Shown here: in pieces, positions 1 to 40,962 of the stretch | Numbering within the stretch: the first letter of the stretch is position 1 | Layout of the letters: each line of letters opens with the position of its first letter | Source: Fimbriiglobus sp. | GTDB lineage: Bacteria > Planctomycetota > Planctomycetia > Gemmatales > Gemmataceae | Length of the DNA stretch: 40,962 nucleotides | NCBI GenBank assembly: GCA_025351325.1 | Contig: JANXWE010000045.1 | Coordinates: 1-40,962 of the forward strand | Direction of reading: 5' to 3' | Notes under the pieces: model-generated | Database searches by the model: none | Told to the model about the DNA's origin: nothing | The model's input: only the letters and a program-made list of their open reading frames with translations | Position numbers and translations under genes: made by a program

Positions 1-102
1 CCAGTCGATTTCGTGAATATTGATACCGATAGCGCTTTGGTCTTTTATGCCACACGCTACTTGGCCTTGCTGGACAAATTCGCCGACCCGAAGCAACGTT
101 GA
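1..102 (+). CDS. C-terminal end of an unidentified protein (5' part outside window)
   Basis: Frame 1 is open from the first base and stops at a TGA at 100-102, giving 33 residues that end DKFADPKQR. The segment looks like ordinary protein: mixed hydrophobic and charged, with an aromatic-rich stretch VFYATRYLALLDKF that could be an amphipathic helix. Too little is present to name a family. It points away from the following minus-strand operon, so the two units converge in the spacer 103-483. Confidence 0.5.
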   Translation, partial: PVDFVNIDTDSALVFYATRYLALLDKFADPKQR

Positions 103-244
103 TCGGTGACCTGTGCGCACTGGAATTCCGCACGCGGTTAACCGCCACTCGATTTTATCGCAAGGCGAGCCGGCCAGCGCGAGTAAGCTGCCGGATTCTT
201 TTGGTAATGGTCCACACGGGTATGACTGAGTTTTCTTCAAAGCC

Positions 245-379
245 GTTAACCCGATGCGCAAGCATCGGCGGTGAGGATTGACGGTCAGACTTGCTACATG
301 AATTTCCCGAATGTGGTCGAAGGTCAGGATCGAGGGGGCCTACCAGCAGTGGTTTCCGATGCTCGCGCATCGGGTTAAC
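245..379. repeat. inverted pair of small palindromic elements in a 381-bp spacer
   Basis: Two 24-bp elements lie in opposite orientation at 245-268 and 356-379. Each is a GTTAAC hexamer next to a hairpin with 7-bp arms CCGATGC/GCATCGG; the loops are GCAA and TCGC. The two copies differ by a single base when one is reverse-complemented. A third palindrome, gcggttaaccgc, lies at 134-145. The short open frames here contain only the repeat translated (for example MLAHRVN on both strands), so I call no gene between 103 and 483. The elements resemble REP-type extragenic palindromes, a class I infer from structure only. Confidence 0.6.
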
Positions 380-440
380 CCTGAATCTCATCGGCTATTT
401 CGCCACCAAAGCTCAGATTGCTCCGTGCGGAGTACAGTAA

Positions 441-470
441 ACCGACCGCTCAGCTGTCTGAACGGTCGGT
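441..470 (-). terminator. hairpin downstream of the RNase E/G gene
   Basis: Perfect 8-bp arms ACCGACCG (441-448) and CGGTCGGT (463-470) enclose a 14-nt loop, 14 bp past the stop of the minus-strand ribonuclease gene. On the minus strand the hairpin is followed by TTTACTG, a weak U tract. It probably ends the six-gene operon, but efficiency is uncertain. Confidence 0.5.
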
Positions 471-483
471 TCTCCATGAATGC

Positions 484-3069
484 TCAATCCTGATAGCGGC
501 GGCCGCCGGTATTTCCTTCGGGCAAACGCGGGGGCGGGCCGGTGCGGATCGCCTTCGGCAAGGGGCCGCCGGCCAGGCGGAGTTCCATTCCGTTCTGGTC
601 AATGCACTTGAACTCGAGCAACTCCGGGGAGGCCCCGAACTTGCCGTCGATCTGCACCTCCATGCCGGCCGCGATTTCCAGCGCCGCGATCTCCCTGCGC
701 TTCTTGTTCGACAGGTAGACCGCGACCTCGGCATTCACCGAGACGGTCACCAGGCTGATGTTCGGGGCGCGGTGGGCCGCGAGTTGCAGCAACCGCATCA
801 CTTCGATGCCCATCGTCTCGTGGTTCTTGATGAACCCCGTGCCGGTGCAATGCGGGCAGTCGTTGAAGATCCGTTTCTTCAGCGACGGTTGGATCCGCTG
901 CCGGGTCATCTCGATGAGGCCGAACTCCGAGATGCGGGACACTTTGGAGCGGGCGCGGTCGCGCTTCAGCGCGTCGCGCAGCACGTCTTCGACTTTGCGA
1001 CGGTGTTCGTCGCGGCGCATGTCGATGAAGTCGTTGACGATCACCCCGCCGAGGTCGCGGAGGCGGATTTGGCGGGCGATCTCCTTCGCCGCCTTGCAGT
1101 TCATGAGGAACGCGGTTTCATCGGCGTTGGCGCCGTCGCGGAAGTTGCCGCTGTTCACGTCGATGGCCACGAGCGCTTCGGTCTGCTCGATGATGATCGA
1201 CCCGCCGCCGGGGAGGTCGAGTCGCTTGTGGTTGATCTTGGCGATTTCCTCGTCGATGCGGTACTTGTGGAACAGCGGTTCGCTGTCGCCGTGGAAGCGG
1301 ATCCGGCTGGCGAACTTTGGCATCACGATCTGCAAGAACTCGCTGGCGTGGGCGAACGACTTCTCCTCGTCGACGTAAATCGTGTCGATGTCGGCGCTGA
1401 AGATGTCGCGGATCGTCCGGGTGATCATGTCCGATTCGCGGTAGATTTCCACCGGCGCGGCGACCCGTTTGATGCGGCGCACCACGACTTGCCAGAGGCG
1501 GAGCAGGTAGGCCAAGTCGTTGTGGAGTTCCTTCTCGTCGCGGTCGACGGCGGCCGTGCGGACGATGAACCCGACGCCCTTCGGCGGGTTCATCTTGTTC
1601 ATGATGTCGCGCAGGCGGTGGCGGGCATCCCGGTCTTCGATCTTTTTCGACACACCAACGCGGTTTAAGCTCGGCATGAGCACGAGGTAGCGCCCGGCGA
1701 TGCTCACAAACGTGCTGAGGGTCGGTCCCTTCGTGCCGATGCCTTCTTTGATGACTTGGATGATCACTTCCTGGCCGCGCTTGAAAATATCTTGAATCGG
1801 CGGGATCGGCAGCCCTTTGTGGCGGGTGTGAGCCTTGTTGATCGGTGGCGCTCCACGACTCGGCCCCCCGCGCGATGGTCGTCCACCGCGATCACCGCCT
1901 CGGTCGCCACCGCCGCTGCGACCGCCCTCGCGGCCACGGCCTCCACCACTGCGACCACCACGACGGTCGTCGTCGTTCCGCCGCCGCGATTGCGGTTGCG
2001 GCTCCGCGTCCAAATCGTCGAGGTCATCCAAGACAGGTGCCGGGGCGGCCTCTTGGTCGTCGTCGGCTTCGGCTGAGAATTTCGGCGGCTCATCGTCGTC
2101 ACCGTCGAAGCGGTCGTTCGGGGCATCGGGGTCGAAGGCCGAGGACTCATCGTCGAAGAACGGGCGGATTTCCGGTTCGTCGTCGTCGCTGGTGCGGCGT
2201 TCGGTCGAATCCATCGGCAGCGGATCTTCGTCGCTCTTTTTCTTCCCCTTGCGAGCGCCCTTCGCCTTCGGTTTTTCTTCGACCTCTTCGGCTTTGGCTT
2301 TCGGCTTCTTCGCGGCGCCGGCTTTAGCACGGCCTTTGCCCTTGGGCTTCTCGCCGTTGTCTTCGGCTTCGGCCTCGGCGTCCACAACCGGAGTGGCCAC
2401 GGTCAATTCGACGGGGCTTTCGTCGTGGTGTGCCGGGTGCGGAACCGAAGCTTCGGAATCGAGGCCTTCGCCGAAGCCGGCGAAATCGTCATCGTCGACG
2501 TAGCGGACGAGCGGCGGTTGTTCGACGGGGATGTACTGCGGCTTCGGCAGCGGTTCCGGTTTCTTCGCGACGGGAGCCGCCGGTTCCGGCACGTCTTCTT
2601 CGAATCCGGTCAGGAAGCTTTCGTCGTCTTCATTGATCGGTGGGGCAGGGGGGTGAAACGCTGCCGGGGCGGCTCGCTCGGCGGGTCGGAAGTCGTTCGA
2701 TTCGCGGGGTTCCGCTCGATCTCGACTACCACCACCGTTGCGGGAACGTCCACCGCCACCCGATGCGCGGCCGCGCTCGGCTTGCTCGGCCTCTTCGAGT
2801 TCTTCGAGCAGTTCCCGCGGCAACAGGTGTCGGTAATAAACAGGGTCGACGTCGGTGACGTGCAGGAAGCCGTTGCGGCCGATGCCGAAGTCGACGAACA
2901 CCGCCTGAATACTCGGCTCGATGTTGACGATCTTCCCCTTGTAGATGTTACCGACGTAACTCTCTTGACTGGAGCGTTCGACGTAGAGCTCTTCGAGTAC
3001 GCCATCTTCGACAATGGCGATGCGGCACTCCTCCGGTTGGAGGACGTTGATGAGCATTTCCTTCTTCAT
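484..3069 (-). CDS. rne: ribonuclease E/G with a 325-residue insertion inside the S1 domain
   Basis: 861-residue endoribonuclease of the RNase E/G family, acting on mRNA and rRNA precursors in the cytoplasm. The N-terminal S1 half is residues 1-95 (MLINVL, YVGNIYKGKI, AVFVDFG). The second S1 half follows only at about 422-462 (DIFKRGQEVIIQV). Catalytic magnesium ligands are D637 in AIDVNSG and D680 in VNDFIDM, and the zinc-link CPHC is C738/C741. The intervening stretch is acidic, then lysine-rich, then RGG-rich, and looks disordered; there is no C-terminal scaffold after the catalytic core. The ATG at 3069 is preferred over an in-frame ATG at 3141 because GAAGGG lies just upstream and the family starts M-x-x-x-MLIN. 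It is the last gene of the hpf-pts-DUF2344 operon. Whether to call it rne or rng is open. Confidence 0.93.
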   Translation of the reverse strand: MKKEMLINVLQPEECRIAIVEDGVLEELYVERSSQESYVGNIYKGKIVNIEPSIQAVFVDFGIGRNGFLHVTDVDPVYYRHLLPRELLEELEEAEQAERGRASGGGGRSRNGGGSRDRAEPRESNDFRPAERAAPAAFHPPAPPINEDDESFLTGFEEDVPEPAAPVAKKPEPLPKPQYIPVEQPPLVRYVDDDDFAGFGEGLDSEASVPHPAHHDESPVELTVATPVVDAEAEAEDNGEKPKGKGRAKAGAAKKPKAKAEEVEEKPKAKGARKGKKKSDEDPLPMDSTERRTSDDDEPEIRPFFDDESSAFDPDAPNDRFDGDDDEPPKFSAEADDDQEAAPAPVLDDLDDLDAEPQPQSRRRNDDDRRGGRSGGGRGREGGRSGGGDRGGDRGGRPSRGGPSRGAPPINKAHTRHKGLPIPPIQDIFKRGQEVIIQVIKEGIGTKGPTLSTFVSIAGRYLVLMPSLNRVGVSKKIEDRDARHRLRDIMNKMNPPKGVGFIVRTAAVDRDEKELHNDLAYLLRLWQVVVRRIKRVAAPVEIYRESDMITRTIRDIFSADIDTIYVDEEKSFAHASEFLQIVMPKFASRIRFHGDSEPLFHKYRIDEEIAKINHKRLDLPGGGSIIIEQTEALVAIDVNSGNFRDGANADETAFLMNCKAAKEIARQIRLRDLGGVIVNDFIDMRRDEHRRKVEDVLRDALKRDRARSKVSRISEFGLIEMTRQRIQPSLKKRIFNDCPHCTGTGFIKNHETMGIEVMRLLQLAAHRAPNISLVTVSVNAEVAVYLSNKKRREIAALEIAAGMEVQIDGKFGASPELLEFKCIDQNGMELRLAGGPLPKAIRTGPPPRLPEGNTGGRRYQD

Positions 3070-3151
3070 GAGACCCTTCGCAGTAAGAAATCGCGCCGCC
3101 GATGCGAGCGCTTCGGTTCGTTCCGCCGGCAACGGTGCCAAGGCGGGGAGT

Positions 3152-4042
3152 TCATTCGACGACGGGGCCGTTGGGGGAAAGTCCCCAGGTGGCCTGCGCC
3201 GATACTTTTTCCGTCCCGACCTCGGTCGGGGTGTGGTTTAAGGGGGCCGATTCCGGGGGCAAATCGGGCGGGGCATCGGGTTGATCCGCCGGCGTTTCAT
3301 CGTGGATTTCGAGCAGGCTGCGCCGAACGATCCGGCCGGCGTCCACGAGGTCGCTCAAGTGCAACGCTTTGAGGAGTTCATCGGCACGGGCGGTACCCTG
3401 GGGTGTCACCCAGAGATCGAGTGTGAGGAGGTAGTCTCCGAAGACCTCACCCCCCAGCCCCCTCTCCGAAGCGGAGAGGGGGAGCCGAGAGCAATTCCGA
3501 TCTCCCCTCTCTGCTTCGGAGAGGGGGTTAGGGGGTGAGCTCTGTATCTGGGGCTCAAGTGTAATCCCCCGCAAATACTTGCGGATATTCACCTGGCGGG
3601 GGCGCGGGCGAAATCGATCGACCCAGACCTTGGGAGAATCGAGCAATTCCCGAATCAGGATCGTCGTTGCATCGACGCGGGTGGCTGGGACAGCCAACAT
3701 GTACTGAACCCGGCGCACCATGGCCGTGGTTTTCATCGGCACCACACTCGCCCGGAGAAACTCGAGACCATTCGGGCTTTGAACATTCAACCGCTCGCGG
3801 ACGACCTCGGATTCGAAGGGGGCGAGCAGCTCCAATTCCAGCACTTCTTCGTCGCCGGCGACTCCGAGTGGCAACGAGAGGGCGAAGATCATGCGTGGGG
3901 TCGGGTGGAAGCCCATGGTCGACTTGAAAGGCAACTCGGCACGGCGGAGCATGCGTTCAAAACAGCGGGTGAGGTCGAGGTGCGAGAGCAGCCGTAGGTC
4001 GCCGGATTTGCGAAAGCGGAAGCGGATTTTATCGCCGACCAT
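3152..4042 (-). CDS. TIGR03936 / DUF2344 radical-SAM-linked protein
   Basis: 296 residues. The N-terminus (IRFRFRKSGDLRLLSHLDL, then GFHPTPRMIFALSLPLGV) is typical of DUF2344/TIGR03936, which in other bacteria lies beside or is fused to a B12-binding radical SAM protein and is often next to RNase G. Its biochemical role is unsettled. Here the radical SAM partner is missing from the immediate neighbourhood, but RNase E/G follows 82 bp downstream. Residues 168-200 are the in-frame translation of a palindromic repeat. The proline-rich C-terminal tail (about 245-296) also covers a palindrome, CCCGACC/GGTCGGG at 3215-3230, and may be extra to the family fold. The start is ATG 4042; its ribosome site is weak. 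Confidence 0.85.
   Translation of the reverse strand: MVGDKIRFRFRKSGDLRLLSHLDLTRCFERMLRRAELPFKSTMGFHPTPRMIFALSLPLGVAGDEEVLELELLAPFESEVVRERLNVQSPNGLEFLRASVVPMKTTAMVRRVQYMLAVPATRVDATTILIRELLDSPKVWVDRFRPRPRQVNIRKYLRGITLEPQIQSSPPNPLSEAERGDRNCSRLPLSASERGLGGEVFGDYLLTLDLWVTPQGTARADELLKALHLSDLVDAGRIVRRSLLEIHDETPADQPDAPPDLPPESAPLNHTPTEVGTEKVSAQATWGLSPNGPVVE
3446..3539. repeat. 94-bp palindromic repeat inserted in frame in a coding sequence
   Basis: The ends CTCACC (3446-3451) and GGTGAG (3534-3539) are inverted. Each half holds a hairpin around CCCCTCTCCGAAG or CTTCGGAGAGGGGG, so the whole can fold as one long or two short hairpins. It sits inside the DUF2344 gene without breaking its frame and encodes PPNPLSEAERG and LPLSASERGLGG. 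It looks like a miniature repeat that moved into a surface loop. No second copy was seen in this window. Confidence 0.7.
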
Positions 4043-4123
4043 GGTTCACACGGGCGACCGAACCCGATGGTTTTCGGATCCGGTACGCCTCCTTCATTCG
4101 ACTCGATCCACGGGCCGCCGGTT

Positions 4124-5878
4124 TCAATCGGGGGCGTCGGGAAGGATGCGTCTCAGTTGTTCGCGCAAATAGCTCGTGACTTCACGGGCGGTTTCCAGTT
4201 GGAGCGCCTCGTGGGCCACTCGCTCGGCATCGGCGAGGCACAGTTGCCGGACGATGCGCTTCAGTTCGGGGATCTTGCGGGGCGTCGCACTGAACTGCCG
4301 GACACCGAGGCCCAAGAGCAGTTGCATGTACATCGGTTCCCCGCTCATTTCGCCGCAGATGGTCACGTCGATCTCGGCGGTGTTGGCCGCCCGAATGACC
4401 GTTTGCAGCAGTCTCAAAATCGATGGATCGGCCGCGTTGTACAAATCGGCGACGGTCTCATTGTTCCGGTCGGCAGCCAAGGTGTACTGCACCAAGTCGT
4501 TCGTGCCGATGCTGAAGAAATCAACCTGCCGTGCGAGCACGTCGGCCATGATCGCGGCCGACGGAACTTCTATCATGGTACCGATTGGGATGTCGGATTT
4601 GAAGGGTATTCTTGCTTCTTCTAAGTCTTCTTGCACTTCGCGTAGGATACTCTTGCACTGCCGCAGCTCCATGGCGGTGCTCACCATGGGGAACATGATC
4701 CGCAAATCGCCGTAGACACTGGCCCGCAGGATCGCCCGCAGTTGGGTTTTGAACATCGGCTGATTTTTCAGGCAGAGCCGCACACTCCGTAAGCCCAAGA
4801 ACGGGTTCTTTTCGTGGTGCGTCAGGCCGGTCATCCCGACGAACTTATCCCCGCCGAGATCGAGTGTTCGGATCACCACCGGGCGATCGGGGCCGAGTTC
4901 TTTCAGCACCGTTTGGTAGGCCTGGAAATGCTCTTCCTCGGTCGGGTCGACCGATTTGTTGACGTACAGGAACTCGGTGCGATACAGCCCGACGCCGTCG
5001 GCACCGCGATCCAGGCAGTGCCGTGCTTCCCCTGGGAATTCGATATTTCCGAATAGATGCAGGCGGACGCCGTCCTTGGTTTCCGCCGGGATATTCTTTT
5101 GGAAGACTTGGTGCAGTCCGCTCGTGGTTTGGTCGCGGAACCGCAGTTCCATGTAGCGCTGGAGTGTCTCGGCATCCGGATCGAGAATCAATAATCCTTG
5201 GTAGCCGTCGACGATGACGGTATCGCCACCCGAAATGTCCGACAAGAAACGACCGACGCCGACCACGGCGGGGATCTCCAATGCTCCGGCCATGATGGCT
5301 GTGTGGCTCGTGGCACCGCCACTTTCGGTAGCTAGGGCATGGACGGTTTTCGGGTCGAGGATCGCCGTTTCGCTCGGCGTGAGGTCGTGTGCCAAAACGA
5401 TGATCGGTTCCGTGATCGCCGAGAGCGGCTGTCCACTGGCACCTTGAAGCAGGATCAGCAACTGTTTTTCGAGATCGACAAAGTCAGCTTGCAACCGGGT
5501 TGCCAGCGGCGAGCTTCCAGCGGCGTCGAGCCGCTTCATGATGGCCCGGACGGCCCGGCTCACCGCGTATTCCGCCGAGTAGTTATTGGCCCGAATTAAG
5601 GCTTCCGCATCGCGCACGAGAATCGGGTCTTCATAGAGTCCCGCATGGGCGGCAAAGATGTCTGCGATCTCTTTGCCGAGCTTCGCGGAGAGGGTGCGTT
5701 GTTTTTCTTGAGCAAGATGGGAAGCTTCGGCCAGAGCGGCACGCAAGCGACGGACTTCACCGTCCACTTCTTGAGTGGAGACCGAACGAATCGGTATGAG
5801 AATGCCTTCGGTGTCGAGCACCAAAGCCGGGCCGATCGCCACGCCGGGGGAAACGGCGATACCACGACGGATTTCCAT
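4124..5878 (-). CDS. ptsI: phosphoenolpyruvate-protein phosphotransferase (PTS enzyme I)
   Basis: 584 residues, the normal length for enzyme I, which takes phosphate from PEP and passes it to HPr. An N-terminal HPr-binding helical domain is followed by the phosphohistidine domain, with active H192 in GGATSHTAI, then a TIM barrel with IGTNDLVQYTLAADRNN and the CGEMSGEP segment holding the catalytic cysteine. No GAF domain precedes it, unlike EI-Ntr (PtsP), so it is an ordinary short EI. It follows HPr by 59 bp and ends 81 bp before the DUF2344 gene. Start ATG 5878 gives the standard EI beginning (RRGIAVSPGVAIGPA). No sugar-specific EIIBC gene is nearby. Confidence 0.95.
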   Translation of the reverse strand: MEIRRGIAVSPGVAIGPALVLDTEGILIPIRSVSTQEVDGEVRRLRAALAEASHLAQEKQRTLSAKLGKEIADIFAAHAGLYEDPILVRDAEALIRANNYSAEYAVSRAVRAIMKRLDAAGSSPLATRLQADFVDLEKQLLILLQGASGQPLSAITEPIIVLAHDLTPSETAILDPKTVHALATESGGATSHTAIMAGALEIPAVVGVGRFLSDISGGDTVIVDGYQGLLILDPDAETLQRYMELRFRDQTTSGLHQVFQKNIPAETKDGVRLHLFGNIEFPGEARHCLDRGADGVGLYRTEFLYVNKSVDPTEEEHFQAYQTVLKELGPDRPVVIRTLDLGGDKFVGMTGLTHHEKNPFLGLRSVRLCLKNQPMFKTQLRAILRASVYGDLRIMFPMVSTAMELRQCKSILREVQEDLEEARIPFKSDIPIGTMIEVPSAAIMADVLARQVDFFSIGTNDLVQYTLAADRNNETVADLYNAADPSILRLLQTVIRAANTAEIDVTICGEMSGEPMYMQLLLGLGVRQFSATPRKIPELKRIVRQLCLADAERVAHEALQLETAREVTSYLREQLRRILPDAPD

Positions 5879-5937
5879 ACCGCCAAATGGGTAGAAGAAG
5901 GTGTGAACACAAACACGTCAAAACAAATGTACGCTTT

Positions 5938-6243
5938 TCAAGACAAAGGGCCAGGCGTGTCGGAGAGTTCCCCTTCGCCCGTCAAGATTTCGCAGAGTGG
6001 TTCGACCGCTCGTTCCGCATCTTCCCCCTCGATTTCGAGGAGGAGTTCGGTTCCGGGCGGTGCCAGCAATCCGAGCAAATCGAAGGCGCTGCGGCCGTCG
6101 GCCCGCTTTTCACCGTGTGAAAGTGTAACGTTGCACTTCAAGCCACGGACGAGCTTGGCGAAGGCTGTAGCGGGGCGGAGGTGCAAACCCATGGGCGGGT
6201 TCGCCACCACGACCGATTTGACGATTCGCAACGTGGCCGGCAT
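5938..6243 (-). CDS. ptsH: HPr phosphocarrier protein
   Basis: 101 residues. Active-site H21 lies in MGLHLRPATAF. S52 (GRSAFDLLGL) matches the regulatory Ser46 region of HPr. HPr carries phosphate from EI to EIIA components in the cytoplasm. I chose ATG 6243, 8 bp after the EIIA stop, because AAGGA sits 6 nt upstream; an in-frame ATG at 6270 would overlap the EIIA gene and add nine residues not seen in HPr. The acidic tail after the fold (GEGELSDTPGPLS) is slightly longer than in E. coli HPr. Confidence 0.93.
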   Translation of the reverse strand: MPATLRIVKSVVVANPPMGLHLRPATAFAKLVRGLKCNVTLSHGEKRADGRSAFDLLGLLAPPGTELLLEIEGEDAERAVEPLCEILTGEGELSDTPGPLS

Positions 6244-6251
6244 CGCTGTCC

Positions 6252-6701
6252 TTAGCTCAAGAGCGTCCAAATTTCTTCGACCGACCGACTCGCTTTCAAC
6301 TTGCTCACCAATTGTTCGTCTTTCGTCTTTTGCACCACCGCGTCCAACGCCCGGAGGTGCGGCCCCGGTTGTTGATCGGGCGAAATCAGCAGGAACAAAA
6401 CGTGAACCGGTTCCCCGTCGATACTATCGAACGCCAGACCTTGCTGAGAGATAGCTATGGTGCCCACGAGGTTCGGGACATCGCGATGACGGGAGTGAGG
6501 GATCGCCACGCCGTGGCCGATTCCCGTCGAACCGAGTTGTTCGCGCCGCAGGACTGCCGCCGTGATATCCGAGACGTCGGCGTCTGAAAATTGGCCGGCG
6601 TTCTTCAAACTCTGAATGATCTCGGTGATGGCCGCATCGCGCGTCGTGGCTACCAGGGCCGGCAGAATCGCTTCCCGAACAATGAAACTACTGAGCCGCA
6701 T
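6252..6701 (-). CDS. ptsN: PTS EIIA of the fructose/nitrogen (PtsN) type
   Basis: 149 residues, a single EIIA domain with phospho-acceptor H69 in GHGVAIPHSRH, matching the PtsN/EIIA-Fru signature. It is stand-alone, not fused to EIIB or EIIC, and is next to hpf, as in the rpoN-hpf-ptsN cluster of proteobacteria. This favours a regulatory role over sugar uptake. GGAGGA lies just upstream of ATG 6701. It is followed 8 bp later by HPr. Its targets cannot be read from the sequence. Confidence 0.92.
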   Translation of the reverse strand: MRLSSFIVREAILPALVATTRDAAITEIIQSLKNAGQFSDADVSDITAAVLRREQLGSTGIGHGVAIPHSRHRDVPNLVGTIAISQQGLAFDSIDGEPVHVLFLLISPDQQPGPHLRALDAVVQKTKDEQLVSKLKASRSVEEIWTLLS

Positions 6702-6746
6702 GGTTCCTCCTCACTCCGTGTTCTTTCGAGACTCGCGGAGCAACCG

Positions 6747-7079
6747 TCAGTCTTTCCCGCCTTCCGTGCCCCCGTGGGAGGGTGCTCGGCGGTGATCTTG
6801 AATCGTATCTTTGTAGTGCTTGATCTGCTGAGTGACTTTCTCAATCGCAGAGCGTGCCGAAGCGAGCACGTCCGGATCGTGGCCGTGACCGACAAATTCG
6901 TGCTTGTGTTCCGCTTCGGCGATCACCTCGACGTGTTTGTCGGGGCCGGACAGATCCACCATCACTTCGATCATGATCAAGCGGTCGAAAAAGTGCAGCA
7001 GTTTCTCGGCTTTTTGGGTGATTCGGAGTTGGTGTTCTTCACTCAAGTGCCCGTGGCGGACTGACAGTTTGACTTGCAC
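6747..7079 (-). CDS. hpf: ribosome hibernation promoting factor, short form (HPF/RaiA family)
   Basis: About 110 residues with the family beta-alpha-beta-beta-beta-alpha pattern: VQVKLSVRHGHLSE, KLLHFFDRLIMIEVMVDLSG, then KHVEVIAEAEHKHEF and the helix LASARSAIEKVTQQIKHYK. These proteins bind the 30S decoding region and silence ribosomes during stress. The long C-terminal dimerisation domain is absent, so it is a short HPF. I chose GTG 7079 (GAGG upstream) over ATG 7157, because the latter lies inside the -10 box of the predicted promoter. It is the first gene of the PTS operon, 45 bp before ptsN. Confidence 0.85.
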   Translation of the reverse strand: MQVKLSVRHGHLSEEHQLRITQKAEKLLHFFDRLIMIEVMVDLSGPDKHVEVIAEAEHKHEFVGHGHDPDVLASARSAIEKVTQQIKHYKDTIQDHRRAPSHGGTEGGKD

Positions 7080-7146
7080 GTTGGCCTCGAATCGAAGTCG
7101 GAGAGTGAGCCGGGCCGGAATCCCAACGATCCGGTACCGCACGGCA

Positions 7147-7174
7147 ATTGTAGGCATATTTTAGTGCGTGTGAA
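7147..7174 (-). promoter_or_regulatory. sigma-70-like promoter of the hpf-pts-rne operon
   Basis: On the minus strand TTCACA (7169-7174) and TACAAT (7147-7152) are separated by 16 bp. Transcription should start near 7140, giving a leader of about 60 nt before the GTG of hpf. The match is to the general bacterial sigma-70 consensus. Confidence 0.55.
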
Positions 7175-7242
7175 GAATTCTCTCGAACCACGGCGGCGTT
7201 CAGCGACTAGAATTGTCTCCAAATTCATTTTCGGAGTTCTCT

Positions 7243-7788
7243 ATGCCACGCGCCGTGATCGTCATCGATGTGCAAAACGAATACTTCACCGGGGCGTTGC
7301 CAATCACTCATCCGGTGGGTCATCTCGACGCCATTCTCAACGTGATGGATTGCGCCGACCGGGCGAAATTGCCGACCATTTTGGTGCGGCACGCGCAACC
7401 CGATCCGAAGTCGCCGGTGTTTTGTAAGGGCAGCCCGGGCTGGGAACTGCACGCATCGGTCGCGGATCGTCCACGCGACCTGCTGCTCGATAAACAACTG
7501 CCCGGTTGCTTCACCAACACGAATTTGGACGAGTGGTTGAAAGCCGCCGGCATCAATACGCTCACAATTGCTGGTTACATGACCCACGTCTGCTGCGACA
7601 CGACCGCCCGGCAGGCCATGCACCTCGGTTATAAAGTGGAATTTCTGAACGACGCGACCGGCACCCTCCCCGTGACCAACAGCGCGGGCAGTGTGACCGC
7701 CGAAGAATTGCACCGCTCGATTCTGGTCGCCCAACAAATGTTTATCAGCGAGGTACTCGACTCGGCCACTTGGGCAACGCGACTCTAA
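7243..7788 (+). CDS. cysteine hydrolase of the isochorismatase-like family
   Basis: 181 residues with the isochorismatase-like catalytic triad: D9 in VIVIDVQNEY, K84 in LLLDKQLPGCF, and C117 in GYMTHVCCDTTARQA. Members hydrolyse amides (nicotinamide, N-carbamoyl compounds) or vinyl ethers. The residues visible do not fix the substrate, so I give no gene name. ATG 7243 has GGAG about 6 nt upstream and starts directly with the first beta strand. It is transcribed away from the hpf operon and is not obviously in an operon with rpsR. Confidence 0.88.
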   Translation: MPRAVIVIDVQNEYFTGALPITHPVGHLDAILNVMDCADRAKLPTILVRHAQPDPKSPVFCKGSPGWELHASVADRPRDLLLDKQLPGCFTNTNLDEWLKAAGINTLTIAGYMTHVCCDTTARQAMHLGYKVEFLNDATGTLPVTNSAGSVTAEELHRSILVAQQMFISEVLDSATWATRL

Positions 7789-7804
7789 ATTCCTACTGCA
7801 CCCG

Positions 7805-7854
7805 TTGACAGTGGGGCTGATGCTTCTAAACTTTTATTTTCCGATCTCTCGGAA
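7805..7854 (+). promoter_or_regulatory. promoter and leader hairpin of rpsR
   Basis: Perfect TTGACA (7805-7810), a 16-bp spacer and TAAACT (7827-7832) place the start near 7839. There the leader begins with a hairpin, TTCCGA (7839-7844), loop TCTC, TCGGAA (7849-7854). The leader is about 50 nt. The hairpin may protect the 5' end or serve feedback control by S18, which is only a guess. Confidence 0.6.
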
Positions 7855-7890
7855 GATTAACTGCTTCAAGTTCAAAAGGTTGCTTCGATC

Positions 7891-8133
7891 ATGATTCGGA
7901 CGAAGAAGTTGTCGGCCCGGAAGAGCCGCTGTCGCTTTTGCACCAAAGACGGTTGCCCACGGCCGGCGTTCGTCGATTACAAAGACGTCAGCTCCCTTAA
8001 GAAGCTCGTGTCGGGTCAGAGCAAGTTATTCAGCCGCAAACGCAGCGGTTTGTGCGCCCCGTTCCAACGGGCTGCCTCGAACGCCGTGAAGCGTGCTCGG
8101 TTCATCGGTCTGCTTCCGTACGTCGGCGAGTGA
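7891..8133 (+). CDS. rpsR: small ribosomal subunit protein bS18, cysteine-rich form
   Basis: 80 residues. The core FVDYKDVSSLKKLVSGQ and the C-terminus AVKRARFIGLLPYV are diagnostic of bS18, which pairs with bS6 on the 30S platform. Four cysteines (C14, C17, C22, C55) suggest the zinc-binding form of this ribosomal protein. The gene is alone: rpsF, ssb and rplI, its common neighbours, are not present. It has its own promoter (7805-7832) and a textbook terminator (8156-8179), so it is a one-gene transcription unit. Confidence 0.96.
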   Translation: MIRTKKLSARKSRCRFCTKDGCPRPAFVDYKDVSSLKKLVSGQSKLFSRKRSGLCAPFQRAASNAVKRARFIGLLPYVGE

Positions 8134-8155
8134 TCGGTGGGTATTGATTGATCGA

Positions 8156-8179
8156 CCCGGCCGACTGGCCGGGTTTTTT
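8156..8179 (+). terminator. intrinsic terminator of rpsR
   Basis: Perfect 7-bp GC stem CCCGGCC/GGCCGGG (8156-8162, 8167-8173) with loop GACT and six T residues at 8174-8179. Confidence 0.93.
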
Positions 8180-8212
8180 CTTGCGCCGTTTCAGCTACCG
8201 GGAGCGTCTGCC

Positions 8213-10324
8213 GTGGCCAACGTGAATGTCCCCGCCGGCTTGGAATTTGCTTTCGCCGATGCCGTGCGTCAGCATCAAGCGGGGCAGCTCGATGCTGCGG
8301 AACAAGGGTATCGGAAACTCCTAGAGCAAGCTCCTTCGTTTCCCGCTGCGCTCTGCAATCTCGGTGTGTTGCTCGTGGCCCGCAATCAACTCGACGAAGC
8401 CGTTCGCTGTTATCACCTCGCCCTCGCGTTCGATCCTCGCTTCGCCGATGCCCTGTTCAACCTCGGCAACCTCCACCGCAAACAGAATCAACCTGCCGAA
8501 GCGATCGTGCAATATCAAGCGTGCTTGAACGCCGACGCGGATCATGCCAACGCCCACTATAATTTGGGCACCGTCTACTCGTCTCTCGGTCAATTTAGCG
8601 ATGCGGAAATGAGCTTCCGCCAAGTGTTGCGAATCGAACCGCAAAGCAAAGAGTGCACCCTCCGCTTGGGCGATTTGCTGTTGCGCACCGGCCGCATCGA
8701 AGAAGGAGTCAAGTGCTTCCGCGAGTACACAACCATTTATCCGGACGACCCGCGAGGGCTCTACAACCTCGGGTTGGCACTTGCCAATGCGAACCAGCCG
8801 GCCGAAGCGATTGAACTTCAGCACCGGGCGTTGAAGTTAAAGGCCAATTACCCCGAAGCACACAACGCGTTGGCCCTCGCCCTCGAACTGCTCGGCCGCA
8901 AAGACGATGCTCTGTTCCACTACGAACAAGCCGTGAAGGCCAAGCCCGATTTCCCGGACGCGTGGAGCAACTTCGCGGTGAATCTCTCGGAGCAGGGTCG
9001 GTGCGATGAGGCCATCGTCTGCTTGCGGCGCTCGTTGCAGATCCGTCCCGATGCCCCGGCGATCCACAGCAATTTGCTGTTACTCCTGAATTATTCCAGC
9101 AGTGTGACGGCCGAGCAATTGCGGGCCGAACACGAAGAGTGGGGCCAGCGCTTCACCACGCCCGTCCAACCCCAGCCCGCGCCCAACGTCCCGCTCGACC
9201 CGGCCCGGCGACTACGTATCGGCTACCTCTCGGCCGATTTTCGCCAACATACGATTTCCAGTTTCATCGCCGCACTGTTTCAACACCACGACCGCACACA
9301 AGTCGAAGTCTTCGCTTATTCCAACGTTTTGCGAGACGACGACATCACCGCCCAACTGCGCGGTCTGGCCGACCAATGGCGGAATATCCGCGAGCTGTCC
9401 GACCGCCAAGCGGCCGAGCTAATCGAACGCGATGGCATTGATGTTCTCATCGACCTCGGTGGGCACACGGCGGGGAACCGCTTGATCGTTTGTGCGTACC
9501 GCCCGGCGACGATTCAGGCCACGCTCTTTGGCTATCCGAACACCACGGGCCTGGAAGCAATTGATTTCCGCATCACCGATCCCGTCTCGGATCCTGCCGG
9601 GGTCACCGATTCGCTCTATTTGGAAAAGTGCCTGCGATTGCCGGAAGTGCCTTGGATTTACGTGCCACCGACCGACGCCCCAGATGTATCACCGTTGCCG
9701 GCGTCGACACGCAAAAGTTTCACGTTTGGCTGCTTGAACAACTCCGCGAAGATTTCGGATCGCTGCCTGGAACATTGGGCGAAACTGATTCAGTCGTTGC
9801 CGGGAACTCGGTTGGTGTTGCTCGCGGGTCAATCGCAATCGGCCCAGAAGCGGTTGTCGGAACGGTTCATGAAAGCGGGCATTTTGCGGGAACGAATCCA
9901 GCTCGTGTCCCGACTGCCACGCCGGCAGTACTTCGAAACCTACCACGATATCGATCTGGCACTCGATCCCTTCCCTTACACCGGCGGAGTGAGCACCGGC
10001 GATGCCCTCTGGATGGGGGTGCCCGTGTTGACCGTGGCCGGCGCCAGTTACCTCGCACGGCAAGGGGTGATGCAGATGCTGGCGATCGGGCTGCCCGAAT
10101 TCATCGCCGAGGATCTCCCGGCCTTGGTGCCACTGGCGAAGATGTGGATGAACCGTCGGCCCGAATTGGCGCAACTTCGACAGACGATGCGGGAACGACT
10201 CTTGGCGAGTCCGCTGACCGATGCCCCACGCTACGTGCGCCATCTGGAAGCAACATTACGGGGTGTCTGGGCCAAGCGGTGTGCGAGCCACGAACCACAG
10301 CTTGAAGAGTTGGCCGACGAGTAA
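8213..10324 (+). CDS. TPR protein with O-GlcNAc-transferase-like (GT41) domain
   Basis: 703 residues. Residues 10-310 are eight or nine tetratricopeptide repeats (for example LCNLGVLLVARNQLDEAVRCY, too long to give further). The C-terminal half carries GT41/SPINDLY-type motifs: LRIGYLSADFRQHTISSF, DVLIDLGGHTAGNRL, TLFGYPNTTGLEAIDFRITD, FGCLNNSAKIS and DPFPYTGGVSTGDALWMGVP. In eukaryotes and some bacteria such enzymes add sugars (GlcNAc or fucose) to Ser/Thr of proteins; donor and target here are unknown. I chose GTG 8213 because CCGGGAG lies 8 nt upstream and because an in-frame ATG at 8093 is inside rpsR and before its terminator. The last 69 bp overlap the convergent membrane-protein gene. 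Confidence 0.88.
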   Translation: MANVNVPAGLEFAFADAVRQHQAGQLDAAEQGYRKLLEQAPSFPAALCNLGVLLVARNQLDEAVRCYHLALAFDPRFADALFNLGNLHRKQNQPAEAIVQYQACLNADADHANAHYNLGTVYSSLGQFSDAEMSFRQVLRIEPQSKECTLRLGDLLLRTGRIEEGVKCFREYTTIYPDDPRGLYNLGLALANANQPAEAIELQHRALKLKANYPEAHNALALALELLGRKDDALFHYEQAVKAKPDFPDAWSNFAVNLSEQGRCDEAIVCLRRSLQIRPDAPAIHSNLLLLLNYSSSVTAEQLRAEHEEWGQRFTTPVQPQPAPNVPLDPARRLRIGYLSADFRQHTISSFIAALFQHHDRTQVEVFAYSNVLRDDDITAQLRGLADQWRNIRELSDRQAAELIERDGIDVLIDLGGHTAGNRLIVCAYRPATIQATLFGYPNTTGLEAIDFRITDPVSDPAGVTDSLYLEKCLRLPEVPWIYVPPTDAPDVSPLPASTRKSFTFGCLNNSAKISDRCLEHWAKLIQSLPGTRLVLLAGQSQSAQKRLSERFMKAGILRERIQLVSRLPRRQYFETYHDIDLALDPFPYTGGVSTGDALWMGVPVLTVAGASYLARQGVMQMLAIGLPEFIAEDLPALVPLAKMWMNRRPELAQLRQTMRERLLASPLTDAPRYVRHLEATLRGVWAKRCASHEPQLEELADE

Positions 10325-10885
10325 TGCGAAGGCCCCGGCCGCGACCCAACGCAACGGGCTTTGACCGAAAACAACCGTCGCGTTGAACGCGATAAACCCC
10401 ATGAAAACGTGCAATCCGGCCGGAATCCAAGCCGCGCGGCGAGCGTAACGACTCGGTGCCACGCACCAGCTGATCCCATCAACGATCCAAAGCAGAGCGA
10501 ATCCATACGACACGAATAGTCCTGAACCGAAACCGGATGACGCCTCCACATGTTCGTAGGCGCGGGTCTGGCTCCAGTCGTGGGCCAAATGGAATGCCAA
10601 CCCCAAGTGAGTCAGAAAGACGACCAGACCACCCACCCATGCGGCTCGACCGACGCGAAAGCCTCCAGAACAAGCTCGCCAATCGTCGCGGGTGGTCTGT
10701 AACTGCACGAGGATCGACCCGGCCCAGAGTGCGAAGGCGAAATACGCACTGTCGATGATGGCCGGGTGACGAAGGTTCGGGTGGGGATCTGATACGGCTT
10801 CGACGAGTCCCCAAACAATTCCCGACAGTGCGACCCCGACAATAAAGGCAATCCACGGCTTCGGATTCATCGGCAAACTCGGCAT
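10256..10885 (-). CDS. six-helix integral membrane protein of unknown function
   Basis: 209 residues with about six hydrophobic spans: WIAFIVGVALSGIVWGL, SAYFAFALWAGSILV, WVGGLVVFLTHLGLAFHL, LFVSYGFALLWIVDGISW, LHVFMGFIAFNATVVFG and WVAAGAFALLVGQLFKLW. Histidines in or near the membrane (HLGLAFHLAHDW, HVFMGF) could bind a cofactor or metal, but I do not recognise the family. ATG 10885 has a strong CGGGAGAGG site 7 nt upstream, which rules out the long in-frame upstream extension to 11203. The 3' end overlaps the glycosyltransferase gene by 69 bp on the opposite strand. Confidence 0.72.
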   Translation of the reverse strand: MPSLPMNPKPWIAFIVGVALSGIVWGLVEAVSDPHPNLRHPAIIDSAYFAFALWAGSILVQLQTTRDDWRACSGGFRVGRAAWVGGLVVFLTHLGLAFHLAHDWSQTRAYEHVEASSGFGSGLFVSYGFALLWIVDGISWCVAPSRYARRAAWIPAGLHVFMGFIAFNATVVFGQSPLRWVAAGAFALLVGQLFKLWFVARTPLGPDTP

Positions 10886-10909
10886 CGTGGCACCTCTCCC
10901 GTTGCCCTT

Positions 10910-10938
10910 GTTGTACGGCCGAACGCGGTCGCATCGAA
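10910..10938 (-). promoter_or_regulatory. possible promoter of the membrane-protein gene
   Basis: On the minus strand TTCGAT (10933-10938) and TACAAC (10910-10915) are 17 bp apart, 25 bp ahead of the ATG. The match is modest. The rest of the 335-bp divergent spacer (10886-11220) shows no RNA gene, repeat or credible open frame; it must also hold the promoter of the secreted protein starting at 11221, which I could not identify. Confidence 0.3.
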
Positions 10939-11220
10939 TCGGCGGGTTCCGACCGGCTGCGTCGGCGAATCGGACTGGCACAATGTTACCAATCGTGGGC
11001 GGAGTACCGACGACTGGAGGGAATCGGGCACGGCTGGCGAATTCAATTCGTGGCGAGGCGGTGAAGAATCGGCCGAAAATCTGCCCAGAGCGAAGTGATG
11101 CGTGAAGATACGCTTCGTGCCGCTCCGACTTGCAGCTGATTCGAGAGAATGCGTTTCCCACCGCATACTCCCGACAGCGCGCGACCCGTACGATTCGCAC
11201 CATCGGGATGGATTCTCACC

Positions 11221-14200
11221 ATGAATCGAACCAACAGCCCCATTCGGCGGACGCTCGAGCAATTGGAAGCCCGTGAAAATCCGAGTGTCACTTGGGCCGG
11301 CGAATCGTTCGAGGGGATCGCGGCTCCGAAACTGCCGGCGGACTGGGCCACTTGGAGCAACGACGGCGAACCGCAATTCATCACTTCCAAACTCACGGCC
11401 GTCTCGGGCACCAACTCGCTGGCATCGCTCGGTTCAGCATCCAATTCTTCCCGGTTTTGGAATCGAGCGACTTACCCGAGCGACTACGGTGCTGCACTGT
11501 CATTGCGGGCTGGCCCTGCCATCCGCATGGACGTGCTGGCGCGCGGTTCACAACTCGATAGCACCCATCCGAGCTACCTCGCGGCTGAGTTCACTGGAAC
11601 ACGGAGTTTGGAACTGCTCGAAGTGCGTGACGGTGTCGCACGCTCGTTGGGTCGGGTGAACTCGGTCGACTCGGTCAATGGTAAATGGCTCCGCATCGCC
11701 TTGAAACCGGTCGGTGAGTGGGCGGGCGTATCCGTCCAACGCATCGATACCGGGGCGTACCTAAAGTCCGACGGCACTTGGCGAGCGGCGGAAATCGAAG
11801 CGATCCGCGTCAAAACGACGTTGCCGGCCAGGGAAGGGGCCATCGGCTTGGGACGCCGGGCCGGCGCATCGGGCATGGCGTTCGTCGATGATTTCGCCGT
11901 GCTGGCCCCACCGGGCGTCAACGAAGCATTCGACAGTACAGTCCCTTCGAAGCTCCCGGAAAACTGGAACAGTTGGAGTAACAATCAGCCGAAAGCATTC
12001 ACCCTCGGCACCGGCCACGTGCTGTCACCGACGCAGGCACTGACATCCAACGGCATGAGCACGACGCAGAGCCGGGCGTGGCTCGGCAGTGCCATCACCG
12101 CAGACGCCAGTGCCAGTGTGAGTGTGTACGCCGACAACCTGATTCCGAGTGGCGTGTTCTTGCGTGGAAGTCAACTCGATACCGCCCACCCGACGTATTA
12201 CTCACTGACTATGACGCGCGGGCTGAAGGTGCAACTGAATCGTGTGGTCGATGGTACGGAAACCGCCTTGGCGACGATCCGTTCCAGCGAATATGTCAGC
12301 GGCAAATGGATCCGGTTGACCCTGGTTGCCGAGGGGAACAAGCTCCGGGCGTTGGTGGTTCGCACCGACACCAATCAGTGGCTCAACGCCGACGGAATTT
12401 GGGGTGCCAACCCCGAACAGGCGCTCGAAGTCAGCGACTCCCAGATTGTGACCGGTGGCTTCGTCGGCGTCGAACGCAGCCATCTCGCGGCCGGGCCGGT
12501 CTGGTTCGACGACTTCGCCATCCGCCCCGCCAAGTCCGTCGGCCCCGTGCTCACACTGTCGGCTTCGCAATCGGGGTCACTGTTTGCCGGGGTCGTTTCG
12601 TTCCTCGCCTCGACTCCCCCCGGAGCGGTGAATCGGCTCGAATTCCGCCGTGAGGGGATCGTCCGCGCGAACGAAATCGGTTCGAGTCTTCGGTACACCC
12701 TCGACACCGGCACGCTGACGAACGGCCGACACGAAGTGACCGCCCGAGCCATCGACCGCGATGGCAACGCCAGTACGCAAACGATCAGTTTCAACGTCTT
12801 CAACGAGAATGCGCAAACTCCGTCCCGTCCGACGGGGGTGAAGAAGTACACGCACATCCGGTTGGCGCAATTGGCCTACTCCGGGAACCCGGTCGGGACG
12901 TTTGAGCTGAATCTCGCCAAGAACAGCCTCGATTTGATTATTCCGAACCCACGCTATTTGCAGGCGTTCGAGACTGCTTCCCCGGATACGACCAAAGTCG
13001 TTTACACCAATCTTTCGAACGTCTACGGCGAACTCATCACCGATTGGAACGCCTACGCCGATGCCAATCGCACCTCCCGCGAGCAGGCGTTTTACCACGT
13101 CAGCCAGGCGACCAATTTCACCGGGGCCAGTCCGTCGTCGCTGCCGGTGAATTACTTATGGAACGTGCAACGGATCGATGTCGTCGGCACATCGACCGAT
13201 CTGACGGTGGAAGCTCGTGGTACTCGTGAAAAAGGCGTGCCGCTCGGGGGTGCCGGGACATCCCTGGTCGTGGGCTACGTGGAACGGTTCCGCGAGTTGA
13301 ATTTCAAATTCACGAAACTTGCCCAACCGGGCTGGAGCGGCGTGTTGGAATACGTCTCGGCCGTGAATGCCGATGGTAGCCCAGCCGCTTGGAAGACGCT
13401 CTCGGTGCTCCAAGATGGAACGGAGGGCTTCCGTACAAACGGAGCCATCACGTTCGATCCGCCGGCCGATTGGGTGTCGTCGAAAGTGGCGGGCGGTACT
13501 CAACAATTGCATCAACTGCGCATCCGCACGCTGAGTGGTTCGGCATCGCAAGCTCCGGAAGCGAAGAGCATTTTGGGACGCGATTACGTCCAAGCCAACG
13601 GTCGGGCAGCAGGGGTGATCCCGGCCTTCGATTCCGAAGCGGATGCGAACCGCGACGGTTACCTGAGCGATGCGGAATATAAGAACCGACGCTCGGGGTT
13701 CGATGCCCGTTTCGAGTATGAATCGCGGCTCTTCTACCCATACTACGGCCAAATGCGCTTCATGGTGAACCCGACTTCAATTGCCGTCAAACAGTGGTTC
13801 ACGGAATACAACGTTCGCGGCCTGCAACAAAATCCACTGGCGGACGGTCTGTTCATCGACAACTCGAACGGCAAAATCCCATTCAAGGGTACACACGTGA
13901 AAGAGTCGATTGACTCGTTCACGCAAGACTACGCCGGTCTCGTGGCGTTGATCACGAAAGCCATCGCCCCGAAGTGGACGGTGTCGAACACGTCCGGTTC
14001 GTTTGCGGAAGGCGACCCGGTAGCGAAAGCGTCGACGGCCGTACTCGAAGAATTTGTACTGCGTCCCAACAACAGCAATTGGGCCCAGGTGCGGGATGTT
14101 GCCAATCTTGTCACCGAGCGTTTGAACGCCGACAACCCATCGCCGTATGTCATTCTCGATAGCCATTCGGGCAGCTTGGCGACGAATGACCCGCGCTCGC

Positions 14201-14613
14201 AGATGGGCACGCTGGCGTATTACTACTTGCTCGCCGACCCGGACAAAACTTTCCTGATGTTCAACGGTGGCCAAGCTCCCGCCGTGGCTTGGAACCAAGT
14301 CTGGGTGCCGGCCGCGACGGTCGACGTGGGCAAGCCGGTCGGTGCCTACACCACTTGGGCCACCGGGTTGGATCCGGAAGACGCGCGGCTCACATTCAAA
14401 GTGTTGCGCCGGGAATATCAGAACGCCATCACCGTCTTCAAACCGCTGTCGTACAAGCTTGCCACGGGCACCGGAACATCCTCCGACGCGACGGCGACCA
14501 CGCACCCTCTTGGTGGCAATTTCCGTCGATTGAATGCTGATGGTTCGCTCGGCTCGGTTGTCACCAGCATCACCCTTCGCGGCGGGGAAGGGGCCGTCTT
14601 GATGCGGGCGTAG
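11221..14613 (+). CDS. large secreted protein, paralogue A: two LamG-like domains, Ig-like domain, GH-like barrel with EF-hand
   Basis: 1130 residues. The N-terminus RRTLEQLEARENPS matches a motif seen on many large planctomycete surface proteins and replaces a classic signal peptide. Two similar beta-sandwich repeats follow (about 15-235 and 240-435), both with an RGSQLDxxHPxY segment and a DDFA(V/I) end, resembling concanavalin/LamG folds. An Ig-like domain spans about 440-535. The C-terminal 590 residues start IRLAQLAYSG and look like a TIM barrel of the putative glycoside hydrolase type (LITDWNAYAD, REQAFYH, DGLFIDNSNG with D880). The barrel is interrupted by a beta-rich insert and a canonical EF-hand loop at 808-819 (DANRDGYLSDAE). 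A paralogue lies at 32229-35519. Hydrolase activity is inferred, not shown. The 3' end overlaps hemW by 44 bp. Confidence 0.75.
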   Translation: MNRTNSPIRRTLEQLEARENPSVTWAGESFEGIAAPKLPADWATWSNDGEPQFITSKLTAVSGTNSLASLGSASNSSRFWNRATYPSDYGAALSLRAGPAIRMDVLARGSQLDSTHPSYLAAEFTGTRSLELLEVRDGVARSLGRVNSVDSVNGKWLRIALKPVGEWAGVSVQRIDTGAYLKSDGTWRAAEIEAIRVKTTLPAREGAIGLGRRAGASGMAFVDDFAVLAPPGVNEAFDSTVPSKLPENWNSWSNNQPKAFTLGTGHVLSPTQALTSNGMSTTQSRAWLGSAITADASASVSVYADNLIPSGVFLRGSQLDTAHPTYYSLTMTRGLKVQLNRVVDGTETALATIRSSEYVSGKWIRLTLVAEGNKLRALVVRTDTNQWLNADGIWGANPEQALEVSDSQIVTGGFVGVERSHLAAGPVWFDDFAIRPAKSVGPVLTLSASQSGSLFAGVVSFLASTPPGAVNRLEFRREGIVRANEIGSSLRYTLDTGTLTNGRHEVTARAIDRDGNASTQTISFNVFNENAQTPSRPTGVKKYTHIRLAQLAYSGNPVGTFELNLAKNSLDLIIPNPRYLQAFETASPDTTKVVYTNLSNVYGELITDWNAYADANRTSREQAFYHVSQATNFTGASPSSLPVNYLWNVQRIDVVGTSTDLTVEARGTREKGVPLGGAGTSLVVGYVERFRELNFKFTKLAQPGWSGVLEYVSAVNADGSPAAWKTLSVLQDGTEGFRTNGAITFDPPADWVSSKVAGGTQQLHQLRIRTLSGSASQAPEAKSILGRDYVQANGRAAGVIPAFDSEADANRDGYLSDAEYKNRRSGFDARFEYESRLFYPYYGQMRFMVNPTSIAVKQWFTEYNVRGLQQNPLADGLFIDNSNGKIPFKGTHVKESIDSFTQDYAGLVALITKAIAPKWTVSNTSGSFAEGDPVAKASTAVLEEFVLRPNNSNWAQVRDVANLVTERLNADNPSPYVILDSHSGSLATNDPRSQMGTLAYYYLLADPDKTFLMFNGGQAPAVAWNQVWVPAATVDVGKPVGAYTTWATGLDPEDARLTFKVLRREYQNAITVFKPLSYKLATGTGTSSDATATTHPLGGNFRRLNADGSLGSVVTSITLRGGEGAVLMRA

Positions 14614-15763
14614 GTTTCGCCTTCAACAGATCTTCGATGATCGCATCGGCCAGCCGACGACCGGAACGAGTCAGGCACAACGCCGACTCGGTGCGGGTCA
14701 ACAACCCTTGCTCGTGCAGTGCCGGTAAGCGGTCGCACACGAGTGGCTCGAACGCAAAACCGGTCTGCTGTTCAAACGACTCGCAATGGATTCCTTCCGT
14801 TCGACGCAATTGGACAGCGAGCGTTTCATAGGCCCGTTCCAACGGCGAGAGCCGTTCGGATTGGAACGCAACGGAATCCCCAGCCAAAATCTTCCGGATG
14901 TAATCGCTCGTGTTGCGGACGTTCAGCTCGCGGCTGAAGTTCACGTAGCGCGCGGCCCCAACGCCGAAACCGAAGTACGCGTTGTTCGCCCAATAGTGTT
15001 CGTTGTGTCGGCAGCGGTGACCCGCTTTGGCGAAATTCGAAACCTCGTATTGGTCGAGTCCGGCGCTCGCCAAACGGTCGATGCCGAACTCGTACATCGC
15101 CAGTTCGTCGTCTTCGGTGACGGGGAACAGTCGGCCTCGTTCGCGGTCTTTCCAGAGCGGCGTCCCCTTTTCGTACGTAAGTCCGTACGTCGAGAGGTGC
15201 TCGGTTTTGTACGCGATCGCTGCATTCAGATCGCATTCCCAATCGGCCAGCGTGGCGCCCGGCGCACCGAAGATCAGGTCGAGTGAGAGTTCCAAACCGG
15301 CCGCTCGCACCGCATCGAGGGCTTGGGGAATTTGTTCGTAACGGTGGACACGATCCAGTGCTTTCAACAGATGCGGTTGGAACGATTGCACGCCGACACT
15401 CACACGAGTCACCCCCGCATCGGCGAGCAGTTCGCACGTCGCCGCATTCAAGCTCTCGGGGTTCGATTCGATTGAAAACTCCCCGCCGGAGTTCAGCGGT
15501 AGCCACTGTTGGATCGCCTGAAGCACCCGGCCCAATTCTCGTAGCGCGAGGTGTGTCGGCGTCCCGCCACCGATGAAAATCGTATCGACGCGGCGCGGAG
15601 TTTCGAGACGGGCCAGTTCGGCGGACAGCGCGTCCACATAAAGTGGCATGAGGCTGTCTTGGCCAACGCTCACCGCGAAATCGCAGTACCCGCAATGGTG
15701 GGCACAGAATGGGATGTGAACATATGCCGCACGCGGCTCTATCCAAGCAGGTAAGCGATTCAT
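14570..15763 (-). CDS. hemW: HemW-like radical SAM protein (heme chaperone)
   Basis: 397 residues. The radical SAM cluster motif is C20-x3-C24-x2-C27 (PFCAHHCGYCDF). It is followed by FIGGGTPTHL, SIESNPESL, RVSVGVQSF and the HemW hallmark HNEHYWANNAYFGFGVGA. HemW was long annotated as oxygen-independent coproporphyrinogen oxidase but binds and delivers heme; true HemN has an additional N-terminal cysteine arrangement not present here. The C-terminal winged-helix-like region is present, so the protein is full length. It converges with the secreted-protein gene and overlaps it by 44 bp. Confidence 0.92.
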   Translation of the reverse strand: MNRLPAWIEPRAAYVHIPFCAHHCGYCDFAVSVGQDSLMPLYVDALSAELARLETPRRVDTIFIGGGTPTHLALRELGRVLQAIQQWLPLNSGGEFSIESNPESLNAATCELLADAGVTRVSVGVQSFQPHLLKALDRVHRYEQIPQALDAVRAAGLELSLDLIFGAPGATLADWECDLNAAIAYKTEHLSTYGLTYEKGTPLWKDRERGRLFPVTEDDELAMYEFGIDRLASAGLDQYEVSNFAKAGHRCRHNEHYWANNAYFGFGVGAARYVNFSRELNVRNTSDYIRKILAGDSVAFQSERLSPLERAYETLAVQLRRTEGIHCESFEQQTGFAFEPLVCDRLPALHEQGLLTRTESALCLTRSGRRLADAIIEDLLKAKPTPASRRPLPRREG

Positions 15764-15814
15764 CCTGTCAGTTTAGCCCGGAGTCGGAAGATTTCTTTCA
15801 TCCGATGGGATAGC

Positions 15815-15860
15815 TTGATGGATTTTAGTAATATCGTATATTATATTTATGTTTACTAAA
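15815..15860 (+). promoter_or_regulatory. promoter with overlapping inverted repeat, candidate MarR operator
   Basis: TTGATG (15815-15820) and TATATT (15837-15842) are 16 bp apart. A perfect 8-bp inverted repeat, TTTAGTAA (15824-15831) and TTACTAAA (15853-15860), brackets the -10 box and predicted start. The second gene of this operon is a MarR regulator, so autoregulation at this site is a natural inference. GGAG at 15863-15866 serves the ATG at 15874. Confidence 0.55.
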
Positions 15861-15873
15861 TTGGAGCCGGATC

Positions 15874-16305
15874 ATGTTGTTGACCGAAGTGTCGCTGGTG
15901 TGTCGAGTCGACCCGGACGCGGTGTGGCGAATTTGGGTCGATGTCTCGAATTGGAATCGGTGGGATGACTCTGTCATCTGGAGTCGCTTGGACAGCCCTT
16001 TTGAAACGGGATCGAAAGGACGGCTCAAGCCGAAAGGTGGGCCAGAATGCGAATTCGAACTGACGACCGTCGAGCCGAACCGACGTTTCGTCGACGTCAC
16101 CAAACTTCCCTTGGCCAGCATCTGGTTCATCCACAACTTGGAACCGGTCGATGGTGGCACGCGTGTCACGCACCGCATTGAGTTTCGCGGGCTACTCGGT
16201 TGGCACTTCGCCAAACTCATCGGACGCGGCATGAAGACGGGTTTACCAGCGGCCGTCCGAGCGTTGGTCGGCGCGGCGGAAGGGGAGGGGGTCACCCATG
16301 CGTGA
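15874..16305 (+). CDS. SRPBCC (START-like ligand-binding) protein
   Basis: 143 residues with the polyketide-cyclase/SRPBCC pattern: an N-terminal strand (LLTEVSLVCRVD), the helix ending WDDSVIWS, the central strands ECEFELTTVEPNRRFVDVTKL and THRIEFRGLLGWHFAKLIGR, and a C-terminal helix. These helix-grip proteins bind hydrophobic small molecules; some are enzymes, some carriers. It overlaps the marR start by 8 bp and probably handles or senses the same ligand as the regulator, which is inference. The function cannot be narrowed further. Confidence 0.8.
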   Translation: MLLTEVSLVCRVDPDAVWRIWVDVSNWNRWDDSVIWSRLDSPFETGSKGRLKPKGGPECEFELTTVEPNRRFVDVTKLPLASIWFIHNLEPVDGGTRVTHRIEFRGLLGWHFAKLIGRGMKTGLPAAVRALVGAAEGEGVTHA

Positions 16306-16756
16306 TTCGTTCCCAAGTCAATTCGGTGGCCCGGAACAGAGTCCGGGCTTCTTGCTCTGGCAGGTTGCCAATTCTTGGCAACGGGGTCAGAAGGCGGCGT
16401 TGGAGGCCGTCGGGCTTACTCACGTTCAGTTCGTTCACTTAGCCTCGCTCACTTGGTTGACGCGGACGGGGGCCGTAATCACACAAGTGGAATTGTCCCG
16501 GTTCGCGCACACAGATGTGATGGTGACCTCCAAGGTGCTTCGGGCGCTTGAAACTCGGGAACTTGTGATCCGTTCCGCGCACCCGGACGACAGCCGGGCG
16601 AACTGCTTGACGTTGACTCCCGCAGGACAGAACTTGGCGACCGAAGCAATACCGCTCGTCGAGGCGACCGACGCGGCATTCTTCAGAGCGTTGGGGTTGG
16701 GGTTGGGGTTGGCCCCGTTTCGGACGGCCTTGCAATCGTTGGCCCAGAGCAACTGA
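16298..16756 (+). CDS. MarR-family transcriptional regulator
   Basis: 152 residues of winged-helix MarR architecture: helix FLLWQVANSWQRGQKAALEAV, recognition region VELSRFAHTDVMVTSKVLRAL, and the wing RSAHPDDSRANCLTLTPAG. MarR proteins are usually dimeric repressors released by small ligands. The start ATG lies inside the last codons of the SRPBCC gene (8-bp overlap), indicating translational coupling. Near the 3' end a TTGGGG tract (16691-16712) encodes LGLGLGL. The likely operator is the inverted repeat at 15824-15860, with a possible second site at 16818-16828. Confidence 0.87.
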   Translation: MRDSFPSQFGGPEQSPGFLLWQVANSWQRGQKAALEAVGLTHVQFVHLASLTWLTRTGAVITQVELSRFAHTDVMVTSKVLRALETRELVIRSAHPDDSRANCLTLTPAGQNLATEAIPLVEATDAAFFRALGLGLGLAPFRTALQSLAQSN

Positions 16757-16807
16757 GAGTTGCCGTGGGCGGCTGGAATCGGAAAAAGCCTTATGCCGCA
16801 ACGTCCG

Positions 16808-16828
16808 ATAATGTCAATTATGTTTACT
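16808..16828. promoter_or_regulatory. palindrome and repeated 11-mer, possible operator
   Basis: ATAAT-gtca-ATTAT (16808-16821) is a perfect short palindrome. It runs into TTATGTTTACT (16818-16828), an exact copy of 15847-15857 in the marR promoter. The two sites flank the SRPBCC-marR pair. This could be a second MarR site or a metal-regulator site for the downstream zinc-type operon. Confidence 0.35.
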
Positions 16829-16932
16829 TTTTGAGCCGTGAATTCTCTGGAATCCCAGCGGATCGCTCACCGAACCCAAAACCCCCGGTGACGCGGGTAC
16901 CACTCACGCCCACGCCGGCGTATAGTCGCACC

Positions 16933-18219
16933 ATGGATGCAAACACGAACCCGGCCACCCTCCGCGTCGGTATGGTCGGCCTCGGGATGATCTTCGAAGA
17001 AACCTACCGATCGTTCTTCGAACAGGTCGCAAAGCGAGGTCTGTTCCAACGATCCACCGGGCCGGTCGAAATCGAACTCGCGGCCGTGGCCACGCGAACC
17101 GGAACGCGCGCCGAACGCTACCGAGCCGGCGCTCCGGTTCAACTTCGACGCTTTGAAAGTTTTACCGGGGACGGTGCCGTTGCTCGGTTGGCCGAGTCCG
17201 AGCTCAACGTCGTCTGCGTGGCCTCCCCCGACGACCGTCACTTCGAGGCGGCGCTCGCCGCGCTCATGGCCGGCAAACATGTTTTGATCGAAAAGCCGTC
17301 GGTGCTGTCGCTGCCAGAACTCGATCAACTTTCGGAGGTCGCCCGGCGGAATCGTCTCCTCGCCAAAGTTGTCTACCACAAGTTGCTCGATCCGGATCAC
17401 AAGAAACTGCGCACGCTCGTGGTCGATGGGACGCTCCAGCACGTCAACAACGGGTACTGTTCCCTGCTCGAACCGAAGTCGATCAGTGGGGGTCAATTTG
17501 CCGAGTGGATTGTCGGTCGCAATCCAGCGACGTACGTTGCGGTGCATTACCTGAAGTTGATCGATTTCACCTTCGGATCCGATTGCCAACTCAACCGTAT
17601 TTCTGCGACCGGTCAACGAGGATTGGTGGGCACCCCGGAAAGCTCGACCTGGGACTCGGTGCAGTTGCAGGTGTCGTACCGCTACCCCGATTCACGCGAG
17701 GCGACTTTTGATATTCACACGAGCTGGGTCACGCCCGATAACTTTCCCGGTTACGTCGAGCAAGAAGTACAGTTCCGCTTCGACAACGGCATCTGGTTGG
17801 CCCACCAGCGCAAACGCGGTGTGGAACTCGCCATTGAAGGGCGGACGCCGCACGAGCACAAAAATACGCCCAACCACCATTACAACGGGACGTTCCTCGA
17901 GCCGTGGGGCGAACGCAGTCAACGCGGATACGGCATCGAGGTACTCGAACGATTCTTCGGCGAAGTCGCCCAGGTCGAATTCGGCGGTCCAAAATCCGAA
18001 CGCGAAGACCGCTTGAACCAGTTGCAAACTCTCCGTTACAACGACCTCTCGGCCGACCGGAATTGTGTGGCGATCGTCCAAGCACTCGAAGCGATCCTTC
18101 ACGAGCATGCGGCAGGGAATCCAGGCTGTTCAGTGGTGGTCAACTCGGCTGCCGGGGGGTTGGTGTTGCAGCGTCCCGGCAGCGCGCTCCAGAACGTCTT
18201 GTACGCCGCGCCCGTTTGA
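16933..18219 (+). CDS. Gfo/Idh/MocA-family oxidoreductase
   Basis: 428 residues. An N-terminal Rossmann segment, LRVGMVGLGMIFEETYRSFF, binds NAD(P). VVCVASPDDRHFEAALAALM and the EKP motif at 120-122 (LIEKPSVLS) are typical of this dehydrogenase family, which oxidises or reduces sugars, inositols and related alcohols. The second domain lacks anything that fixes the substrate. I chose ATG 16933 since it begins just before the Rossmann fold; an upstream ATG at 16765 would add 56 proline-rich residues. A TATAGT at 16921-16926 sits so close that the message may be leaderless. It is the first gene of a five-gene plus-strand run, 30 bp before the aminotransferase. Confidence 0.85.
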   Translation: MDANTNPATLRVGMVGLGMIFEETYRSFFEQVAKRGLFQRSTGPVEIELAAVATRTGTRAERYRAGAPVQLRRFESFTGDGAVARLAESELNVVCVASPDDRHFEAALAALMAGKHVLIEKPSVLSLPELDQLSEVARRNRLLAKVVYHKLLDPDHKKLRTLVVDGTLQHVNNGYCSLLEPKSISGGQFAEWIVGRNPATYVAVHYLKLIDFTFGSDCQLNRISATGQRGLVGTPESSTWDSVQLQVSYRYPDSREATFDIHTSWVTPDNFPGYVEQEVQFRFDNGIWLAHQRKRGVELAIEGRTPHEHKNTPNHHYNGTFLEPWGERSQRGYGIEVLERFFGEVAQVEFGGPKSEREDRLNQLQTLRYNDLSADRNCVAIVQALEAILHEHAAGNPGCSVVVNSAAGGLVLQRPGSALQNVLYAAPV

Positions 18220-18249
18220 ACTCTGACTGACACTGGGTAGGTTGAAATA

Positions 18250-19674
18250 ATGGACTTTTCGATTCGCCACCACGACGAAGCCGCGTCGAACCGCACCCGG
18301 CACGATGCCAGTCAGTTCGAGCCACGCTCGCTGCGCACGTTCACACCCACGCAAGCGGTACTCTCTCGAAGTGCTGGGATTTATCACTGGACTCCCGAAG
18401 GCAAACGGCTCTTCGATTTCACCTCCGGAGTCCTGGTGGCCAATCTCGGCCACAATCCCATCCGCTGGATGGAACGCTTTTGTAGCTACATGGGTTGGCC
18501 GAGTTCTAACGCCCAATCTGCTGCTGAAACTTTACGGAATGGGCCAATCCCAAAAGGATTCTTCTCCGGTGTCGCCATGACCACGTACAACGCGGTCACT
18601 CCGCTCGAAACATTGGCTAGCCAGCGTTTGGTGGAGGCACTGCAAGCCCGTCCCGGTGGCGAGCGGATGCAACAAGTGATGTGGGCCGCATCTGGTTCCG
18701 AGGCGATTCAGAAAGCACTTTGGGCCGCATTGGCCATCGACCGCACTCGGCCGATGATCTTGGCCACGCGGTACGGGTTCCACGGCAAAAAAGGTTTGTC
18801 GAACGCCATCACGGGCTCGGAAACCGATTCGGAACGTGACCCGCGTGTGAAATTCATCCGCTTTCCGATGCACGAATGCCGAGACGTTGCGAACCGGGAT
18901 GACCCGTTCGAATCAGCCCCTTTCGAGGCGGAATTGAACGCACTCGTCTATCAATTCGGGAGGAAAATTGGCACGCTCATCACCGAGCCGTACCTCGGCG
19001 GTGGCGGCTCATATCATCCACCGAAAGCATACCTTCAACTGTTGCAACGCTTTTGTCGGGAACACGACATCATCTTCATTCTCGACGAAGTACAAGCGAA
19101 CTTCGGGCGAACCGGTGACCTGTTCGCCTACGAAACTTACGGCTTGGAACCCGATCTGGTGATCCTCGGTAAGGGCTTAGGCAACGGAGTTCCCGTCGCA
19201 GCGGTCGTCGGCCGGCGCGACATTTTCGATGCGCTCGAATACGGCGAAGGTTCAGATACCTGGAGCGCGAACCCGCTCAACTGCGCCGCCGTATTAGCCA
19301 CACTCGACGAGTTCGAAACCAACGATATCTTGGGTGCCGCGCGTGCGACATCGGCCGTGATCGAAGCCGGTTTGGTGGTACTGAAACGATTTCCATTCGT
19401 GGCCCACGTTCGGGGTGAACGTGGTGGCATGGTCTGGGGCATCGAGTTTCAAGATTGGGCAAAGCTCACCGCTCCGGATTGGGCCAACCGGTTCGTGATG
19501 CACTCCTATCTTGGTTCGGGTGGAGCTTCGGATGGCGTCCATTTACTCGGCCCACTGGCGAAAAAAGTCGTTCGGATCTCCCCTCCCCTCGTGACGACTA
19601 TTCCGGAAGCTCGCCAAGCTTTAGCCTTGCTCCACGCCGCCGCAGAACGAATGACACAGAAAGCCGAATCATGA
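18250..19674 (+). CDS. class III PLP-dependent aminotransferase
   Basis: 474 residues of fold-type I aminotransferase. Visible landmarks are the N-terminal RLFDFTSGVLVANLGHNP, the cofactor phosphate segment WAASGSEAIQKALWAAL, the aspartate loop FILDEVQANFGRTGDLF, and the Schiff-base lysine K308 in VILGKGLGNGVPVAAVVG. Class III enzymes use GABA, ornithine, beta-alanine or amino sugars; the substrate here is not evident. The stop codon overlaps the start of the next gene (ATGA), tying its translation to a metal permease, an odd partner for this enzyme. Confidence 0.9.
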   Translation: MDFSIRHHDEAASNRTRHDASQFEPRSLRTFTPTQAVLSRSAGIYHWTPEGKRLFDFTSGVLVANLGHNPIRWMERFCSYMGWPSSNAQSAAETLRNGPIPKGFFSGVAMTTYNAVTPLETLASQRLVEALQARPGGERMQQVMWAASGSEAIQKALWAALAIDRTRPMILATRYGFHGKKGLSNAITGSETDSERDPRVKFIRFPMHECRDVANRDDPFESAPFEAELNALVYQFGRKIGTLITEPYLGGGGSYHPPKAYLQLLQRFCREHDIIFILDEVQANFGRTGDLFAYETYGLEPDLVILGKGLGNGVPVAAVVGRRDIFDALEYGEGSDTWSANPLNCAAVLATLDEFETNDILGAARATSAVIEAGLVVLKRFPFVAHVRGERGGMVWGIEFQDWAKLTAPDWANRFVMHSYLGSGGASDGVHLLGPLAKKVVRISPPLVTTIPEARQALALLHAAAERMTQKAES

Positions 19675-20681
19675 TCGAAGAGTGGTTGAAAGCGATCGTG
19701 GAAAGCATCGCGCTGACGCTCAGTTCCCCCGACAGCAAAGTCTACCCGTTGGAAGTGCGTGCCGTGCTCGCGGTGCTCCTCGTCAGCCTCACCTGCGGAA
19801 TCGTCGGTTCACTCGTCATCGGCCACCGAATGGCTTTCTTCAGCGACGCGATGGCCCACACGGCTTTCGCCGGTGTCTCGCTCGCCCTCCTGGGCATCAT
19901 CCTCGCCACGGGTGCAACTTCGAGCAAAGCCGTCGAGCCCTACCTCTGGGTGATTCCCCTGGTGATGTGTGGCATCGGGGCCCTCGCCGGAATTCTGATT
20001 GCCTTCGTCCGTGAGAAGACCAACTTGGCGAACGACACCGTCATCGGTGTCTTCTTCGCCTTTGCGCTCGGCCTCGCCGCGCTGCTCTTGCGGCCTCTGC
20101 GCAAGATCGTCACGTTCGATCTCGAAGGATATTTGTTCGGCGACCTCACCAGCATTACGGAAAAGGATCTCCTGATTTTGGCGACTCTCGCACTGGCGAC
20201 AATCTTCATCGTCGGCGGGCGGTACAACAGTTTCGTCTTCGGCAGTTTCAATCCGAGCTTGGCCCGATCCCGCGGGCTGGCCGTCCGGTTGAACAACTAT
20301 CTGTTCATCGTGCTGCTGGCCATGGTGGTGAATCTGTCGATTCGGGCCGTGGGGATTCTGCTCATCAATGCTCTGTTGATCGTTCCGGCGGCAGCCGCTG
20401 CCAACGTCTCCAGCAATCTGCGGCGGATGTTCTGGTTCACCTGTTTGGGCAGCGTGCTCGCGGGGTTGATCGGTTACAACCTCAGCACCAAAATGGGCAT
20501 CTCGTTGAATGGCTCCGAAGCGTTGCCTGTCGGCCCTGCCGGGGCCATCGTGTTGGTCGTGGTCGCTTGGTTCGTATTCAGTTTGGGTTTGAGAGCCGTC
20601 CGGCAGAAGTTTTTCGGTGCTGTCGGTCGAGCCGGTTGCACCGCCGATCATGGCGATGGACAATATCCCCATGCTCATTGA
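19671..20681 (+). CDS. ABC-3 family metal (zinc/manganese) transporter permease
   Basis: 336 residues with 8-9 hydrophobic helices. ABC-3 signatures are seen in GHRMAFFSDAMAHTAFAGVS near the N-terminus, then VIGVFFAFALGLAALLL and ALLIVPAAAAANVSSNLRRM. Such permeases (ZnuB, MntB, TroC) work with an ATPase and a binding protein that feed Zn or Mn to the cytoplasm, but neither partner gene is nearby. The ATG at 19671 shares bases with the upstream TGA. The polar C-terminal tail (CTADHGDGQYPHAH) contains cysteine and histidines that may bind metal. Confidence 0.88.
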   Translation: MIEEWLKAIVESIALTLSSPDSKVYPLEVRAVLAVLLVSLTCGIVGSLVIGHRMAFFSDAMAHTAFAGVSLALLGIILATGATSSKAVEPYLWVIPLVMCGIGALAGILIAFVREKTNLANDTVIGVFFAFALGLAALLLRPLRKIVTFDLEGYLFGDLTSITEKDLLILATLALATIFIVGGRYNSFVFGSFNPSLARSRGLAVRLNNYLFIVLLAMVVNLSIRAVGILLINALLIVPAAAAANVSSNLRRMFWFTCLGSVLAGLIGYNLSTKMGISLNGSEALPVGPAGAIVLVVVAWFVFSLGLRAVRQKFFGAVGRAGCTADHGDGQYPHAH

Positions 20682-20743
20682 ACCCCCCCTTCCCGCCCGG
20701 CGTAGAATTTCTGTAGCCACTCGACAGCATTGGAAAGGTCATC

Positions 20744-21778
20744 GTGGACGCTAGCGTCATCCAAGATTTCGTCATCAACTTCATCGCCGTGATTTGGCAG
20801 GCCATGCCGTTCATTCTACTCGGGGCGCTCATCGCCGGGATTTTGGAAGAATTGCTGCCACAAGATGCCATCACGCGGTTCCTTCCCAAACACTTCGTGC
20901 CGGCCGTTCTGGTCGGCGGTGCCCTCGGGCTGATATTCCCGATGTGCGAGTGCGGCATCGTGGTGGTGATGCGACGACTCTTGCGGAAGGGTCTCCCGTT
21001 ATCGTGCTGCGTGGCCTACATGCTCGCGGGGCCGATTGTCAACGTGGTGGTATTGATGAGCACGTGGTACGCGTTCAAAGAGTTCAAAGTCGGCCCGGAC
21101 GGTGATTCCCTCGGGCCACCGATGGTGCTCCTCCGAGCGGGCCTCGGTTACATCATCGCGTGCTCGACCGGCTTTGCGATTCACTTCGTTGAGAAGCGCA
21201 GTAAAACTCGGCTCCTCACCGATGCAGCCATGCCGCCAGTGGCCGCGAAGCGGAAACTCTCGCTCACGGTGGTGGAAGTCGAGGCGCCCAAACCGAAGAA
21301 ATCGTTCGCCCAACGACTCAACAACATTACGTCCGTCGCCCTGCACGACTTCATGGACATCATGGTGTTCCTGATTCTCGGCTCGGCCCTCGCCGCGCTG
21401 ATGCGAACCAACCCGGCCTGGGTGACCTCGTTTGAAGATCTCTCGCGTTCACAACCGCTCGTCGCCATCCCGGCGATGATGGCCCTGGCCGTGCTACTCT
21501 GCCTCTGCAGCGAAGCGGATGCCTTCCTCGCGGCCAGTTTCACCAAAGCCAGCGTCTCGGCAAAGATCTCATTCCTCGTGCTCGGGCCGATGATCGATAT
21601 CAAACTGTTACTCATGTATACGCGGGTCTTCCGCTGGAAACTGATCGCCGCCATCGTGCCCTGCGTGGTGCTCCAAGTTTTCATTTACAGCATCATCGTC
21701 CACCAACTGTACAACCCGCAGAAAACTGGCGAAGCCACAGTGATCGCCACCCCGGATGCGTCGGCTACCACCAAATAA
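20744..21778 (+). CDS. YraQ-type permease (DUF318/ArsP-like)
   Basis: 344 residues, about eight transmembrane spans in two halves separated by a charged loop (about 150-190). The signature FPMCECGIVVVMRRLLRKGL includes a C-E-C pair (C68, C70), with PLSCCVAYMLAGPIVN after it; the second half has LCLCSEADAFLAASF. The family includes arsenical exporters and the Bacillus YcgR protein, which is encoded with YcgQ under Zur control. The start is GTG 20744 with GGAAAGG 5 nt upstream. It is followed 24 bp later by the TIGR03943 partner. Confidence 0.88.
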   Translation: MDASVIQDFVINFIAVIWQAMPFILLGALIAGILEELLPQDAITRFLPKHFVPAVLVGGALGLIFPMCECGIVVVMRRLLRKGLPLSCCVAYMLAGPIVNVVVLMSTWYAFKEFKVGPDGDSLGPPMVLLRAGLGYIIACSTGFAIHFVEKRSKTRLLTDAAMPPVAAKRKLSLTVVEVEAPKPKKSFAQRLNNITSVALHDFMDIMVFLILGSALAALMRTNPAWVTSFEDLSRSQPLVAIPAMMALAVLLCLCSEADAFLAASFTKASVSAKISFLVLGPMIDIKLLLMYTRVFRWKLIAAIVPCVVLQVFIYSIIVHQLYNPQKTGEATVIATPDASATTK

Positions 21779-21802
21779 CCCGACCCTTTGTGAGGATTTG
21801 CA

Positions 21803-22714
21803 ATGGATCATGTCATCGACCCCGCCCTGCCCCAAGGTGCCGGCCACGATCACAACCATGATCACGGGCCGAACCTGAGCGACTACTACATCGAACAGTT
21901 GCTCACGATTTTCATCTGCGGGGCTTTCGGTATCGTCGCCATCCTGATGTACTATTTGGACATGTTGAAGTTTCTGCTCGCACCCGCCTTCTACGACTTC
22001 GTCCTCATCGGCGGCATCGGTTTACTCGTCGTCACGCTGCTCCGCGGCATCAGCCTGTGGACCTCCGTCGGCAGCGAGCAAGTTCACGATCACGCGCATC
22101 ACGATCACAAACCGGGCGAAGTCTGCGACGACCCCTCCCATTCCCACGACGATGACGATCACAGTGCGGACGATCACGCGCACGGCAATATTTACTGGCG
22201 GATGGTGGTGCTTGTATTCCCGATCGTGCTGTTCACGATGGGCCTGCCGAACAAGACGTTCAGCAAAGATTACATCGAAGCCAAACTCGGAAAAGACGGT
22301 GCCCTCGGTGAACTTCGAGACGTCGCCGAACGCACTGGGGAAGCCACCTACGACTTCAGTAGTTTGGGGATCGCATCGGCCAACGAAGACACGCGTCGTT
22401 CGCTCGAAGGAACCCCCGCGCGGATCAAAGGACAGCTCCGCCACATCCCCGGCAGCCCCGATGAATTCGGACTCTTTTACCTGAAGATCACCTGCTGCAC
22501 CACCGACGCGGTACCACTGAAGGCCCGCATCAAAGTGGATCGCCCCAGCCTCGCCGACTCGTTCAAGAAATTGTTCCCGGCGAATGCCAAGAGCCACCAG
22601 TGGGTCACCGTGAGCGGGACGATCCAGTTCGCCAAACTGGAAAGTGGCGAGTACATCACGGTGCTCCGCGTCAAAGACGGCAACGGCATCACCGCGACCG
22701 AACCCGTCTACTGA
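21803..22714 (+). CDS. histidine-rich TIGR03943 / DUF1980 protein
   Basis: 303 residues. Two histidine/aspartate-rich stretches probably bind metal: residues 13-22 (GHDHNHDHGP) and about 95-125 (HDHAHHDH, HSHDDDDHSADDHAHG). Three hydrophobic spans precede a periplasmic or outer beta-rich domain containing LRHIPGSPDEFGLFYLKITC and CCTTDAVPLKARI, typical of DUF1980. The Bacillus homologue YcgQ is encoded next to YcgR and both are zinc-repressed, so a zinc-handling role is inferred. GAGG lies 7 nt before ATG 21803. It is the last gene before the terminator at 22738. Confidence 0.85.
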   Translation: MDHVIDPALPQGAGHDHNHDHGPNLSDYYIEQLLTIFICGAFGIVAILMYYLDMLKFLLAPAFYDFVLIGGIGLLVVTLLRGISLWTSVGSEQVHDHAHHDHKPGEVCDDPSHSHDDDDHSADDHAHGNIYWRMVVLVFPIVLFTMGLPNKTFSKDYIEAKLGKDGALGELRDVAERTGEATYDFSSLGIASANEDTRRSLEGTPARIKGQLRHIPGSPDEFGLFYLKITCCTTDAVPLKARIKVDRPSLADSFKKLFPANAKSHQWVTVSGTIQFAKLESGEYITVLRVKDGNGITATEPVY

Positions 22715-22737
22715 GCAAGGTTTCGGAAAGTACTATT

Positions 22738-22768
22738 GCCCGCGATCGTCCAGATCGCGGGCATTTTT
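22738..22768 (+). terminator. strong intrinsic terminator of the zinc-type operon
   Basis: Perfect 10-bp stem GCCCGCGATC (22738-22747) and GATCGCGGGC (22753-22762), 5-nt loop, then ATTTTT. It lies 24 bp after the DUF1980 stop. Confidence 0.93.
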
Positions 22769-22817
22769 CGTTCCGGGGGCACCCAGAGCGTTATCGGAAA
22801 TTTGTTCACAACCGAGA

Positions 22818-22846
22818 TTGAATAGTGATACCGCGTACAGTATTTT
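22818..22846 (+). promoter_or_regulatory. candidate promoter in the AT-richer spacer before the gene remnant
   Basis: TTGAAT (22818-22823), 17-bp spacer, TATTTT (22841-22846). It lies about 100 bp ahead of the remnant ATG at 22946 and could now drive the reductase gene at 23112. Confidence 0.4.
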
Positions 22847-22913
22847 AAACATGAGTATATTTGGATGTGAGCGCTTGGATACGCGCATCGTCTGGTGGTC
22901 GTGGCGAACCCCC

Positions 22914-23008
22914 TTACCTTGGAAACCCAATCACAAATAGACACCATGAGTGTGAAGAAAGAAGCCTCCGGACGCTGTTCGGTCGAAGTCGAGCTTCCCG
23001 GCAGATAG
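22914..23008 (+). pseudogene. truncated, diverged copy of the SRPBCC gene start
   Basis: The frame from ATG 22946 reads MSVKKEASGRCSVEVELPGR and then stops at 23006-23008. It matches MSVTKEASGRRSVQVEVEVPG, the start of the intact gene at 23798. The 32 bp ahead of each ATG also align at equal spacing, from ttacc (22914 and 23766) through gaaaccca to the start. The copy is therefore a partial duplication or the relic of a former paralogue, including its ribosome-site region. Nothing else is recognisable between 22769 and 23111. Confidence 0.75.
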
Positions 23009-23111
23009 CTGGCGAAATTATGGAGATCGATGTCGATTTACATAAGTCGCGTTCGACTACTGTTCGGTGTCGGGATTAAAACGGCAAATTTCGAACAGAT
23101 GGAGAGCCGAA

Positions 23112-23690
23112 ATGAGAAAGATGAGAATCTTTGCACACATCTCGCTGGACGGCGTGATTTCGCCCGGTGGCCCGAACGAAAACAGCGACTACGCGAACGG
23201 CGGATGGACGGCACACTATCGAACTCCGGCCGGGGCAGCGGCCGTCGCCGAGGCACAGGGCAAGAACTTCGATCTGTTGCTTGGCCGCCGCACCTACGAT
23301 TTTTGGGCCGGCTACTGGCCAAAGGCCGGTAACAGTCCGATAGCGGACGGTCTGAACGCCGCGACGAAATACGTCGCCACCCACAGGCCGGACAGCCTCG
23401 AATGGGGTCCGGTCGGCGACCTCGGAGCGAACATCTTAGAGGGTGTTCGCGGCATTAAGTCAAAGGATGGCCCCGACCTGATCGTCTGGGGAAGTTCGAC
23501 CCTGACGTCCGTATTGCTCGAACAAGGACTGGTCGACGAGGTTGTGCTGCTCGTCTACCCGGTCTTGTTGGGCCTAGGTAAACGCTTCTTTTCGGATAGT
23601 GCCGACCCGCGAGGACTCGCTCTCGTCAGCACGAAGGCCATGTCTTCGGGCATTCTGATGAACACCTATCGACACGTGGGATCGCTGTAA
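23112..23690 (+). CDS. RibD C-terminal / dihydrofolate-reductase-like family protein
   Basis: 192 residues with the DHFR-like fold of the RibD C-terminal domain: an N-terminal MRIFAHISLDGVISPGG, the LLLGRRTYDFWAGYW motif, DLIVWGSSTLTSVLLEQGL (the NADPH-binding Gly-rich turn), and LVDEVVLLVYPVLLGLGKRFF. Stand-alone members are common in soil bacteria beside SRPBCC proteins and ECF sigma factors; their substrates are unknown. GGAG lies 7-10 nt upstream of ATG 23112. The intact SRPBCC gene follows 107 bp downstream, and a remnant of it precedes. Confidence 0.88.
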   Translation: MRKMRIFAHISLDGVISPGGPNENSDYANGGWTAHYRTPAGAAAVAEAQGKNFDLLLGRRTYDFWAGYWPKAGNSPIADGLNAATKYVATHRPDSLEWGPVGDLGANILEGVRGIKSKDGPDLIVWGSSTLTSVLLEQGLVDEVVLLVYPVLLGLGKRFFSDSADPRGLALVSTKAMSSGILMNTYRHVGSL

Positions 23691-23797
23691 ATCCAACCGT
23701 TGCTGACTACAGCAGCTGAGTGGTTCGACATCGGCCAAGCGGTGACGCCCCGCCTAACTCGATCTTTACCGCAGAAACCCAAACCCACGGAGCCAAC

Positions 23798-24610
23798 ATG
23801 AGCGTGACAAAAGAAGCCTCCGGACGACGTTCCGTCCAAGTGGAAGTCGAAGTTCCCGGCACGCCCGAGGAAGTCTGGCAGGCCATTGCGACCGGGCCGG
23901 GTATCTCGTCTTGGTTTATGCCGACGGAGTTCGAGGAGCAGGACGGAAAGCCCATCGCAGTGATGATGAACTTCGGCCCGGGCATGGTGCCCCGCTCGAC
24001 CGTGACGGACTGGGATCCGCCGCGAATGTTTGCCGCGCAGGGCGAGGGATGGGGTGGCTCGCCGCCCATCGCGACCGAGTGGAGTGTCGAAGCCCGCGCC
24101 GGTGGCACCTGCATCGTCCGCGTGGTGCATAGTCTCTTCGCCAGCACGGACGAATGGGATCACCAACTGATCGGCACCGAATCGGGCTGGCCCGCCTTCT
24201 TCCGCACCCTGCGGATTTATCTCACGCACTTCCGCGGCCAACGCTCCGCGATCATGCAGTTCGTGGCTCCCTTCACAGGGACTGAAGCGGAGGCCTGGGA
24301 CTCGCTGACCACGGCGTTGGGAGTGAAAAGCTTGAGCGTTGGGCAGCGCTGGACGACGCCCACGGGTGTCCCGCCATTCAGCGGCATGGTGGAGTATTTC
24401 ACCCAGAGTCCTTACGACGCCCTGCTGCGGCTCGAAAATCCGAAGCCGGGAGTCGCCGCCTTGGGTGCCTACAACTGTGGCCCGATCATGGTCGCAATGA
24501 ACGTCTATTTGTACGGCGATCAGGCAGCCGAGACCGTCGCCCGTGAGACTCCACTGTGGCAAGCCTGGTTCCAGAAACGCTTCCCGGTGCCGAGCCAGAG
24601 CGAGCCCTAA
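23798..24610 (+). CDS. SRPBCC protein of the AHSA1/activator-of-Hsp90-like type
   Basis: 270 residues. The first half is a helix-grip domain of the AHSA1-like kind: RRSVQVEVEVPGTPEEVWQA, GISSWFMPTEFEEQDGKP and TDWDPPRMFAAQGEGW. The last 110 residues (after HFRGQ) form a second SRPBCC-like or extension segment with AFTGTEAEAWDSL-type sequence. Bacterial members bind small hydrophobic ligands and are not proven Hsp90 activators. ATG 23798 has GGAG 5 nt upstream. The stop shares bases with the convergent oxygenase stop (CTAA, 24607-24610). A truncated copy of its 5' end lies at 22914-23008. Confidence 0.82.
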   Translation: MSVTKEASGRRSVQVEVEVPGTPEEVWQAIATGPGISSWFMPTEFEEQDGKPIAVMMNFGPGMVPRSTVTDWDPPRMFAAQGEGWGGSPPIATEWSVEARAGGTCIVRVVHSLFASTDEWDHQLIGTESGWPAFFRTLRIYLTHFRGQRSAIMQFVAPFTGTEAEAWDSLTTALGVKSLSVGQRWTTPTGVPPFSGMVEYFTQSPYDALLRLENPKPGVAALGAYNCGPIMVAMNVYLYGDQAAETVARETPLWQAWFQKRFPVPSQSEP

Positions 24611-26910
24611 TCTAGTCGGGCCATGCTCTCCAGTTCCGCGAGTAATTTCGAGTCGCGGTCGAACTCTTTCAATCGTCGGTCCAGAGCGCCGAGGGTCTTG
24701 GTACATTCGAACAGGTAGCGGCCCATGCTGAAGACTGTGCAGCGAAGCATGTCGCACCTGTGTTTGTCGATTTCCTGATAAAGATGCTGGCGTCCCTTCA
24801 CGCTGAACTTGTAAACGCCCCCACTATCTTTTGGATCTTGCAAGACTCTGTTCATAAACTGACACGCTCGACAGGAACATTCGAGCTTCGGCTCGCGGGC
24901 CCAGTCCTTGGGGGGCTGGGACGGTGTGTCGGGTGCCTCAACAGGAGTGGCGGTAGCCGCGCGCAAGATCGCGGTACAGTGTTCCAATAGCCGAACGGCG
25001 GCGACGCGTGCTTGGGGGCATTCGGAAAGTCCCGCGTGTAAGAACCTGACTTCGGGAATCAAGAAGTCGTAAAGGTCGTAGCCGAGCGGGTCGGACAGAA
25101 CCAATTCGAGGAACCGATCCAGGAGCTGATTCGCGGATACCGCCGCGCAGCTGAGAACGACATTGGCCAGGAAACCACTGCGATTGGTTTTCCCAAGCCC
25201 CCAACTGTCCTTAACTTCGCTGTGGGCAAACTCGACGGTCTGCGCGAGTCGCTCGACTAAACTTTGGCAAACTTGACGACGCTCTTCCGACATCTCGGGC
25301 GGCTTGACGCACAGCACCCTGCAAATCGCCCAAAGGTGTTCCACGTGGGTTTCCGACTGATTCGCATTCTCAAAGAAGTCTCGGAGCGGTTCCGCGAATT
25401 TTTCCCAACCGAACCGCTCGCAAAGCTGATGAAGGGCTTCGCCTTCGGTTCCAAAATGGTCTTGCGGTAGAATTTTGCGAACGAATTTCTGGGCGAGCGG
25501 GACGTTGCCGATTCGGGTCAGAAGTGGCAGCATTTGACGTGAGTATGCGTCCACAGCTAAGCTTTCCCCGTCCTCATCGCATTCGTATTCATCCACCACT
25601 TTCTCCAACGGCTTCCACTGCTTAATGATTTGCGTGGCGAACGCCCGCGCCGCTTTCGTGTCTCCGGCGTCGAGGATTCGCTCGAGCACTGGAATGGCGG
25701 AACTCTGACCTCCGCGGGAAAGAATCTTGAAGTGACGAGTGCGGGGCCATACGACTAGGGCGGCCTGGCGATACCAGCGGTTCATCGCCACGCCCTGATT
25801 GCCGGTCGCCTCGCGAATTTCCTGGCGAATCGACCAGCCTTCTTTTCCGGCCAGTGTCAGCACTTCGTCGCGTTCGAGCGACAGCTTTCCGAATGGTTGC
25901 GCCTGGCCTTCCGCATCGACCCAGCAATCGAGCGACAACTGCTCGTCGTAGATTTCTCCCATTTCCGACACCGGGATCTCGCCTTCACTTCCGTCCCAGT
26001 TTGCTTCATCCGCCGCACTGGTCTGCTGGAGCGAGACGAGTGCCAGGTGACACGGGTAGTTCAACAGTGCGGCCGCGTTCACCACCACGTCCGCCTGAAT
26101 TCGGTCGACCCCCTTGAGCTGACGCGGGTTGAGTCCCGCCTCGGTGTAGTGGTGTTGCAACGGGATGGCGATCTTATCCAAATTGCTTTTCGGATCGGTG
26201 AGCAGTCGCTTGAGCAGCAGGGCCGCCGGCTCGACCAGCGAAGCCTGATGAGTCGAAGCAACCGTATCGCCGGTGAAAGCCAGGTTGTAAACAAAGCAGA
26301 CGCGATGCCCCTCGGTCACCGGGGCAATCTCGTGCTGGCAGTCGGCGTAGAAGGCGACGTAGTGCGTCCGGGTGTCGGAGTCCGGGCCGCCGAAGTCGAA
26401 TACTTGCGAGCAACCGTTCTGTTTGACGATCAGGGTGCCGCCCTCGTGCCGTGAGGGTAGACCGACAACTAGAGTCGCGAACATTCCCGAAGTTTTCTCC
26501 GTGTCGCGGTGCAGGGAGAAGAAACTACCCTCCTCGTAGATCAGTAGCTTGTAAAGCTCTGCGGTTACCGGGGATTCGTTCGCGAATTGGTTTTTGACGG
26601 CCTCGACGATTGACGCCAAGTACGCAGCCCACTCGGGATTTTGTAACGAGAAATTGGACGGGTCGATTTGCCAGACGCGGCGTACGCCGGTGTCGATGAT
26701 CGTCTCTTCACCTCGGCCGTAGGGGGCCTGAGTGGCCCGCGTGATGAGCCGACGGGCTTCCGCTTCGGAAATCGGAACGCCGATCGGCCCGATGCCCGCA
26801 ACCTCAAGGCCTGGCGAAACTGGCGAAAAGCTGCCGGAAGCTGCGAAGGCACTGGACTCGCCGAGCGACGAGAGGAGTTGTTCGAGGGCTTGTTTCGCTT
26901 CAGAGATCAT
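24607..26910 (-). CDS. 2OG-Fe(II) oxygenase-like protein with long C-terminal extension
   Basis: 767 residues. Residues 65-215 look like a prolyl-4-hydroxylase-type dioxygenase: H134-x-D136 (FFSLHRDTEKTSG), the strand EGGTLIVKQNG, and the distal H193 and R203 in CQHEIAPVTEGHRVCFVYNL. These would bind iron and 2-oxoglutarate. The remaining 550 residues are helical, contain LLTRIGNVPLAQ and LCERFGWEKFAEPL, and may be a repeat scaffold; I do not recognise them. CRACQFMNRVL near residue 690 is cysteine-bearing. The start ATG 26910 lies only 20 nt after tRNA-Pro with no ribosome site, so start and promoter are uncertain. Substrate unknown. Confidence 0.72.
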   Translation of the reverse strand: MISEAKQALEQLLSSLGESSAFAASGSFSPVSPGLEVAGIGPIGVPISEAEARRLITRATQAPYGRGEETIIDTGVRRVWQIDPSNFSLQNPEWAAYLASIVEAVKNQFANESPVTAELYKLLIYEEGSFFSLHRDTEKTSGMFATLVVGLPSRHEGGTLIVKQNGCSQVFDFGGPDSDTRTHYVAFYADCQHEIAPVTEGHRVCFVYNLAFTGDTVASTHQASLVEPAALLLKRLLTDPKSNLDKIAIPLQHHYTEAGLNPRQLKGVDRIQADVVVNAAALLNYPCHLALVSLQQTSAADEANWDGSEGEIPVSEMGEIYDEQLSLDCWVDAEGQAQPFGKLSLERDEVLTLAGKEGWSIRQEIREATGNQGVAMNRWYRQAALVVWPRTRHFKILSRGGQSSAIPVLERILDAGDTKAARAFATQIIKQWKPLEKVVDEYECDEDGESLAVDAYSRQMLPLLTRIGNVPLAQKFVRKILPQDHFGTEGEALHQLCERFGWEKFAEPLRDFFENANQSETHVEHLWAICRVLCVKPPEMSEERRQVCQSLVERLAQTVEFAHSEVKDSWGLGKTNRSGFLANVVLSCAAVSANQLLDRFLELVLSDPLGYDLYDFLIPEVRFLHAGLSECPQARVAAVRLLEHCTAILRAATATPVEAPDTPSQPPKDWAREPKLECSCRACQFMNRVLQDPKDSGGVYKFSVKGRQHLYQEIDKHRCDMLRCTVFSMGRYLFECTKTLGALDRRLKEFDRDSKLLAELESMARLD

Positions 26911-26930
26911 GGACGATGTTATAAAAATAG

Positions 26931-27005
26931 TCGGGCTGACAGGATTCGAACCTGCGACCTCTTCAACCCCAATGAAGCGCGCTAGCCAAGCTGCGCTACA
27001 GCCCG
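26931..27005 (-). tRNA. tRNA-Pro (anticodon GGG)
   Basis: 75 nt. The acceptor CGGGCTG/CAGCCCG is fully paired with discriminator A at 26931. The D arm is GCGC/GCGC. The anticodon stem is CTTCA/TGAAG around loop TTGGGGT (anticodon GGG, proline). The T arm GCAGG/CCTGT has one G-T pair and loop TTCGAAT. The 3' CCA is not encoded. Confidence 0.95.
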
Positions 27006-27013
27006 TTGCCAAT

Positions 27014-27042
27014 ACTCTAACCGGTTCGGGCCGTTCAGACAA
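27014..27042 (-). promoter_or_regulatory. promoter of tRNA-Pro
   Basis: Minus strand TTGTCT (27037-27042), 17-bp spacer, TAGAGT (27014-27019). The start would fall at about 27007, two bases ahead of the mature tRNA 5' end. Confidence 0.55.
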
Positions 27043-27250
27043 CCGAAGTTTCGGCCATGTTCGCAGATTATGCCGCTTCGGAGCGCGTGCGAGGTGCCAT
27101 CCGTTGGGTTTGCTTGCTTGCCTTGTGCGGAATGGACTGGTACTCTCAGGAAAAGAGTCATTAGCGGTGAAATTCGAATTTTTCCAACGATCGGTTCCCC
27201 AATCGCGTTATACCGACACGGGTTCCCGTCAGGCCAATACCAGGTGCGTG

Positions 27251-28687
27251 ATGCTTACGCTTCGCTTCGGTTTCGTCGGGTTGCTCGCTTTGTCTCTCGG
27301 ATGGCTCGCTTTGATGACGGAAGGCTCCCGGGGGCAAACCACCGCGAAACAGTTGGAGCCCTACAAGAAAACCGCCAACGAACCGGGCGAAGCACGGGCG
27401 GTGCTCGTCGGGTTCAAAGACGGATCCGTGTCCATCTCGAAGCCGATCAATGCGGCTGACCAAGCCGCGTTCACGCAAATGGCCCAGTATCTCGTCAACC
27501 GGGTGACCTACCCGGAATACCATGTGGCCATCCCGGAACCGACCGATCTCCAACCGAAATCCGCCGACAAATCGGTTGCCAAACTCATCGACGATCTCCG
27601 GAAAGCGCTGATCGTGCCTCCGGCAGATGGCAAAATCACCCTTCCGCAAGAAGATTACATCCGCGAGCTTGGTATCCCACTCAATAAGTATTTGTCCGAG
27701 ATTCTCATCCAAGAAAAAGGAAAGATGCCACCCGCGATCATCCGGGTGAACGCAGCTCGCTTACTGGCGGTCGCCTGCGAAAGTGGTGCACCCGCGTTAT
27801 GGCCGACGGTCATCACGTTGATCAACAACCCTGAAACGCCACCCGAGCTGCTCTACTATTCGTTGAAAGCTGCGGAAGGGTTGCTCGGCGGGTTCGATGT
27901 TTCCAGATTGAGCCGCTTGGCTGTACAACCCGAGGAAGCTGACAAATTGCTGTTCGACATGGTGCGTGCCCTTGAAGATGTGGTGCTGAAAGGGCCGAAG
28001 ATCGCTGGCAAAGTCTATATTGAAAGCGGCTCGCAGCCAATCTTGTCGACCGATCCGAACGCGAAAGCGGATCGGTTGCATCCGGAACAAATCGCCGCCG
28101 TGCAGATGTACCGCCTCCAAGCGATCCGCGCCTTGGCACGACTCCGAAACGATACGATCGGCGGCAAAGTCAAGCCGGCATACGAAGTGCGACCGATTTT
28201 CACGTTGGCCCGCGTGGCTGTTGGCGACCCATCGATCACCCCGACTTTGAACAAAAAAGAAATTGCCGAGGCGGTTTTGGGACTGGTTCGGGTGAATCCG
28301 AGTGCGAACATCAACCTCGACGAATTGGCATATGCGGTGTCATACGGCTTGCGGGTCGTCTATTCGACCAAGGCCGCGAATTCGGACGACACGACTCTCC
28401 CTTGGAAAGGCCTTTCTGGGCGGATGAATATTGCGTTGCAAGACTGGCTCAGTGCCATCTCGAAAGCTCCCCGCCTCGTTCCCAAGCAAAAAGAATCGAT
28501 CAGTTCGCTCGTCAAAAAAGCGGCCGATGGGCTGTTGAACCCGTCGATCAACCCGACCGTGGGTGCCGGTGGGATCAACCCGGTCAAGCTCGATTTGATC
28601 GATGATTGGCAGCGGGACAACCCCCCTGCCAATGACCGCCAGCTTTTCTCGGACGTGAAGACGTTCAAGCTGAACTACAGCAAGTAA
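27251..28687 (+). CDS. secreted or envelope protein of unknown function
   Basis: 478 residues. The N-terminus MLTLRFGFVGLLALSLGW is a signal-peptide-like hydrophobic stretch ending near EGSRGQ. The mature part is mostly helical, with an alpha-repeat feel around residues 150-260 (RVNAARLLAVACESGAPAL, ELLYYSLKAAEGLL), which resembles HEAT-like repeats. I do not recognise a named family. I chose ATG 27251 because the signal peptide begins there; upstream codons in the frame run through the tRNA-Pro gene. It is followed by another secreted protein (28774) and the two may be functionally linked. Confidence 0.72.
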   Translation: MLTLRFGFVGLLALSLGWLALMTEGSRGQTTAKQLEPYKKTANEPGEARAVLVGFKDGSVSISKPINAADQAAFTQMAQYLVNRVTYPEYHVAIPEPTDLQPKSADKSVAKLIDDLRKALIVPPADGKITLPQEDYIRELGIPLNKYLSEILIQEKGKMPPAIIRVNAARLLAVACESGAPALWPTVITLINNPETPPELLYYSLKAAEGLLGGFDVSRLSRLAVQPEEADKLLFDMVRALEDVVLKGPKIAGKVYIESGSQPILSTDPNAKADRLHPEQIAAVQMYRLQAIRALARLRNDTIGGKVKPAYEVRPIFTLARVAVGDPSITPTLNKKEIAEAVLGLVRVNPSANINLDELAYAVSYGLRVVYSTKAANSDDTTLPWKGLSGRMNIALQDWLSAISKAPRLVPKQKESISSLVKKAADGLLNPSINPTVGAGGINPVKLDLIDDWQRDNPPANDRQLFSDVKTFKLNYSK

Positions 28688-28719
28688 TGGTATCGGGAAC
28701 TGTCCCGACCATTTCCGAG

Positions 28720-28747
28720 TTGCGATTCTACTGTCGGCTGCGATAAT
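28720..28747 (+). promoter_or_regulatory. promoter of the glycine/proline-rich secreted protein
   Basis: TTGCGA (28720-28725), 16-bp spacer, GATAAT (28742-28747), about 27 bp ahead of ATG 28774. A small hairpin TCGGGA/TCCCGA (28693-28708) just upstream has no T tract and is at best a weak end for the preceding gene. Confidence 0.45.
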
Positions 28748-28773
28748 AGTTCTATCTAAACGAGGTATCGACC

Positions 28774-31110
28774 ATGAAACGTTGGCTAGCAGCGACAACC
28801 GGGTTGGCTCTCACCGGGGGTGCACTCGAAGCTCAAACGCCTCCCCCGAGTAACTCGGGCTACCTCGTCATCCGGGTGAAGATCGCCAACACCGAAGGTG
28901 GAACCGCACCATCTTCGCCATTTCCGGGCGGGAGTTCATTCCCCGGCGCCCCAGGTGGCGGTCCGATGCCTCCCGGTCGGCCGGGCGCCCCAGGTGGTGG
29001 TAGTCCGATGTTCCCCGGTGGCCCGGGCGGCCCAGGCGGACAGTTCCCAGGCGGGCAGTTCCCCGGTGGCCCAGGTGGATCGAGCGGAGGCCCTCCCGGT
29101 GGATTCGCCGGTTCCGGGTTCCCTCAATCCGGTGGAACATCATCGCCGACCGTCGCGGCCGACGAACGTTCGGTGTTCGCACTGATCCCAGTCAAATCCG
29201 TCTACCAAGCGGGTGTTTACCCGCGCGCTACTTCAACCGATAACCCGAGACATGTTTGGGCTAAGCACGAATTCGGTAAATCTCTGCTTTTTGACGACGG
29301 TTCCAACATTCAGGTTTACTCCATTCCCGGTACTGTCGAACAAGACATTAAAAAGAAGTACACCGCTTGGACGAAAGATCGCAAACCCGACGTGCTTCTC
29401 GAACTCATCGGCTACGCACTGTCCACCGATTACGTGGAATTAGCGATCACGTATTCCAACGAACTCGAAAAGCTCGTGGAAGCACAAAAAATAACAGTAC
29501 CGCGAATCCTGAAGTTCGCCGAAGCGTATCGAGAACTCAAGCTGAAGTTTGAAGAAGTCACTGCCACGCCAACCGAAGCCGAAGAATGGCGGAAACGCTT
29601 GAAAGCGTCGGCTATCGCCGAAGATAAGCACTATGCCCTCATCCATTGGGGCGAGCAAGCGGTCTCGGCGGAAACCGTCAATCGTCGCTTGGCTGAACTC
29701 GAGCGCAACTTCCGCGCCTTCTACTTGTGGCACGCCGTCCAAGGCAAGACGTTGAAATTCCCGGACAAGCGTCTCGTGGTGGTGCTCGCCAACCGCCCGA
29801 CCGATGTCGATGAACTCCGGCCGAAACTCGATGGAATGCCGGTGGTGTCGGATGCGTTCTATTCCCCCGCGCACAACTTGGTCGTGCTGTCGCCGATGCG
29901 GCTCGACGAAGCTGGGAAATCGTTCGCCGAACTCGCCAAAGCCAAATACCAGGACGGCTGGAATCGAGACGAACTTTTGAAAGGCAAAGCACCGGTCGTA
30001 AAAGGTGGGAACTTCGCCGACCTGTACCGAACCATGACCTACGCCCTCGTGGATCGTGCTCTCGAAGACGAAGCCGCGCACGCCGCCATCTCACGGGAAG
30101 GTAGCCGGCAATTGTACTCGGCATTGGGGATACTCCCGCAGCACGTCGTCCTTCCGAAATGGATCGAAAACGGCGTCGGGAACCTGCTGCACAAACCCAA
30201 AGATGTGGGCGTTGTCAAAGTCGCGGGTGGTAAAAACGGGATGGCAGTCGGACTTTGGGCCGGTTACGGTTCCCCGAACTACGTCCTCCTCCGCGAGTGG
30301 AAGGAAATGTGGACTCGGAAAGAGCTGGCGGCACCCCCCAAAGATCTGCTCCTCAACGTTCTGACGGATCACTATTTCGACGCCGTCCGCACCGGGATCG
30401 ATCCCGATCCGGCGCCCGTGGCCATGGCTCCTGCGGGCAGTGGTGGCTTCGCACCACCTCCCGGTGGTAACTCCCCACCGGGCGGCGGCGAAATGAGCCA
30501 GCCCAACAGTAGCAAACTCGATTCGCAGGCACCCCAGCGTCCGCAGCCTCCAGGATTTCCCGGTGGCCCAGGTGCGCCCGGTGGTGGCCGACCATTCCCC
30601 GGTGGTGGCCCAGGACTGCCGTTTCCCGGTGGTGGCCCGGGTGGCCCAGGAATGCCGTTTCCCGGTGGAGGCGGTACCGGCGTCATCGAGTCCGGCTCGG
30701 ATAAAGGAGCCGTCCGGACGAAACTCGAACTCAAAGCCCAAGTGACATCTTGGGCCCTGGTTTACTTCCTCGCCAAAACGAACACCCCTGGTCTCCACAA
30801 ATTCTTTGCGAAACTCAACGATCTGCCACGGGATATGCGAATTGATCGTAAGGTCATCGTGGATCTGTTCGCCCGCGAATTCAACCTCATGAATCCGGAA
30901 CTCACAGCCATCGACGAAGTCGCATTCAAGGAGTTCGCCGAGCGTTGGATCACGTACATGAACGGTGTGCAGCCCTCGTGGTACTCCATGGCACTCACGG
31001 CCACATCGGCGGACAGTTTGGGTTCCGGCGGTGCCGGCGGTGCCGGTCTTCCACCCCGTGGCCCGGGTGCCCCGGGCGGCGGCGGTAGTTCCGGTGGCGG
31101 AGATAATTGA
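28774..31110 (+). CDS. secreted protein with collagen-like segments and a degenerate DUF1570-like metalloprotease domain
   Basis: 778 residues. Signal peptide MKRWLAATTGLALTGGALEA. Gly/Pro-rich segments with PGG and GAP units occupy about 45-125, 550-645 and 745-778. Between them lies a helical region whose layout resembles DUF1570 peptidases: a helix that should carry HExxH, then a W-x-E (W463, E465 in LPKWIENGVGN), and a later SWALVYFL helix. Here the expected HExxH reads SREGSR (440-445), so zinc binding and catalysis are probably lost. GAGG lies 9 nt before ATG 28774. It ends just before the terminator at 31139. The family assignment is moderate; a structural or scaffold role is inferred. 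Confidence 0.75.
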   Translation: MKRWLAATTGLALTGGALEAQTPPPSNSGYLVIRVKIANTEGGTAPSSPFPGGSSFPGAPGGGPMPPGRPGAPGGGSPMFPGGPGGPGGQFPGGQFPGGPGGSSGGPPGGFAGSGFPQSGGTSSPTVAADERSVFALIPVKSVYQAGVYPRATSTDNPRHVWAKHEFGKSLLFDDGSNIQVYSIPGTVEQDIKKKYTAWTKDRKPDVLLELIGYALSTDYVELAITYSNELEKLVEAQKITVPRILKFAEAYRELKLKFEEVTATPTEAEEWRKRLKASAIAEDKHYALIHWGEQAVSAETVNRRLAELERNFRAFYLWHAVQGKTLKFPDKRLVVVLANRPTDVDELRPKLDGMPVVSDAFYSPAHNLVVLSPMRLDEAGKSFAELAKAKYQDGWNRDELLKGKAPVVKGGNFADLYRTMTYALVDRALEDEAAHAAISREGSRQLYSALGILPQHVVLPKWIENGVGNLLHKPKDVGVVKVAGGKNGMAVGLWAGYGSPNYVLLREWKEMWTRKELAAPPKDLLLNVLTDHYFDAVRTGIDPDPAPVAMAPAGSGGFAPPPGGNSPPGGGEMSQPNSSKLDSQAPQRPQPPGFPGGPGAPGGGRPFPGGGPGLPFPGGGPGGPGMPFPGGGGTGVIESGSDKGAVRTKLELKAQVTSWALVYFLAKTNTPGLHKFFAKLNDLPRDMRIDRKVIVDLFAREFNLMNPELTAIDEVAFKEFAERWITYMNGVQPSWYSMALTATSADSLGSGGAGGAGLPPRGPGAPGGGGSSGGGDN

Positions 31111-31138
31111 TCACACGACCATCGCCCTCCATCCTGCG

Positions 31139-31166
31139 GCCCGCTTCACCTCGAAGCGGGCTTTTT
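31139..31166 (+). terminator. intrinsic terminator after the Gly/Pro-rich protein gene
   Basis: Perfect 9-bp stem GCCCGCTTC (31139-31147) and GAAGCGGGC (31153-31161), 5-nt loop, then five T residues. Confidence 0.93.
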
Positions 31167-31191
31167 GTTTGCGATCATTGGGAACCGTACG

Positions 31192-32043
31192 ATGCGCGGC
31201 ATTCCGACCCGACGAAGTTGGCAATCGATCGCGGCATTCGCCGCACTAGCTCTTTTCGGTTCCGCGGAGCAACCACCAGTCCCCAGCATCGCCATGGTCG
31301 CCGAGCCACGCACCATCGATTCGTGGAAACAGCAGCACGAGTCGATCGTGAAACGATCTCAAAAAGGTGGCGTCGACGTCGCCTTTGTCGGAGACTCGAT
31401 GACACACCGCTGGCAGTTGGAAGGCAAAGAGGTTTGGGACGAATCCTTCGCCGCCTGGAAACCGATGAACCTCGGCATCGGTGGTGACCGCACTCAAAAT
31501 TTGCTTTGGCGGATCACGACCGGGAAAGAGCTTGTCGGGATCGAACCCAAAGTCTTCGTGTTATTGATCGGCACAAATAACCTTGCCAGTCACAAGCCGG
31601 ATGAAATCGCCACCGGGGTGAAAGTGATCGTCGCCGAGTTGCGAAAACAGAAACCCCAAGCGCGAATCTTGGTGTTGGGATTACTCCCACGCAGTGGAAC
31701 ACCCGTGGCGGATCGTGAGGAGATCGCCTCCTCGGATCACCTCCAACCATTGATTGAAACCATCAACGCGTCGCTCAACACGATGCGCGACGAAAACGTC
31801 CGTTTCTTGAATTTTGGCAAGCTTTACCTCAACCAAGACGGGGGTTTGCCGAAGTCGCTGATGCCGGACTACCTCCACCTTTCGACGGCGGGCTATCGCA
31901 TCTTGGCAAAGGCCCTCGCCCAACCGGTCGACGACATGCTGAAAAATGTGCCCACGTCCCGAAGTCTGGCAAATGTGGCTCGGCAACGGGTTGACGCTTG
32001 CCGCGAGCACCTTATGATGTGGTTGTCGGTCGGAAATCGTTGA
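31192..32043 (+). CDS. SGNH/GDSL-family hydrolase, PAF-acetylhydrolase-like
   Basis: 283 residues. A hydrophobic N-terminus (SIAAFAALALFGSA) suggests export. The four SGNH blocks are present: S69 in AFVGDSMTHRW, G in NLGIGGDRTQN, N129 in LLIGTNNL, and D226/H229 in MPDYLHLSTAGYRI. Such enzymes are esterases or acetylhydrolases acting on lipids or acylated sugars. I chose ATG 31192 over ATG 31165 because the latter lies within the T tract of the preceding terminator. The stop codon is one base before tRNA-Leu, and the last codons contain its promoter, so the two are physically intertwined. Confidence 0.9.
   Translation: MRGIPTRRSWQSIAAFAALALFGSAEQPPVPSIAMVAEPRTIDSWKQQHESIVKRSQKGGVDVAFVGDSMTHRWQLEGKEVWDESFAAWKPMNLGIGGDRTQNLLWRITTGKELVGIEPKVFVLLIGTNNLASHKPDEIATGVKVIVAELRKQKPQARILVLGLLPRSGTPVADREEIASSDHLQPLIETINASLNTMRDENVRFLNFGKLYLNQDGGLPKSLMPDYLHLSTAGYRILAKALAQPVDDMLKNVPTSRSLANVARQRVDACREHLMMWLSVGNR
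31991..32018 (+). promoter_or_regulatory. tRNA-Leu promoter inside the 3' end of the SGNH gene
   Basis: TTGACG (31991-31996), 16-bp spacer, TATGAT (32013-32018). The start would be near 32025, 20 bp before the mature tRNA. The boxes overlap codons for the last residues of the hydrolase. Confidence 0.6.
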
Positions 32044-32044
32044 C

Positions 32045-32128
32045 GCGGGAGTGGCGGAATTGGCAGACGCGCCAGATTCAGGTTCTGGTACTCGCAAGGG
32101 TGTGGAGGTTCAAGTCCTCTCTTCCGCA
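32045..32128 (+). tRNA. tRNA-Leu (anticodon CAG)
   Basis: 84 nt with the long variable arm of leucine tRNAs. Acceptor GCGGGAG/CTTCCGC has one G-T pair. Anticodon stem CCAGA/TCTGG surrounds TTCAGGT (anticodon CAG). T arm GGAGG-TTCAAGT-CCTCT, discriminator A at 32128, no encoded CCA. Confidence 0.95.
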
Positions 32129-32136
32129 ATACGTCT

Positions 32137-32182
32137 CGATAAAAGGATTTGGGATTGATTTCCCAAATCCTTTTATCGTTTT
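32137..32182 (+). terminator. 18-bp perfect hairpin terminator after tRNA-Leu
   Basis: The stem runs 32137-32154 against 32161-32178 with no mismatch and a 6-nt loop, followed by TTTT. It also faces the 3' end of the convergent secreted-protein gene (32229), but has no T tract in that direction. Confidence 0.9.
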
Positions 32183-32228
32183 CATTCCTGTGTGGGTAAC
32201 GTCACAGAAGCGCTATGTTGAATTCTTC

Positions 32229-35200
32229 TCACCGCACTTTCGCCAGCACCATGCCTTCGCCATTGCGCAAACTCACTTGCCGGACGACCGGACCGAGCGT
32301 TCCGTCATTCCGCACGACGCGGTAGGCCCCGTCGAGGTTGTGCACTGTTGCGGTGTTATCCGCGATGGTACCGCTGGTGCCCTTCGTGTATGCCAAGGGC
32401 TTGTATAGGATCAGAGCATTGGTGTATTGCCGCTGATAAACTTTGTATTGCAGAGTACGATTGGACGGGTCTTGACCACTTGCAATTTCGGTGAACGCAC
32501 CCGTCGGCCGGCCGACGTTGTAATTGATGGCGTCGGTCCAGTGGTGTGTCCAAGTCGTGCCCGGTTCCTTGCCGCCGTTGATCATCAGGAACGATTTGTC
32601 CGGGTCGGCCAGCATGTAATACATGGCCAACGTCGATGTCATCGCACGGGGGTCGGTCAGCGGGACTTGCGTCGTCAAGCTGTCCAAAATCTCGTAGGCT
32701 TTGCCACCGTTCAAGGTGCGCCGGTACGCGACTGTTGCCGCGAGATCACTGAACATGACGTGGTTCGCCTGGAGCGGTCGCAAGGCGAATTCTTCCAAGT
32801 ACGTCACGCCGTTCTTGATCTGCGACTTCACCGATTCGCCGCCCCCGGCCGTATTCGAGATGATCCACTTCGAACCGAGCGAGCGGTTGATGGCCCCGAG
32901 CAAATCACCGTATTGGTCGGAGTACTTGTCCACCGATTCGTACACCGATTTCGGATCGATCGGCAAGCGGCCGGTGGAGTTGTCGACGAAGAAACCGCTG
33001 ATCTTCGGTTGCGATACGAGAATACGGCGGTGGTAATCGATTGCCCAATTGCGGAACTCGACAGAGCCGACGTTCGTGGCGAACCGGTTAGGCCCGTAGT
33101 ACGGGAACGTCAACCGCGATTCGTACACGAAGCGTGCGTCGAATCCGCTGCGGCGCCGGGCGTATTCGGCGTCGTTGAGGTAGCCATCGCCGTCGCGGTC
33201 GGCCTTGGAATCGAACGCGGGAATCGTACCGACATTGGCTGTCTGCTGAACGTAATCACGGCCGAGAATGGACTTGAATACTGGGGCCGTTCCACCGACA
33301 GCCGTCGCAACGCGGACATAGTAAAAGCGGGCGCTGCCATTGATGCTGGCGGTGGCCCAATCCTTCGGCGGGTCGAATACTATCTGCCCGGAGCGCCGTA
33401 GGCCCCCGGTGGAGTCGCTGAGGGCCGTCAATCGGCTCCAGCGTGTCGGGCTGCCATTGGCATCCACGGCGCTCACATATTCCAGGTCACCACGCCAGTT
33501 TCCAGACGCCCCGCTTTGCAAGTTCAGATTCAGTTCGCGGAATTTCTCGGTGTAGCCAACGACCACCGATTCCCCCGCCACGGCGAACGGATTGCTGTTC
33601 GTACCGCTGCGAGCATTGCTGGTGAGGTCGGCCCAATCGGTGACGTTGCTGCCGCGATAGACGGCCCAGAAGTTGTTCACCAGCGTCGCCGAGGCGCTCA
33701 TTCCATAGGCGACCGTCGCTTGATTGAGGTGGTAAAACGCCGCCTCACGGCTGTACTTGTTCCGGTCGGCGTAGTCCAACCAATCGGTCAGTAGGCTCAA
33801 GTACAAGTTGGTCGCATTCGTGTAGATCAACTGCGGCGTATTCGGACTCGCTTTATTGATGTCGTCCAGGAAGCTCAAGTTCGGGATCACGAGATCGATG
33901 CTGTTTTTCAGTAAGTTCAGCTCGTAGCTCGTCATGGGAGTGCCGTAATACGCCAGTGCCGCCACACGGATGTAGTCGTAATGCCGCGGTACTTTCGGCA
34001 ATGCGGGGTCACCAACTGGTATCGGCGTGGGAGTCGGTGTTGGATTAGGTGTCGGAGTGGGTATTGGATTAGGCGTCGGAGTGGGTGTTGGATTAGGCGT
34101 CGGTGTGGGTGTTGGATCTGGAGGTGGGGTCGGAATCGTCGTTGGTTTGTCGGCTTCCGTCGGGATGACTTTGGGCCAGGTCAAGTTGACGGGAACCGCG
34201 TTGACCAAAAAGTTATCGAACAGCAAATCGCCGGCAACCCCCGCCCCCCGTGACAAGCCGGCCAGACCACCGGAACGAATCGAGTCATCGGTGCGGATCA
34301 TCGCCCAAGTCGGAGTGAGTCCCCAATTGCCGGACGCGTCGAGGTATTGGCCAGTGTCCGATCGGGAGATCTGCAACCGAATCTGATTGCCTTTGATCAC
34401 CAGGGAAGCCTGAATCCAAATCCCGCTCTGCCAGCCGACTGTGTTCATGGTTCCGAGCGACTGACTCCGCCCGTTGATCACTTTGAAGAGTTCAATCTCC
34501 AAACCGCGCTTGACGCTGACCCCGTAATACGTCGGCCTCGAGGTGTTCATACTGGAACCCCGAGCGAAGACCCCGGCCGGTGTCAGGCTATCGACGAAAA
34601 TCGACGACGTGACTTGAACATCCACCGGCACGGGTTGCGTCATCCAGATGCGAACTTGGCCAGTGCTGTTCGCCGAAAGATCGAGCGTTTCATCGCCCAG
34701 TGTTGCGACGGTGACAATGCCGCTGCCAACGTACTGCGACCACCCTGTCGGGAGTTTGTCAGCGGCGATCCCGCCGAAACGCTCTTCCCGAATATTAGCA
34801 TTGAGCCCATCGTCTAACGAGCCGATCCGCAGGCTATCGATTGGCACGTCCCCGGCAATTCTCGATGGACGCGCGAAACCCACTTGACCACTGTGCCGGA
34901 TCGTCGAGTCGGTCTTTTCAATGGCCGCAACCGGGGTGCGGCTCCATTTGCCATCGGCTGCAAGGTATTGATTCGTATCGCCACGGTTCAGGTAGACGTG
35001 CAGGTTGTCACCTTCGGCCCGGATCTTCAATGTCACCCACTTGCCACTGAGGTACTCGTTCGATTTCACCGTGGCGAGTACCGTTGTGACTCCGCGATTG
35101 ACCTCGAGCAGTTGGATCTCGGTTCCGCGGATGACGCTGGCCGCATAGTACGTCGGTGCCGAGGTGTTGAGATTCGCCCCGCGCACAAGAAGGTGAACGG

Positions 35201-35519
35201 GAACGGTCGTTCCCAGAAAGACGGCCGCAGAGACTTCGAGATCGGCGGAATAATCGGTATTCAGCCAAGCTCGACCACTGGCCACACTTGATCCCGACGA
35301 GACCAAACGACCTTGATCGCCAAGTCCTGCTCCGGCCCCGTCGATTTGAAAGATGGGTTTCGGAGTTTCCGAGTTCCATTGTTTCCAGCCGCCGGGCAAA
35401 CCGCTGGCGGTACTGCGTTGGAACGGTTCCACGAGCCACGAACCCGCCGAGGGAAGTTCGCGCGGCTCCAGCCGCTCGACTGTCAACGGAATCGGACGGG
35501 TCGGTTGCTGCGATGCCAT
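32229..35519 (-). CDS. large secreted protein, paralogue B: two LamG-like domains, TP-repeat linker, GH-like barrel with EF-hand
   Basis: 1096 residues, clearly homologous to the protein at 11221-14613. The N-terminus PLTVERLEPRELPSAG holds the same L-E-x-R-E-x-P-S motif. Two LamG-like repeats (about 25-240 and 250-455) share RGxxxNTSxPTYY and GKWxxL features. A linker of TP and NP units (about 470-525) replaces the Ig-like domain of paralogue A. The barrel-like end has YIRVAALAYYG, LLTDWLDYADRNKYSREAAF, the EF-hand loop DRDGDGYLNDAE and GFFVDNSTGRLP. A glycosidase-like role on exopolysaccharide is inferred. GGAAGG precedes ATG 35519 by 7 nt, and a good promoter lies at 35588-35615. Confidence 0.75.
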   Translation of the reverse strand: MASQQPTRPIPLTVERLEPRELPSAGSWLVEPFQRSTASGLPGGWKQWNSETPKPIFQIDGAGAGLGDQGRLVSSGSSVASGRAWLNTDYSADLEVSAAVFLGTTVPVHLLVRGANLNTSAPTYYAASVIRGTEIQLLEVNRGVTTVLATVKSNEYLSGKWVTLKIRAEGDNLHVYLNRGDTNQYLAADGKWSRTPVAAIEKTDSTIRHSGQVGFARPSRIAGDVPIDSLRIGSLDDGLNANIREERFGGIAADKLPTGWSQYVGSGIVTVATLGDETLDLSANSTGQVRIWMTQPVPVDVQVTSSIFVDSLTPAGVFARGSSMNTSRPTYYGVSVKRGLEIELFKVINGRSQSLGTMNTVGWQSGIWIQASLVIKGNQIRLQISRSDTGQYLDASGNWGLTPTWAMIRTDDSIRSGGLAGLSRGAGVAGDLLFDNFLVNAVPVNLTWPKVIPTEADKPTTIPTPPPDPTPTPTPNPTPTPTPNPIPTPTPNPTPTPTPIPVGDPALPKVPRHYDYIRVAALAYYGTPMTSYELNLLKNSIDLVIPNLSFLDDINKASPNTPQLIYTNATNLYLSLLTDWLDYADRNKYSREAAFYHLNQATVAYGMSASATLVNNFWAVYRGSNVTDWADLTSNARSGTNSNPFAVAGESVVVGYTEKFRELNLNLQSGASGNWRGDLEYVSAVDANGSPTRWSRLTALSDSTGGLRRSGQIVFDPPKDWATASINGSARFYYVRVATAVGGTAPVFKSILGRDYVQQTANVGTIPAFDSKADRDGDGYLNDAEYARRRSGFDARFVYESRLTFPYYGPNRFATNVGSVEFRNWAIDYHRRILVSQPKISGFFVDNSTGRLPIDPKSVYESVDKYSDQYGDLLGAINRSLGSKWIISNTAGGGESVKSQIKNGVTYLEEFALRPLQANHVMFSDLAATVAYRRTLNGGKAYEILDSLTTQVPLTDPRAMTSTLAMYYMLADPDKSFLMINGGKEPGTTWTHHWTDAINYNVGRPTGAFTEIASGQDPSNRTLQYKVYQRQYTNALILYKPLAYTKGTSGTIADNTATVHNLDGAYRVVRNDGTLGPVVRQVSLRNGEGMVLAKVR
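34030..34125. repeat. 24-bp tandem repeat encoding the TP-rich linker
   Basis: Three near-identical 24-bp units (34030-34053, 34054-34077, 34078-34101) and a diverged fourth (34102-34125). On the minus strand each encodes eight residues of the TPTPNPTP kind. The whole-codon unit length means copy number can change without frameshift. Confidence 0.85.
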
Positions 35520-35587
35520 GCGTAGACCTTCCGATCGATTCGGCTATCGCCGTGTGCCACTGTGCACACAGGACTCCGAGGGCGGGC

Positions 35588-35615
35588 ACGATAACGCCGA
35601 GCCACGGGCTGTCAA
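35588..35615 (-). promoter_or_regulatory. promoter of secreted paralogue B
   Basis: Minus strand TTGACA (35610-35615), 16-bp spacer, TATCGT (35588-35593). The start would be near 35581, giving a leader of about 60 nt. Confidence 0.55.
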
Positions 35616-35673
35616 CCGTAGAAAATCTCGAAAAAGCCGAAGTTTTGAAGGGAATTCGTCGAAGTGATCACGG

Positions 35674-35708
35674 AAAAAAAAGGAACCGTTCGCGGGGCGA
35701 ACGGTTCC
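35674..35708 (-). terminator. intrinsic terminator of the HtrA pair
   Basis: On the minus strand a perfect 12-bp stem (35697-35708 with 35682-35693) has a 3-nt loop and is followed by eight T residues (35674-35681). It lies 22 bp past the stop of the degenerate HtrA gene. Confidence 0.94.
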
Positions 35709-35730
35709 GATTGGCTGAAGCTGTCTGCGG

Positions 35731-36807
35731 CTATTTTTCGACCGGCTTCGAAGCTGTTTTGGGCAATTTGGGCGCTGGGTATTTGCCGTCTTTCAGGTCG
35801 ATCAAAACCGGGAGGATCACCTCGGCCGGAAGCGCCCAAGTTTCGACACGTCCGGCCCGGGCGATGTTGATCCCGACCACGCGCCCTTCGAGATCGACCA
35901 ACGGCCCGCCGCAGTCTTTAGCTTGCAAAATCATGTCGTGTTGGATCACTTGCGGGAATCCCGTCCGGCGACCACTGAGGAGGCCCCCGCTGAGGTTCAT
36001 CATCTCATCTTTGTTATTTTCTTTGATCGTATCGACCCGCGAGCTCAAGGTCACCGCAAAGCTCAGTTCGTCGAATTCGTCGGAATCCTTGGCTTTCCGT
36101 TTCACTTTCACGGCGATTTTATCACCCGGCTTGTACAGATCGAGAATTTCCGGCAAATGCTCGCGGTTCTTGACTTTGATCCCGGCTACTTCCAGCATCA
36201 CGTCGCCCGCTTTCAGCCCCGCTTTCGCCGCTGCAGCTCCTTTGACCACTTCCGTCACGATGACTTCGTCCTTGGATCGGATGTCATACTGGATGCCGAT
36301 GTAGCCCTTGTTGGCGTTCTCGATCATCGATTCCGGCCCGAAGAGCTTCCGTGCCGCCGCACTGATGATTCCCACCGCGACCGGCTCCGAAGAGATCCCC
36401 GTCGCGGCGACAAAGTTACCCGGCTCCGCAATCTTGGCACTCACAAACTTAACTTGGGGCAGATCTTCGGCGGATATTTTCAGTAAAGCCAAATCGGATG
36501 CTTTGTGGTAGCCGACATATTCCGCGTCGTATTCGGTACCATCACGGAAGACCACTTTGATCGACGAACTGCGGAGTTCGCTCCCTTTTGTGAGAATGTA
36601 GCCCGTCTTGTCCACCACCGTGCCCAGTGCGGCATCTTTGCCATCGACTTGAATCCGTGCGGTGGAATCGGCCGCATCACTCGCAGCCGATTCAAAGAGT
36701 TTCGGCAACAGCCGCTTGCCCCGGTCGGGGGTCGTTCCGGCTGCGAACACCAATGGGGTGCCGAGTAGAAGGCTCGCGAGTATCAAAACAGGACGGAAGT
36801 GGCTCAT
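35731..36807 (-). CDS. inactive HtrA-like protein with PDZ domain nested in the protease fold
   Basis: 358 residues with signal peptide (LILASLLLGTPLVFAAG). The N-terminal half follows trypsin-like HtrA: GTVVDKTGYILTKGSEL (47-78), ASDLALLKI (D105), and VGIISAAAR (145-153). A PDZ domain then occupies about 165-258 (GYIGIQYD, AAAAKAGLKAGDVMLEVAGI). The protease fold resumes at 283 with FPQVIQHDMILQAKDCGGPLVD and ALPAEV. Aligned to the neighbour, the catalytic His is S76 and the Ser is C299, so ordinary serine protease activity is unlikely; D105 remains. It is 57 bp downstream of an intact HtrA and probably co-transcribed. A binding or adaptor role is inferred. Confidence 0.82.
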   Translation of the reverse strand: MSHFRPVLILASLLLGTPLVFAAGTTPDRGKRLLPKLFESAASDAADSTARIQVDGKDAALGTVVDKTGYILTKGSELRSSSIKVVFRDGTEYDAEYVGYHKASDLALLKISAEDLPQVKFVSAKIAEPGNFVAATGISSEPVAVGIISAAARKLFGPESMIENANKGYIGIQYDIRSKDEVIVTEVVKGAAAAKAGLKAGDVMLEVAGIKVKNREHLPEILDLYKPGDKIAVKVKRKAKDSDEFDELSFAVTLSSRVDTIKENNKDEMMNLSGGLLSGRRTGFPQVIQHDMILQAKDCGGPLVDLEGRVVGINIARAGRVETWALPAEVILPVLIDLKDGKYPAPKLPKTASKPVEK

Positions 36808-36864
36808 GGTGATTCGACCTACGTATGGATAAATATCGACACGGTTAGCACTTGCAGCGAGTGC

Positions 36865-37944
36865 TTAGTTCTTGCGACTCGGCCGCTCCGGTTTCTTGAC
36901 ACCACCTAGCTTCACGTCGACACTCACCGTTTCGCCGTCCCGACGAATTAGCAATTTCACTTTGTCGTCTGGTTCGTAGGACGACATCATTTCGGTGATA
37001 TCGCTCGCCGTTTTCACCTTGTTACCGTTGAATTTGAGAATCACATCACCCACTTCGAGGTCGGCTCTCGCCGCTGCACTCGACTCGGCCACTTCAGCGA
37101 TCACCGCTCCGGGTTTCGAAGAATCTTCGTATTTGACGCCGAGTACTGCCTCCGTCTTCTTGCCGATCGAGTCACCCCGTACCAACCGATCCCATTCGTT
37201 GCGGAACTTGTCGACCGGAACGTGCATGTTCGATTCCAGCAAAAATGGGTTGATCTGACTGTGGATCCCGATGACTTTCCCGGCGAGGTCGAACAACGGC
37301 CCGCCGCTGTCCCCCCCGACGAGCGTGCAGTCGGACAGCAAGAGTCGATTCTTCGACATCTCTTCGGTTTTGGTGTTCACCCGCCCCGTACGAACGGGTG
37401 GCGGACGATCCTGTTTCGGCCCGCCGGGGTGACCCATCGACACAACCCACTGGTATTGTTTGAGATCGGCCGACTTGCCCATTTCCGCGACGGGCCACTT
37501 GCCCTCTTTGGCACCCGGCCATGTGGCCGTTTTTGGGGGCGTATCGGTAATCCGAGCCATCCCACTATCAGCGAACGTGTTGATTCCGAGCGATTCGCCT
37601 TTCACAAACGTCCCGTCGGACAGTACGAACATGATCGGCTGACGGGGCTTACCAATCACGTGCGCCGCGGTGAGGACGAGGCCATCTTCAGAAACGATCA
37701 CACCGCTACCCGCTCCCATGCCAACGAGGAGACCGACGGTCGTGGGGAGCGACTGTTTATTGACGTCTTTCACACGAGTCTGCAACGCTTTCATCTCCGC
37801 CACCGACTCCGGCGAGGTGATGCGAGCGATATCCCATTTGATCGTGTCGAGCGGTTTAGAAATATCTTCAGCGAATGCAGTGGCTGCGAACAGGAATAAG
37901 GCGATGGTGAGGGCACCCAGCCGAAAGGGGCGTTCGAGAATCAT
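36865..37944 (-). CDS. HtrA/DegP-like serine protease with one PDZ domain
   Basis: 359 residues. Signal peptide LTIALFLFAATAFAED directs it to the periplasm or outside. The complete catalytic triad is visible: H95 in VLTAAHVIG, D126 in NTFADSGMA, and S213 in GGDSGGPLFD. One PDZ domain follows at about 265-345 (AVIAEVAESSAAARADLEVGDVILKF in part), in the normal C-terminal position. Such proteases degrade or remodel misfolded envelope proteins. GAGGAG lies before ATG 37944. The inactive paralogue follows 57 bp downstream. Confidence 0.9.
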   Translation of the reverse strand: MILERPFRLGALTIALFLFAATAFAEDISKPLDTIKWDIARITSPESVAEMKALQTRVKDVNKQSLPTTVGLLVGMGAGSGVIVSEDGLVLTAAHVIGKPRQPIMFVLSDGTFVKGESLGINTFADSGMARITDTPPKTATWPGAKEGKWPVAEMGKSADLKQYQWVVSMGHPGGPKQDRPPPVRTGRVNTKTEEMSKNRLLLSDCTLVGGDSGGPLFDLAGKVIGIHSQINPFLLESNMHVPVDKFRNEWDRLVRGDSIGKKTEAVLGVKYEDSSKPGAVIAEVAESSAAARADLEVGDVILKFNGNKVKTASDITEMMSSYEPDDKVKLLIRRDGETVSVDVKLGGVKKPERPSRKN

Positions 37945-38039
37945 GGAAACTCACTCCTCGAGGTGGAATACTGGAATGCTACGCAGGGAGGGAAGAAACC
38001 AAAAATTAAAACTTTGCGACATCTTCTTATTTGAGCATA

Positions 38040-38054
38040 GCACCGGTTCGGTGC
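38040..38054. promoter_or_regulatory. 15-bp palindrome upstream of htrA
   Basis: GCACCG-gtt-CGGTGC is a perfect inverted repeat about 95 bp ahead of the htrA start. On the minus strand it lies between TTGAAG and TATGCT, a poor promoter with a 19-bp spacer. It could be an operator. Confidence 0.3.
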
Positions 38055-38202
38055 AAGTCTTCAACCGAAAACGGAGAAAAGAATTGTCGGTCGCGGGGTG
38101 GAACATTGCTCAAAGTTGTGACGAGCGAAGTGAAAGAATCTAACGGAAACGTGGTGACACGAGACCTCACTCTCCTGAAGAAAGTGAGGTTTAAGGCCAG
38201 TT

Positions 38203-38964
38203 TCACACCTGCGATTCGAGCAAATGCTTCAGTTTCCGGATTTCCGGCTCCACGGGGAACGGATTGTCCGGCAGATCCCGAATATCGACCGACAAAGCCC
38301 GGTCGTAGCGGCAGCGGTCGAGTTGGCTAATAATCCGGCCGTATTCGATCATCCCCTGGCCGATCCGGAGCTGGAATTGCTCCGGTTTGTTCCCGGAATC
38401 GCGCAGCCGCACGTGCTTCACGAACGGGTAGAGCGGGTCGCAGCCGTCTTCTTTGAGGTTCCGGGTGGCGAAGTCACTCGGATCCAGGGTCAGGCCCAAA
38501 CCGGGGACACGCCGGCACAGGTCGGCTGCATAAGACACATCCTCGGTCACCGTCCCGATGCGGGTCTCCACGGTCAGAATGACCCCTTCGATTTCCGCCA
38601 ACTTTGCCCAAACTTTCAGCCGGGTGACTTCCGTCTCCGCCTCGCACCCGAGTGGGGCTGCCGTCACCGTCACCAGTGGTACGGCCATCGTGCGGGCCAA
38701 TCGGCAGACGGCACGCAGTTGGTGCCGAGTGGCCTCGCTGTCGAACTCGGCGAATTGCAAGTGGAATGCCGCAAACGCCACGTTGGCCGTTTTCAGCTGC
38801 GCTGCGGCCTTGGCGACGTCGGCGAGTACTGCGGACGGGCGTAGGTGCGACCCCGATTCGTGAATGGCCAAGTCGGCTTTGGCGAATTGCATTTCCCGGA
38901 TCACCCGCAACGCATCGGGTAAATTCATCCGGCTGAAACAGAGTGTCGAGCAGGCCACGTACAT
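38203..38964 (-). CDS. sugar phosphate isomerase/epimerase-like TIM barrel protein
   Basis: 253 residues of the xylose-isomerase-like/AP-endonuclease-2 barrel. Seen are MYVACSTLCFSRMNLPDAL, the strand FAKADLAIHESG, VILTVETRI (barrel glutamate), LGLTLDPSDFATRN, HVRLRDS and a late GMIEYGRIISQLD, all matching family landmarks for metal ligands (E, D, H, E). Members isomerise or epimerise sugars and inositols. ATG 38964 has GGAGGA 8 nt upstream, which is better than an in-frame ATG at 39072. A hairpin ACCTCACT/AGTGAGGT (38163-38189) lies after it without a T tract on this strand. Confidence 0.82.
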   Translation of the reverse strand: MYVACSTLCFSRMNLPDALRVIREMQFAKADLAIHESGSHLRPSAVLADVAKAAAQLKTANVAFAAFHLQFAEFDSEATRHQLRAVCRLARTMAVPLVTVTAAPLGCEAETEVTRLKVWAKLAEIEGVILTVETRIGTVTEDVSYAADLCRRVPGLGLTLDPSDFATRNLKEDGCDPLYPFVKHVRLRDSGNKPEQFQLRIGQGMIEYGRIISQLDRCRYDRALSVDIRDLPDNPFPVEPEIRKLKHLLESQV

Positions 38965-39171
38965 CGCGGTGTCCTCCAAACGGCGCGTGGGGCAACGCAG
39001 TGAAATCGGAACGGCGAGCGAGCTTCCCCCAAGCTGAACCGAGCGGATACCCGCCAGTCTCAAATCCTGCAAGGAGGAATCGGCTCACTTCTCTGAAAAG
39101 TCCGCTTGTTTCCGAGTGGGTGCATTCGCTATAGCCCGCAGCTTCCGGTCGAGCTGAGCTGTGGGGGAGTT

Positions 39172-39543
39172 ATGCAAACTGCACGGTCTTGGGAAACGTC
39201 CCTCGGGGCCATCGAAATCGCCGTCGGTGACTGTCTGAAAGCCCTGGATGACTATGAAGCCTCCTTCCGAACGGCGTACATAGAAGGTGGTGGGCCAGTC
39301 GAAGCGCTGCGACTCCACGTTCCATTAGATACCGTCGATGACGCTTGGGATCGGCAATTGGCCGGGGCCGATCGCTCCGCCGATGACGTCGAACAATTGC
39401 TGGCCGAACAAGAAATCGTCTGGAATCGCTGGCAAGAACTCCTGGCCACTTGGCGGCACTCGCTAGAACAGCCCCCCGTGTTGGAACCGGAGACGGACCA
39501 TGCCTTCTTTCGCCGTGATCCTCCCTGCCGCCGGGCAATCTAG
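39172..39543 (+). CDS. small helical protein of unknown function overlapping ispD
   Basis: 123 residues, acidic, predicted helical (AVGDCLKALDDYEASFRTAY, DRSADDVEQLLAEQEIVWNR). GGGGGAG lies directly upstream of ATG 39172, supporting translation. The last 44 bp overlap the start of ispD in another frame, which implies co-translation with that gene. No family is recognised and no membrane or signal segment is seen. The C-terminal 15 residues, read from the overlap, may carry little constraint. Confidence 0.65.
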   Translation: MQTARSWETSLGAIEIAVGDCLKALDDYEASFRTAYIEGGGPVEALRLHVPLDTVDDAWDRQLAGADRSADDVEQLLAEQEIVWNRWQELLATWRHSLEQPPVLEPETDHAFFRRDPPCRRAI

Positions 39544-40198
39544 CCGTTACGGCGGCACCGAAAAGAAACCCTTTCTCCAGTTGAACGGCACGCCTATCTG
39601 GCAACGGTCTGTCGAGCTATTCTGCCACCGACCAGACGTCGCCAAGGTCAGCATCGTCGTCTCACCGGTCGACCGCGAACGGTTTGAGGCTCGTTTCGGT
39701 GCCATTTGCAAAACCCTCGCTGTGGAGGTCGTCAGCGGCGGGGCGGAACGGTTCGAATCGGTGGCGAATGCACTGGCGACTATTCCCGACACCGTCGATT
39801 TCGTCGCTGTCCACGATGCCGTGAGACCGTTGCTCACCCAGCGCGGAATCGACGACGTTTTCGCAATGGCTGTTCAAAACGGGGCCGCGATGCTCGGCGC
39901 GCCGGTCGTCGACACCATCAAGCGGGTCGAGAGTGCGTGGAACCGCATCGTCGAAACGGTACCCCGAGCGGACTTGTGGGCTGCCCAGACGCCACAAGTC
40001 TTCCGCCGCGATTGGCTGGTGGAGGCTTACGCCTGGCGACACGTTTTCGACGGGCCGATCACCGACGACGCCCAACTGATTGAAGCCCAAGGTCACGCGG
40101 TTGTGATGGTGCCGAGTACGCCGACGAACTTCAAAATCACCACACCGTGGGACTTTGAATTGGCGGAACTGATACTCCGAGCACGGATCACCTTGTAA
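39500..40198 (+). CDS. ispD: 2-C-methyl-D-erythritol 4-phosphate cytidylyltransferase
   Basis: 232 residues, the usual length. It joins CTP and MEP to form CDP-ME in the non-mevalonate isoprenoid pathway. Motifs: the nucleotide-binding VILPAAGQSSRYGG with KKPFLQLNG, SGGAERFESVANAL, VHDAVRPL, GAPVVDTIK, AAQTPQVFRRDWL, and TDDAQLIEAQGH with VPSTPTNFKITTPWDF. The ATG lies 44 bp inside the preceding gene. ispF does not follow, as it does in some bacteria; instead the stop codon overlaps the promoter of tRNA-Arg. Confidence 0.96.
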   Translation: MPSFAVILPAAGQSSRYGGTEKKPFLQLNGTPIWQRSVELFCHRPDVAKVSIVVSPVDRERFEARFGAICKTLAVEVVSGGAERFESVANALATIPDTVDFVAVHDAVRPLLTQRGIDDVFAMAVQNGAAMLGAPVVDTIKRVESAWNRIVETVPRADLWAAQTPQVFRRDWLVEAYAWRHVFDGPITDDAQLIEAQGHAVVMVPSTPTNFKITTPWDFELAELILRARITL

Positions 40199-40221
40199 TT
40201 CTTCGGCACGGTGAGGATAAT
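40193..40221 (+). promoter_or_regulatory. tRNA-Arg promoter overlapping the ispD stop
   Basis: TTGTAA (40193-40198, the last leucine codon and stop of ispD), 17-bp spacer, GATAAT (40216-40221). The start would be near 40228, eight bases ahead of the tRNA. Confidence 0.55.
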
Positions 40222-40235
40222 CAGTTAGAGTCGTC

Positions 40236-40308
40236 GCCCTCGTAGCTCAGGGGATAGAGCATCGGTTTCCTAAACCGGGGGTCCCAGGTTCAAATCCTGG
40301 CGGGGGCA
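40236..40308 (+). tRNA. tRNA-Arg (anticodon CCT)
   Basis: 73 nt. Acceptor GCCCTCG/CGGGGGC with one T-G pair, anticodon loop TTCCTAA between TCGGT and ACCGG (anticodon CCT), T arm CCAGG-TTCAAAT-CCTGG, discriminator A at 40308. No encoded CCA. Confidence 0.95.
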
Positions 40309-40427
40309 CTCGTTGCGTTTCGTCATCTCTGCTGCTGATTCGTTCTTGAACGGTACCGATTGGTACATTCCTTCGTTCGGTATCTGTTGCCACCGTCCGT
40401 TGACTACGCCCGAAGTTGTTTCCATTT

Positions 40428-40962
40428 TCACCGGTGAGCCCAAATCGAGATGCTGCGTCCTGGAGTATCGGGCCGTCGTGATTTTGGGGTCGAACTGATC
40501 CGCAGCTTCTGCTCGACTGCGAAGACTTGCGCCAGCCATGGTTCGGAGGGGCGCAGGTGCAGTAAGACTTTTTGATCCCTCGGCAGCTCCACCAGAGCAT
40601 GGCGATGGCTGCTCAAATGGTTCTGCAGATCCGTGTGAACCGGGGCCATCGGGTCACGCACCCCCGGCGCCATCAGAAGGTACCGGAGGAACGTCGACGG
40701 GTCGATTCGGGCCTGCCGAATCATCTCCGTCGTCGACCTTCGGACGGCTGCGTTCGAGGACTTCTCCGAGGGCGATGTGGATGTTCCGAGTTCGTCATAG
40801 CTGAGCACCTCATCGCTCGGGAAGTCATCTGGTTGACTGTTTTTCCGCCGAGATTTCATGCGGTGGCGGACGTTGGTCATGTTGATTTTGAAGAACGCGA
40901 CGGTGCAATCCCGGGCGATCTTCGGATCCAGATTGCGCATCAAATTGCGGAGGATGAGCAGG
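40428..40962 (-). pseudogene. phage-terminase-like reading frame, probably broken, 5' end outside window
   Basis: An open minus-strand frame enters from beyond the window end and stops at 40428. Its middle, FLRYLLMAPGVRDPMAPVH followed by TDLQNHLSSHRHALVELPRD, resembles the N-terminus of phage terminase large subunits up to the Walker A region. The expected HGKS/T is replaced by QKVLL and no terminase-like sequence follows in any frame I could read, so the ATPase is truncated. The upstream part (KINMTNVRHRMKSRRKNSQ) is basic. It sits just past tRNA-Arg, a frequent integration site. I see no gene in 40309-40427. The terminase reading is tentative. Confidence 0.4.

Follow-up and report, generated by a model that had tools for sequence, protein, structure and literature searches.

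A catalytically inactive HtrA-fold protein with a nested PDZ domain accompanies an active HtrA protease in Planctomycetota: a candidate split HtrA system

Described HtrA systems and their partners

HtrA proteases are textbook allosteric machines in which sensing and cutting are combined in one chain, and trans-subunit signalling is therefore hard to dissect. In ordinary HtrAs, loop L3 receives the signal of the PDZ domain and relays it through a conserved arginine to the LD loop of the neighbouring subunit. The canonical HtrA/Deg proteins (DegP, DegQ, DegS, AlgW and HtrA1) carry the PDZ domain after the protease domain, with catalysis and sensing in the same polypeptide. The L3 arginine acts in trans between HtrA subunits, and Arg302 of HtrA1 has been equated with Arg187 of DegP and Arg178 of DegS (PMC5666011).

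Partnerships between related HtrA chains have been described. MamO activates MamE without catalysis, and has a degenerate triad and a residue other than Gly at position 193 (PMC4794232). In Arabidopsis, the HtrA paralogues Deg5 and Deg8 cooperate, and no activity was detected for one of the two (PMC3640471). A regulatory PDZ domain inserted into a protease domain is known from the S41 proteases Prc, CtpA and CtpB (PMC6686036), which are active and have an unrelated fold. According to a survey of microbial PDZ proteins, such proteins are abundant in planctomycetes, and the terms 'nested' and 'inserted' are absent from its main text (PMC6411480). In the literature searched, no HtrA precedent was found for a PDZ domain inserted into a trypsin fold; the only examples came from S41 proteases and engineering.

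In this study, two adjoining genes, hereafter A and B, were analysed in a window of 40,962 nucleotides from Fimbriiglobus sp. (contig JANXWE010000045.1), and their homologues were compared in the family Gemmataceae, as defined by organism names, and in the phylum. The nearest working parallel is MamE/MamO, which, like A and B, consists of an active HtrA and a catalytically dead HtrA-fold partner. MamO differs in having a TauE-like transporter domain, a di-His metal site and a part in magnetosome formation, whereas B has a nested PDZ domain, lacks a membrane domain and frequently occurs as a fusion with A. The PDZ insertion of B resembles that of the S41 proteases, but B matches S1C/Trypsin_2 profiles and superposes on HtrA. 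Deg5, the less active Arabidopsis paralogue, has an intact triad and no PDZ domain, in contrast to B, in which the triad is lost and a PDZ domain is present.

An active protease and a pseudoprotease with a nested PDZ domain

The features of the locus are as follows.

36865 to 37944, minus strand: gene A, secreted HtrA-type serine protease of 359 aa, with a signal peptide, a Trypsin_2 domain, H95/D126/S213 and a PDZ domain at residues 267-346
35731 to 36807, minus strand: gene B, secreted HtrA-fold pseudoprotease of 358 aa, with S76/D105/C299 at the triad positions and a PDZ domain nested in loop L3
36346 to 36642, minus strand: N-terminal part of the B trypsin fold, about residues 56-154, ending at VGIISAAAR153 (HMMER and VIA alignments)
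36082 to 36306, minus strand: nested PDZ domain of B, about residues 168-242 (PF13180 at 168-242, PF00595, PF17820; AF2 model)
35770 to 35955, minus strand: C-terminal part of the B trypsin fold, about residues 285-346, containing VIQHDMILQAKDC299GGP and INIARAGR
35682 to 35708, minus strand: intrinsic terminator, a 12-pair stem followed by T8, about 22 nt past the end of B

Signal peptides are evident from the sequence at the start of both proteins. Gene A has the features of the HtrA (S1C) family, namely a trypsin-like domain with an H-D-S triad and a PDZ domain C-terminal to the protease domain (PF13180 at 267-346 by Pfam). Among A homologues, the triad His is kept in 65 of 66 and the Asp and Ser in all 66, and the sole homologue without the His is a truncated ORF. 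One HtrA feature, an L3 loop with the conserved sensor arginine, is lacking in A, in which L3 is short and the register of the alignment approximate; this arginine is a regulatory trait and not one that defines the family. Most A proteins have the C-terminal PDZ domain. Some A partners are longer, at about 640 aa (loci L135, 1318-3231, L141, L150 and L167). The A protein of L135 has a PPC (pre-peptidase C-terminal) domain in place of the C-terminal PDZ domain, and its B retains the nested PDZ domain; those of L141, L150 and L167 resemble it in length, and that of L167 also in sequence.

Gene B shares with the canonical HtrA/Deg proteins the trypsin fold (Z about 25), the type of PDZ domain and the L3 arginine, but its PDZ domain lies inside the protease domain. 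Pfam placed Trypsin_2 at residues 62-174 and PDZ_2 at 168-242. By HMMER, residues 55-155 and 286-340 of B match the DegP-type protease domain and residues 173-239 match the PDZ domain that lies downstream of it, so that the order of N-part, C-part and PDZ in DegP-type chains becomes N-part, PDZ and C-part in B; this lack of colinearity indicates that the PDZ domain is nested. An AlphaFold2 model of B was built from 67 sequences (pLDDT 90.2, pTM 0.84). With the PDZ domain skipped, its residues 37..344 superpose on the protease domain of AlgW over 183 aligned residues (rmsd 1.9 Å, Z 25.2; VIA-align), and hence the trypsin fold of B, as modelled, closes around the PDZ domain. The Foldseek TM-scores of B were low because the nested PDZ domain disrupts the alignment order, and the superposition was resolved by VIA-align. 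A match was present in 78 of 95 family genomes, and in most of these the nested order was recovered at full length, as it was across the phylum, which argues against chance; an assembly artefact or a frameshift was ruled out, since the relatives are colinear with B throughout the phylum. No match was found on plasmids. The original prediction, made from the window alone, had assigned H95, D126 and S213 to A and S76 and C299 to the His and Ser positions of B, and had placed the PDZ domain between VGIISAAAR and the remainder of the protease fold. A script run on the translations returned the same residues, and Pfam, the HMMER order, the predicted structure and the AlgW superposition agree on the nesting; the search in other Planctomycetes that it proposed found the same domain order across the phylum. 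A PDZ domain with no protease fold enclosing it, the outcome that would have spoken against the original prediction, is not what the model shows.

The loss of catalysis in B extends to its homologues. At the position of His57, Ser occurs in 126, Asn in 4 and Asp in 1 of 131 sequences, and His in none. The triad Asp is invariant, the nucleophile position holds Cys in 120 of 131 sequences and Gln, Met, Val, Ile or Thr in the other 11, and the residue at the oxyanion-hole position Gly193 is other than Gly in 130 of 131. B thus has the trypsin-like fold of the HtrA (S1C) family without its H-D-S triad or a PDZ domain after the protease domain, and it does not pair a His base with a Cys nucleophile as chymotrypsin-like (3C-like) cysteine proteases do, the base position being Ser. 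The degenerate triad and the non-Gly residue at 193 that characterise MamO (PMC4794232) are both found in B. The di-His metal site of MamO (H148 beside the catalytic D149, and H263) is not; Ser104 precedes D105 in the motif AS[D]L. No Pfam match to a TauE-like membrane domain was found in B, which ends soon past the protease fold. B is a pseudoprotease of the HtrA fold, and is filed neither as an HtrA protease nor as MamO. A short turn, IARAGR, stands in place of loop L2 in B.

Compared with the nearest relative, B has a dN/dS of about 0.12 and A one of 0.13; at a dS of about 1.4, these values are rough. Judged by its sequence, B is a conserved pseudoprotease under purifying selection. The view of B as a degenerating duplicate was ruled out, with B kept in 78 of 95 genomes and a dN/dS about equal to that of A.

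Co-occurrence, gene order and fusion

The gap of 57 nt between A and B (36808..36864, minus strand) contains no terminator-like site on the minus strand, and a strong terminator lies past B; together these make A and B look like a closed two-gene unit. Both genes were found in 78 of the 95 family genomes, neither in 16 and A only in 1 (Fisher p 3e-17, shared ancestry ignored), and in the lone A-only genome A sits 285 bases from the contig end. At 70 family loci, A is directly upstream of B on the same strand in 66, in one frame with B in 1 and missing in 3, including one locus cut by a contig end. Among the best 80 of 349 loci from named genomes, which overlap the 70 family loci so that the two counts are not additive, A and B are separate genes in 69 and one ORF in 7, and no A is nearby in 4 (one at a contig end). 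In the phylum as a whole, a B match with E ≤ 1e-30 was found in 71 of 392 genomes. An A gene that does not adjoin B usually lies at another site of the genome (L126/L128/L073, L068 and L222-L224); A is absent from the locus L159.

Clustering of the neighbours of these loci found no other widely shared operon partner, and the largest cluster consisted of shadow ORFs of A and B and similar frames. Sugar-isomerase-like and IspD-like genes lie upstream of the pair (38203-40198), and a similar isomerase/IspD neighbourhood occurs in about 12 loci, all from Gemmataceae. The window also encodes two paralogous secreted-looking proteins of 1096 and 1154 aa (32229-35519, minus strand, and 11149-14613, plus strand). 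At the N-terminus, both have a LEPRE(L/N)P-like motif together with two similar modules in tandem. The protein at 32229-35519 has a Pro-Thr repeat linker and is directly downstream of B, past the terminator.

Repeated fusion of adjoining genes is classic evidence that their products act together. Single ORFs with A followed by B were found in Thermoguttaceae/Pirellulales-type genomes (L145, L148, L153, L162, L166 and L168), and about 20 further A-B fusions in many other families. In these six loci A is without its own PDZ domain, leaving the nested one of B as the only one, and the full-length B matches in fusions span the PDZ domain. Two PDZ domains stand in a row between the halves of B in L216 (2736-5756) and L219 (2653-5547), and four in L217 (2-3181), which carries five overall; the proteins of this group with multiple nested PDZ domains have about 965-1060 residues. 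Fusions arose or were lost several times: on the B tree, the fused state requires 6 changes, of which at least 2 are forced by well-supported branches. An AlphaFold2 model of the L168 fusion, for which the alignment comprised the fused rows and A fragments, contains two trypsin folds, and superposition of the A half on HtrA1 gave Z 25.1 and 2.6 Å; at a pTM of 0.59, the mutual placing of the halves is unreliable. Some long frames were not counted as fusions. In L115 (1-2004), A and B share one open frame in which an internal Met and a signal peptide are kept, and the locus was not accepted as a clean fusion because a stop codon may have been lost recently or misread in sequencing. The long ORFs of L056, L059 and L060 were ruled out as upstream read-through in another frame, with A as a separate overlapping ORF.

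The proposal of a pseudoprotease that is co-expressed with the protease and acts on it finds strong support in comparison, namely in the near-perfect co-occurrence, the A-then-B order, the terminator only after B and the repeated fusions in one reading frame; that B physically interacts with A and regulates it is what we infer below.

Loop L3 and a putative division of sensing and cutting

The PDZ insert of B starts after VGIISAAAR153 and stops before VIQHD, that is, in loop L3. R153 aligns with the Arg of GIVSAKGR in DegP-type chains (HMMER) and with the L3 Arg of DegP, HtrA1 and DegS; from the known HtrA1 sequence, we take it to correspond to HtrA1 Arg302. Of the 131 B sequences, 118 have the L3 Arg, and a script located it in 15 of 16 canonical HtrAs of related genomes, the mis-registered sixteenth reading GIISGKSR. 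Only 7 of 96 A homologues have it, at a register that is approximate owing to their shortened L3, and in A of the window Glu occupies this position in an alignment of equally approximate register. The Gly-to-Ser spacing is 21 in 77 of the 96 A homologues, compared with about 29-33. Gln occupies the position equivalent to DegP Q200 in 118 of 131 B sequences and in 29 of 96 A homologues. The retention of Arg and Gln in B and their scarcity in A mean that the sensing residues have survived in the dead subunit and have largely disappeared from its active partner.

We consider it somewhat probable that A and B constitute a split, two-subunit secreted HtrA in which A cuts, and B senses and gates A. 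A retains the catalytic triad and would do the cutting; B, with the trypsin fold kept and catalysis lost, would be a regulatory subunit with the PDZ domain spliced into L3. B would stand next to A in an assembly, or be joined to it covalently where the two are naturally fused. The PDZ domain of B may bind an exposed C-terminus or an unfolded segment in the periplasm, R153 in L3 of B would then order the active site of A, and B may in addition pass the substrate on to A. The fold and nesting (in the model), the lost catalytic residues, the purifying selection, the obligate pairing, the operon order, the fusions and the opposite fates of the L3 Arg in the two proteins are what the analysis shows; the contact between A and B, the hetero-oligomer, the type of ligand and the direction of regulation are all inferred parts of this proposal. 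More tentatively, a split HtrA of this kind may occur throughout Planctomycetota, the PDZ domain of the dead twin, in 1 to 4 copies, being wired into L3 and influencing, in trans, the partner's active site in an obligate hetero-oligomer or a fusion. Several observations weigh against a split HtrA: most A proteins keep a C-terminal PDZ domain and might regulate themselves, A is not beside B in the few lineages listed above and is absent from the L159 locus, the fusion model leaves the placing of the halves unsettled, and the register at the L3 Arg position of A is approximate. The model also does not account for the invariant K74 of B, for R317 and R320, each found in 130 of 131 sequences, or for the near-invariant Cys.

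The main rival, which we judge rather unlikely, is that B acts as a substrate adaptor or chaperone whose PDZ domain or PDZ array holds substrates near A without allostery. A PDZ domain in B, with two to four in a row in some fusions, would suit binding over signalling, A can be without a PDZ domain, and the fusions tether A and B. An adaptor role does not account for the position of the PDZ domain, precisely in L3 and behind a sensor Arg that has been retained, for the loss of L3 and the Arg from A, or for the selection that maintains the entire trypsin fold.

A role for B as an inhibitor, or as a scaffold for assembly, is improbable; B would then hold A in an inactive form, or fix the oligomeric state of A, up to the onset of a stress signal. 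The co-occurrence, the gene order and the fusions are compatible with any obligate partner, including one of this type, but the sequence gives no pointer to inhibition over activation, and the retained activating Arg and Q289 favour activation.

We attach very little weight to a repurposed MamO-like role, in which the dead active-site region of B would bind a metal or other ligand and A would be influenced only indirectly: the precedent of MamO, which activates MamE with a degenerate triad and non-Gly193 (PMC4794232), and the unexplained conservation of K74, D105, R317 and R320 would suit it, but B has no di-His site, a Ser precedes D105, there is no TauE membrane domain and the B core contains only three His. 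An unusual cysteine protease with C299 and D105, the thiol activity suggested as an alternative in the original prediction, is just as improbable and is not supported by the homologues: the Cys is kept in 68 of 69 family and 120 of 131 phylum sequences, yet the general base is Ser, Asn or Asp in 131 of 131, position 193 is non-Gly in 130 of 131, the Cys itself is Gln, Met, Val, Ile or Thr in 11, and H290, nine residues ahead of the Cys, varies (His in 108 and Thr in 19 of 131) and offers no dependable substitute base. In three of the 69 family B homologues (L068, L085 and L086) the general base is His and the triad reads H-D-C; if any thiol activity has remained, these three would be the likeliest to show it.

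B adds to the HtrA fold an architecture, a PDZ domain within the trypsin fold, that had no HtrA precedent in the literature searched. In the A/B pair, evolution seems to have split sensing from cutting and then to have rejoined them repeatedly, thereby offering a natural system in which the sensor and catalytic subunits can be mutated independently. A split HtrA would explain a large, uncharacterised and conserved envelope protease pair of Planctomycetota, a phylum whose envelope biology is unusual.
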